Source: Actinomycetota bacterium (GTDB lineage Bacteria > Actinomycetota > CADDZG01 > WHSQ01). Taken from it: a stretch of 49,241 bases of DNA. Position numbers and translations under genes: made by a program. The notes below the pieces were generated by a model. It had not been told where the DNA came from and ran no database searches. It was given only the letters and a program-made list of their open reading frames with translations. This document shows, in pieces, positions 1 to 49,241 of this stretch; the first letter of the stretch is position 1; the number at the start of each line of letters is the position of its first letter. The stretch covers positions 397,106 through 446,346 of the forward strand of contig JAUJPD010000001.1 in assembly GCA_030447315.1 (NCBI GenBank). Reading direction: 5' to 3'.

Positions 1-3
1 TAG

Positions 4-94
4 CGGAGGCGGACGGGAATCGAACCCGCCCACCGGGATTAGCCGGCGCACCGGTTTTGAAGACCGGGAGGGACACCAGTCCCCTTTCGCCTCC
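4..94 (-). tRNA. selC: tRNA-Sec (selenocysteine, anticodon UCA)
   Basis: Read on the minus strand this folds as a long tRNA of 91 nt. The acceptor is GGAGGCG paired with CGCCTCC plus discriminator G. The D stem is GGGAC/GTCCC with a very short TGGT loop. The anticodon stem is CCGGT/ACCGG around loop CTTCAAA, giving anticodon TCA. A long variable arm with a CCGG pairing and a T loop TTCGATT follow. A UCA anticodon, long variable arm and compact D loop together are specific to tRNA-Sec. CCA is not encoded (the next three bases read CTA). This tRNA is charged by SelA and delivered to in-frame UGA by SelB, so selA/selB/selD and at least one selenoprotein gene are expected elsewhere. None is visible here. 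Confidence 0.93.
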
Positions 95-288
95 ACGCGT
101 TAGCCGAGCCAGAACCTGGAAGATGATAAGGGCTAGTCATAAAGGGTTGAGGGAATACCACCCGTATGGGCCATTGTTGTTCGTAATACGGACAAATACC
201 CTTAAACACGTTGGTAAGGCATCCGGAAGCGGCTGCCGATAAGAACAACAGATATACGCCGGATCTTCGCACGGGGGAGTGGAAGAAC

Positions 289-951
289 GTGGCTTCAGTT
301 TGGACGCAGCAAGAGACCCAGACGAGCGAGATGGAAGATCTCGACCTCGTTCAGGGCGTTCGTAACGGGGACGAGCGCTGTCTCGAGATCCTGCTGACCC
401 GCTACCGCAACTTCGCCCGCTCGAAGGCTCGTCAGTACTTCCTGGCCGGGTCGGACAAGGAAGATGTCGTTCAGGAAGGCATGATCGGGCTGTTCAAGGC
501 GATCCGCGACTTCGACCTCGCTCAGGAGACGCCCTTCCGGGCCTTCGCCGAGCTCTGCATCTCCCGACAGATCCTGACTGCGATCAAGACGGCTAACCGC
601 CAGAAGCACCAGCCTCTCAACTCGTCGATCTCGCTCGACGCTCCCGCCTACGGCGACGACCACAGCGATCGCTCGCTGGGAGACGACCTGGTCGCCTCCA
701 CCTCGACTGATCCGGTAGAGCTCGTCATCTCGGCACAAGAGATCGAAGCGATCCGGGACAACCTGAAGGACAACCTGACCGACCTCGAGGGCGACGTCTT
801 GCGCCTCTACATGGACGGCAAGTCCTACGAAGAGATCGCAGGGGCGCTGGGCAACCACGTGAAGTCGATCGACAACGCTCTTCAGCGCATCAAGCGCAAG
901 CTGCAGCGGCACATCGTGACCCGCAACGCCGACGAGGTCGCGGTTTCTTAA
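289..951 (+). CDS. sigH: RNA polymerase sigma factor, SigH/Spo0H type
   Basis: This is a 220-aa sigma-70 family factor. Region 2 (about residues 18-85) carries YRNFARSKARQYF and DVVQEGMIGLFKAIRDF. Region 3/4 carries ELCISRQILTAIKTANRQ and ends with the helix-turn-helix SYEEIAGALGNHVKSIDNAL. These strings closely match Bacillus SigH (Spo0H), the stationary-phase/pre-sporulation sigma factor, and its actinobacterial relatives. I chose GTG at 289 because GGGGGAG lies about ten bases upstream and the encoded start matches the usual ASVWTQ-type N-terminus; an ATG at 331 is the alternative. An upstream in-frame ATG at 211 would add an unlikely tail. The gene is intact. Its role is inferred from family; the regulon is unknown. 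It lies next to selC and a PAC2 gene, with no obvious operon partner in the phosphate genes. Confidence 0.9.
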   Translation: MASVWTQQETQTSEMEDLDLVQGVRNGDERCLEILLTRYRNFARSKARQYFLAGSDKEDVVQEGMIGLFKAIRDFDLAQETPFRAFAELCISRQILTAIKTANRQKHQPLNSSISLDAPAYGDDHSDRSLGDDLVASTSTDPVELVISAQEIEAIRDNLKDNLTDLEGDVLRLYMDGKSYEEIAGALGNHVKSIDNALQRIKRKLQRHIVTRNADEVAVS

Positions 952-990
952 CTCGCTCGGGTTGGGATGAGCCGCCGATAATCTGGGCGG

Positions 991-1875
991 ATGACCGACC
1001 CCGGCGCGATGCTCACGGAACATTCGCGGCCCTTGCTGCGCGACCCGATCCTCGTTGCTGCGTTCCGCGGCTGGAACGACGCAGGAGACGCGGCGTCCTA
1101 CGCGGCCGCGCATCTCGCCCGAGTGTGGTCGGCCACCAAGATCGCCTCGATCGATCCGGAGGAGTTCTACGACTTTCAAGCGGTTAGGCCCCAGGTCGAG
1201 CTTGTAGACGGTGTGACCAGAGTCATCCAATGGCCGGAGAACGAGTTCTCTGCCGCCCTCATCCCCGGAGCGCCTCACGATGTCATCGTGCTCGTAGGGA
1301 CCGAGCCGAACGTCCGTTGGAAGACCTTCACCGGACTGATCGTGGATATGGCCCGGCGCCACCAGGTCAAGCTGGCCATCACTCTGGGCGCCCTGCTCGC
1401 GGACGTTCCGCACTCTCGCCCGACGCCGGTCACCGGAACCGCAGGCAACGAAGCCTTGATCAAACGTCTTGACCTACAACGGTCCCGCTACGAAGGCCCG
1501 ACCGGCATCGTCGGAGTGCTGCACGACGCGTTCGCCGCGCAAGGCATCTCGTCCGCCAGCATCTGGGCCGCGGTGCCTCACTACCTGGCGGTGACCCCTA
1601 ACCCCAAAGCGGCCCTGGCCCTCGTGGACAAAGCCGTCGGCCTGATCGGCGCCCCCGCCGAGATAGACGATCTTCAGCGGGCGACGCTGAGTTACGAAGA
1701 ACGGGTATCGGAGATGGTCGCCACCGACGAAGATGTCCAGGCTTATGTGGAGCTTCTGGAGTCACGAGCAGACGAGAGGGCCGAAGAGAGCGAAAGCCTG
1801 CCGGAGCTGGCGTCCGGCGACGCTCTGGCGGCAGAGCTAGAGAAGTTCCTCAGGGAGCGCGACGAGCCGAGCTAG
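991..1875 (+). CDS. PAC2 family protein (proteasome-assembly-chaperone-like)
   Basis: A 294-aa soluble protein that begins with PILVAAFRGWNDAGDAA, the typical opening of the PAC2 family in actinobacteria. It continues with ATKIASIDPEEFYDFQAVRP and a central GALLADVPHSRP, also typical of the family. The C-terminus is acidic and helical. Archaeal and eukaryotic PAC2 members assist proteasome assembly; in actinobacteria the family is widespread but its substrate is not established, so no specific function is assigned. The gene starts 39 bp after sigH on the same strand and may be co-transcribed with it. It converges with the phoU operon. The reading frame is intact. Confidence 0.85.
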   Translation: MTDPGAMLTEHSRPLLRDPILVAAFRGWNDAGDAASYAAAHLARVWSATKIASIDPEEFYDFQAVRPQVELVDGVTRVIQWPENEFSAALIPGAPHDVIVLVGTEPNVRWKTFTGLIVDMARRHQVKLAITLGALLADVPHSRPTPVTGTAGNEALIKRLDLQRSRYEGPTGIVGVLHDAFAAQGISSASIWAAVPHYLAVTPNPKAALALVDKAVGLIGAPAEIDDLQRATLSYEERVSEMVATDEDVQAYVELLESRADERAEESESLPELASGDALAAELEKFLRERDEPS

Positions 1876-1891
1876 GCCTGCAGGCGTCGAT

Positions 1892-1916
1892 ACCCCCCCA
1901 CGGCTGGAGGGGTGGG
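1892..1916. terminator. weak hairpin between convergent genes
   Basis: A C-run (from 1893) can pair with the G-rich GGAGGGGTGGG around an ACGGCT loop, between the convergent PAC2 and phoU-side genes. There is no clear T tract and pairing is imperfect, so this is only a plausible bidirectional terminator. Confidence 0.3.
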
Positions 1917-1926
1917 AGACCTTGTT

Positions 1927-2235
1927 CTAGAGGCTGGGCCAGTCCCTCTTCTTTTCCTCTATGACCGGCCACTCGCTGGAGCTCTCCCGTGGGTCCGACA
2001 GCACGTCCCCCAGGTCCTTCTTGGAGCTGATATCCCCCGCTGCCGAGATCAGATCCTCCAATGACCCCCGAGGCTTTCCCTCCACGCGGATGCGGAGAGC
2101 GGCGAGCACATCCGCTTGTGGACCGGACAGACCGGGGCCCCGATCGATCTCGCCCAGCACCTCGGCCGCCCGTTGGATCAGTTTCCGGTCCTCTTTCAGC
2201 TGACGCCGGAGTCCCGCTACCTCGTCCTCGCTCAC
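1927..2235 (-). CDS. small protein translationally coupled to phoU, unknown function
   Basis: This 102-aa ORF is read from a GTG at 2235 that overlaps the phoU stop codon as GTGA, so it is probably translated by re-initiation after phoU. The first half (LRRQLKEDRKLIQRAAEVL) is strongly helical and charged and could form a coiled coil. The middle has ALRIRVEGKPRGSLEDLI and the C-terminus is acidic and ends KKRDWPSL. No signal peptide or membrane segment is visible and I do not recognise a family. Tight coupling suggests a role with PhoU in phosphate signalling, but that is inference. A longer in-frame reading upstream overlaps phoU in another frame and shows low-complexity Arg-rich sequence, so I reject it. 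Confidence 0.6.
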   Translation of the reverse strand: MSEDEVAGLRRQLKEDRKLIQRAAEVLGEIDRGPGLSGPQADVLAALRIRVEGKPRGSLEDLISAAGDISSKKDLGDVLSDPRESSSEWPVIEEKKRDWPSL

Positions 2236-2957
2236 TGCTCGGATGAACCCCTTCCGTTGCCCGCGTACGGATGCTCGAGCTCTAGCTCCGGGTGCGACGC
2301 GTCGGTGAACTCGCGGAACACACCGGTGACCATGAACGAGATCTGCTCGCCCACGTCGACCGCGTGGTCGCCGAAACGCTCCAGATACCGAGCCACCAGG
2401 ACGAGCTTCGTGGCCCATTCGAAGGCCTCTTCATCACCCGCGTATGTCTTGAGGTCGCCCAGCATCCCCCGGTTGAGCCGGTCCAGCACCGAGTCCTTGG
2501 GAGGCAGCTGCTGGGCCAGCTCGTCGCTGCGCTGAGCGAACGCCGACAAGGCCAGGTCGATCATCTCTGCCGCCCGGGCACCCATCTCGTTCAGGCGATC
2601 CATCAGGGGCGAGTCGTGAGGATAGGGGTGCCGGTTCAAGACGAACTTGGCGATGTTCACGCAGAGGTCACCCATCCTCTCCACGTGCATGTTCGAGTGA
2701 AGGATGGCGCTCACCAGCCTGAGGTCGCCTGCTACCGGCGCCTGCAAAGCCAGCAGGTTCAGGACCCTGGCCTGCGTCGCCAGGTAGACGTCATCGACGG
2801 AGTCGTCGCCGTCGATCACCTCTTGGGCCAGTTGATCGTCGCGGTCATTGAGCGCCTTCATCACGCGTTCGAGCTGCTGGCGCACCAGCCGTCCCTCCGC
2901 CAGCAGCCGGCTTTCGGCGGCTTCTAGCTCGTCGTGGAAGCTGGTTCGAACCATCAC
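2232..2957 (-). CDS. phoU: phosphate signalling protein PhoU (copy 1)
   Basis: A 241-aa all-helical cytoplasmic protein. The N-terminus RTSFHDELEAAESRLL is the standard PhoU opening. The two metal-binding signatures, one per three-helix bundle, are visible as HVERMGDLCVNIAKF and YLERFGDHAVDVGEQ. PhoU links the state of the Pst transporter to the PhoR kinase and restrains the Pho regulon when phosphate is sufficient. The gene is divergent from phoR, sharing a 158-bp promoter region with Pho-box-like repeats on its side. A second phoU lies at 5006-5617, next to pstB. Start ATG at 2957 (a second ATG follows directly). The frame is intact. Confidence 0.93.
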   Translation of the reverse strand: MMVRTSFHDELEAAESRLLAEGRLVRQQLERVMKALNDRDDQLAQEVIDGDDSVDDVYLATQARVLNLLALQAPVAGDLRLVSAILHSNMHVERMGDLCVNIAKFVLNRHPYPHDSPLMDRLNEMGARAAEMIDLALSAFAQRSDELAQQLPPKDSVLDRLNRGMLGDLKTYAGDEEAFEWATKLVLVARYLERFGDHAVDVGEQISFMVTGVFREFTDASHPELELEHPYAGNGRGSSEQ

Positions 2958-2984
2958 TGAACCCTACCTCCGCTCCCTGGACAG

Positions 2985-3017
2985 AAACGTTCGAATGAGA
3001 GATGAAATCGGTGTGAA
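2985..3017 (-). promoter_or_regulatory. Pho-box-like triple repeat upstream of phoU
   Basis: On the minus strand three consecutive 11-nt units begin TTCA (3017), TTCA (3006) and TTCG (2995). Eleven-nucleotide-spaced direct repeats with a TTCA-type core are the signature of PhoB/PhoP/RegX3 binding sites in actinobacteria. The block sits about 30-60 bp upstream of the phoU start codon, a suitable place for activation by the RegX3 protein encoded at 4296. Confidence 0.6.
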
Positions 3018-3115
3018 CATTGCCGGAAATGTGGCTCTCAACAGGGCAAGGAGCAGAGATAGCAAGGGGGTGCCCACTAGGATTCTCTGGAGAATGAGGC
3101 GGATGTGAACGCAGC

Positions 3116-4276
3116 GTGACCGAGATCGCCTTGCTGGCCCTGGGCCTTGCCATCGGCTTGACCATCGGGTTCCTCTTGTTCCGCAGGGGCCAAGCGCACG
3201 GCCCCCCCACCTCGCTTCGCGCCAGCGAGCCCAGCGACGCACCTTCGGTCACGCCGGAGCCGTGGGCGCTGCTCGATCAGATCTGTGAGGGCGTCCTGCT
3301 GCTGGACGACCGCCTGCGTCCCATCCTCGCCAACGCCGCCGCCGGGCGGATCCTCGGGCTCCAGGGCACAGACCTACCGGCCAGGCTCCCGTCGGAAGAG
3401 GTGGTGGTGGTCGCCCGAAGCGCTCTGGAGGATGGCACCGAGGTCGAGGAGCTGCTGACGCTCTGGTACCCGACTCGCTCCAGGATCAAAGCCCGGGCCA
3501 TGCCGCTGGGGGCCGGCAACAACGTGCTCTTGATCCTGCAAGACGTGACCGAGGAATCGCTCTCCCAGCAGATCCGGCGCGAATTCGTCGCGCACGCATC
3601 ACACGAGCTGAAAACACCGGTCGCGAGCCTGCAGGTCCTGGCCGAAGCCGTGCACCAAGCGGCTGAGGACGATCCCGCTGCTGTGGGCCGCTTCTCACAC
3701 AAGATGGTTACAGAGGCAACCCGGCTGGGGCGCCTGATCAGCGACCTGTTGGATCTCTCGAAGCTGGAGGACCCCGCGAGGATCCCGGACGAGCCCGCCG
3801 ACGTGTCCGAGATCGCTCGCTCGGAAGTCGCCCAGGCGCGAACGCTCGCCGACGCGAAGCATATGGAGATCAAAACCTCCATCGAAACCGACGTATGGGT
3901 GCTTGGAGATGAGCAGCAACTGGGCCTGATGATCCGCAACCTTCTCGAGAACGCGGTCCGCTACACCCCCGAGAGAGGTCGCCTCTCGATCGAGGTGGGC
4001 ATCGTCGCCGGCAGTGCCGTCCTCAGCGTCTCGGATGACGGCATAGGCATCCCCCTCGAAGCTCAAGGAAGGATCTTCGAGCGTTTCTACCGTGTCGACA
4101 GGGCGAGGAGCCGCGACCGCGGTGGAACGGGCCTCGGACTGGCGATCGTCAAGCACGTTGCCGAGCTACACGGTGGAGACGTCAGTCTGCGAAGTCAGCT
4201 CGGTGAGGGGTCGACTTTCACGATCCGGATCCCTGCCCTTCCACAACAACCAGAAGCCGAATCGATAGCGGGATGA
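3116..4276 (+). CDS. phoR: phosphate-sensing histidine kinase PhoR/SenX3
   Basis: This 386-aa kinase has one N-terminal membrane helix (residues 3-22) and a PAS-like domain (about 50-145, DQICEGVLLLDDRLRPI). HisKA follows with phospho-acceptor His163 in ASHELKTP. The ATPase domain has an N box at LLENAVRYTP (Asn279), the G1 box DDGIGIP (from Asp307) and the G2 box GTGLGLAIV (337-345). A single TM helix with a PAS domain and no large extracellular sensor is the PhoR/SenX3 layout, in which phosphate status is read through Pst and PhoU. It starts at GTG 3116, is divergent from phoU, and is followed 19 bp later by its response regulator. The frame is intact. Confidence 0.93.
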   Translation: MTEIALLALGLAIGLTIGFLLFRRGQAHGPPTSLRASEPSDAPSVTPEPWALLDQICEGVLLLDDRLRPILANAAAGRILGLQGTDLPARLPSEEVVVVARSALEDGTEVEELLTLWYPTRSRIKARAMPLGAGNNVLLILQDVTEESLSQQIRREFVAHASHELKTPVASLQVLAEAVHQAAEDDPAAVGRFSHKMVTEATRLGRLISDLLDLSKLEDPARIPDEPADVSEIARSEVAQARTLADAKHMEIKTSIETDVWVLGDEQQLGLMIRNLLENAVRYTPERGRLSIEVGIVAGSAVLSVSDDGIGIPLEAQGRIFERFYRVDRARSRDRGGTGLGLAIVKHVAELHGGDVSLRSQLGEGSTFTIRIPALPQQPEAESIAG

Positions 4277-4295
4277 TCGAGACAAGGAGCCGTGG

Positions 4296-4976
4296 GTGTC
4301 CAAGCTGCTGCTGATCGAGGACGAAGAGAGCTTCGGCGAGGCGCTCGAGTACCAGTTGCAGAGAGAGGGGTACCAGGTCGAGCGTGTGATGGATGGGGCG
4401 GCAGGACTCGAGAAGTTCAAGACCGATGGCGCCGATCTCGTCTTGTTGGATCTGATGCTTCCCGGGATGGGAGGCGAGGAGGTTTGCAAGGAGATCCGAC
4501 GTTCATCGAACGTGCCCATCATCATGCTGACGGCGAAGGACGCCGAATTCGACAAGGTCCTCGGACTCGAGTTGGGTGCGGACGACTACGTCACGAAACC
4601 GTTCAGCGCGCGCGAGTTGCTGGCCCGGGTCAAGGCCGTCCTCCGCCGGACCTCCGGGATCTCAGCAGAGGGCGACGGGGTGCTGGAGGCCGGCGGAGTC
4701 AGGCTGGATGCCGACCGTTTCGAGGTGACCGTGCGAGGAGAGCACGTGCACCTACCCCGCAAAGAATTCGAGTTGCTGGAGCTCCTCATGGAGAACGCCG
4801 GTCGCGTGCTTAGCCGGGACACCTTGATCGACCGGATCTGGGGATCTGACTATTTCGGCGACTCCCGCACCCTCGACGTCCACATCAAGAGATTGCGCGC
4901 CAAATGCGAAGAGACGCCGCACGAACCCGCCCACCTGATCACGATCAGAGGCTTGGGCTACAAGTTCGTCCCCTGA
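4296..4976 (+). CDS. regX3: phosphate response regulator, PhoB/RegX3 type
   Basis: A 226-aa OmpR/PhoB-class regulator. The receiver domain has the acidic pocket IEDEE (residues 7-11), phospho-acceptor Asp52 in LDLMLPGMGG, switch Thr79 and Lys101 in KPFSARELLARV. The C-terminal winged helix has LPRKEFELLELLMENAG, the recognition helix region SRTLDVHIKRLR and the final RGLGYKF wing. It starts at GTG 4296, 19 bp after phoR, so the two form a co-transcribed pair. It is the expected binder of the TTCA repeats found at 2985, 9720, 9972 and 14587. The order kinase-then-regulator matches mycobacterial senX3-regX3. Confidence 0.93.
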   Translation: MSKLLLIEDEESFGEALEYQLQREGYQVERVMDGAAGLEKFKTDGADLVLLDLMLPGMGGEEVCKEIRRSSNVPIIMLTAKDAEFDKVLGLELGADDYVTKPFSARELLARVKAVLRRTSGISAEGDGVLEAGGVRLDADRFEVTVRGEHVHLPRKEFELLELLMENAGRVLSRDTLIDRIWGSDYFGDSRTLDVHIKRLRAKCEETPHEPAHLITIRGLGYKFVP

Positions 4977-5005
4977 GGCGGCTTGGGGTGGGTTGGCGGG
5001 TCGGT

Positions 5006-5617
5006 CTAAGGCCCGATCTCCTTGGAGAGAGACTCAGAGCTCCCCGTCAACAGGTAGCGGATCCGCTCGCCGATCATCACGGAATGATCAGCGATCCGCT
5101 CCAGAGCCCGCCCCGCAGACAACGTCTGGATTGCAACATGAACCGCATCCGGGCCCTGCAAGCGCAAGAGCGCCTGCATCAGAGAGGTGTTGCACCCATC
5201 CATCGACTCGTCCCTCGTCTCCAACGTCTTCGCCAGGTTCAGGTCTTGCGTGGACCATGCCTGCGCGGCGAGTCGGAACAGCTGCCGGGCCTCTAACGTC
5301 ATCCGGCGCAGGATCTCGAACGTCTCCACGTGTGAGGCCAAGAGGTGGTGCTCGGGGGCCAGCTTGACGATCCGCAGGCATAGATCGCCGGTTCTCTCGA
5401 GGTCGCTCAAGATGCGCACGACCGAAACGATCAACCGCAGATCCGAGGCGACGGGGCTCTGCCGGGCGAGCAGGTCGTAGCAACGCTCGGTGAGAGAAAC
5501 CAGCATGGCGTCGATCGCATCGTCTCCTGCGATCACCCGTTCGGCTAGATCGAGGTCGCCCGTCAGGAGCACCTCAGAGGCTTGCTCCAGGGCCTCGTCG
5601 ACCTTCAATGCCATCAT
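5006..5617 (-). CDS. phoU: phosphate signalling protein PhoU (copy 2)
   Basis: A 203-aa PhoU paralogue of copy 1. The paired motifs are present as DLERTGDLCLRIVKL and ALERIADHSVMIGER. It lies directly downstream of pstB as the last gene of pstSCAB-phoU, the classical position, and converges with regX3. The annotated ATG (5617) makes it short at the N-terminus. The same frame stays open upstream and encodes PLRSSFSLELDQLKLQVE, which looks like the missing first PhoU helix, but no good start codon is seen before the pstB stop. A start-codon loss or base error there is likely. Two PhoU proteins in one locus suggest divided roles, one tied to transport and one to the kinase. Confidence 0.9.
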   Translation of the reverse strand: MMALKVDEALEQASEVLLTGDLDLAERVIAGDDAIDAMLVSLTERCYDLLARQSPVASDLRLIVSVVRILSDLERTGDLCLRIVKLAPEHHLLASHVETFEILRRMTLEARQLFRLAAQAWSTQDLNLAKTLETRDESMDGCNTSLMQALLRLQGPDAVHVAIQTLSAGRALERIADHSVMIGERIRYLLTGSSESLSKEIGP

Positions 5618-5684
5618 CTCGACCTGGAGCTTCAGCTGATCGAGCTCCAGCGAAAAGCTGGAGCGGAGTGGCTGCGGTACCTGG

Positions 5685-6586
5685 CTAGCCGAACCGTCCG
5701 GTGACGTAGTTCTCAGTCCTCTCCTCAGTGGGATTGGTGAAGATCCGCTCGGTCTTGTCGTATTCGACCAGGACCCCCGTACGCCGATCCTGCTCCTCGT
5801 TCACCTCGGCCGTGAAGAAAGCCGTCATGTCACTGACGCGGGCCGCCTGCTGCATGTTGTGGGTCACGATGACGATGGAGTAGTCGCTCTTCAGGTCCTG
5901 CATCAGGTCTTCGATACGACCCGTCGCGATCGGGTCGAGGGCCGAGCAGGGTTCATCCATCAGGATGACATCGGGTTGCACCGCCACGCAACGCGCGATG
6001 CAGAGACGCTGTTGCTGGCCGCCGGACAAAGACCAGGCCGACTCCTTCAACCGGTCTTTCACCTCGTCCCACAGGGCAGCCTTCTGAAGCGAGCGCTCGA
6101 CCAACTCGTCCATGTCACCTTTGAACCCGGCGATCTTCGGGCCGAAGGCGATGTTGTCGTAGATCGACTTCGGAAAGGGGTTCGGCTTCTGGAAGACCAT
6201 GCCGATGCGCCGACGGACCTCGACCGGATCGACCTTGGACGAATACAGATCGACGCCATGGTAATGAACCTGGCCCTCGATGCGCGCAGTCTCCACCAGG
6301 TCGTTCATCCGGTTGAGCAGCGGAGCACGGTTGTCTTGCCGCAACCTGAAGGACCGATCAGGGCGGTGATGTTGTTCTCGAACACCGTCAGCTCCACGTT
6401 GCGAACGGCGCGGAAACTGCCGTAATAGACGGAGAGGTCGGCCAGCTCGAAGACGGAACCGCGTTGGCCGACGTTGGAGCTCTCTTCCTGCTGAAACTCG
6501 AGACGCATACCTGGCCAAGTATCGCTCGCCGTCGGCGAAGCGGCCGAGCGTGTATCCATCATCTCCATCTCACCACTTTCGCTCAT
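5685..6586 (-). CDS. pstB: phosphate ABC transporter ATP-binding protein PstB (frameshifted)
   Basis: PstB energises high-affinity phosphate import. The N-terminal part, in one frame, has [19 protein letters not shown] and Walker [10 protein letters not shown]. The remainder, in another frame, has [14 protein letters not shown], the Q loop VFQKPNPFP, the signature SLSGGQQQR, Walker [14 protein letters not shown] and the switch histidine in IVTHNM. The break falls near 6318, where Walker A should run on into CLNRMND; restoring one C repairs it. All catalytic motifs are therefore present and a sequencing indel is more likely than a pseudogene. ATG 6586 overlaps the end of pstA; ATG 6568 is an equally good start. 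Order on the minus strand is pstS-pstC-pstA-pstB-phoU. Confidence 0.9.
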
Positions 6587-7499
6587 ATCGATTTCGCAGG
6601 TAGATCGCTATCGCGTTGGCGCTCAAGATCAGCGCGAGCAGAACGATGATCGCGGCCGGCATTGGCCCGAAAAGCGGTACTCGGCAGCCCGGAGTACTGG
6701 AACACGATCGTGGGCAGCGTCGTGAACGGGTCGTAGAGCTGCTGATAGATGCTGGCCCCACCGATCGCGAGGAAGCCTGTCACGGCCCCCACCAGAAGGA
6801 TGGGGGCCGTCTCTCGAGGGGCGCGAGCAAGCGACAGAACGATGCCGGTCAGGATCCCCGGGGCGGCCGAGGGCAGGACGTGGTAACGGATCACTTCCCA
6901 CCTCGTGGCGCCCACCCCGAAGCCGGCTTCGCGGATGCTGTGGGGGACGGCGCGCAGCGCCTCGGAGGCGGTGATGATCACGATCGGGAGAACGAGCACA
7001 GCCAGCGTCAGGCCGCCCGCGATCATCGTCTTGCCTCCCGTCACACGGCGCATCAGCTCGACGAAGATTGCAAGCCCGAGGAGGCCATACACGATCGACG
7101 GGACCCCGCGAGGTTGCGGATGTTCACTGTGATGAAACGTGAAAAGCCGTTCCGGGCGCGTACTCCTCGAGATAGACCGCAGCTGCCACCCCCAGGGGTA
7201 TCGCCACGAGCAACACCGTTACCAACATGACGGCAGAGCCGATCAGACCTTGTTTGACGCCGGCGCCCTCGGCGTTGAACGACGAGATCCCGGAGGTCAA
7301 GAAACCGGTCCCCGCGCGGACAGGACACCTATGCCTCCTCGCACCACGTCGAAGAGGAGGACCATGAGGATCAGGAGAGAGGCGAACAACGCCAGCAGCA
7401 ACAGCGCGTGGAACGCCCACTCCTTCGGATCGAACCTGCGACCGGCCAGGCTCTGGCGTACGACATCTTGGGCGGAAAGGGCCGGGAGGTAGAGCTCAT
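6570..7499 (-). CDS. pstA: phosphate ABC transporter permease PstA (frameshifted)
   Basis: An inner-membrane permease of the Pst importer, split over several frames. In order: a first membrane helix ([18 protein letters not shown]); [18 protein letters not shown]; a second helix with [18 protein letters not shown]; the conserved [26 protein letters not shown]; and the cytoplasmic EAA-type loop [19 protein letters not shown]. After [15 protein letters not shown] the last helix, [21 protein letters not shown], is in yet another frame. At least four single-base shifts separate these. ATG at 7499 overlaps the pstC stop by one base (TAATG), showing coupling. Nothing conserved is missing, so an assembly indel explanation is preferred. 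Confidence 0.85.
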
Positions 7500-8438
7500 T
7501 AGTAGCGCTGCCGGACGCGGCGTACGAAGCGCTCGCTCATGACGTTCAGCACCAGGGTGAAGAAGAAGAGGAGAAGCCCGACGAAGAACAAGCTCTCGAA
7601 AGTGTTCTCCGCCCCCTTCACCTGGTCGCTGCCGATGGCAAGCGCGGTCATGGCTGCGGTCATGGTCTGACCTGGTTCCGTCGGGTCGAAGGTGAGGGAC
7701 GACCCTCCGCTGGCCCCAGCCGCTATCGCCACAACCATGGTCTCTCCGATGGCCCGGGACAGTCCGATGATCAGAGATGCAACTATGCCCGAGACCGCAG
7801 CGGGAAAGACGACGCTCGTCGTGGTGGACCGCTTGCGAGCGCCGAGGCCGTACGAGGCCTCACGCGCAGGGGACGAGGGAACCGAGGTCATCGCGTCTTC
7901 GGAGATCGACGCCACCAAAGGGGTCACCAAGATGCCGACGCCGATGCCGGCAGCCATCATGTTGAAGAAGGAGGCGCCCGGAAGGAATCGCTGCACGATC
8001 TCCGGGCTTATGAACGTCAGAGCGAAGAATCCGATGACGACACTGGGGATGCCGGCGAGGATCTCCAGGATCGCTTGAGCGTGCGTCGCACCCTCGGCTT
8101 GGCGTATTCCGAGAGATAGATGGCGGCGCCCAGGCCGAGGGGGTGGCGACCAGCATCGCTATACCGGCGATCACCAGTGTTCCTACGATGATCGTCCTCA
8201 GGTCGTACAAGCCTCGACGAGGGAACCAGCCCGACGACCACAAGGCTCCCAGATCCACCGAGGTGATGTAAGCGAAAGCTCGCCCTACGAGAGACAGGAT
8301 GATCGCCGCGCTGATCACGACCGACAGGATCGCGGCTCCCTTGAAGACAGTGCGCACGATCTTCTCGCGGCGGTGGCGCGCCCGATTGCCGGTCAGATCC
8401 CCGACAACGGTCACTCCATCTACACCTGCGTGTTGCAT
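7499..8438 (-). CDS. pstC: phosphate ABC transporter permease PstC (frameshifted)
   Basis: The partner permease of PstA. The N-terminal segment has KIVRTVFKGAAILSVVIS as a first helix and DLGALWSSGWFP. The frame then shifts near LVATPLGLGAAIYLSEYA, and ILEILAGIPSVVIGFFALTF follows in another frame. The C-terminal part is uninterrupted, with FFNMMAAGIGVGILV, the EAA loop SPAREASYGLGARK, LSRAIGETMVVAIAAG and a last helix ending SERFVRRVRQRY. Start ATG 8438 (TTG 8441 possible). The gene sits between a hairpin after pstS and an overlapping pstA start. The broken frames look like base errors since all PstC landmarks are present. Confidence 0.87.
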
Positions 8439-8502
8439 CAAGCGAACCTAGCCTTTCTGAAGGAACGATCTGCATCGAATCAGGCGACTCCGGCAACCAA
8501 AC

Positions 8503-8528
8503 GGAGCGGAGACCACAGTCTCCGCTCC
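8503..8528 (-). terminator. strong hairpin between pstS and pstC
   Basis: A perfect 11-bp stem (GGAGCGGAGAC with GTCTCCGCTCC) and a 4-nt loop, without a T tract, lies in the pstS-pstC gap on the transcribed strand. In pst operons such hairpins act as partial terminators or 3-prime stabilisers that let pstS mRNA exceed the rest. That role here is inferred from position. Confidence 0.55.
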
Positions 8529-8529
8529 G

Positions 8530-9616
8530 AACGGGCTTGTACGACGGGCAGGGCGGTCGGGCTTCCCGCGAACCCGTCTCCAGGCTCTCCCAAACACCTT
8601 CCGACTCGGCCACGGCGTCCTCGGTTAGGTCCACGTAGCCGGCTTCGGACACCGAGGCGAGACCCTCTTCGGAAAGATAGAAGTCGACGTAGGCGGCGAC
8701 CGCCGGGTTCTCCTCGGCCTTCGCTTTGTTCACGTAGATGAAGAGGTCGCGGGCGATGGGATATTCGCCGTTGCGATGGTCTCGTCGGTGGGCTCCACGC
8801 AACCTGCGCCTTCCTCTTCTTCAACGGGGATCGCGGACCGTGTCGAGCTCCTTCGAAGAAGGCATAGCCGACCCATCCCAACGATGTCGCGTTCCCCGAG
8901 ATGCCCTCGATGATCACGTTGTCGTCTGCTGAGGACTGATAGTCCGGGCGAACGAAGGGTCCGTCCTCGGGCTGCTTGCGCTCGTCGACCGCGATCCCCT
9001 CCAGCACGATCTCGACGAACGAGTCATACGTCCCGGATTCCTCTCCGGGAGCCGTGATGGTGAGCTCGACGTCGGGATAGTCCCCGCTCCCGCCGACCTC
9101 CTTGCCGAGCGTGTTGGCGTCAGACCAGTTCTCGAAACCCTCGGACTCGGGCCCCAGTAGTGCGTAGAGGTCCTGGAAGCTGAGGCATTCCACCTGGGTG
9201 TTGTCCTTGGAGGTGAGGACGCTGATGCCGTCGACCGCTACTTTGAGCTCGACGAACTCGATCCCATTCTTCTCACAAGCGGGGATCTCCTCTTCGGGGT
9301 CGATCGGACGAGAAGCGTCTGCGATGTCAGTGTCACCGTTGCAGAAGAGCTCGAAGCCGTCCCCCGTACCCGGGCCGTCGACGGAGATCTGGACACCGGG
9401 GTTCTGCGAGGAGAACTTCTCGGCGTTCGCCGCCGAGATCGGCTCTACCGTCGAAGAACCAGAGACGGCGATGGAACCGGAGAGAGCCTCCTCGCTCCCG
9501 TCTTCGGTGGCCCCCGGTGTGTCCGTCCCTTCCTCGGGTGCGCAAGCTGCGCCGACCAAAGCGATCAGCACGACCGGGATGATGATGCGCCAAGGTCTGG
9601 CTGACAAACTGCTCAT
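8530..9616 (-). CDS. pstS: phosphate-binding lipoprotein PstS (frameshifted near C-terminus)
   Basis: The extracytoplasmic phosphate receptor of the Pst importer. The N-terminus RIIIPVVLIALVGAACAPEE is a lipoprotein signal with the lipidated Cys after VGAA. The mature part has the PstS signature IAVSGSSTVEPISAANAEKF, the phosphate-contacting GTGDGFELFCNGDTDIADAS, and ESGTYDSFVEIVL. The frame shifts near GYAFFEEG; the C-terminal lobe (NGEYPIARDLFIYVNK, AAYVDFYLSEEGLASV, AGYVDLTEDAV) is in another frame. The exact stop is unresolved because no frame closes cleanly before the hairpin at 8503. ATG 9616 has a strong GGAGGAG site. A Pho-box-like pair lies about 105 bp upstream. Confidence 0.9.
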
Positions 9617-9719
9617 ACGGCTTGCTCCTCCTTCTCTGCGCTCACAAGAGCACTGTGGCCTCCCCGCGGAAGCCGCTCGACGGCAGGAAGCTAGCAACGG
9701 GATGTTGCCCTCTCGCATC

Positions 9720-9742
9720 CGCTTCATGAACTTCACGTGAAC
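9720..9742 (-). promoter_or_regulatory. Pho-box-like repeats upstream of pstS
   Basis: On the minus strand two 11-nt units beginning TTCA start at 9741 and 9730. The first contains the palindrome TTCACGTGAA. The pair faces pstS and has the same spacing as the block before phoU, fitting RegX3/PhoP-type activation. Confidence 0.6.
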
Positions 9743-9810
9743 ATCGCCGACCGGGACCTGGACGGGAGATTTTCATGCCGTCCTTGCTTTAACGTTTCCT
9801 GCGAAGAGCC

Positions 9811-9830
9811 TCACCAGAGTTCACCAGACC
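9811..9830 (+). repeat. tandem TCACCAGA direct repeat (possible Pho half-sites)
   Basis: TCACCAGA occurs at 9811 and again at 9821, the second within AGTTCACC, which resembles the actinobacterial Pho-box half-site GTTCACC. Spacing is 10 nt here, not 11, and one base could be missing given the indel rate. The repeat lies roughly 40-60 bp before the candidate small RNA at 9868 and could control it. Confidence 0.35.
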
Positions 9831-9867
9831 GAGAAGCCCCGTTAACCGGTAGTTAGCAATAGGTCGC

Positions 9868-9963
9868 TAGCTTCGGAAGGACTCAGACAGCCGAGTGCTC
9901 CTTCCCCGGCCGCTCGGCTCAAAGCCGAAGAGAGGGCCTCACATCCCCCGAGGCCCTCTCTTT
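9868..9963 (+). ncRNA. candidate small RNA with three hairpins and intrinsic terminator
   Basis: No gene covers this stretch, yet it folds into three consecutive hairpins. The first is 9875-9905 (GGAAGGA with TCCTTCC, inner ACTC with GAGT). The second is 9914-9928 (TCGGCT with AGCCGA, 3-nt loop). The third is a 12-bp perfect stem at 9929-9961 with a C-rich loop ACATCCCCC followed by TTC. The last looks like a factor-independent terminator on the plus strand, but no plus-strand gene precedes it, so an independent short transcript of about 95 nt is the simplest reading. C-rich loops recall the actinobacterial 6C RNA, whose loops carry six C residues; here only one loop has a run of five, so that identity is tentative. 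Confidence 0.45.
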
Positions 9964-9971
9964 CGTGGCGA

Positions 9972-9993
9972 TACACATTGCGTTCACATTGCG
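9972..9993 (+). promoter_or_regulatory. Pho-box-like perfect 11-nt tandem repeat upstream of ppk
   Basis: TACACATTGCG (9972-9982) is followed directly by TTCACATTGCG (9983-9993), two units differing at one base, ending 21 bp before the ppk start codon. The spacing and TTCA core match the blocks before phoU and pstS. The proximity to the ATG means the transcript leader would be short. Confidence 0.6.
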
Positions 9994-10014
9994 AGGCTAG
10001 ATTTTTGCGCCCTT

Positions 10015-12065
10015 ATGGATGAGACACGCTTCATCAACCGCGAGCTGTCGTGGGTCGACTTCAACGAACGCGGTCCTCTGCCTCGCAGAGGATCCGACGC
10101 ACTCTCTTGGAGAGAGCCAAGTTCCTGGCCATCTTCTGCAGCAACCTGGACGAGTTCTACATGGTTCGAGTGGCCGGTCTCAAGAGGCAGGCAGCGGCCG
10201 AGGATCTCCAACCCGGTCGGTGGACGGTATGACCCCCAAGGAACAGCTCCGAGCGCTCGCCCAGAAGGTCCAGCCGTTGGTGCAGCGCCACGCCGGCATC
10301 TTCAGCGAAGAGGTCGTGCCGGTTTCTCGGCCGAGACCGGGGTCAGCATCCTGCGTTGGAAGGAGCTTGACGACGACCAGCGCGAGACGCTCGATCAGTT
10401 CTTCCGCGAACGCATCTTCCCGGTGGTCACCCTCTCGCCCTCGATCCCGGCCACCCCTTCCCCTACATCTCGAACCTGTCGCTGAACCTGGCCGTGCTCG
10501 TTCGCGACCCGGTCGACAGGAGGATCCACTTCGCCCGCGTCAAGGTTCCCCCGGTCCTTCCTAGATTCATCGAGTTGTCCCCCGACGAGATCTTCGTCCC
10601 GGTCGAAGACGTGATCGCCGCGAACCTCACCGAGCTCTTTCCCTGGGATGGAGATCCTCGAGCACAGACCCTTCCGAGTAACGCAACGCCGACGTCGAGG
10701 TCGAAGACGACGAGGCGGAAGATCTGATGTTGGCCTTGGAGGTGGAGCTACGCAAGCGTCGCTTCTCGCCGGCCGTCCGGCTGGAGGTCGAGACCAACAC
10801 GCCGCCGCACATCCTCGACCTGCTGATGCGTGAGCTGGAAGTAGGAGAGGACGACGTCCACGTGATCCCTGGATTGCTGGATCTGCGCGGCTTGATGGAC
10901 CTCTACGACCTCGATCGACCGGAGCTGAAAGACGATCCCTTCGTGCCGGACCCATGTCGATCTGGCGACCGCGGAGGAGGAAACGGTTGACATCTTCGGT
11001 GTCCTCGGCGAGACGGACGTCCTCGTTCACCATCCGTACGACTCCTTCAAGACGAGCGTTCAGCGCTTCATCGAACACGCCGCGCAAGATCCCGGGGTCC
11101 TGGCGATCAAACAGACGCTCTATCGCACTTCCGGAGGAAGCCCCATCGTCGAGGCGCTGATCGATGCGGCCGAGGCCGGCAAGCAGGTCGTCGTGTTGGT
11201 CGAGATCAAAGCCCGCTTCGACGAGCGCGCCAACATCAACTGGGCACGCACCCTGGAACGAGCCGGATGCCACGTCGTCTATGGGGTGGTCGGTCTGAAG
11301 ACCCATTCGAAGCTCTGCCTGGTGGTGCGCCAAGAGGAAACAAGCTGCGCCGCTACGTACATGTCGGAACCGGTAACTACAACCCCACGACCGCTCGTAT
11401 CTACGAGGATCTAGGTCTTCTCACCGCCGATCCTCAGATCGGGTCCGATGTGAGCCACCTGTTCAACTATCTGACCGGCTATTCGAGAGAGACCCGCTAC
11501 GGGTCATTGATCGTGGCGCCCGACGCTATGAGAGAGCGGTGATCCTGGACCTGATCAACGAGGAGACCGCGATCGCGCGTTCTGGGCAACAAGCACGCAT
11601 CGTGCTGAAACTGAACAGCCTCGTCGACGAACAGATCATCGAGGGGTTGTACGAAGCGGCGCAGGCCGGAGTCTCCGTCGATCTGGTGGTCCGCGGGATA
11701 TGCGTGCTACGTCCGGGCGTCCCGAATCTCAGCGAGAGCATCCGGGTGAGATCGATCTTGGGCCGCTTCCTGGAGCATTCCCGGATCTTCTACTTCCGCC
11801 ACCGCGGCGACGACGAACAGGTGTACGTCGGCAGCGCGGACATGATGCACAGGAACCTCGATCGGCGCGTGGAAGCCCTCGTGCACATCCGCTCGCCGAA
11901 GATCCGGGCCGAGCTACTGGACACGCTCGAGCTCGCACTCGCCGACAACGACTCCTCCTGGGAGCTCGACGCCTCGGCTTCCTGGACCAAGTGGGTGCGC
12001 GCCGAAGGGAGGACTGTGTGAATCTGCAGAAGTCGTTGATGAAGCGGCGATCTCCCGATGCATGA
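10015..12065 (+). CDS. ppk1: polyphosphate kinase 1 (frameshifted)
   Basis: PPK1 makes polyphosphate from ATP. The N-terminal domain opens with [17 protein letters not shown] and continues in another frame with [19 protein letters not shown] and VRVAGLKRQ. Later, in order: a head domain ending [73 protein letters not shown], which holds the catalytic His; and [19 protein letters not shown]. The C-terminal domain has [19 protein letters not shown] with the second active-site His, and [14 protein letters not shown]. About six frame changes interrupt it; the last, near 12020, replaces a short end with [15 protein letters not shown]. The stop overlaps the next ATG by eight bases. All domains are present. 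Confidence 0.9.
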
Positions 12066-13566
12066 GACCGAGGTCAAGTTCGCCGCCCACGGATCATTCA
12101 CGATCCCTGAGTTCGACGACGATCCCGTCGTCGCGGGGGATAGAGCAGCTGCCCGACCAGGACCTCAAAGCGACCTACTACGACACGGCCGACCTGCGTT
12201 TGGCGCGCAGCGGGATCACCCTGCGCTACAGAACCGGCGAGGGCGACGCCTCGGGCTGGCACCTGAAGCTCCCTCTGGACCAAGATGGTGGCAGAACCCG
12301 CAACGAGCTTCATTTCGACGGTCCGCCTCGAGCCGTGCCCGCCGACGTCCTCGACATGATCACCGCCCTACGCGCGGCGGGAAAAGGTCGTTCCGGTCGA
12401 GACGATGCAAGCGCGCCGCCGCCGCTGGTTGTTGACCGATGCCGACGGGGGTTCACTGGCGGAGCTGAGCGACGACGAGGTGTCGGTCTTGCAGAAGGGC
12501 CGGGTAGTCACCCGCTTCCGGGAGCTCGAGCTGGAACAACGAGATGCCCCGGCGGACGTGTTCGATTCGATAGTCGCGAAGCTTCGGCGCGGGCGCTACC
12601 GAGTCCGAGCCCATACCGAAAGTGGTGAGGGGTGCTCGGCCCCCGTGCCACCGCACTCCCAGACCCGCCTACCCCGCCTGCATTCGGACCCCGCCCACGG
12701 GGGCCGATCTGGTGAAAGGGTCTCCTGGCCCGCGGTCTCCAGCGCCTGATCGGAAACGACCCCTCACCTCGCCGGGGAGCCAGAAGGCGTCCACCAGATG
12801 CGGGTGTCGGCTCGCCGGATGAGAAGCGACCTTCGCACCTTCGCCCCCCTCGTCGACGAAGCCTGGGCCGCCGACCTCATAGAGGGAGCTCCGCTGGCTG
12901 GGCGACTCGCTGGGACAGGTGCGGGACCTGGACGTGTTGCGGGCCCGGCTCGAGCGCTCCGCCGAGGGCAGCGGGCGCGCTGATACCGCTGTTCAACAAG
13001 CTCTCCGACGAACACGAAGCGGCTCGCGAGGGAGCTTCGGTCGGTACTGACCGGGGAACGCTATCGAGAGGTGCTCGACCGGCTGATCGAAGCGGCTCGC
13101 CTCCCCCTCGTGACGGAGGCATCCGAGCAACCGGCGAGGGTTCTGGCCCCCAGATGGTTGCTCCGACCTGGCGCAAGCTCAAGAAGAGCGCACGCGCTGT
13201 TGATGACACCAGCCCCGACGAGGAGCTTCACCAGGTACGCATCAAGGCCAAGCGGGCTCGCTACGCGGCCGAAGCGGTGGTCCCGGCTCTAGACGGAAGC
13301 GGCGCGAAAGCGGCTCGACGGTTCGCGCTGCGAGCGGCCGCCGTCCAGGAGTCGCTGGGGGCTTCAGGACGCCGCCGTCGCGCGTGAAACGATCTCGAGA
13401 TGTCTAAAGAAGCGCGGGCAGGGATCCTCTGCTGCATTTCGAAGCAGGACGACTCTTCGAAAGGGAATCCCATTCCGCCGAACGAAGTCGGGCTAGCTTT
13501 GCCAGATCATGGGCAAAGCTGGATCGCAGAAAGAACATCCTCTGGTTAGTCAGCGACGACAGGTGA
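12058..13566 (+). CDS. CYTH-CHAD domain protein (frameshifted)
   Basis: The N-terminal CYTH (triphosphate tunnel) domain starts [13 protein letters not shown], giving the ExExK-like motif. It follows with TYYDTADLRLARSGITLRYR, GWHLKLPLDQDG and WLLTDADGGSLAELSDDEVS. The C-terminal CHAD domain begins EGVHQMRVSARRMRSDLRTF, with VRDLDVLRARLE, ELHQVRIKAKRARYAAEAV and a final FARSWAKLDRRKNILWL. CYTH acts on triphosphates and CHAD histidine-rich helices bind polyphosphate. Position directly after ppk, with overlapping ATG/TGA, supports a role in polyphosphate metabolism. At least five frameshifts break it. The end is at TGA 13564, which overlaps the next GTG. Confidence 0.82.
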
Positions 13567-14479
13567 TCCGGGCCGCGGGCGGCGTCCTGTGGCGTTCGGT
13601 GGCCCAGGACTCCCCGAAGAGGATTCCGTAGAGATCGCCATCATCCACCGCCCTCGCTACGACGACTGGAGTATCCCCAGGGCAAGCTCGCACCGGGTGA
13701 ATCCGATCTCGAGGGGCCCTCGCGAGGTTCTCGAAGAGACCGGGTTCCGGGTTCAGGTGGGTCGTCCTCTGGGAGAGGTCCGCTACATGAAATCCGGGCC
13801 GGGAGGAAGCAGGCCGAAGGTCGTGCGCTACTGGGCTATGCAGGCCGATAGCGGCACCTTCACCCCCAACCGCGCAGGGTGGACCTGTTGCGGTGGCTCT
13901 CTCCCGCGGAGGCACAGACATTGCTCACCCACGATCACGACCGAGATGTCCTCGAGAGGTTCATCCGCGGCCCGGCTCTGTACGGCGCGGTTTCTGCTCG
14001 TTCGCTACGCGAGCGCAGGGAGCCGGGGGCCTGGCCCGGCGACGACAGGAACCGACCGCTGGACGAGCAGGGATGGTTCCAAGCCCGGGAGCTCGTGCGG
14101 AGCCTGTCGCAGTTCGATGTCGACGAGATCATCTCCGCGGACTTCGTCCGCTGCATCCAGACGGTCCAGCCGCTGAGCGAGGCGATCGGCGTCCTGATCC
14201 GCGAGAGGCCTCTTTTTCGGAGAAAAGGTTATCCGGCGCACGAAGACGAGGCCGAGCATCTCTTGCGCAAGCTGGGCGAACGCCTGGAGACCAGCAGGTC
14301 TGTGGCCAGGGCGACGTCATCCCAGACCTCTGGCTCGGATCAGCGAGAGGGACCAGGTCGACTGGCGCACCCGGCCGCTGCTGCCATCAAGAAGGGCAGC
14401 TTTCTGCTCCCCTCACGTTCGACGGGCTCCCCGGCTCTTCAGCTCCGAGTACTTCGCCCCGCCCAAACAATCCGACTAG
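13563..14479 (+). CDS. mutT1: NUDIX hydrolase fused to SixA-type histidine phosphatase (MutT1-like, frameshifted)
   Basis: The N-terminal NUDIX domain starts VIRAAGGVLWR from a GTG that overlaps the previous stop (GTGA). Its NUDIX box remains visible as REVLEETGFRV, preceded by IIHRPRYDDWSIP. The second domain is a histidine phosphatase. Its usual RHG motif is degraded (read ARSLRERREP across a probable error), but NRPLDEQGWFQARELV and ADFVRCIQTVQPL are clear. The end PRLFSSEYFAPPKQ and TAG 14477 are in a third frame. This fusion is the layout of mycobacterial MutT1, which removes oxidised or diadenosine nucleotides and also lies beside ppk1. Together ppk1, CYTH-CHAD and this gene form an overlapping three-gene unit. 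Confidence 0.8.
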
Positions 14480-14482
14480 AAC

Positions 14483-14532
14483 CGTTCTCTGCTAACTCAG
14501 CCACCGCCGGCGGTGGTCTCCACAGGAGAACG
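14483..14532. repeat. palindromic intergenic element, copy A
   Basis: A 50-bp imperfect inverted repeat: outer arms CGTTCTC and GAGAACG, inner perfect palindrome CCACCGCCGGCGGTGG (14501-14516), left flank TCTGCTAACTCAG. It starts 3 bp after the mutT1-like stop codon. Two more copies sit at 21339 and 31525. It probably acts as a terminator or REP-like element. Confidence 0.75.
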
Positions 14533-14586
14533 ATCCGCCCCCAGTCTCTCCACAAGTGTGGACGGGATTGGGAGACTTCAGCTCTA

Positions 14587-14608
14587 TTCACGTCCCGTTC
14601 AAGAACGG
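14587..14608 (+). promoter_or_regulatory. Pho-box-like repeats upstream of GDPD gene
   Basis: Two adjacent 11-nt units start TTCA at 14587 and 14598, in the same orientation as the GDPD gene and about 120 bp before its start codon. Spacing matches the other Pho-box-like sites in the window. Confidence 0.45.
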
Positions 14609-14728
14609 ACCATTCCCGAGTGACCTCTCTATGAAGAACCGGCGAACCTTGGCTGCAATTACTAGAGTCGTTTAACGACACTGAAGATGAGACTCCATGG
14701 CGTTCTCATCCTTGCGAGGTGGCATCTC

Positions 14729-15708
14729 ATGTCTCGTTCACGACTTCTCTGTCTATCCATCGTCGGGGCGATGGTGACCATGTCCGGGAGCGGCACCGTC
14801 GTCGCCGACCGAAACCTTCAGCTCCAGGTCGGCCGTGATCAACATCGGGCACCGGGGCGCGTCCTGGGGCGGCCCCCGAGCACACCATCCCCGCCTACGA
14901 CCTCGCCCTGAAACAGGGGGCCGATTACATCGAACAAGACCTCCAGATGACAAGCGACGGGGTGCTCGTGGCCCTTCACGATCCGATCCTCGACCGCACC
15001 GCTCGGGGGCCGGCCGCAGATGCAGGGGGCCGGTAGCGAACAAGACGCTCGAGCAGATCAAGAGATGCGATGTCGGCACATGGTTCAACGACACCTACCT
15101 CGAACGCGCCAGGAAGAGCTACCGAGGTCTCCGCATCCCGACCCTCGACGAGGTGTTCACCCGTTACGGAAGCGGCGTCAACTACTACATCGAAGGTGAA
15201 GAACCCCGAGCTGAACCAGGGATAGAAAGAAGGCGTTGCTGGCGTTGATCGAGAAGCACAGGCTCGCGGCCCGCACGCCGGAGTTGGCGGGTGCTCATCC
15301 AGTCCTTCGCTCCCCACCAGCTTGCAGAAGATGCCCCGGATGCGCTCTGCCGTTGATCCAGCTGCTGTATCCCGGTGCAGGAAGCGACTTCGTCGAGAAC
15401 AGTCTCGAGGCGGCCTCCGAATGCGCGATCGGCATCGGACCTTCGTTCGAAGACGCCACCGAAGATGTCATCCGCAGGCCTGATGATCTCTGCCTGAAGG
15501 TCCACCCCCACACCGTCAATAGCAAAAAGGAACATGCGTCGGCTCCTGCGGCGGGGTGGACGGCATGTTCACGAACTTCCCGCAGCGGCTAGACATCGCG
15601 TTGGGGGACCGAGCTTTGACCAACCCCGTGCGGGCGTTGCGAGGGGTTGCCGGCGCAGCCGAGGGAATGCCGAGCAGGCTGCTCCGCCGCCGGTTCACCC
15701 CTTCGTGA
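14729..15708 (+). CDS. glpQ: secreted glycerophosphodiester phosphodiesterase (frameshifted)
   Basis: This enzyme releases alcohols and glycerol-3-phosphate from glycerophosphodiesters outside the cell. ATG 14729 follows GAGGTGG and opens a signal peptide [22 protein letters not shown] 14687 is an upstream alternative. The catalytic core is visible across frames: INIGHRGA (catalytic His), then [20 protein letters not shown] (Glu/Asp metal ligands and second His), DRTARG, and [17 protein letters not shown] with the YYIE strand. Near the C-terminus, [11 protein letters not shown] and [14 protein letters not shown] complete the barrel. Roughly six single-base shifts interrupt it; TGA at 15706 closes the last frame. 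A Pho-box-like site upstream and neighbouring phosphatases place it in the phosphate regulon. Confidence 0.83.
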
Positions 15709-15735
15709 GGACAGGCCGTAGCCCGCGGTAGCGTT

Positions 15736-15767
15736 GTTCACAGTCTCACACAAGGTTCACAGTCTCC
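15736..15767 (+). repeat. GTTCACAGTCTC direct repeat before ArsC-like gene
   Basis: GTTCACAGTCTC occurs twice, starting at 15736 and 15755 (19-nt period), about 30-60 bp before the GTG at 15796. The core resembles a Pho half-site, but the period is not a multiple of 11. It is either a divergent site, a different operator, or a Pho box shortened by base errors. Confidence 0.4.
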
Positions 15768-15795
15768 TGCTGACCGGAAGGCGGAGCCCCATGAG

Positions 15796-16101
15796 GTGAT
15801 CGAGGTCGTCCTCTTCGTATGCAATCACAACGCAGGTCGTTCGCAGATGGCACAGGCCTTCTTCGACCAGAAAGCGCTGATCGACGAGATCCGCAACGAG
15901 GACCTCCGTCTCAAGCGCATCCTTCCGTCGCTGGCGAAAGGATCGCGCGAGCGCGAGCTAACGAGATCCTGACCGCGCTGAGCAGAGAGGCCCCCGTGCG
16001 CAGTGTGGCCGCAGAAGGAGATCGAGGTCATGAAAGAAGTGGGGGCGAAAGCTTTTCCACCACCGCCCAGTTTCCTTCCTCCGCCCCGGCCCCTGCTCTA
16101 G
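15796..16101 (+). CDS. ArsC / low-molecular-weight phosphatase-like protein, partial or degraded
   Basis: GTG 15796 opens IEVVLFVCNHNAGRSQMAQAFF, the P-loop (Cys-x5-Arg) and following helix of thioredoxin-coupled arsenate reductases and LMW protein tyrosine phosphatases. After that the expected family sequence is not recognisable. The frame reads KALIDEIRNEDLRLKRILPS, then TGA. A short downstream frame reads EIEVMKEVGAK, like the helix that follows SAG in this family, then ends at 16099. The protein is therefore either heavily frameshifted, internally deleted, or a different small protein with a borrowed P-loop. Arsenate enters through Pst, so an ArsC in a pst island is expected. The C-terminal extent is uncertain and overlaps the PhoX end by a few bases. 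Confidence 0.5.
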
Positions 16102-18282
16102 GCGAACCGCCGGCCAGGTCCCGATCCTCGACCCGGCGACGTCCTGCAGACTGAAACGACCGACGGATCGCGGCTGGCTGCTGTCCGGCTACGTGCTGGC
16201 CTGGCTGTCCGGCGTGGCTCCGTCGACCTCCCTGGATGCTGAACCGGCGCAGAAGATCGTCTCCTGGTCGGGGTGATCAACGGACCACAGGCCTCTGCTC
16301 CGACCGCGACCGTGAGGAACTGTTTCCACGTGGCCTCGCTCCGGACCCTCGACGGGAGTCGCGAAGAACCCGTCATGCGAGCCCAACTTGTTGCCATCGG
16401 TGGCTATCCAGAGGTTGCTTGGATCTGTCGAAAGCCACGTTGTCGGGGGCAGATATCGGGCTCACCTGAGCTTTATCGAAGCCGGCGAAGTAGGTGGAGG
16501 GGTCGCTCGGATCGCCGGCGAGGAGGAAAGCATCCTCCAGATGAAGGTGGTGGCGCCAGGATCGTTGCCTGCCTTTTCGATCTCGATGATGTGGCCGTGC
16601 TTGTTGGCCTGACGGGTTGGCTCGTCCACGTTCGGGTTCGCTTCGATGCCCCGGCGGGTGTTGTTGGTGAGCGCCAGGTAGACCTGGCCCGTTACCTCGT
16701 TGCGCTCGAAATCTTCCGGCCGGTCCATCTGGTGGCCCCGACCGAGTCGGCAGCCACGCGGGTGTTGATGAGGACGTCGGCGGCGCTCATCCCGGCAACG
16801 AAGCCTGGTCACCGGACACGAGATGTATCCACTCACCGGTACCGTCGAACTCACCGTCGGGCAACTGGCCGTCTCCCGGTGATCTCCGAGGCTCGGGCTG
16901 TCGCCGTTGAACCTGGCGACGTAGAGCGTTCCTTCGTCGAGAAGCGAGGTTGTGCCTGTGCGCCTCTTTGGTTCCGTTGCGGCGCATGCGCTTGGAACCC
17001 ACGAACTTGTAGGCGTAGTCAAAGTGCTCATCGTCGCCCATGTAGGAGACGGGACGCCGATCCGCAGTCAGCGTCGTCTCGGCTCTCGTGTTTCATGCGC
17101 CCGAGAGCGGTCCGCTTCTTTGGAACGAAACCGGGGATCCTGGCATCCAACTCCACCACCTAGCCGAAACGGGAACGCTTCGTTCGGCTCTTGGCGAGAT
17201 CGAAGCGGTCCTCGGTTCGTTCCCAGCCCCGCTGGCTGGGGCCGAGCCCTGCAAGCCGTAGCGTCATACGACGCCCTCTTGGCCTCGTCTGTCACTGCGT
17301 CTGCGTTGACGAAGTACTGGCTGAAGTTCTCCTCGGCGCTCAAGACGGTGCCCCACGGGGCAGGTGCCCTCGGCGCAGTTGTTGAGCGTGCCTAGAACGA
17401 TCTTTCCGCTCGGATCGGCCGAGGTCTTGAGTTCAGTCGTGGCCCGCGGCCGGCCCGGTGAGCTGCATCTGGGCTTGAGCCGTCACACGGCGGTTGAACT
17501 CCTCGACGAACGCCGATCCTGTAGGCGCCCCGCTGCTTACTCCGGACGACCTCCACGACCGACATCCTGTGAGCCATCGCTTGATCTGGATCCGCTCGAG
17601 GTCCTTCTGGAGTCGTTCTCCGGGTCGAAGTTGCGGAACATGAGCTCGCTATCGGTGTATTTCGTGGTTGACGACCAAGAGGCCGCGTCCGTCCTTTCGA
17701 TCGTCGGGCAAGGGGATGAAGGTGACGTAATCGCAGTGCCAATGAACTGCTTTGCCTGCGCCCGCGGGGTCTGGTTGTCGAAGTCGAATTCCGGGGCCTT
17801 AGGAAAGATGGGGTCGCCATCATCTCGCCGTGACCTTGTAGTCGTACCTGTTCGGGACGACCACGTCGTCGATGTTGTTCGGCGGCACCGGACTGAATGT
17901 GATCGGGGCTTTCAGGCCTGCGCCGGCGAGGACGTCCAGGCGAATCTTCCCAAAGCAAGAACGACTGCCCCGGCGGCGCCCCCTTCGAAGGCCGCGACGG
18001 CTGACGACCCGCCATCACCACGTCACCGAAATACCTGCTGGTCGAGGTACAGGGAGCCCCGTGCAAACAGGCATCGCCGCAGCGATAACGGCAGGTCATC
18101 GCCGAACGGCCGCCCCTCCGTGCGAAAACAAGGGCAGGAGTCGCTTTCAGGATCGATCCGGTGGTCACATCCTCCAGAGATAGCAAGCCGTTGTGTCTGT
18201 CGTGCAGGCCAGATAAGCGAGGTGAACCGCGAGTCGCGCGCTGGCGAACATCGTGGAACTCGCTGCAGGAGAGGGATTTCAT
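16098..18282 (-). CDS. phoX: alkaline phosphatase PhoX, copy 1 (DUF839, heavily frameshifted)
   Basis: A Tat-exported, Ca/Fe-dependent phosphomonoesterase by family. Landmarks read on the minus strand: near the N-terminus GRSAMTCRYRCGDACLHGAP and YFGDVVMAG, typical of the actinobacterial PhoX leader. The twin-arginine SRRG follows, then a hydrophobic stretch (GAVVLALGRFAW). Downstream are PITFSPVPPN, YTDSELMFRNFDPEND, and at the C-terminus DNLWIATDGN, GPERGHV, FLTVAVGAEACGP, IFCAVQHPGE and SVVSVCR. These strings are spread over all three frames, so I can give only the envelope and not exact breaks. The gene is divergent from phoD, with 42 bp between the proposed starts. Confidence 0.75.
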
Positions 18283-18324
18283 CTACGTAACGGTGGGTTC
18301 AACGCAGTCCGTTAAACAGCGGGC

Positions 18325-19916
18325 ATGGACAGACGAGAATTCCTCGGTTGCATCGGCAACAACCGGCGCGGGCGCACTTGCGGCAACCGCGCAAGCCGGG
18401 TCAACTTCTTAGCGCGCCGGCGGCACTTCCCGACGGGCCGTTCCAGTACGGGGTCGCGCCCGGTGATCCACGTTCGCAGCGCCTGATCCGCGTGGGACCA
18501 GGTCACGCCGACGGACACGGCAACTCCCGGGTCCGGGAAAGGGGGCGACGGATGTCGGCCTGGGAGATGGCAACGGATAGGCGCTTCCGCGACGTGGCCT
18601 GGAAAGGACGAGTAACGGCGACCCGCAGGCGGGACCACACCGTGAAGTTGATGTCGCGGGTCTGAAGTTCTCGACCCGTTACTTCTACCGCTTCCGCGCG
18701 AAAGGAGTCACATCCCGCGCCGGTGAGACCAAGACCTCGCCGGCCGCTGGTTCGAACCCGGCCTCCTGTTCGCTTAGGGGTTGCTTGCCGCCCAACTACG
18801 AAGGCGGATTCTTCTCGGCCTACCGCCACCTGGCGGATCGCGACGACATCGACTTCGTTCTTCACCCAGGTGACTACATCTACGAGTACGGAGCGGGGCG
18901 CTACGGGCCCGGGCCGGAGATCGGGCGGGTGCACGACCCCAAGACCGAGATGGTGTTCCCGAGATTACCGCCGCCGCCACGCGCAGTATGGACGGACCCC
19001 GACCTGCAGACCCGCACGCGCGCGCCTCTTCATCAACGTGGGACGACCACGAGGTCACGAACGACACCTACAAGAACGGTGCTGGAGAACCATCAGCCCG
19101 GCGAGGAAGGTGACTTCATGCAGACGCCGACGTGCCTACTGCGCTTACTTCGAGTGGATACTGATCCGGATCCACCGGCCCAACAGCGACCCCACCCGCA
19201 TCTATCGCCACTTCAATCTCGGTGATCTGGTCGACCTGCGCATGCTCGACCTGCGCCAGTACCGGAATGAACAGTGGCGAGAAAGATGACCCGGATCGCA
19301 CGATCACCGGGGACCTGCAGATGGAGTGGCTGAAGAGCGGACTGTCGCGCCCAAAGCCCGCTGGCACCTGGTGGGCAACCAGAACATGATCACGCCGGTC
19401 GAGAACGGCGAGGACAATCCTTTCAACGTCGATTCCTGGGACGGATATCGACCGGACCGCCAGGAGCTGTTGGAGCACTTGCAGAAGACCGAGACCGACA
19501 ACGTCGTGTTCGTGACCGGCGACATCCACTCCACGTGGGCGTGCGACGTACCGATAGACGCCACCACCTACCCCGCTGCCACCACCGGCGGCCACCGAGC
19601 TAGTGGGAACCTCGATCATCTCCGACAACCTCGACGAGATCACCAACAGCCCTCCCGACGACGTCGATAGCGGTAGAGAACGCGCTCAAGGCCGACAACC
19701 CCTACATCAAGCACGTCGAGCTGGATTCACACGGATACCGATCCTCGATGTGACCAGAGAGCGGGCACAGATGGACTGGTACTACATCTCGGATCGCACC
19801 GGAGAAGACGCCTTGCGTCCTCGGGACCGCGGCAGGTGGCCACCGGGAACGAACTCGGTCGCTTCTGGCCCCCGAGCCGATCCCCGAAAAGCGCCCCCAA
19901 CTCCAACTCTGGCTAA
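18325..19916 (+). CDS. phoD: alkaline phosphatase PhoD (frameshifted)
   Basis: An extracellular phosphodiesterase/phosphomonoesterase of the PhoD family. The N-terminus MDRREFLGCIG is a twin-arginine signal whose hydrophobic part (GALAATAQAG) is one frame away. Then come PDGPFQYGVA and GDP, the N-terminal Fn3-like part (RFYFRAKGV region), and the metallophosphatase core with DIDFVLHPGDYIYEYG. After that: INVWDDHEVTNDTYKNG, LDLRQYR, RWHLVGNQNMITP, NVDSWDGYRPDRQELL, NVVFVTGDIHSTWACDV, VELVGTSIISDN and TRERAQMDWYYI. The paired Asp/His residues of PhoD are present. Several indels break the frame. It ends at TAA 19914 and converges with a second phoX 8 bp later. Confidence 0.85.
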
Positions 19917-19924
19917 GGAACGGT

Positions 19925-21222
19925 TTAGCGCCAGGCCCCTGATCGCGCAGGTCCTCCCGGCCTTGTCGCCGCCGCCCCGTCGCCCACCTTGCTGGTTGAC
20001 GAAAAGGGTCCGCCCGTCGGGCGAGAAGCGTGCCCGCAGAACTCGTTATCCAAGGCGTTGGCCTCCTCGAAGTCGAAGATGCGCCCGTCTTTGGTGAGGC
20101 CGCGCACGAACTGGGCGGCATTTGTCCTCGCACAGAAAGATGTCGCCGGTAAGAGGTGCAACGGTCGGGTTGTCGGGGCTCTCCGCCTTTCCTCGGACTT
20201 GGACTCGGAAGATGAGGCGAGGTCCTCGCCTTCGGCTGGTACTCCCATATCTGACCGAGCCTGGCCTGCCTCCCGACGTGCAGTCAGAAGCGCAGCATCC
20301 TCCCGTTGCCCTTCCAGATGCCCTCCTCGCGAGCGAAGATGGCTGCCTCTTTCTCCTGGGCCTGGCGACGGACTGCGTGTCGGTGCTTCTATCCGGCTCG
20401 TCGATGTCACCACTTCACCGGGAAGCTCCAGACGACCGGCCATCCTTGCGCGTGTCTGCCGGGCTGGCCCTGACGACCAGCCGCCTGCAGCCGGCCGGTG
20501 CTCTCGGCGAGGTCTCCGGCTGGGTCGGTTTCGTGTCCGGGAGATAGCGGCAAAAGGAGGAATCTCCTTGATCCTCGGTCTCGCAGAGGGCTCCGTCATG
20601 CCACGCAACAGCCTCATGGACGAAGCGACCCGCCGCGACGATCGGCTCCGGCTTCGTTGCCCTTTGCGACGAGCTGGGACCTCGAAGTTGTAGCCGTGCC
20701 TGTTCGCCGTCGACGAACTGCTCTTCTGGAGGTAACCCAACCGCCCCACGGCATCTTTCCGCCCGCACAGTTCGTGATCGTGCCCCCGAGCACCGGCGTA
20801 AGTCTCTGACGATCTCCAAACGCTCGTTGACCACCAACTTGGTGCAGCCGCCTGCCAGCGGCGCCAGGTCGTATCGCATCTCATTCCGAACAACAACGTA
20901 TCTCGGTAAAGACCAGAGCCCGGTTCTCGTGATTGCGGATCAAGATGGCGTTGCCGTTGGCCCTCTGAACGCGCCCATCCGTCGAACGAGCTCGGTGTTG
21001 GGCCGTCGGTCGCGGGGTCGCCTCGCAGCAGATGACCTTGAAGCTGAATCGCTTGGGAAGCGACAGCTCGCCCTTATCCACGAGGGGGCCGTAGCCGGGA
21101 GCTTCAAGCGAGACTCCGGCCGCCACCCGTTGACTGAACGCACTGAGCGGGCCCGCAAGCGCCAGCCCGCCCGCCGTTGCTGCGCTTTCCTTGACTATGA
21201 AGTCTCTCCTGCTAACCACCAT
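19925..21222 (-). CDS. phoX: alkaline phosphatase PhoX, copy 2 (heavily frameshifted)
   Basis: The start ATG at 21222 opens VVSRRDFIVKESAATAGG, a clear Tat signal with SRRDF, then LALAGPLSAFS. Downstream, in changing frames: GYGPLVDKGELSLPKRFSFK, NAILIRNHE, LAGGCTKLVV, TNCAGG-like text, GSHLRS, DIFLCEDKC and KDGRIFDF. EANALDNEFCGHA and a final stretch resembling DRTLFVNQQG follow, then a short tail to TAA 19925. The Asn/Glu- and Cys-containing C-terminal strings are those of secreted PhoX. It is shorter (about 430 aa) than copy 1 and belongs to a different PhoX subgroup, so it is not a recent duplicate. It converges with phoD. Confidence 0.72.
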
Positions 21223-21338
21223 GCGATCCACCTTCGGGTAGGACGTTGATGTGCACATAGACAGTAGGAACTACTGGATTAACGAGGCCTTACAAAGGGC
21301 GAACGAGCGATGAATCTTCGTCGCATGAGCCTCATCAG

Positions 21339-21389
21339 CCGTTCTGCGTAACGACCACCGCCGGCGGTGACCCAGTTAGCAGATAACGG
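21339..21389. repeat. palindromic intergenic element, copy B
   Basis: Same family as 14483 and 31525, in inverted orientation to copy A. Outer arms are CCGTT and AACGG, the core is CACCGCCGGCGGTG (21356-21369), and AGTTAGCAGA lies to the right. It sits 11 bp beyond the stop codon of the M28 peptidase gene and 117 bp upstream of phoX copy 2. Confidence 0.72.
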
Positions 21390-21400
21390 TTAGAGGTCGT

Positions 21401-22419
21401 TTAGACGAAGGTCGTGTACCAGGCCGAGTTGAAGGTGTTCTTTGCGCCCTCCTCGAGGTTCTTGCGACCGCCCGCCACCGCCTCTTCCACGTGGGATGGT
21501 GTCCAGCGCATGTGGTAGCCGGGGTAGTCGGCGTCGTGCGCATACCGGTCCAGCGCATCGAACCAACCCTTGCCCGCGAAGTTCGACCCGTCTGAGTTTG
21601 CGGATGTTGACCCCGCAGTTGCAAACATGGCCGTCGGTTCCGATCGGGAACCGCTTGCCACCCCGCTTTCCGTCGCCCATCGGGAACTTCAGGTACTCGG
21701 CGTTGACGTAGTCCGTGATCGGGACGGCCTGGGCCTTGCGCCCCTCGGGTGAAGGTCCGTGATAGACGCAGATGCAGTAACGGGCCGGGTAGCCGATACC
21801 GACCATGTCGAAGCCCAGGCCGGCGCATCTTCTGGCCCTTCTTCTCCAGGTACTCGGCGTACGCCTCGGAGGCAAGCAATCCGTTCTTCAGCGTCGAACC
21901 ACAGCAGCGCATCGAACGGTTCGTCTTCACCTTGGAGAACGCTTTTCCGAAGTAGCGCAGGATGTTCGTACCGCTGCCGTCGTCGTAGGCCCCTGGATGG
22001 TCGCGCCTCCACCGGCGACGACGTCGTAGTGCGCGGCGAAAGAGATCCACTCGTCGGGCTTCTTGGTGCCCCGCTTGACGGACTCGACGACTCGGACCGT
22101 TCGGGCCGGAGTGCCCACCTGGAACTTGCGATCTTGGTCTGGAAGCCGTAGCCCTTGGCTTCTTTGGCGAGGAACCCGCCGTTATTCGGTTGTTCGAAGG
22201 GCCGCTGTGGCGCAGCGGGAACTTCGCGACGAACTCGTCGAGGCCGGCCACGATCTGCTTCCCGAGACGTTGGGCTTGGGCGCCTTATCGAGGTCGTAGA
22301 ACCTGTTGGGGTTAGGCGACTTGCCTGCGGCAACGCCGCTGGCGCCTCCGGCAACGAAGGCCGGGACCATGAGGGTTCCGACGACGGCGAGGGCGAGGAT
22401 GCGCCTGTACCGAGATCAT
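21401..22419 (-). CDS. secreted M28-family metallopeptidase (frameshifted)
   Basis: A zinc aminopeptidase-type protein. ATG 22419, preceded by CCAGGAG, opens a signal peptide that reads RYRRILALAVVGTLMVP after one frame correction, then AFVAGGASGVAAG. The peptidase core has WISFAAHYDVVAG (first zinc His/Asp) and GAYDDGSGTNILRYFGKAF (second Asp). Then come a substrate region GLLASEAYAEYLEKKGQKM and AGLGFDMVGIGYPARYCICV, with the late metal ligand region DADYPGYHMRWTPSHVEEA. It ends NTFNSAWYTTFV at TAA 21401. At least three indels interrupt it. It could supply amino acids or process the secreted proteins nearby. It is divergent from the unknown exported protein at 22581. Confidence 0.75.
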
Positions 22420-22580
22420 GGGGACGACTCCTGGAGAGAGGGACTGTCTGCTCTGTCCCAGTTCGCCGCTGCCGCCCGCAACCTTCCCTGAGTGGCCTCC
22501 GATACGCAAGCTGGTGACTCCGCAGGACACCGGCGAATCCACCTCACGGGAAGAAGCTCACGTTCACAAGGAGAAGGGAA

Positions 22581-23268
22581 ATGAAGCGCAAGTCGATCAT
22601 CTCACTGCTTCTCACGGGGACTGCTCGTCGGCTCCCTGGTCGGCAGCTCGACCTCGGCCTCGGCCGGCAAGAAGGCATCGGGCCCGCAGACCGTAGGCGT
22701 AGACGAGGCCGGCGACTGGGGCGCGGACCTGCTCATCGCTCCGATCGGCGACGCTCGGACAGGACCTCACCTCGGCCGCCATCGCGACGTGAACGGCACC
22801 GACAAGGTCGACTTCATCATCGGCGTCAACAGCCTGCTCCATCAGGCGGCGTCTCGAGATCAGCCGCTACGTCTGGGACATGGACGTGAACGGCGAATTT
22901 GTGGAGCTTGACGGCAAGTTCACCAACTACAGCCGGGGCGCGGCGACCCGACCTCGGGCCTGCGCAGAAGGGCCTCGCAACCCGGGATGGCCCCCCTTCG
23001 TTCGCGGCAACTGCGCCCAACGAGGCCAACCTGACGATCTGCGAGAGCGGCATCGTGCAGGGCGCCTCGACGCCGCCAAGAAGACGATCACCGTGACCGT
23101 CCCCCTGGCGCTCATCAACGCCAAGCCCGGCAGCAAGATCACGCCTGGGCCAACATCTTCGGCGGCTCGCTCAGCGCCAGCCCCTCGGCCTTCTTCACCA
23201 GCAGCGCCATGCCGTTGGACACCCTCGCCATCACCAAGACCTTCGTGGTCGCCAGCGGCAAGAAGTAA
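22581..23268 (+). CDS. exported protein of unknown function (frameshifted)
   Basis: ATG 22581 after AAGGAGAAGGG begins KRKSIISLLLTG, a signal peptide whose core continues one frame away (LLVGSLVGSSTSASAG). The mature part, about 200 aa, reads in pieces: TVGVDEAGDWGADLLIAP, DKVDFIIGVNSLLPSGG, ISRYVWDMDVNGEFVELDG, then a Cys-containing loop (CDPTSGLCDP-like). ANLTICESGIVQG, KKTITVTVPLALINAKPGSK and a final AITKTFVVASGKK follow. It is beta-rich and has no membrane anchor. I recognise the general look of exported actinobacterial proteins but no named family. It is followed by a terminator at 23297, so it is a single-gene unit. Confidence 0.6.
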
Positions 23269-23296
23269 GCACCACCCCTAGATCAGCATTCCGAAA

Positions 23297-23318
23297 GGGA
23301 GGCTTTCGGCCTCCCCTT
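23297..23318 (+). terminator. intrinsic terminator
   Basis: The hairpin GGGAGGC...GCCTCCC with a short TTTC loop is followed by CTTTC, 29 bp after the stop codon at 23268. The stem is A-preceded and T-followed, so it may work in both directions. Confidence 0.7.
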
Positions 23319-23442
23319 TCTCGCGCCTGGCCCGGCCATACTAACGGACCCCCGAAATGCCCCGTGCGAAGGCAGGACACGTGATACGGGCGGCGAACCA
23401 AGTCCCTACAGAGACCAACCATCCCTCACAAGGAGAAGATCG

Positions 23443-24673
23443 ATGAAAGCGTTCAAGAGCAGGAAGGCGCTGTAGCCACCACCGCGGTGGCTGGCTGGAT
23501 CCTCGGCCTGCTGGGCAACGGCCGCCGGCGCGCGACCAACCCCTCTCCCCCCGAAAGGCGAGGGCGAGGGTCTCAAGATCATCGGCAACATCCCCTGGTC
23601 CAGCGGCTCCGACATGGAGTTCGCCACCCTCAAGGGCCGGGACTACGCCTTCGCCGGTTCCTTCGCCGCCGTGAAGCGATGGTGGCGGCCTCACGTCATC
23701 GACATCACCAACCCAGAAAAGGCCAAGGAAGTCGCCTGGTTGAAGGTACGGTGTACCAGTCGGGACATCCAGATCAGCCACGACAAGAAGACCCTGCTGA
23801 TGGCAGCGGACTCCGCGGGTAGCCCCGAGTCCCGTCTCGCCGTCGGCAAGAAGGGCTTCATGACGGTGGACATCTCCCAACTCCCAAGAAGCCCAAGCCC
23901 ATCGGATTCGCCGACATCACCCGCAAGCCTGCACAACGTCACCACCACCCCACCCAGCCGTTCGTCTACAACTCGACCTGACCTCGGCAGGACCGGCGGC
24001 GATCCAGGTCTGGTCGATCAAGAATCCCGCCAAGCCGGGAGCTCGTCAACAAGGTCATCACCCCCGGCATGAGCCCCCACGACATCTCCTTCAACAGCAA
24101 GGGCACGATGGCGGTTATCGCCGGCATCGACTCGATCGAGCTCTTCGACACCAGCGACGCGGCCAACCCGAAGCTCAAGTTCGTCACCCAGCGCCCCGGC
24201 TGCTCCATCACCCACGACGCCAAGTTCACGCCGGACGACAAGGGTTCCCGTGATCGGTGACGAGGGCGGTGGCGGTGGCGGTTACCCGTGCAGAACCGGT
24301 GGCGCTCTCTACTTCTACGCGCCAGCAGGTGACACCGTTCCGGTTCTCACCGGGATCTACGAGCCGGACGAGTTCGTGTTCGCAGGTGGCGGCCAGGTGG
24401 GCTCGGCGGCTGCACCAGCCACGTGTTCGACTTCGACGACCGGGCAAGCACATCTCGATCTCCTGGTACACCGCAGGAACCCGCTACCTCGAGATCAACG
24501 ACCGCACCGGGGCTACGATCGGCGACAAGTCGGCCGGAACCATCAAAGAGGCCGGCTGGTTCATCCCCGAGGGCGGAAGCACTCGGAGCTCCAAGATCTA
24601 CAAGAACCCGAAGTACATCTTCTCCAACGACATCAACCGGGGCTTCGACATCTACAAGGTCACCGGCAAGTAA
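23443..24673 (+). CDS. secreted LVIVD-type beta-propeller protein (frameshifted)
   Basis: ATG 23443 follows AAGGAGAAG. After a damaged signal region the mature protein consists of propeller-like repeats of the LVIVD type. These read DYAFAGSFAAV, LHVIDITNPEKAKEVAWL, DIQISHDKKTLLMAADS, FMTVDISNPKKPKPIGF, AIQVWSIKNPAKPELVNKV, SPHDISFNSKGTMAVIAG, IELFDTSDAANPKLKFV and a last RYLEINDRTGATIG. The sheet-forming unit (hydrophobic-Asp-(I/T)-(S/T)-Asn-Pro) recurs at least four times. Other members are cell-surface or secreted proteins with no known reaction. A Gly-rich loop (GDEGGGGGGYP) precedes the last blades. Indels occur near 23475, 23750, 23880, 23980, 24245 and 24410. It ends at TAA 24671 and is followed by a strong terminator. 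Confidence 0.72.
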
Positions 24674-24696
24674 CCCTTCCGAACGTCGAACCAACA

Positions 24697-24727
24697 AGGC
24701 CCGGGGCTCTAGAGCCCCGGGCCTTTT
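24697..24727 (+). terminator. strong intrinsic terminator
   Basis: A 24-nt perfect palindrome (GCCCGGGGCTCT and its complement, 24699-24722) is followed by CTTTTTCTTTC. It ends the LVIVD gene 25 bp after its stop. Confidence 0.9.
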
Positions 24728-24802
24728 TCTTTCTTCGCCCCCTCGCCGCCCGCCGCTCAGGCCAGAGAGGCCCAGCAGTCGGAGAACCTAAGGTTGTAGT
24801 AC

Positions 24803-27492
24803 ATGCCGAGGAGCAGCCAGTTGATGAGAGCGACCCGGGCGGCGATGGCCGGCCCTTCGTGTTGCTGGTGCTCGGCCCTTGCGCTCTCGGCCAAGACCGC
24901 GGAGATCACCTGTGCCAACGTCCGGGTGCGGGGATCGTGGAGCACCATCGCGGCCCGGGCCTTCTCCAGAGGGGGGCCGACCTCGTCGCCTACGCGGTCC
25001 ATCCGCTGGTTCCGTCGACGATCCTCGCCACCAACGGCGAGCAGATCTTCGTGACCGAGAACTCGGGTTGCGACTGGCGACCCTTCTTCTCGATCGAGTT
25101 GCTCCCGAGCCTGATCGCTCCGGTCTCCACCGCCAACTCGACCATCACCGACATCGAGATCTCCGAGCATCCAGCCGCCGCCGACAAGATCTACATCCTG
25201 ATCGAGGAGCGCGCCGGTCCGGCGGTTCGCCCTCACGTCTTGATCAGCAGCGGCCAAGACGGCCGCTTCACGACCACGGTCGACGGTCTTCCGGCGGTCA
25301 CCGGCGGCGCTTACGGCCTCCATGCGGCCCCCAGCGATCCCGACGTCGTCTATCTCCAGGTGCGTGCGAGACGCCGATCGCCTTGAACGACGATATCTAT
25401 GCGAGCGCCGACGGGGGCAGGACCTGGACCAAGAGGAACCAGGACTGTGATACGGCCAGCCAGGACATGACCGTCGATCCCCTCTCGGCGAACGAGCTGC
25501 GGACCTGGGGGCCAACGGGTTGTGGCGGTCTCCTCGACGGCGGGCGCTCGCGGACCAACGTCGAGGAGGTCGCGCCGGGCATCGGCGCGGTCGATGTCTT
25601 CCACGCCCCTGGCGCTCCCGCCCGCGTGATGGTTTACGAGCCGGAGACGCTGCTTCAGCATCACCAGAGACGGCGGCGCGACCTGTCAGCAGGTTCGCCG
25701 GGCCGGGAGGGCCCGTCATCTCCTCGCCCACGGAGCCACGGTCGACGACCTCGTGGCCCGGCCAACAAACGCGCCGACCGCTTCAAGCCGCCGAGCTTTC
25801 TGGACGTTGATCACACCTGATTACGAGCAGCCCAACCTCACGGATTCGACTCGGACAGGACCGCACAACCGTCGGTCTACGGCCTCACCGCGCGCGCCAT
25901 CGAGCGCTATACCGGCTTCAACGACGAGATCCAGATCCCCGGCTTCAACGATCTCGACCGCAGGTGGTTGGAGATTCGAGCCTCCGGCCCAGGGCCACCA
26001 CCCTCAAGCTCAAGGCCGGCCGCTCCGAAGAGGTGGATTACCGCTTCTCTCTGCCGGCCAACCCGACGCCGCTCGATGTCTTCTTCCTGGTGGATACGAG
26101 CTCCAGCATGGATATGAGCATCGACAAGCTCCGCGACGGGATGCAGAGGATCGTGGACGCGCTGGCCGCGCCGAAGATCGACGTGCAGTTCGGCGTGGGC
26201 GAGATCAAGGACTACCCGATCCCGGGCTTCGGCGATCCCACTGCGGGTGACTTCCCCTACCGCTTGAACCGGGGCGATCGGTCCGGCCGACGACTCGCTG
26301 GCAGACGCTCGAGCAACTCGAAGCATCGGGCGGGGCCGGGGGGGACTACGAGGAGTCGCAGCTGACCGGTCTCATCAGGCCGCCACCGGGAAGGCGAGCC
26401 CGTCGTTGCGCCCGGTACCGAGTCACCGCCGTGTGTTGTCCCCGGCCGTGGAGCGGGTTCCGCCCCGATGCCCTGCCCGTCATCATCAACATCACGGACT
26501 TCGGATTCCACGACCAGGCCGCTCATCCTCGCCGCCGTTCGGCACCGTTTCGAAAACTCTGAGCGACAACGGCATCCGACAGGTCGGCCTTGCTGTCTTC
26601 GGTTCCCAAGGCATCAGCTCCGCGATCCAGGACCTCACCGCCATGGCCGAAGACACCGGCACGCTCGCTCCGAGGGGGTCGACTGCGACGGCAACGGCTC
26701 CATCGACATCTCGGCCGGGAGTGTTCTGGTGCGCGAGATCAGCGATGTCGAAAGCGATGGGGGTCCTCAACCCGGCTCCCCGCGATCATCGCGACCGTCA
26801 GAGCGATCGCGGCCGACGTCGACGTGGAGCTGGTCACCAGCGATAACAAGCAGGTCGTCGAGGTGGCTCCCGCGCTACCCCTCCGTCGACATAACCGATC
26901 GCAACAGCCTCGGGTTCGATCTGACCTTCACCTGCCGCGCAGCCTGGCCGGAACCACCCACAACCTCACGCTGGCGGCCGAGGTCTCGGGAACTCCGGTC
27001 GCCTCCAGCCACCGCCAAGGTCGTATGTCAAGAGATTCCGGTCGCGCCGGGCTGGTGAAGCGGCGGGAAGCCCGCACGCCGCCGCCTGCCTCCGCCTCCT
27101 GCTGCGGTTCCTCTGGTCGCGCTGGCGTTGCTCCGGGCCGCACCCGTGATCGTGCCCGCTCCGCCGCCGCCGGGTCCCCGCCGGTGCCCGAGACGATCAC
27201 ATCCACGCAGTCGGCGGCGCAGGCACAGGGGGCCGTAGCCAAACAAGAGCAGAAGTACTGCAGTTCGCGGTCGCGGTCGTGTGCGCCAAGAACGACGAGG
27301 CCTATGCCTTCTCCTCGTACACAGAACGCAGCGGGGCCTTCCCCGGTCCCGCTTTACGTGCCGCGCCCGCGCTTTTCGTCACTGGGCGCCGCCGGTTTCG
27401 CCCTAACACGGACGCGCCGCCACCAGCTCCGCCCGCCGGCGCTGCTGACCGGCGAGATCGCCGCCGAAGGCCGGATCGCTCAAGAGATCTGA
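24803..27492 (+). CDS. exported Asp-box propeller / von Willebrand A protein with C-terminal membrane anchor (frameshifted)
   Basis: ATG 24803 opens a signal peptide (the hydrophobic core LLVLLVLGLALS is one frame away). The first domain is a BNR/sialidase-like propeller: ILATNGEQIFVTENSGCDW, then Asp boxes ASADGGRTW, SSDGGRS and TRDGGATW. Next is a von Willebrand A domain starting LDVFFLVDTSSSMDMS, with the MIDAS DxSxS motif intact, FGVGEIKDYP, INITDFGFH and GIRQVGLAVFGSQG. A Ca-like loop DCDGNGSIDIS follows, then a beta domain (NSLGFDLTFTC, AEVSGTPVAS). The tail is proline-rich and ends in a hydrophobic helix plus Arg-rich end, i.e. a stop-transfer anchor. Many indels break it, and the exact end (27490s) is uncertain. 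Function unknown; surface adhesion or sensing is inferred. Confidence 0.7.
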
Positions 27493-27549
27493 AGGCCCTG
27501 CCGATAGTCATTATTAACTAGTCCTCCTAGCGCCAAGGCAGGTGCTCCC

Positions 27550-28224
27550 ATGAAGTCGATCGCCCCCGGATTCCTTGCAAGGCCGGACAGTCGCTTCAAA
27601 CAGAGATGAGCACGACCGCTCGTGGAGACCTGAACGCTGGTGGCCGCGGTGAACCAACGGGATTCGTACAAGGGCGGACACTCGGGCCGGGTAGCTCGCA
27701 TGGCGTCGGACCTAGCGCGTGTTGGGGTGAGCGACCACGACCGCTTGTTCGTCAGCGCGCCGCTCTTGTTCACGACATCGGCAAGATCAGCATCCCGACA
27801 CCGGTGCTTCGAAAGAAGGGCCCGCTCACCGACGAGGAGATGCACCTCGTCCGGCTCCACCCGATCATGGGGGCCAGCATCTTGTCGCGCATGCCTGGGA
27901 TGCAGAGATCGGTCGGAGTCGTGCTGCATCACCACGAGCACTGGGACGGCAATGGCTATCCCAGTGGATCCAAGCAGATCGATATCCCCGTCCAGGCCCG
28001 CGCCATCGCCGTTGCAGACGCCTACGACGCGATGACGTCGTATGGGGCTGCGGGCTCGGAGCTTCCGGCCGAAGAGGCGCTCGCAGAGCTCCGCGCCGCT
28101 GCTCGGGCAAGCAGTTCGACCCGCCCTGGCGGATGCGATGCACGAGGCTTATCGGTGTGGCTTCCTCGACGACATCCCGGGCGCTGTCATGTTGCCGGCG
28201 TCGGGCTGGAGCGGGCGCCGCTAA
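27550..28224 (+). CDS. HD-GYP domain protein (frameshifted at N-terminus)
   Basis: The core matches the HD-GYP class of cyclic-di-GMP phosphodiesterases and related HD hydrolases. AAVNQRDSYKGGHSGRVARM holds the first metal His. LVHDIGKISIPTPVLRKKG holds the HD pair. LHPIMGASILSRM follows, then VVLHHHEHWDGNGYP with the GYP-type motif and VQARAIAVADAYDAMTS. The C-terminal tail ends PASGWSGRR. At least three shifts are needed to join the parts (near 27630, 27770 and 28110). Start uncertain: ATG 27550 is near the expected N-terminus but runs into TGA after 19 codons, and ATG 27606 is the next candidate. It may control a second-messenger response; the signal is unknown. Confidence 0.78.
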
Positions 28225-28244
28225 CTTCCGCCGGCGACCGGCCC

Positions 28245-29289
28245 CTAGTACGGGCTGGAGTTGCCGACCCCACCGGCCAGCTCGCGCAGGCGCATCCCGA
28301 ACGAGTCCCGCTCGAGCGGCGGCGTCCATGCCGGCCCCCTTGCGCATCCCGTCCACCAGCTCGGAGAAGAGCATCACCCGCTTATAGCGGGGTTGCCAAC
28401 CAAGCTCGGTCCGCGCCTGCGCCGTATCCATGACCGGCGTCTGGAAGCCGAGGTCGATCCATCCGGGAGGCGTCGGGTGCAGGCGGGCCTTGTAGGCCAA
28501 CGCCCACAGCGCCCGCAGTGTCTCGGCCCTCATCTTCACCGGCCGCGCGTCGAAGAGCCGGGCAAGCTCGGGGGCCGAGGATCGATCCGCGGCGACGTTG
28601 AAGGCGCCAGGCACGTCGCTAGTCACCGCTAAACGATAGGCCTCGCCGATGTCGTGCGAGTGAACGCACTGGAACCTCAGACGATCGATGTCGGGGACCA
28701 GGGGGATGAGCCGCGGGCGCACCAGGACGCGGCACCAGCGGCCCCGCGAACAGGCGACGTTGCTCGGTGGCAGAGCCGCCTTGAAGATGAGGCCGGGACG
28801 AAGGCGCACGATCCTCGTGCCGGGGTTCTCGGCCTCCAGAACATCGAGCATCCTTTCCGTGGCCGCTTTGTGCCGCGAATAGAACGAGGTCTCGACCCCG
28901 TGGGTGGGCCAGGCCTCGTCCACGGGAGCGTCCTTCGGCCCCGGCGAATAAGCCCCTACCGAAGACGCGTAAACGAGCGCCGGCACCTTTTCGTCCACGA
29001 CCGCTTGGAACACCCTGCGACTGCCGTCCACGTTGGTGGCGCGCAGCGCGCCACCATCGCGAGAAGGCTGGATCAACCACGCGAGGTGAACGACGCAATC
29101 GGCTCCCTGCACGAGGGGGCCGAGATCCTCTTTCGAGATATCGGCGGCCACCCAGCGCGCCTTGGGCATCGGCTGTAACGGAAGGCGCCGGGCGACCCCG
29201 ACTATCTCGTCGATGGAGTCGTCGGTGGACGCGGCCCGTATGAGGCTTGTTCCGGCATTGCCGCTGGCTCCGAACACAACGATGCGCAT
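28245..29289 (-). CDS. NAD-dependent epimerase/dehydratase (extended SDR)
   Basis: About 347 aa. The N-terminal Rossmann motif is RIVVFGASGNAGTSLIRA (GxxGxxG type). VVHLAWLIQPSRD, ALVYASSVGAYSPG (catalytic Ser) and the YxxxK pair in YSRHKAATERML are all present. The substrate domain has RIVRLRPGLIFK, CVHSHDIGEAYRLAV, GAFNVAAD and ARTELGWQP. The frame shifts once near 28325, where the correct end reads SFGMRLRELAGGVGNSSPY to TAG 28245; the unshifted frame would run on about 130 residues through the HD gene. Likely acts on a nucleotide sugar or a small carbonyl substrate, unspecified. Start ATG 29289 (GTG 29292 is adjacent). Convergent with the HD-GYP gene. Confidence 0.85.
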
Positions 29290-29407
29290 CACCCCTGTCT
29301 ACCCCGTCTGGACCGGTTGGCGTACCGGAACGACCCGATGCCGGCGTTTTTCCGTAAAGAAGCTGCGGGCAGGGGCCCGGAGATAGGGGCGGGGTACGGT
29401 CGCCCGC

Positions 29408-30533
29408 ATGGCCGACGCTCTGATGGTGACCTCTTCATTCCTTCCGGGCCGCGGGGCATAGAGAGCTACCTCGCCGAGCTCTGCGAGCTGCTGGCGCCGC
29501 GGGTCGCGGTGCTGGCGCCACCGCAGCGGGACGGCGAGGCCTTGCCCTCGGACCTCGCCTACCCGACCACGCCGGGACCGGGTTCGATGTTGTGGCCGAG
29601 CAAAGCCGTCACGGCCGCGATCGTGGAGAACGCGCGCCGCTACCGCACGAACAAGATCATCTTCGGCACGCCGTGGCCGCTGGCGTTGCTCGGCCCCCGT
29701 TTACGCGCGGCCGGTTTGCGTTATTCCGTCATCGTGCACGGAGCGGAGCTGACCGTGCCCGCAGCGGTACCGCTCCTGCGCCGGCTGGTGGCCCGGGCTC
29801 TTGGCGATGCGGAGCTGCTGTTGCCGGTGAGCGACTACACGGCACAGCAACCACGGCGCTGCTGCGCCGCATGCACTTGCCGGTGCCATCGACGCAGCGG
29901 CTGCGCCTGCGCCGACATCGATCGCTTCCGACCCGGTCTGGACGCCGGCGACGTCAGGTCTCGTCTCGGGCTCAACGAACGATCGAAGATCGTGCTCTGC
30001 TTCGGGCGCCTGGTGCCCCGCAAGGGGGTGGACCGCTTGATCGCCGTGATGCCTCAGGTGGCCGAGGCGGTTCCCGGCGCGACCCTCGTGGTGGGTGGCA
30101 TGGGGCCCGAGGAGGCCAAGCTGCGTGCGCTGGCCCGGCGCGTGGGCGCGCCGGTCGTGTTCGCGGGCCGCGCTGCTGACGAGGATGCGCCCGTCGTCTA
30201 CTCCACCGCCGACGTGTTCGCTCTCCCGGTGGTGGACCGTTGGTTCGGGCTCGAGATCGAAGGACTGGGTGTCGTCCTGCTCGAGGCCTCGGCCTGCGAG
30301 ACGCCGTGTGTCACCGGGCGGTCGGGGGAACACCAGAAGCGGTGATCCACGAAGAGACCGGTTTCGTGGTCGATGCCCGCCGCGACGCCGAGTTGGCGCA
30401 CCGGATCATCGAGCTCCTCTCCGACGAACCGAAGCGGCGCGCCATGGGGGCCGCAGCTCGTCGCCACGTGACCGCGCGCTTCTCTGCTTCGATACCACCG
30501 AAACCACTGCTCGATTGGCTGGCGGAGGGATAG
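29408..30533 (+). CDS. GT4-family glycosyltransferase (PimB-like, frameshifted)
   Basis: ATG 29408 starts MADALMVTSSFLPGRGG, the typical GT-B opening; a small deletion then moves the frame to IESYLAELCELLAP. The N-terminal lobe has IIFGTPWPLALLGPRLR, YSVIVHGAELTVP and LLPVSDYTAQ. The C-terminal lobe has IVLCFGRLVPRKGVDRLI, ATLVVGGMGPEEAKLRALA, VYSTADVFALPVVDRW and the donor-binding EGLGVVLLEASACETP. After another shift, GGTPEAVIHEETGFVVD runs to TAG 30531. This layout matches retaining GT4 enzymes such as PimB/MgtA that add mannose to phosphatidylinositol mannosides. The acceptor here is not determined. Confidence 0.82.
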
Positions 30534-30598
30534 CATCGGGCGGGTCCGCCGTCGAGCGAGGAGAACCCATTTGAGACTGCGAGTTGCGCACCCCGGTC

Positions 30599-30884
30599 AT
30601 GCCCTTCGAGTCAGACATCGACCAGATCGAGCGCGACCTGGAAAAGATCGACCGGCACCTCAAGGACTTCAAAGAAGAGGTGACCGCGGACGTGCGCATC
30701 TCCAACGGGAGCGGAGCGCCGCAGAAGCACGTGGTCATCGAGCTGAACTACGGACGCAATCACCTGGTCGCCAAGGCCGACCACGCCGACTGGGGACAGG
30801 CGGTTAGAACCGCCCGCGAAGAGCTGCTGCGACAGATGAAGGATCGTTCGCGGGGACACAGCTCGCGCCTCCAAGCACCTCTAA
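30599..30884 (+). CDS. HPF/S30AE-like small protein
   Basis: A protein of about 95 aa starting MPFESDIDQIERDLEKIDRH. It reads DFKEEVTADVRISNG, KHVVIELNYGRNHLVAK and a helix DWGQAVRTAREELLRQM. This looks like a single sigma-54 modulation/S30AE (ribosome hibernation factor) fold without the long C-terminal dimerisation domain, but the similarity is judged by eye. One base shift near 30855 is needed to reach the stop at 30882, giving the tail ARASKHL. It ends 10 bp before the TetR start and may share its transcript. Role inferred: ribosome inactivation in stress. Confidence 0.55.
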
Positions 30885-30894
30885 GGGGTTCCAT

Positions 30895-31524
30895 ATGCGG
30901 GATGCTCAGCAGACGCGCCGGGATCGGCGCGAGGACATCCTGCAGGCGAGTCTCCATCTGTTCGCCACGAAGGGCTTCCACGGAACCTCGATGCGCGACA
31001 TCGCGCGAGGCGGGAGATAACCGAGGGCCTGATCTACCACTACTTCGAATCCAAGCGACCTGTTCCGCGCCATCATCGACGAGTACTCGTTCCTTCCGCT
31101 GTTACGCACGCTTCCCGACCTCGCCGAGCAACTGGACCTGCGCGCTGTTGATCGTGCTGGCGCGCGGGTTCTTCGACGTCTTGAAGCAGAACACCGAGCT
31201 GGCCCGCTTGTTGTTGCAAGAGGTGCAGGTCTTCCCCGAAGAGAAAGAGGCGTTCTTCGCCGACGCGGTCAACGAATCGATCATGGAGCTGGCCTGGATA
31301 CTCGAGGGCCGGATGAACGAGCGGGCGCGCACCCAGGTGGACCCTCAGGTGGCCGCCCGCTTGTTCTTCAACGCGTTGCTCGCGTTTTCGTCGAGCAAGA
31401 GATCCTGGGCGGCAAGCACATGCTCCCGGCGGACGAGGGCACCTACATCCAGCACCTCGTCGACATGTTCGTGAAAAGACTGGGGTCCGGCCGATCGAGA
31501 TCAACCGGACCCAAAGCCCTCTAA
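30895..31524 (+). CDS. TetR family transcriptional regulator (frameshifted)
   Basis: The N-terminal helix-turn-helix starts RRDRREDILQASLHLFATKG and FHGTSMRDIAREAG; the recognition helix then reads ITEGLIYHYFESK after two small shifts. The ligand domain has LIVLARGFFDVLKQNTELARL, LQEVQVFPEEKEAFF and VDPQVAARLFFNALLAF. It ends IQHLVDMFVKRLGS and stops at TAA 31522. Size (about 209 aa) is usual for the family. ATG 30895 follows AAGGGG. The target and ligand are not shown by the sequence; the divergent phasin-like and prenyl synthase genes are possible targets. A palindromic element starts directly after the stop. Confidence 0.85.
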
Positions 31525-31577
31525 CCGTTCACTGTTAACTGACCACCGCCGGCGGTGGCTGAGTTAGCAGAGAAGGG
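31525..31577. repeat. palindromic intergenic element, copy C
   Basis: A 53-bp imperfect inverted repeat filling the whole gap between the convergent tetR and phasin-like stops. The core is CCACCGCCGGCGGTGG (31543-31558). The left flank is CTGTTAACTGA, and the right flank GAGTTAGCAG is close to its complement. Its position implies a bidirectional terminator. Confidence 0.78.
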
Positions 31578-31578
31578 G

Positions 31579-32245
31579 TCAGATCAGGGAGTCGATCTTC
31601 TCTATCACCGTGATGCGGTTCTTCGTGCCTTCCTCGTAACGACGGATCGTCTTGAGCTCGTTGCTCTCGAGCGTGTCGAGACGGTCGTTGATCTCGCCGA
31701 CCGTCAGCGCGCCGTAGGTCGAGATCGGCAGGTCGACGAACTTCGCCTCGACGGCCTCCAAGATGGTGGAGCGGTTCTCGTGGCTCCGCTCCCACTTGTA
31801 GACCTTGGCGAGCTCGGTCTGGGTGAGCCCGGCGAGCTGAGAGATGATCTCAGCCGCGGTCAGAGACGCGTAGCTCTTGATGGCAAGCTCGCTGGCCTTC
31901 TTGGGGGCCGCGACCCGAGGAAGCTTCGGAGCGACCGAGCCGGCTGCTGCCGTGGCCCGCTTCAGTGGTCTTGCGAGCGGTCTTGCTGACCTCCCGTTGG
32001 ACGTCGTCGACGGCGTCTTCGACCTTGTTCTCGACCTGGCGGGTGCGGCGACGGACCAGTCGCTCGACCGGCTCCATACGGTCCTCCCCACGCTCGATCA
32101 GACCTTCGAAGGCCTGGCGGATGCGGCGACCGTTCAGGTCGGAGAGCTCGTCGCGGACCTTGGAGTAGGCGCCGAGAGGCAGGTACAACCCGAGCTCGAC
32201 CGCCTTCTCACGGATGTTTCCCAGTGATTCGAGCCTGCTGGCCAT
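31579..32245 (-). CDS. phasin/lipid-droplet-protein-like helical protein with duplicated C-terminal motif
   Basis: A protein of about 220 aa. The N-terminal half is amphipathic helix (SRLESLGNIREKAVELG, AYSKVRDELSDLNG, RRRTRQVENKVEDAVDDVQR), like phasins and HBHA-type surface or lipid-droplet proteins. A Lys/Ala-rich linker follows. The C-terminal part holds two copies of a 45-residue unit: SYASLTAAEIISQLAGL with ELAKVYKWERSHENRST, then TYGALTVGEINDRLDTL with ELKTIRRYEEGTKNRIT. One frameshift near 31965 joins the halves. ATG 32245 has a near-perfect AGGAGGT site. It could coat triacylglycerol or polyester granules, or bind the envelope; function is inferred from composition only. Confidence 0.65.
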
Positions 32246-32300
32246 GGTTACCTCCTGTGCTTGCGGGTGCTTGCAACTGTTATACCACCGCTAGCAACAG

Positions 32301-33245
32301 CTAAACAAGTGCCACCTGGGCCAGGACGCCGCTCGGGATCGAACGCAGCGATGCCGTCCAGTCGCAGTCCGAAAGACCCTCCAGGGCGGCCACCGCCCGC
32401 TCGACATGGCCGGCCGCCTCTTCATGGGCGAGATCGAGGCCCCCGCTGGAACGCAGCAGGGGCAGAACGGTATCCAGATCGTGCTCACCGGCCCCCAGAC
32501 GCGCGGCCAGCTCTTCGGAACGAGCCGCTCCTATGAGGACCGGAAGCGTGAAGACGCCCTCTTTCAGATCCGTGCCCGGGGTCTTGCCGGTCACCTCGGG
32601 GTCACCGATCAGGTCCAGCAGATCGTCGACGATCTGGAAGGCGAGGCCGAGGTGGCGCCCATACGATCTCAGGGACTCCCTGTGTTGCTGAGCGCCCGAG
32701 GTGGCCGCCCCCAACTCGCTGGCCGCACCGAAGAGCGCGGCCGTCTTCAGCTCGATCGTGTGCCGGTATTCATCCGCATCCCGGCGCGGGTCCCCGACCG
32801 CGGTGGTCTCCACGATCTGGCCCTCGCAGACCTCCGCTATGGCCCTCGACAGGATCCCGGTGACGTCTCCTCCCGCGGTGGCCGCGAGCACGCAGCCTTT
32901 CGCGAAGAGATAGTCGCCTGCGAGGACCGCCACCTCGAGCCCCCACTTCGAATGAACCGTTGGAGCGCCACGGCGCGTCTCGGTCTCGTCGATGACGTCA
33001 TCGTGATACAGCGTGGCGAGGTGAACCAGCTCGATGGCCGCGGCCGCCAGGTCGGTCTCGCTCCTGCCGACCTCGCCCGCTCTCGACGCGATCAGGACCA
33101 GGGCCGGGCGCACGCGCTTGCCTCCTGCTTTGATCAGGTGGGTCGACGCCTCACCTACGAGAGGAACGTCGGACGAGCCCGCCGTCGAGAGCAGCAGTTT
33201 CTCCACCCGGAGCATGTCCTCGACGAGCCATGAGGGACCGATCAC
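32301..33245 (-). CDS. polyprenyl diphosphate synthase
   Basis: A 314-aa trans-prenyltransferase that lengthens isoprenoid diphosphates for quinone or polyprenol chains. Key motifs are intact: GGKRVRPALVLIAS, the first Asp-rich motif DDVID (82-86) in LATLYHDDVIDETETRRG, and VLAGDYLFAKG. Then come EGQIVETTAVGDPR, IELKTAALFGAASELGA, the second Asp-rich motif DDLLD (207-211) and GTDLKEGVFTLPVL. GTG 33245 overlaps the stop of the upstream yjbQ-like gene (GTGA), so the two are translationally coupled. Length and motifs resemble the long-chain (heptaprenyl to decaprenyl) class, but chain length cannot be fixed from the sequence. The frame is intact. Confidence 0.9.
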   Translation of the reverse strand: MIGPSWLVEDMLRVEKLLLSTAGSSDVPLVGEASTHLIKAGGKRVRPALVLIASRAGEVGRSETDLAAAAIELVHLATLYHDDVIDETETRRGAPTVHSKWGLEVAVLAGDYLFAKGCVLAATAGGDVTGILSRAIAEVCEGQIVETTAVGDPRRDADEYRHTIELKTAALFGAASELGAATSGAQQHRESLRSYGRHLGLAFQIVDDLLDLIGDPEVTGKTPGTDLKEGVFTLPVLIGAARSEELAARLGAGEHDLDTVLPLLRSSGGLDLAHEEAAGHVERAVAALEGLSDCDWTASLRSIPSGVLAQVALV

Positions 33246-33718
33246 CGGCCCGAGGAGCCGTTGCCCAACACCTGTACGCAGTAGCGACGCGAGCGCGAGG
33301 AATCGAGCTCGACGAATAACACGCGTTGCTGGGGGCCGAGCGCCAGTTCGCCGCCCGCCACCGGGATGCACTCGGAAGCCTTTCCCGCCATGACCTGGAA
33401 GATATGCGCGGGGGCGTTGGCGGGCTCGTCGTCGACCAGGTTCTCCGTGCGGATACCGAGGTCATCGTGCGCGTAATAAGCCTGTTCAGGGGCCAGGCGG
33501 TGCATCGCTTCCTCGAGCGCCGCCCGCATGGCCGAGGTCGGGGCGGCAAGCAGAACGCAGCAGGTGGTGTGAGGGGAGAAGATCAACACGCTGCCCTCCT
33601 CCACACCCGACGCCTGGACCGTCCGCATCACTTCGTCGGTGATATCTACCGTGTCGAGACGCCCGCCGGTCTTGGTCTCGAACTGCTGGAAAAGGATCAT
33701 GTCCCCATTGTCGGCCAC
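33242..33718 (-). CDS. YjbQ family protein (secondary thiamine-phosphate synthase-like)
   Basis: A 158-aa protein of the UPF0047/YjbQ family. It shows TVDITDEVMRTVQASGV, SVLIFSPHTTCCVLLAAPTS, AYYAHDDLGIRTENLVDDEP and GGELALGPQQRVLFVELD, with the final RRYCVQVLGNG. The conserved His residues of SPHTT and YYAHDD form the metal-like site. Family members have weak thiamine phosphate synthase activity, but the cellular role is uncertain. GTG 33718 gives full length; ATG 33700 (MILFQQF) is a good alternative. It is the first gene of a two-gene unit with the prenyl synthase. Confidence 0.85.
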   Translation of the reverse strand: MADNGDMILFQQFETKTGGRLDTVDITDEVMRTVQASGVEEGSVLIFSPHTTCCVLLAAPTSAMRAALEEAMHRLAPEQAYYAHDDLGIRTENLVDDEPANAPAHIFQVMAGKASECIPVAGGELALGPQQRVLFVELDSSRSRRYCVQVLGNGSSGR

Positions 33719-33838
33719 GACGACGCCTAATCACCTGGGCACCCGCCCGAGTCCTCTGAACATCCGTTCAAAGGTTGGCCGGACGGTCGGCTGGGTAAGG
33801 CACCCGAAGAAGAGAACCGTCCAACCAGGAGGCGAAAG

Positions 33839-34159
33839 ATGAACCCCCTTGTCAAGAAGGCCGCGGCAGCTCTAGCGATCAAAGAGCTTTTCGACAGGTT
33901 CCAGGAGTCTCGACGCCCCCAGCAGTCGTTCGTGGCGCGCAACAAGAGCAAGGCGCTGTGGGCCGGCCTCCTCGGTGGTGTCGGGTACCTCTACAAGAAC
34001 GGCAAGCTGGGGCCGCTCGCGGACAAGGCCAAGGGCCTCATGGGCCGCCCGTCGCCTCAGCCCGAGCCGGCCGCCTACCCTTCTGGTCCCACCTTGGAGA
34101 CCAGCGGGCCCGTGGACCCGGCCGACGTAGACCGGCCTCTCGAGCCGTCCCACAACTAG
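33839..34159 (+). CDS. small membrane-associated protein of unknown function
   Basis: 106 aa from ATG 33839, preceded by GGAGGCG. The N-terminus MNPLVKKAAAALAIKELFDRF is an amphipathic helix. A basic stretch (FVARNKSKALWAG) leads into a short hydrophobic segment (LLGGVGYLYKNG) that may span or touch the membrane. The C-terminus is Pro/Glu-rich and disordered. The layout is that of small actinobacterial membrane-linked proteins, but I do not recognise a family. It lies 69 bp upstream of the ECF sigma factor on the same strand and may be co-transcribed, so a role with that factor is possible. Confidence 0.6.
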   Translation: MNPLVKKAAAALAIKELFDRFQESRRPQQSFVARNKSKALWAGLLGGVGYLYKNGKLGPLADKAKGLMGRPSPQPEPAAYPSGPTLETSGPVDPADVDRPLEPSHN

Positions 34160-34228
34160 GGGCCGAGGAAGCAGACCTCGCCCGGGGGCGGAGGTAGGAA
34201 ACCCGACAGAAAGGGAGAACCCCCCCTT

Positions 34229-35341
34229 ATGGCCTCTGAAGTGTGGTCCGACGACGGCTCCGACCGCGCCCTGGTCATCGCGTTCCAGGACGGAGACGAG
34301 GCCGCGTACGACGAGATCTTCAAGCGCTACCACGGGCGCGTGGAAGCCGTTTGCCGCCGGATGTTGCCGACCGCTCAGGACGCCGAAGAGGCGGCTCAGG
34401 AAACTTTCCTCAAGGCCTACGTTGCTCTGACCCGCTTCAACGGCAGCTTCTACCTCGGGGCATGGCTCAGCCGGATCGCCACCAACGTTTGCGTGGACCA
34501 CCTCCGCTCGAAGTCGCGATCGAACCTGGTGGCTCTTCCAGAAGACCAGGACGATCTGATCACCGAGCAGGGTCCCGAGGATCTGGTCGTCGGAGCGCAC
34601 CCGCGCCTCGTCAAGGCGATCCAAGGCATCCAACCGCTTCACGCCAGCGCGCTCGCGCTGCGAGCGCTCGAGGGGATGTCGCATCAAGAGATCGGCAGAC
34701 GTCTCGACATGACCCCCACCCAGGTGAAAGCTCTTCTCCACCGAGCCCGATCCTCGCTGCGCAAGGCATGGGACAAAGCCGAGGGCTGGGCCCTGGCTCC
34801 GGTGATCGGGTTGAGATACCTGATCAACGACCGGGCCGCCGCAGATGCGGGACGTCTCGCGTCGTTCACACCGTCGGCCGGGCCGTTCCTCATGGAGAAG
34901 GTGGCCGCGACCGCCGCGATAGTGGTGGCCGCCGCTTTGACGGGGCTTCCCTCTGCCCCCGAGGGCCCCGCGACGCCCCCCCCTCGCCGAAAGCCGGCGG
35001 TCGCCGCTCCGGCGGCTGTGAAAGTCCAGTTCCCCCCTCGAGATGAGGCTCCGGTCGCTGCCGCTGAGAAGAGGGCACGGTCCTACGTCGAGGCTCCTCC
35101 CGCGCCGGAGACCATGACCGCTCCTGTGGCGCTCGACGAGACGCCTGCTACCGACCTGGCCGCGGGTCTCACCCGAGGCGTCCGCAAGACATTGCAAGAC
35201 GGGGGCGGCTCACCCAAAGAGGGTGCGAGGAAGGAGAGCAAGAACGAATCTCCCGTTGGGCCTACCGCTGCCGAGGCCGACAAGGTCGTCAAGCGCGTGA
35301 GGAAGACGGTGACCGCCGTCCAGGACGCGGTCGCCCCCTAA
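34229..35341 (+). CDS. ECF-type sigma factor with C-terminal transmembrane/extracytoplasmic extension
   Basis: 370 aa. Region 2 (about 14-95) has EEAAQETFLKAYVALTRF and AWLSRIATNVCVDHLRS. Region 4 (about 136-180) has SALALRALEGMSHQEIG, MTPTQVKALLHRARSSLRK. Standard ECF factors end here, but this one continues with RYLINDRAAADAGRL, a hydrophobic helix (VAATAAIVVAAALTGLP, residues 225-241) and a 130-residue Pro/Ala/Lys-rich tail. A sigma factor fused to its own membrane segment suggests tethering or control by proteolysis, as in ECF groups with C-terminal anti-sigma-like parts. A zinc-finger anti-sigma gene is not found next to it. RBS AAAGGGAG. The frame is intact. Confidence 0.85.
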   Translation: MASEVWSDDGSDRALVIAFQDGDEAAYDEIFKRYHGRVEAVCRRMLPTAQDAEEAAQETFLKAYVALTRFNGSFYLGAWLSRIATNVCVDHLRSKSRSNLVALPEDQDDLITEQGPEDLVVGAHPRLVKAIQGIQPLHASALALRALEGMSHQEIGRRLDMTPTQVKALLHRARSSLRKAWDKAEGWALAPVIGLRYLINDRAAADAGRLASFTPSAGPFLMEKVAATAAIVVAAALTGLPSAPEGPATPPPRRKPAVAAPAAVKVQFPPRDEAPVAAAEKRARSYVEAPPAPETMTAPVALDETPATDLAAGLTRGVRKTLQDGGGSPKEGARKESKNESPVGPTAAEADKVVKRVRKTVTAVQDAVAP

Positions 35342-35377
35342 CCGCGTCTTCTGTCCGCGCCCTGGTATATCCAGGAG

Positions 35378-36244
35378 ATGAGCCCCACCCACAGCCACGA
35401 GACCAACCGGCCGCCTGGCCGGTACGCGGCCATCCCCGGCCCCCCCGCTCCGCCGCCTTCTTTCTTAGAGGAAGGTCCCTTCCGCATCCTGTGCGAGATC
35501 GAACCTCCTCGCCGACCCGACATCGAGCACGTTCGTCACCAGATCGAGGTCTTGTCTCCGGTCACCGACGGCTTCCTGATCCCCGACAACCATCTCGGGC
35601 GGGCCACCGTGTCCAGCGTGTCGGTCGCGCACGAGGTCGCTTACATGGGGGGCCTCTCCATCGCGTGCATGAATGCCCGCGACCGCAACCTGCTCGGGTT
35701 CCGCCGCGACCTGTTGACCGCGGCCGCCTACGGCGTCGACCATTTCTTGTTCGTTTACGGCGACGCCCCCAAGGAGGGCCGTCGCACCGAGGACCTGACC
35801 GTGAGAGGGATGCTCGACGAGGTCCGCTCCTTCGGCACCGGCCCCTTGTTCCAGGGCTACCCCGACTTCCGCATAGGCACGGTGGCGAAGGTGAACCGAC
35901 CCCTGGGGTGGCGCACCCGCGCCGACTTCATCTTCGTTCAGATCAGCTATTCGTTGGATCGGTTGATCCGGTGGCGGGAGTCGCTCACCTTCGACGGAAA
36001 GATCTACGCGGGAGTGCTGGTGCTGGCGAGCGCTCGCATGGCCCGCAGCGTCAACGCCTCGATCCCGGAGATCCGCATCCCCGACAACATCATCGACAAG
36101 CTAGACGACGGCCCGCACGTCGGCGTCGACCTCGCCTGCCAACAGATCGCAACGCTCAAGGAATCGGGAGCCTTCGACGGGGTCCACCTGGTGCCGGTGG
36201 GCCGCTTCGAAGAGGTAGCCGCCCGGCTCGCCACGGTCCGCTGA
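35378..36244 (+). CDS. methylenetetrahydrofolate reductase-like protein
   Basis: 288 aa. The TIM-barrel FAD-binding MTHFR fold is suggested by FRILCEIEPPRRPDIEHV, SPVTDGFLIPDNHLG, GGLSIACMNARDRN, AYGVDHFLFVYGDAP and a C-terminal ISYSLDRLIRWRESL with YAGVLVLASARMARSV. Standard MTHFR has EFFPP near the N-terminus and a DCT/N-rich loop; here these are EIEPP and MNARDRNLL, so it is a divergent member seen in actinobacteria next to F420 genes. It converts or binds methylene-folates, or related one-carbon carriers, by family inference. Start ATG 35378, with a Pro-rich leader. Convergent with the LLM oxidoreductase. Confidence 0.78.
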   Translation: MSPTHSHETNRPPGRYAAIPGPPAPPPSFLEEGPFRILCEIEPPRRPDIEHVRHQIEVLSPVTDGFLIPDNHLGRATVSSVSVAHEVAYMGGLSIACMNARDRNLLGFRRDLLTAAAYGVDHFLFVYGDAPKEGRRTEDLTVRGMLDEVRSFGTGPLFQGYPDFRIGTVAKVNRPLGWRTRADFIFVQISYSLDRLIRWRESLTFDGKIYAGVLVLASARMARSVNASIPEIRIPDNIIDKLDDGPHVGVDLACQQIATLKESGAFDGVHLVPVGRFEEVAARLATVR

Positions 36245-36264
36245 CCCCGGTGCTGTGAGACATC

Positions 36265-36287
36265 TCCCGCGTAGGCGCGGGATACCT
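36265..36287. terminator. hairpin between convergent genes
   Basis: The stem CCCGCG with CGCGGG around a TAGG loop (36268-36283) lies about 25 bp after the MTHFR-like stop and 20 bp before the LLM oxidoreductase stop. No T tract is present, so strength is uncertain. Confidence 0.45.
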
Positions 36288-36304
36288 CGCAAAGCAAGGC
36301 TCGA

Positions 36305-37259
36305 CTAGGCGAGGGCCGGGAGGAGCTCGGTCTCGCAGAACCTCAAGAAACCCTCTTGGTCCGGGCCTATCTGGTGCATCCAGATGTGGGTGTAACCGGC
36401 GTCGGCGTACTTGCGCACCATCGCTACGTGACGCTCGACATCGGGACCGTAGGCGAGCTTGTCTTTGATGTCGTCGGCGGTGACGCTGCCGCCGACCTGC
36501 TCGAAGTGCCGCGGTAGCGGAAGCTCTTGGGTCGTCTCACCCGGCGCACCGATGTTCGGCCACCACTTGAGCGTCGTCTCGAGCGCCTCGTCGTCGCTGC
36601 GGGCCCAGCAGTTCTGGATCTCGGCGTACTTGGGTTTGCTGCGGCCTCCGGCTTCGTCGAACGTGCCGAGCGTCTCGGAGTCCGGAGCAGGCTGATCAGT
36701 CCGTCGCCCTTCTCGCCTGCGAGCTCGAGAGCCTTGTCGCCGCTCGCCGCTATCAACAACGGGATGGGCCGGTCCGGGGCGTCGTAGATGCGGGCGTTCT
36801 CGACCGTGTAGAAGCGGCCGGAGTGGTTGGTGTTCTCGCCCTTCCACAGCTTCCTCATGACGTCGATCGCCTCTTCGAGCATGGCTCTCCTGATGCCGGC
36901 GCGCGGCCACTTGTCGCCGAGCACGTGCTCGTTCAGATGCTCACCGGTCCCGAGGCCGAACGAGAAACGGCCCTCGAACAACTGGGCACAGGTCGCGGCC
37001 GCGTGAGCCACGATCGCAGGGTGGGTCCGGATGATCGGCGCGGTGACGCCGGTGATCACCTCGATCCTCTCGGTCGCCTGGGCGACCGCGCCCAACACCC
37101 CCCACACGAACGGACTGTGGCCCTGCTGATCGATCCACGGGTGGAAGTGATCCGAGATGGCCGCGAAGGTGAAACCGATCTCCTCGGCCCTCTGCGCGTA
37201 ACGCACCAGTCCCGTGGACCGTGTTCCTCGCTCGAGAGCTTGTATCCGTAGACGGGCAT
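36305..37259 (-). CDS. F420-dependent LLM-class oxidoreductase (frameshifted)
   Basis: A TIM-barrel flavin/F420 enzyme of the TIGR03557-like group. The frame from ATG 37259 starts MPVYGYKLSSEEHGP, and a shift then gives RYAQRAEEIGFTFAAISDHF. It continues FVWGVLGAVAQATERIEVIT, GVTAPIIRTHPAIVAHAAAT, LFEGRFSFGLGTGEHLNEHV and LLIAASGDKALELAGEKGDG. A second break near 36690 leads to CWARSDDEALETTLKWWPNI and, finally, YTHIWMHQIGPDQEGFLRF to the stop. Motifs for F420 binding in this family (SDHFHPW, GTGEHLN) are present. It points to an F420-using organism. Substrate unknown. Confidence 0.83.
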
Positions 37260-37298
37260 GCCCCAGGGGCTACCCGGGCGGATGGCGCCTAAACGCAG

Positions 37299-37324
37299 AA
37301 AGAGGGCCCCGAGGGACCCTCTTT
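37299..37324. terminator. intrinsic terminator after the surface-protein gene at 37340
   Basis: The stem AAAGAGGG with CCCTCTTT lies just beyond the stop of the surface-protein gene. Read on the minus strand it ends in a T run, and by symmetry on the plus strand too. It also separates that gene from the LLM gene. Confidence 0.75.
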
Positions 37325-37339
37325 CAAGCAAACATCGAG

Positions 37340-39288
37340 CTAGATGGAAAAGATCAGCGAGCTCGGAACCCGGACGATCTGTGACCTGGCCGACTCGCAC
37401 ACCCCGTTGCGAGGAGCGATCGCCCGGTAGTCCTTGGTGCGACGCACCCGGACACGGAACGAGTAGTCGCCGCCCTGGGTGGTTGTTCGGGTCCCGATCG
37501 TCCGGAAGCGTCCGCCGCCCGGCAGGGCGAGCCTTCAGCCTCACCGTCTGGTTGCTAGGAGAGCAAGCCTCGGAACCCGAGGAGATCTGGCCGAACAACC
37601 GCACCCGGCGACCCTTGGGGACCGGCGGCGGCTGGCGTCGAGCGAGATGTCTCGCTCGCCGCTCACCGCGAACGTGATCCTGGTTCCGGCCGAGGGCTCA
37701 CCGGTGACGAAGGTGTCGTCGTCGGTCTCGTCGAGCCAACCGAAGACATCGAGCTGGCCTTCCGAAGCCGTAGAGACTCCGAAGACGAACCGGCCCGATG
37801 GATCGAGCTCGCCCTCGATGTGACGGGTACCGTCGGAGTGGATGCCTGCTACGTGCTCGCCCGAGTCGGGCACACGAGTGGGAGTGGCATCGTCCGGGCT
37901 ACAGAACGTGGCGCCCTCGCCGGACGCATGCACGTCCACATTGGCGCCGGGGAGAGCGTTGCCGCTCTCTTCCCGGTCAGAACGAAACGCTGACAATCAC
38001 CCACGGTGGCCGAAGAGTTTCCCGGCTCCAGGAACACCTGGCGGAGAGGCGGCGGAGGCGATTGACCGAAACCGAGCCGGGAGCCCCCGCTGGCCTCTGT
38101 GGCAGCTTGAACGTCATCGTCGTTCTCGTCCGCCCACGCGCTGATGGTGGTGCCCCCAATGCTGTCGGAGAACAAAGCAAACGTGAACGCACCGGCGTTG
38201 TTCGTGCCAGAAGCTCTCGACTCGATGTGCTTCTCGTCGGCCTGACCCACCCTGTTGGTCTCACCCTGCATACCGGCCGGCGCCAGATCCGAGCACCGGC
38301 GCGTGTTCTCGGTGCTGTGGGGCCCGCTGTTCGGTGGCTGGAAGTCACTCGTCGTGTTGGCGATCGCTGCGAACTGAAGCTGGTCGTTGGGGCCGACGGC
38401 GTGGATGTCGATGTTCGCCCCGATCACCGGACGGTTCTGCTGATCCAACACCCGGGCGACGAACGTGCTGCTGCACTCGGAGACTTTGGTTTGGGCCGCC
38501 TCCGGGTCGATGGCGACCCGCGCTGGCACCGAGGTGAAGGTGGTGACACGGTGGGCATCACCGGCGTCGTCGGCCGCCGCGTTCGCGGCCGTCGGAGGGG
38601 AGTTTGGTTCGCGATGGCGGCGATAGCGGTGACCCCGGAGAAGGAGATCTTCTCCGGCAACGTGCACCGGACGCTGGCCGAGCCTCCGCTGACGTTTCCG
38701 CTCCCGCACTGCACCCACTCGGGATCCGTGCCCGGTCGAGAGGTGGTGAAGAGGACACGGACCTGACGAGCGCCATCGCTCGTTCTGACGTCCACCAGGG
38801 TGCGCGGCAAACCGTCCTTCGGCGTGAAGAATCCAAGCTGGCCCCCGTTCACCGGGAACAGGATCTCGGCCGTCTCCGACTGCCCCACCATCCCGTTTCG
38901 AATCGTCACCGTCTGCTCGTCGGCTTGACCCATCTGGATCCCGCCGCTGAAGAGGATCGCTCTGACGGTGTACTGCCCGTCGACCAACCCTGCGAGCGAA
39001 TGGAAGGCCTCGAACGTGTCGCTACTTGCCTACCCGGCTGGCCTCGATCGTCACCGAGTTGCCGCCGGCGGGCCGGATCTCGAACTCGACGAAGGCATCC
39101 GGCGGAACGCTCGGCACCCACGCGACGAAGTGATAGGCGCCGTCGATGTCGGTTTTGGTCGACAGCTCCGGACTGGGGTTGTAATCGGACGGGTTCAACA
39201 ACTCGATCGACGGCGCTGCGTGAGCCGGTGAGAGCGGCAACAGCGCGCCGATCATCACCGCCAGCACTAACAAGGCACTGCTCTTCAT
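37340..39288 (-). CDS. modular exported protein B (LLNPS - AEI/DAHRV - two Big-1-like modules; frameshifted)
   Basis: ATG 39288 starts MKSSALLVLAVMIGALLPL, a signal peptide, then APSIELLNPSDYNPSP. Module N follows (DIDGAYHFVAWVPSVPPDAFVE). Module X is ETAEILFPVNGGQLGFF, VRVLFTTSRPGTDPEW, SGVTAIAAIANQ and DAGDAHRV. Two Big-1-like Ig modules come next: (i) TFVARVLDQQNRPVIGANID, PPNSGPHSTE, EKHIESRASG, GAFTFALFS, ISAWADENDDD; (ii) LPGANVDVHASG, PDSGEHVAG, TRHIEGELD, GRFVFGVST, VFGWLDETDDD. The tail reads GRRVRLFGQISSGSEACSP and ends in a short hydrophobic segment. About four shifts are needed. It is one of four paralogues; 35 bp separates it from gene C, with no terminator, so B and C probably share a transcript. 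Confidence 0.75.
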
Positions 39289-39323
39289 CTTCTCTTCCTT
39301 CCTAGGTGCTTCTGGACTTGGAG

Positions 39324-42300
39324 CTATCGCTCGCAGCGGATCTTGGAGTCTCGGCCTGCGCCGGCCCGGCAGGTGTCGCGGCCGCTGCCACCGTCGAGGC
39401 GGTCGCTGCCGCGTCCGCCCCTCAGAAGGTCCCTGCCACGATTGCCTCGCAAGAGGTCGTTGCCGCTGGCGCCGATGATCGTGTCGTTGCCGCCGCGGCC
39501 TCGGATCCTGTCGTCGCCGCCCCGGCCACATATGACGTCGTCGCCGCTCGTGCCGTTGAGGACGTTGTTCTTTGCGTTGCCCGTGATCGTGCAGCGGGTT
39601 CCGCTTCCGCCGCCCCAGTGAACGATCGAGTTGTCCGATCTCTCGTTGGCGTCGAACACGTCGTTGTCGTCTTGGTCCACCCACGCCAGGATCTGCGAAT
39701 CTCCGCTGCTGCTGGAGGTGACACCGAAGACGAACTTGCCGCCGTCGTTGGTCTCGCCCTCCGTGTGATGACTGTCGATGCCGTCCTCTTGGTGGATACC
39801 CTCGTCGAACTGGTTAAAGGACGCAGAGTGCTCGCCCCGGTCCGGGAACCGCCGCGGGGAACCATCCTCCAGATCACAGAACTCGGGATCGGTGTCGGTG
39901 GGGCCGGTGAGGTGAACGTCGACATTCACGTCGGCGATCCCGAGGCCCGAGCCGTCATTGACGGACAGCTCGAACCTCTTGCACTCGGCGGTCTTTCCAG
40001 CCGTCTCCGCCGGCTCGAGCGAGACGACGGGGTTGGCCTCGAAGCCGAAGACCCGGTGAGCGTCGCCCGACTGCCGGATCCTGCCGACCTCACGGCCCTC
40101 GATCGTCTGACATCCCGAGGATTCGCAGATGAAAGACAGTGCAGCGATACCCGTCACCTCCGCCGGGAAGTCTTTGGTGCCGTCGCCGTCCGGATCCTGC
40201 AGGCTGCACTTGCCCGCGAAGTTCTGCGTCGCTCCGCCCCCCGACAGGGTCACGGAGCCGCACCTGATCCAGTTGGCGCTGGAGCGAGACTCACGGGCCG
40301 CCGTCTTGGTGTAGTAGAACTCGACCCCCCGTGCCGCCGCGCTCGCGACCCCCTCGACCGTGGTCTCTCCCTTGTCGAAAGGTGCCACTGCTGAATCCAG
40401 AGGGCGAGTGATCTCGGCGGTCTCCCGGGTGTTGTTGACGACCACGGCGCGGTCTTCACGCTTGTCGGTGCCGGTTATCTGGGCCCGGAGCGTGTAGCTG
40501 CCGTCAGGGACGTTGACGTCCCAGAAGAACTCGAAGGCATCGGAGTCACCGACCCGGCTCGCGTCGCCGATCTTCGTGAACGGCCCACTCGATGACGAGC
40601 CGATGAAGTACTCGACGCCCGGAACGACATCGGGCAGGTCGACCCGGCTCACGATATGGAAGCGCTCGTCGGCGTCACGCCTCCTGGAGATGGTGTCTCC
40701 TGAGCCCCCGCCGTAGCCCGACGGGTTGACGAAACGGACCTCGGCGTCTTGTGCCGTGGCCGCCGACTTGTTGCTGGCATTACCGGCCGGCTCGCTGGAT
40801 CCCTGAACGTCGTTGTCCTGGTTCTTCTCGCCATCGATCCAGGCGGTGACCTGCGTGGTGCCGCTGGCGGTTGCGATGAGCCCGAACACGAAGTTGCCCT
40901 CGCCGTCCGTCTCACCCTCGGTGTGCTGAAGCTGGGGGACATCCGGCGAGCTGCTCTTGTGCGAGGACTCACCGGCATCTTCGGGATCGTGCTCCCCCTG
41001 ATCCGGAGCGCGACGCGGGGTACTGGTGTCCAGCTCGCAGAAGTCCAGGTCGTTGTTGGGTCCCGACGCATGGACGTCGACGTTCACGTTCGGCAGGACG
41101 GCGGTTCCCGCCCTTGCGCGCGCGATGAACTTGGTGCACTCGCCCACTGCGGACGAGGTGGCCCTCGGAACGATCGACAGCGACGCAGGCGCCGGAAGCC
41201 ATTGCGCTCTCAAGCTTCCCAATACCTCGCCGGATTCAAGGATGTCGTCTTCGGGCGCACGGACATCGGTCTCGGTGGCTATGGGCTCGTCATCGACCCA
41301 CGCGGTGATCTCGGTGAAACCGGGGCTCCTGGAGAACACGAAGAACCGGAAGATCCCGGGGCCGAACCTGAAGGGCGTTCCCGACGGCGAGGCAGTGTCC
41401 AACCCCGTGCCGGCCAGGCTTTCGATGTGCTTGATGTCGGGTCCGCCGGGAACGTTGTGGTCGCCCTGGGCTTCGGCCGGGTCCCCACGATCGTCTCCTG
41501 GCACGTCGATGAAGTCCGGACAATTCCTGGCGCTCTCTTTCTCATGAGAGGCCCCGTCCGGGTCCTTGTAGTTGCTGTCGGAGCTGGACGTGTTCGAGTT
41601 CTGGTCGGAGCCGAAACCCACCTGGTCGTCGGGGCCCTGGATGTGGACATCCAGGTTGGCCCCTTGGACGGGCCGACCCAGCTGGTCCCTGACGATCGCG
41701 TCGAACCTGAGACAGCCGTTGGGGGCATTCGGGGAAGTCGCTGCTCGCGGCGGGACCGCCTGTCGCCGCTGGCTCGTCGGCTGGATCGCGGTCCCGCCCA
41801 CGTCGACGCCTCTAAGCTCGACCGTCATCTGCTCTACCCGCTGAAGGTATGGCTGAACGCGGTGAGCATCCGCGGAGTCCTGAGTGAACGCTGCCGTCGT
41901 GACGAACTCGGGACTGTCGTCCTCGATCGCTACGGCTGCTATGGCGGTGACTTGCGACGGAAGGTCCTTGCCGCTGAGACCGCACGTTGCGGCAAAGGGC
42001 CGGGTGTTGGTCTCTGAGTTCAAGGCGCCCAGACGCACTTGAGCACAGTTGGTGTACTTGACCGGAGATCCCGGCGCGCTCGTCGAGTAGAAGACGAAGA
42101 CCCGCTGGGAATCACCGCTCGCCGAGCCCTCGACGACGGTTCTGAACAAGCCGACCTTGGGCTTGAAGAACCCCAGCGGGCCGTTGTTGGTCGGAAAGGA
42201 GATCTCCGCGGTTTCCTCGCCTTGGTCGATCTCCGCGGGCGTCTCGTCGCTGGCGACCTCCTCGAATCCCCCCGGGGTGGCCTGGAACAACCGCACCTTG

Positions 42301-42782
42301 AAGGTGCCGCCGCCAGAAAGGGCGTCGGGGATGTCCCAGAAGAACTCCCAGGTGTCGCTGGATCCGGACACCTGATTGAGGGTTCCGACGGTAATCTCGT
42401 TCAGCCCCGTCGGCTGGAAATAAGCCTCCACGACGGCGTTGGCCGGCGCATCGCGCGTCACCGCCACGACGTGATACTGCCGATCGAATCCGTCGAACTT
42501 GTCGCTCAGCTTGGGGGGATCCCCGCTGCCCGGCGGACGCGGGGGCGCCGTGAGATTGGGGTCGTACGCAGGACTCGGGTTGAGCAGCTTGATCGCGGGA
42601 CCCGTCTCGGGGGCCGGGCTCTCGGTCGCCTGAGCGAACACCACTGCCCCCCCTGCACCGGAGGAAGCCCCGATGAGGCCGAGCAACATCACCAGCAGCG
42701 AAGCCACGAAGGCCAACACGAAGCGGGCCACAGCCTGCGGATGTTGGGCCCTCATCACCGTCACGTTCGAGAACTTTTTCAC
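39324..42782 (-). CDS. modular exported protein C, 1152 aa, with RTX-type C-terminus
   Basis: The largest intact ORF in the window. GTG 42782 with an AGGAGGT site gives a signal peptide (ARFVLAFVASLLVMLLGLIG, mature after about residue 50). Unit 1: IKLLNPSPAYDPNL (module N), ETAEISFPTNNGPLGFF with VFYSTSAPGSPV and ADAHRVQPY (module X). Two Big-1-like modules follow: LGRPVQGANLDVHIQGP with KHIES and ITAWVDDE, then VNVDVHASGPNNDLDFC with PDQGEH, QHTEGETD, FVFGL and QVTAWIDGE. Unit 2: VRFVNPSGYGGGSGD, FEFFWDVNVPDG, ETAEITRPLDS, GDAHRVFGF, VNVDVHLTGP, PDRGEH, HHTEGETN, ILAWVDQDDND. It ends in eight RTX-like nonapeptides. Extracellular; probably Ca-dependent folding and secretion. Function unknown. 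Confidence 0.87.
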   Translation of the reverse strand: MKKFSNVTVMRAQHPQAVARFVLAFVASLLVMLLGLIGASSGAGGAVVFAQATESPAPETGPAIKLLNPSPAYDPNLTAPPRPPGSGDPPKLSDKFDGFDRQYHVVAVTRDAPANAVVEAYFQPTGLNEITVGTLNQVSGSSDTWEFFWDIPDALSGGGTFKVRLFQATPGGFEEVASDETPAEIDQGEETAEISFPTNNGPLGFFKPKVGLFRTVVEGSASGDSQRVFVFYSTSAPGSPVKYTNCAQVRLGALNSETNTRPFAATCGLSGKDLPSQVTAIAAVAIEDDSPEFVTTAAFTQDSADAHRVQPYLQRVEQMTVELRGVDVGGTAIQPTSQRRQAVPPRAATSPNAPNGCLRFDAIVRDQLGRPVQGANLDVHIQGPDDQVGFGSDQNSNTSSSDSNYKDPDGASHEKESARNCPDFIDVPGDDRGDPAEAQGDHNVPGGPDIKHIESLAGTGLDTASPSGTPFRFGPGIFRFFVFSRSPGFTEITAWVDDEPIATETDVRAPEDDILESGEVLGSLRAQWLPAPASLSIVPRATSSAVGECTKFIARARAGTAVLPNVNVDVHASGPNNDLDFCELDTSTPRRAPDQGEHDPEDAGESSHKSSSPDVPQLQHTEGETDGEGNFVFGLIATASGTTQVTAWIDGEKNQDNDVQGSSEPAGNASNKSAATAQDAEVRFVNPSGYGGGSGDTISRRRDADERFHIVSRVDLPDVVPGVEYFIGSSSSGPFTKIGDASRVGDSDAFEFFWDVNVPDGSYTLRAQITGTDKREDRAVVVNNTRETAEITRPLDSAVAPFDKGETTVEGVASAAARGVEFYYTKTAARESRSSANWIRCGSVTLSGGGATQNFAGKCSLQDPDGDGTKDFPAEVTGIAALSFICESSGCQTIEGREVGRIRQSGDAHRVFGFEANPVVSLEPAETAGKTAECKRFELSVNDGSGLGIADVNVDVHLTGPTDTDPEFCDLEDGSPRRFPDRGEHSASFNQFDEGIHQEDGIDSHHTEGETNDGGKFVFGVTSSSSGDSQILAWVDQDDNDVFDANERSDNSIVHWGGGSGTRCTITGNAKNNVLNGTSGDDVICGRGGDDRIRGRGGNDTIIGASGNDLLRGNRGRDLLRGGRGSDRLDGGSGRDTCRAGAGRDSKIRCER
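39327..39590 (-). repeat. RTX-like nonapeptide repeats at the C-terminus of protein C
   Basis: About 88 residues with eight nonapeptides of the form G-x-x-G-x-D-x-x-x, for example GRGGDDRIR, GRGGNDTII and GGSGRDTCR. They occur once, only in protein C. Such repeats bind Ca2+ between turns of a beta-roll. In Gram-negatives they signal type I secretion, but here the protein has a signal peptide, so they are more likely a Ca-stabilised terminal domain. Confidence 0.85.
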
Positions 42783-42956
42783 CGACACCTCCTGGAAGGG
42801 CACTACCGAAGAATGAGTGGAACTGGTTTGGTTCTAAGAGAGATCCGCGTCCACTGAGTATGGCTGAGGGGCCGTTCGGGAGCCACTACTCTCCGTAAGG
42901 ACCGCCACATCCACTCAAACGTTGCACGAGGGCTCAAAGTTCCCGCCGGGACGAAA

Positions 42957-42982
42957 AAAGAGGCCCCCAGAGGGGCCTCTTT
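42957..42982 (-). terminator. intrinsic terminator after protein D gene
   Basis: The stem AAAGAGGCCCC with GGGGCCTCTTT around a CAG-type loop lies 17 bp beyond the stop of the D gene at 42999. On the minus strand it is followed by a T run, so it ends D transcription before C. Confidence 0.85.
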
Positions 42983-42998
42983 GCTGGGCGGCGAAGTC

Positions 42999-45090
42999 TT
43001 ACCGGGTCCGGATGGTGATCTGGCGGCTCGTGTTGCCGACGTGGTCGTCGTCCTGGCTGTTCCACTTCACCCGGAAGACGGCCCTGTTGAACCTGGCCCG
43101 GAACACGTAGTTGGCGAACGAGCGCTTGTTGAGGATGATCGACCTTGAACCTCACGAAGCGACCGTTCTTCTTGCGCTGCAAGATCATCTTGGTCCCGTC
43201 ATGCTGGGGACGGAGCGAGCCCTTGATCCGGATGCGATCGCCCCGCTCGGGGTTGTTCTCGCTCGGGGTGATCCGAAGCTTGACCCGCACCAGGACCGTG
43301 ACCTCGTCCGAGGTGTCGCCCTCGCAGTTGTCGTCGGCCTCTACCACCGCTATGTAAGCGGCGCTCTTGGTGGGGCGATCCGTCACCGTGAAGCGGCCCT
43401 GGGAGTCGGTCGAGGCCGAGAAGACGTCTATGAAGCTCGGTGGTGCCCAGCACACGGCGGCGGATCTGGACGAACTCGTTGCCGTCGGCGCACGATTGGT
43501 CGTTGCTGAGGATCTGTCCCGAGAACGTGACCTGGCGTCGGCTCGCGGACCTGGCCGTCGTCGGCCGTAAGCGTCACAGTGCGCTGCGCCGGGGCCGGAG
43601 TGGTGGTGGTGGCGGTTCCGGTGGGGCTTCCCGTCAGCGGTGGGCGACGCGGTCCCGGTTGTCGATGGAGACCCTGTAGGAGTGGGGGTGGCGGCGGAAC
43701 ACTCTGAGGTGTCGGGGGCAACGCCGGTGGGGCTGGGAGCGGCCTGACCCGAACCCACGGTCGCGTTGCCGACGCCTCCGCCGTGCAGTGCAGGTCGTCG
43801 AAGTCCTCGTCTGCGAACGCCGTGATCTGCGTGCCGCCGGAGGTGTCGCTGACGAGCCCGAACACGAAGTCGCCGTTGACGCCGGTACCCGTGGAGGTGG
43901 ATTCGATGTGCTTGACGTCGGGACCTGCCAGCACGTTGTGCTCCCCTTGCTGGCCGCCGGTCGAGTTGGCGGGACACCTGAAAGCCACCTCGGTCGTATG
44001 ACCTCCGGAGTTGGGAGGCTGGTTGGGCGAGGTCCCGTTGCCGCTCGTGTCGAAGCGGAGCTGGTCGGTGGGGCCCTGGGCATGGACATCCACGTTGGCG
44101 CCTGTGACCAAGCGGCCGAACTGGTCGAAACCCGGGCGGTCAGGAAGGCGCATTGGTTCGGCTGCACTGATTGGCCGGAGGGGGTGACCGTGACGGACGA
44201 CGCATCCTGTCGGTACGGGAAGACCCGATGCGCGTCCGAGGAGTCGTTGAAGACGTCGCTGGGGCTGACCTGGGACGTAGCCGTGTCGTTCGTAAGAAGG
44301 GCCACGGCGGTCACGACGCTCGCCTGGCTCGCGGTCAGATCGCAACGTGCGCGGACCTGGTTTCCGAACGTGCCCGCATCGACGTCGACGGCCCGGGTCA
44401 GCGGCCCACAGGCGACGAAGTTCGGCTCGTCCCCCGGGGGCGAGGTGGAATAGAAGGCCCGGATGAAGGTCGTTCCCACGCTCGCCGTCCCCTCGACCAG
44501 GAACGCGCTGCTGCCGTTCTCCAAGATGAAGTAGCCGAGGCCGCCCGCGTTGGCGGGACTGGTGATCTCCACCGTCTCCGCCGCCGGCTCCGGGTCACCG
44601 CTGCCCTCGCTGCGATTGAGCGTCACGGTCTCCTCGTCTGCGTCCACACGAGAGCCGCTCGAGAACAGCGTGGCCCTGAGCGTGTAGGTGCCATCGCTCA
44701 GCGACTGGAAGGAGCCGAGTTCAGGTTCCAGAAGAAGTCGAAGGTGTCGTCGCCCCGGCGAACACCGTCGCCGATCAAGATCTTGGTCCCGTCCTGACGC
44801 TGGAGCTCGAACTCGACGAAGGGTTGGGAGGGCACGTCACCTACGTAAGCGTTCAGGTGGTACAGGTTGTCGACGTCGAACTTGTTCGACACCTCGAGCG
44901 ACGTGGACTTGGAGGGGTTCAGGAACTCGATCGAAGGACCGATCGAGGTCCGCGTTGGTGCCCCCTGCGCTAGGGCGGACCGCTCGTCCGACACCAGGAA
45001 AGCCAATCCCTCCGTCACAGCCAACGTCAGGATGATCCCGACCGTTGTCGCCAGAACCGTCCTGGCCTTCGTCCTCGATCCAGCCGCCAC
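42999..45090 (-). CDS. modular exported protein D (frameshifted)
   Basis: GTG 45090 opens a signal peptide (RTVLATTVGIILTLAVTEG). Module N reads PSIEFLNPSKSTSLEVSNKF and DTFDFFWNL. After a shift: TLFSSGSRVDADEETVTLN, ETVEITSPANAGGLGYF, FYSTSPPGDEPNFVACG and SSDAHRVFPY (module X). A third frame gives a Big-1-like module: GRLVTGANVDVHAQGPTDQL, PPNSGGHTTE, KHIES, GDFVFGLVS, QITAFADEDFDDLH. A Thr/Pro/Ser-rich linker (TPTPTGSPSTTGTASPT) leads to a C-terminal cassette: ADGNEFVQIRRRVLGTTE, FSASTDSQGRFTV, VVEADDNCEGDTSDEV, RIRIKGSLRPQHDGTK, ILQRKKNGRFVRFKVD. This cassette is nearly identical in protein E. Roughly five shifts. Ends at TAA 42999. Confidence 0.75.
43004..43575 (-). repeat. long direct repeat, copy 1 (C-terminal cassette of D)
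   Basis: About 570 bp match 45195-45765 with roughly nine of ten bases the same by eye, including identical stretches of over 40 bp near 43075-43120 and 45265-45310. Third-position changes keep the protein the same. This points to a recent duplication or gene conversion between the D and E genes. Confidence 0.8.
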
Positions 45091-45124
45091 CGTTACCCCC
45101 GCTTGCTCGCCCTATCTGAAAATG

Positions 45125-45155
45125 AAAGGACCCGGCGCAGAACGCCGGGCCCTTT
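45125..45155 (-). terminator. intrinsic terminator after protein E gene
   Basis: The stem CCCGGCG with CGCCGGG plus flanking AAAGG/CCTTT, loop CAGAA, starts 36 bp beyond the E stop codon. It separates E from D and is built like the other terminators in this gene array. Confidence 0.8.
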
Positions 45156-45190
45156 GTCTTTACATACGGTCAGACTCTACGACCCTGTGC

Positions 45191-47423
45191 CTATCGGGTC
45201 CGGATGGTGATCTGACGGCTCGTGTTGCCGACGTGGTCGTCGTCCTGGCTTCTCCACTTGACCCGGAATACGGCCCTGTTGAACCTGGCCCGGAACACGT
45301 AGTTGGCGAACGAGCGCCTGTTGAGGGTATCTACCTTGAACCTCACGAAGCGACCGTTCTTCTTGCGCTGCAGGATCATCTTGGTGCCGTCGTGCTGGGG
45401 ACGTACCGAGCCCTTGATCCGGATGCGCTCGCCCCGATCGGGGGTGTTCTCGCTCGGCGTGATCCGGAGCTTGACCCGCACCAGGACCGTGACCTCGTCG
45501 GAGATGTCGCCCTCGCAGTTGTCCTCGGCCTCTACGACCGCGATGTAGTCGGCGCTCTTGGTCGGTCGGTCGTTCACGCTGAAGCGGCCCTGGAGTCGGT
45601 CGAGGCCGAGAAGACGTTTCTGAAGTCGGTGGTGCCGAGCACGCGGCGGCGGATCTGGACGAACTCGTTGCCGTCGGCGCAGGATTGGTCGTTGCTGAGG
45701 ATCTGTCCCGAGAACGTGACCTGGCGTCCGCGCGGATCTCGCCGTCGTCGGCCGCGAGCGTCACGGTGCGCTGGCTGCCGGGGCTCGTCGTGTTGGTGCC
45801 GGTCGGACTGGCGGTGTTGGTGCCGCTTGGTTGTCGGCGTCCCGGTGGGAGTCCCGCGTCGGGGTCCCGCTCGGGCTGCCGGTGGTCTGACCTGGAGTGG
45901 GCCTCGGGCAGGTCGTCTGCTCTGTGGAGATGCCCGTGGGGCTCGGCGGATCCTGACCGAAGCCGATGCTGGCGACGCCTGCGGCCTCTTCGCTGCAGAA
46001 AAGGTCGTTGCCGTCCTCGTCCGCCCACGCGGTGAACTGTGTGGCACCGGCGTTCGGGCTGAAGAGCTGGAAGGTGAAGGCGCCGTTGTCGTTCGTCCCC
46101 CCGGCCTGGGACTCGATGTGCTTCCGGTCCGACTCTCCGGCCCGCTCGTGCTCGCCTTGAAGGCTCGTGCTGGAGGTCCCCAGGGGGGGGTTGCCCTCGC
46201 AGTTGATGGATCCTTCGGTGGAGTGTCCACCTTGATCCGGCGCCTGCGAGCGCGATGTGTTGTTGCCGCTGGAGTCGTCGTCGTCGAAGGACAGGCCGTC
46301 GCTGGGCCCTCCGCACTGACGTCTACGTTGACCGGCGACCCTGCGCTGGACCGTCTGCTGGTCGAAGACCTGCGCGGTCATGACCCTGCTGCAGGCGGCG
46401 GCCCTCCGTGCTGTTGGCGTCGACCCGCTGCGTCTGGGGCGTGAGGAAAAGACACTGGTGGGATCCTGCTCGTAGCCGAACGCTCTGTGAGCGTCGGCAG
46501 ACTCTGGGTCACAGGCGGTTTTCGGTGCCCCACCGGGTCCTCATTGAAGTCGTCCGCCCGGGCGGCTATGGCGGTGACTGGGAAGGCCTGTCGCACCAGC
46601 CGAGCCGGCAGCGGACGCCATCTGCGGCATTCGCTCGAGGTATCTCTCCGCAGGGTTGGAAGGCGGGCTCCGTTCCCGGAGCGGACTCGGAATAAAGCAC
46701 CCGCACTCTCCTCGGTGCCAGCGCTGAGGCTACGACGTCGATGACGCCGGTGGCGACGTTGCTGCCTGGAGGGGTATAGAAACCGACCTGTCCGCCGTTT
46801 TGGGGATAGGTGATCTCGACCGTGTTCTGGTTCTCGACTGAAGTTCTCGGGCCGGGGCCGCGGGCCGGGTCCTGGTTGTTGATAGACACGGGCTCTTCGT
46901 TGATGATGACCGCCTGTTGCTGGACAAGATCGCTCGCAGCGCCCCGGTGGGCGCGAACAAGATCGCTCGCAAGGTGCCCCCTGGGCCGCGGGGACATTCC
47001 AATCACATTCGAAGGTTCCGACTCGAAGGTGTCGGGGCCACGGTGGAGCCCAGTCGTTGTTCTGGCAGGGGATCGTGTCGGAGCGTGTGCTGCCCGACGC
47101 CTGGAACTGGAACTCGACCATCGGCGTTCTCGGGCACCTGCGTGACCCACGCCACCAGGTGATAGGCGGGTCTGGTTCCGGCTGTGCCGTTCGGCCCGTC
47201 TCGAGTTGCCCTCTTGCTGGAGCTCTCGTCGCTGGTGGTCGAGTCCGGGTTGAGCAACTCGATCCGATGGAGTCGGGCTGCTGGTGGTTTGAGCGAAGGC
47301 CTGAAAGCCGCCCGGCTTGACCGAGGCGAGGCCCTGCAGCGCCATGACGGTGGCGAGGAGGCCGACGAGGATCGCCAGGACCCTGCGTGCGCTGGTCTTT
47401 TCCCTGATCTGCTGAGCGGTCAT
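45191..47423 (-). CDS. modular exported protein E (frameshifted)
   Basis: ATG 47423 with AGGAGGTGG opens a signal peptide (RRVLAILVGLLATVMALQG). Module N reads IELLNPDSTTSDESSS and YHLVAWVTQVPENA. Module X, one frame away, reads NTVEITYPQNGGQVGFYTPP, VRVLYSESAPGTEPAF. Then a Big-1-like module: DQTVQRRVAGQ, QAPDQGGHSTEGS, DRKHIESQAGGTN, FTFQLFS, QFTAWADEDGNDLF. A Thr/Pro/Ser-rich linker with GTNTASPTGTN-type repeats follows. The C-terminal cassette is shared with D: PTKSADYIAVVEAEDNC, RIRIKGSVRPQHDGTK, ILQRKKNGRFVRFKVD, and it ends SRQITIRTR to TAG 45191. Many indels, more than in D, break the middle. Divergently placed with respect to nothing; upstream is a 230-bp leader before whiB. Confidence 0.72.
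45195..45765 (-). repeat. long direct repeat, copy 2 (C-terminal cassette of E)
   Basis: This is the partner of 43004-43575. Both copies are in the same orientation and 2.2 kb apart, so they could recombine and delete or duplicate one gene. Confidence 0.8.
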
Positions 47424-47655
47424 GAAACTGCCACCTCCTGGAGTCGCCATCTTCCGGCGTGAGCGATAGATGTATCCAGACAATAAGCCCTTATCTCTCT
47501 ACAACGGCCCCAAGGGGCGGAAGGTTGTCTTCAAGGTGCGCCGTCGGCGAATTGTTTGCCTTGCTGGGGTAACTATGAGCCCAAAACCACGGTGGGCGCC
47601 GGTTCTGTCTGACAGCGATGGAGCGGCCGCTTTCTGGCCGCGACTGGACCAGGAG

Positions 47656-47940
47656 CTAGGAGGCTCTGCGGGCCCTCGCGCGGCGTCGCTTGAGCGAGCC
47701 TCGCTCCTTGTCGGTGTAGCCGCCCCAGATCCCGTACTTCTGGTTGGTGTCCATGGCGAACTCCAGACACGGGTTCCTGACGGGGCAGGTGTGGCAGATC
47801 GACTTGGCGTGGCTCTCGCGGGTCTGACGCTCGAGCTCGGACTCGCCCTCTTCGGCGCCGAAGAACAGGTTGTTGTCGTACTGGCGACAAGCGGCCTCTT
47901 CCTGCCATTCGAGATGCTCGTCGAACTCAACCATGGCCAC
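47656..47940 (-). CDS. WhiB-family Fe-S transcriptional regulator
   Basis: 94 aa, numbered from GTG 47940 (ATG 47934 also possible). The four cluster-binding cysteines are Cys18 (EEAACRQY), Cys49 and Cys52 (SICHTC) and Cys58 (NPCLEF), the C-x2-C-x5-C pattern plus an N-terminal Cys. The turn motif is GIWGGYTDKER (70-80), and a basic tail (SLKRRRARARRAS) follows. WhiB proteins hold a [4Fe-4S] cluster and act with the principal sigma factor in actinobacteria. Which member this is (WhiB1/2/3-like) cannot be set from the sequence alone. The gene lies between the surface-protein array and the phosphatase. Confidence 0.93.
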   Translation of the reverse strand: MAMVEFDEHLEWQEEAACRQYDNNLFFGAEEGESELERQTRESHAKSICHTCPVRNPCLEFAMDTNQKYGIWGGYTDKERGSLKRRRARARRAS

Positions 47941-48251
47941 TTGAGGGCCCTCCTCGCTGTCGGTCGTTGCTTGGTTGATAGAGGTTGTGAGGCGAGGGCT
48001 AGCTTCGTAACCGCCTACTCACTTCCACTCAACGACCCCGCCTGCGGTCCTATTCCGGAGTCGTCTCGTATCTGTTATTACGCACGCCGACGATAAAAAG
48101 TTGTCTTTTCCTCGACAAAGAGTCGGACGAGCAAGGGGGGTAGAGGCGGTCGGCCTCGCTGGCTCGGCCCCCGTCACGTCGTCGGTCAGCCTCCCGTCAC
48201 GGGTCTGGGTGCCGTGTCGGTCACGGGACCGACGCCCAGGGCCTGGCTTTG
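47941..48251. other. 311-bp intergenic region before whiB
   Basis: This stretch is upstream of whiB (minus) and downstream of the phosphatase gene. The sequence next to whiB contains a palindrome (GAGGGCCCTC at 47944) and AT-rich stretches around 48060-48115 (ATAAAAAGTTGTC) that could hold promoter elements. No ORF of note is present. CCCGTCACG recurs twice near 48167-48200 with no clear role. Confidence 0.5.
48205..48239 (-). terminator. hairpin after the phosphatase gene
   Basis: The inner stem GTCGGTC with GACCGAC (loop ACGG) and the outer CTGGG with CCCAG lie 13 bp beyond the phosphatase stop. They lack a T tract, so the terminator is only probable. Confidence 0.4.
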
Positions 48252-49241
48252 CTAGGTCTTGCGACAGACCACCGACACCAGCCGGTCCTTGACCAGGACC
48301 GCGTCCATCAACAGCTCGTCCTCACGGCCCTCGAACCCCTCGGGCACCTCGGCCCCCTCTTTGATGTTCTCTCCGATCGTGTAGCCCGAGACCCAGCGCG
48401 CCATCTTCTCGAGCTTGGCGTCGTTAGCCTCTAGCTGGTCGATCCTCACGAACACGCCGGCGGCGCCCACGCTGCTGATCAGGTTGATGTCGTCGTCGGT
48501 CTTGTCGAAGACCGCGTTCATGTCGGCGGCGAGCTCTCCTCCGAAGATCGGCCACGCCCCGGACTCGTGCGGGTAGGGCGTCTGGCCGTGGTCGGCGGTG
48601 AGGAACAGGACCCACTCGCCCTCGCCGACGCGCTGGTCGAGGAAGTCCATGAAGCGACGGAGGTTGGTGTCTTGGGCTTTGATGATCTCGCCCACCTCGG
48701 GAGAGGTCATGCCCCACTTGTGTCCCGCGACGTCCGCGGTCTTGAAGTTGACGTAGAGCAGGTCGGAGATGTCGTCGGCCCCGAATCCTTCGGCCCTCAT
48801 CATTCTCCGAAGAAGCCACTCCTCGTAGTCCGCGATGGCGGGTGTGTAGTGGACCTCGTCGGGTTCGGCGAGGGGATGGCCGCGCCACTTCCCGTCACGT
48901 GAGCCATCACGGGTGTCCAACTCGTCGCCGAAGGCCGCGAGCCGATCCAGATCCGAGATGTCGGGAACGGTGTAGATGTTCTCGTTGGTGTTCGTGAGCC
49001 CCGTCAGCTTCTCGAGGATGGCGACCGGGTCCTTGTCTGCTCCGGGCAAGGCGGAGCCGTGTCCGATCATGCCCAGGTGCCAGGTCTTCGAGCCGAGCAT
49101 CCCGGTGACGGGCTCGTTGTCGAGCGCGAGGTCGTAGGCGTCGGACAGGGTCGTGACCTTCAAACGGTCGGCGGTGAGACCTCCGAAGGGATCGACCTGC
49201 TCGTAGTTCTTGTCTCGGATCTTCAAAGAGGCCATCCCGTG
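48252..49241 (-). CDS. alkaline phosphatase superfamily protein, 5-prime truncated by the window edge
   Basis: The C-terminal 327 or more residues of an alkaline phosphatase/nucleotide pyrophosphatase-type hydrolase. Motifs present: KTWHLGMIGHGSALPG, DLLYVNFKTADVAGHKWG (metal ligand Asp and His), VLFLTADHGQTPYPHESGAWP (the Asp-His pair of the superfamily) and a C-terminal VGAAGVFVRIDQLE. The nucleophile Thr/Ser region near the N-terminus lies outside the window. ATG 49235 is probably internal because upstream codons are open (HG before it). It could act on nucleotides or phosphonates, or on phosphate esters; given its place in a phosphate-rich region, phosphate release is likely. Intact as far as seen. 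Confidence 0.82.
   Translation of the reverse strand, partial: HGMASLKIRDKNYEQVDPFGGLTADRLKVTTLSDAYDLALDNEPVTGMLGSKTWHLGMIGHGSALPGADKDPVAILEKLTGLTNTNENIYTVPDISDLDRLAAFGDELDTRDGSRDGKWRGHPLAEPDEVHYTPAIADYEEWLLRRMMRAEGFGADDISDLLYVNFKTADVAGHKWGMTSPEVGEIIKAQDTNLRRFMDFLDQRVGEGEWVLFLTADHGQTPYPHESGAWPIFGGELAADMNAVFDKTDDDINLISSVGAAGVFVRIDQLEANDAKLEKMARWVSGYTIGENIKEGAEVPEGFEGREDELLMDAVLVKDRLVSVVCRKT

Follow-up and report, generated by a model that had tools for sequence, protein, structure and literature searches.

The response to phosphate starvation is among the best known in bacteria, and RyhB is an example of a small RNA that spares a nutrient. According to the accessible parts of two reports, the 6C (B11) RNA carries C-rich loops that repress mRNAs with G tracts (PMC10470900, PMC12395582). 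In Corynebacterium glutamicum, 6C RNA increases about two-fold upon mitomycin treatment, as stated in the available part of the source (PMC6789036). In the titles and abstract beginnings of the open-licence literature, no Pho-controlled small RNA of Actinobacteria is announced; this is weak evidence, since subscription papers are mostly missing there.

We analyzed a stretch of 49,241 nt of an Actinomycetota genome (G000:C15:397106-446346), here called the window. A preliminary description had proposed a phosphate-linked small RNA between pstS and ppk, and this is indeed the best-supported reading of the element, given the Pho-type promoter, the covariation of both hairpins, and the presence of the element as an independent unit in 9 of the 16 family genomes. 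We put the probability at roughly 0.7 that positions 9820 to 9963 constitute an independent small-RNA gene, which is controlled by the phosphate starvation regulator and whose C-rich loops repress mRNAs with G-rich sites. As far as the accessible parts of the sources go, the candidate RNA and 6C/B11 RNA are alike in size (about 75 to 100 nt) and in having two hairpins with C-rich loops, the last of which serves (presumably, in the candidate RNA) as the terminator, whereas B11 has a −10 element of the sigma-A type (TATAGT) and the candidate RNA has a Pho-type promoter instead (PMC10470900, PMC12395582).

The phosphate gene cluster and its promoters

The element is located in a cluster of phosphate genes. 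The minus strand carries phoU (2232 to 2957), pieces of the pst permease, and pstS (ATG at 9616). On the plus strand are a PhoR/PnpS-type kinase gene (3116 to 4276), whose matches lie below the cutoffs of the PhoR and PnpS models, and ppk (ATG at about 10015), followed by a CYTH-domain gene. The candidate RNA lies 50 nt upstream of ppk on the same strand. Since pstS is on the minus strand from 9616 and ppk on the plus strand from about 10015, no plus-strand gene directly precedes the element, in agreement with the preliminary description. Between about 7000 and 12000, the pst and ppk genes are split over several frames, a sign of possible indel errors in the assembly, which could also affect the promoter spacings. 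Elsewhere, the window contains a selenocysteine tRNA gene (5 to 94, minus strand; RF01852, 81.8 bits) and an ORF of 1159 aa (39324 to 42803, minus strand), the C-terminal end of which resembles, by eye, glycine-rich calcium-binding repeats.

The TCACCAGA repeats to which an activator had been suggested to bind are present at 9811 to 9818 and 9821 to 9828, 10 bp apart. The second of them corresponds to a Pho-type box, TTCACCA (9820 to 9826, plus strand; unit score, 9.0), 48 nt before a predicted −10 box of the small RNA, TAGCTT (9868 to 9873, plus strand). On the same strand, a weaker box, TTAACCG (9842 to 9848; unit score, only 0.7), lies 26 nt before the −10 box, and a possible third one, TTAGCAA (9853 to 9859; unit score, 0.0), which agrees with TTCAY at three of five positions, lies 15 nt before it. 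The pstS Pho promoter (9688 to 9741, minus strand) has boxes 48 and 37 nt before its −10 box, TAGCTT, and has GCTAGCTT in common with the −10 region of the small RNA. Downstream of the candidate RNA, ppk has a separate Pho-type promoter (9972 to 10003, plus strand), with boxes at 26 and 15 and the −10 box TAGATT.

Similar arrangements were found in relatives. Paired TTCA-type boxes with an 11-nt spacing were detected in 37 of 56 pstS loci, a set that includes duplicates of one genome and loci cut short upstream; the first box of the pair lies 48 nt upstream of a −10 box of the TA or TT type. The pair was present at all 18 loci from class genomes and at 19 of the 38 from the genome_contigs set. 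At family ppk loci, inspection by eye revealed TTCAC 26 nt before TAnnnT in 5 of 10 cases, sometimes with a second box at 15. The offsets 48, 37, 26, and 15 form an 11-nt lattice that is common to the pstS, ppk, and small RNA promoters. TTCAY units 11 nt apart presumably correspond to what is named the PHO box; the description as a lattice originates in the present analysis.

The lattice promoter model was built from pstS and ppk sites of relatives only (27 units and 14 −10 boxes, with no window sequence); the lattice was chosen after the window site had been seen, while its offsets derive from pstS and ppk. The model ranked the pstS (score, 34.1) and ppk (23.0) promoters first and second in the window and the small RNA site (−10 box at 9868, plus strand) third among about 98,400 positions, with a score of 21.5. 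No position in 30 simulated windows scored at least 21.4, and 23 other lattice shifts (−9 to +14) gave zero to two sites of that score each. The fourth site (20.5) lies just upstream of phoU on the minus strand, with boxes 26 and 15 nt before AACGTT at 2991, and a second site is found at 3061 (15.2). These Pho-like sites upstream of phoU (2957 to 3061) are divergent from the PhoR-type kinase gene.

By full pstS matrices, the small RNA site scored low: with 54 columns derived from ten family promoters, it reached −16.05 and was the tenth of the window sites listed, and with a matrix from 25 promoters, it reached −8.1 and was outside the ten sites listed. The main reason for the low scores is the lack of a box at 37. 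Genome-wide, TTCAY-N43-TAnnnT was not enriched over a control pattern. The small RNA promoter differs in its choice of boxes, having those at 48 and 26 but none at 37, whereas pstS uses 48 and 37 and ppk uses 26 and sometimes 15. Judged from sequence, the candidate site is in phase with TAnnnT as are the pstS and ppk sites of relatives, and it combines the TTCAY unit, the 11-nt lattice, and the TAnnnT box that mark Pho-regulon promoters there.

Structure and recurrence of the candidate RNA

The RNA had been proposed to start at 9868. This position was wrong: 9868 to 9873 is the predicted −10 box, and the start should therefore be at about 9880. The predicted small RNA is about 84 nt long (9880 to 9963, plus strand; model match, 9880 to 9966), both ends being predictions. 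The three hairpins described previously were seen in the fold of 9868 to 9963 (−47.9 kcal/mol, compared with an average of −31.66 for shuffled sequences; z = −4.68; stability reached by none of 200 shuffles), but this fold needs bases inside the predicted −10 box. From each of 11 start points (9874 to 9884), the minimum-energy fold always had two main hairpins, and the fold of 9880 to 9966 had a z score of −5.25, again with none of 200 shuffles as stable.

Hairpin 1 (9889 to 9919, plus strand) comprises helices 1 and 2 and exposes the C-rich loop CUCCUUCCCCGG (9898 to 9909). Hairpin 2 (9928 to 9962, plus strand), the presumed terminator, corresponds to helix 3, with the loop ACAUCCCCC at 9941 to 9949. 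Its perfect 13-bp stem with the C-rich loop ACATCCCCC is present as reported. The terminator, previously described as strong, is not a textbook one, its T tract being weak and consisting of CTCTCTTTC only. A terminator scan of 9500 to 10200 listed none; the scan has a loop limit of 8, and the loop of hairpin 2 has 9 nt. A small ORF was rejected, as ATG is absent from 9874 to 10014 and the frame of the GTG at 9895 is open into ppk.

At an E value of 0.001, the only BLASTN match of 9740 to 10030 among 100 relatives was to the own genome. With 9805 to 9966 and 24 class genomes, only short matches (E of 0.011 or worse) were obtained besides the self-match. A dispersed repeat was rejected, the own genome giving the self-match and two weak places. 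The pairwise alignment of the window RNA with G003 was equaled by 7 of 1,000 shuffles; repeats gave 2, 3, and 8 of 1,000 (window RNA shuffled) and 0, 6, and 8 of 1,000 (G003 shuffled), and were superseded by covariance models.

The covariance model R1, built from the window RNA only, detected matches in G001, which is of the same genus (44.3 bits; E = 6.6e-8 per genome), in G009 (34.3 bits; E = 2.1e-6 in 213 kb, at a place missed by the genome-level R1 search), in G013 (26 bits; E = 0.0032), and in G018 (25.6 bits; E = 0.0047). Pho-type promoters were found upstream of the matches in G000, G001, G009, and G013. No Pho promoter was found at the other R1 matches inspected (G018, G023, G014, G020, G021, contig C25 of G012, and a second match in G001). 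Alignment A5 and the model R2 contain only the four promoter-backed sequences and leave out the other R1 matches; since these four were picked after the Pho promoters had been seen, the promoter was part of the choice.

R2 yielded 73 matches at an E value of 10 in the 24 class genomes. Promoter scoring covered the 30 matches with loci and left out the 43 without a locus; the 60 nt upstream of each of the 30 were scored with the unchanged Pho lattice model. Nine matches had a Pho score of 15.3 to 33.7 just upstream, and the other 21 scored 7.8 or less. The nine promoter-backed loci belong to G000, G001, G003, G004, G005, G007, G009, G012, and G013; in the other seven of the 16 family genomes, some of which are incomplete, no promoter-backed match was found. 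Each of these promoters is the best plus-strand site among the 3,045 to 3,088 positions of its locus, except in the window locus, where it is the second-best. Outside the four training sequences, a promoter was present at 5 of 26 R2 matches (P = 8e-7), and two of the 26 had already been seen without a promoter among the R1 matches; the background rate was 0.0068 Pho sites per 70-nt stretch, found sites included. When G003, noticed earlier, was also excluded, the count was 4 of 25 (P = 2e-5).

In the nine loci, which were selected by a total score into which the boxes at 48 and 26 both count, at least four of five TTCAY matches were found at offset 48 in 9/9, at 26 in 9/9, at 37 in 0/9, and at 15 in 4/9. 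Among the remaining offsets from 10 to 47, boxes occurred only at 20 (2/9).

A nine-sequence covariance model (R3), applied to 296 genomes with stricter filters, recovered eight of the nine loci (G005 was missing). Further R3 matches were in G014 (E = 0.055) and, outside the family, in three genomes (E = 0.02 to 0.025). No Pho promoter was present at these matches (G014, G081, G273, and G288).

The stems are conserved in relatives, and both hairpins covary: in the nine-sequence alignment A6, which was fitted to the model and thereby favors a covariation signal, changes on both sides are seen at 20 of 24 base pairs, and 92.9% of cells are paired. None of 500 shuffles reached any of five measures, and slid structures gave 44 to 59%. 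When folded singly from their predicted starts, all nine RNAs formed hairpins with C-rich loops, and UCCCC was present in loop 1 at every locus. Hairpin 2 of G005 (loop CACCCC) falls beyond the model match, and the T tract of the second G003 hairpin is absent altogether.

The RNA is flanked by pstS and ppk in G000, pstS and phoX in G001, proA and ppk in G003, obg and nadD in G004, and proA and nadD in G007, G012, and G013. In G005 it lies near a dnaK-type gene, and in G009 it has obg and ppk on its two sides and is oriented away from ppk. The assignments of proA and nadD rest on Aldedh and CTP_transf_like matches and on inspection by eye (proA of G007 and G013 by eye only). The window also contains a PhoX-like ORF (20881 to 21258, minus strand) with 57% identity over 105 aa to the phoX adjoining the RNA in G001; a TTCAY-N43-TACTGT match starting at 21314 (minus strand) at this ORF is outside the 20 best sites listed for the lattice model. 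The promoter of the candidate RNA, its structure, its recurrence in relatives, and its independence from neighbor genes are supported by computation.

Relation to 6C RNA, ppk, and terminators

The resemblance to 6C RNA that had been noted extends to the architecture but not to family membership. Folds and the alignment of the nine loci revealed two consecutive hairpins with C-rich loops, as in 6C RNA. The Rfam 6C model (RF01066) had no match in the window at its gathering score (47 bits), none in 9600 to 10100 at an E value of 10, and none in the nine loci or the own genome at an E value of 1. While about six or more C residues are expected in both 6C loops, those of the window RNA have runs of four and five, and runs of six are reached in only some relatives. 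By this membership test, the candidate RNA is outside the 6C family as far as sequence models tell. It is unlikely to be a strongly diverged true 6C member or paralogue that was brought under Pho control and does not form a separate family.

The two C-rich-loop hairpins, the second being the presumed terminator as in the accessible descriptions of 6C/B11, are consistent with such a descent. So is a weak R3 match in G273 (36.6 bits; E = 0.025) to an RNA whose loops carry C8 and C7; this leaves room for a deep relation to 6C. That RNA (L209, 1501 to 1592; G273:C51:31121-31212) has two hairpins and is 6C-like by eye, and it was unreported by the Rfam 6C model at an E value of 1. Apart from the failed RF01066 searches and the shorter C runs, it speaks against a 6C descent that R3 had no match at an E value of 1 in the RF01066 loci L125 to L129. 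Furthermore, the 6C matches below the cutoff of 47 bits in G003 (L127, G003:C154:6230-6287; 38.2 bits) and G007 (L128, G007:C21:217323-217391; 32.8 bits) are located at places other than that of the Pho RNA.

Alternatively, the element could be the 5′ leader of ppk, starting at about 9880, with hairpin 2 as an attenuator controlling readthrough into ppk. Its location in the window fits this view, as does G003, where ppk likewise follows the element immediately and in the same orientation. We consider a leader quite improbable, because a separate Pho-type promoter for ppk follows the hairpins in the window, the RNA of G009 is directed away from ppk, and the flanks shown in G001, G004, G005, G007, G012, and G013 hold other genes and no ppk. 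A fixed position and orientation upstream of ppk was not found among the nine loci.

It is very improbable that the hairpins do nothing but terminate transcription or insulate two divergent promoters, perhaps on behalf of a minus-strand transcript as the preliminary description had considered, and have no RNA function of their own. In favor of such a role, the 13-bp stem is symmetrical, and perfect stems of at least 9 bp occur nine times in the window, this one included; of the others, three were inspected by eye (24696, 37298, and 42957) and lie at or near gene ends. Many model matches in relatives that have no Pho promoter also resemble ordinary terminators. A terminator role alone would, however, leave unexplained why a Pho-type promoter immediately precedes the element, why the first hairpin covaries, why the UCCCC loop is kept in all nine loci, and why the RNA recurs at unrelated loci. 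The differing neighbors and orientation argue against both a ppk leader and a plain gene-end terminator and in favor of a stand-alone, Pho-induced small RNA.

Proposed function of the Pho-linked small RNA

For the stand-alone small RNA, we propose that under phosphate scarcity a PhoP/PhoB-type response regulator would bind the TTCAY boxes. Transcription would start at about 9880 and end at hairpin 2; the product, about 84 nt long, would form two stable hairpins with a C-rich loop in each. By base pairing of these loops with G-rich Shine-Dalgarno regions, the RNA may block the translation of target mRNAs. Repression by loop pairing and induction by starvation are proposed by analogy with B11/6C RNA as portrayed in the accessible parts of its sources, and the candidate RNA would be the phosphate-side counterpart of that RNA. 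We infer its transcription, the direct binding of the regulator, the sign of regulation, the existence of targets, and their repression. A small seed search within the window gave no convincing target. The proposed logic is like that of RyhB-like small RNAs, in which a nutrient regulator controls a translation-repressing RNA; the likeness is one of logic alone, and the nutrient of RyhB is different from the phosphate of the candidate RNA.

The chances are about even that these small RNAs belong to a new family, induced by Pho and sparing phosphate, whose members repress mRNAs with G-rich sites by their C-rich loops, have a promoter class of their own, and are of separate 6C-type origin or recruitment. 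The promoter class would be defined by boxes 48 and 26 nt upstream of the −10 box, a spacing of two helical turns. As part of this new-family reading, different stress regulators in Actinobacteria would each have acquired C-loop RNAs of the 6C type, by separate origin or recruitment.

The promoter signature and the covariance model allow direct testing of targets and relatives. If the reading is true, a second, differently controlled C-loop RNA would be available for comparison with 6C/B11. The presence of the same kind of RNA at other genome places in relatives points to a regulator of the phosphate-shortage response that has not been described before, and a conserved Pho-controlled small RNA would, if true, give the Pho regulon a posttranscriptional arm.
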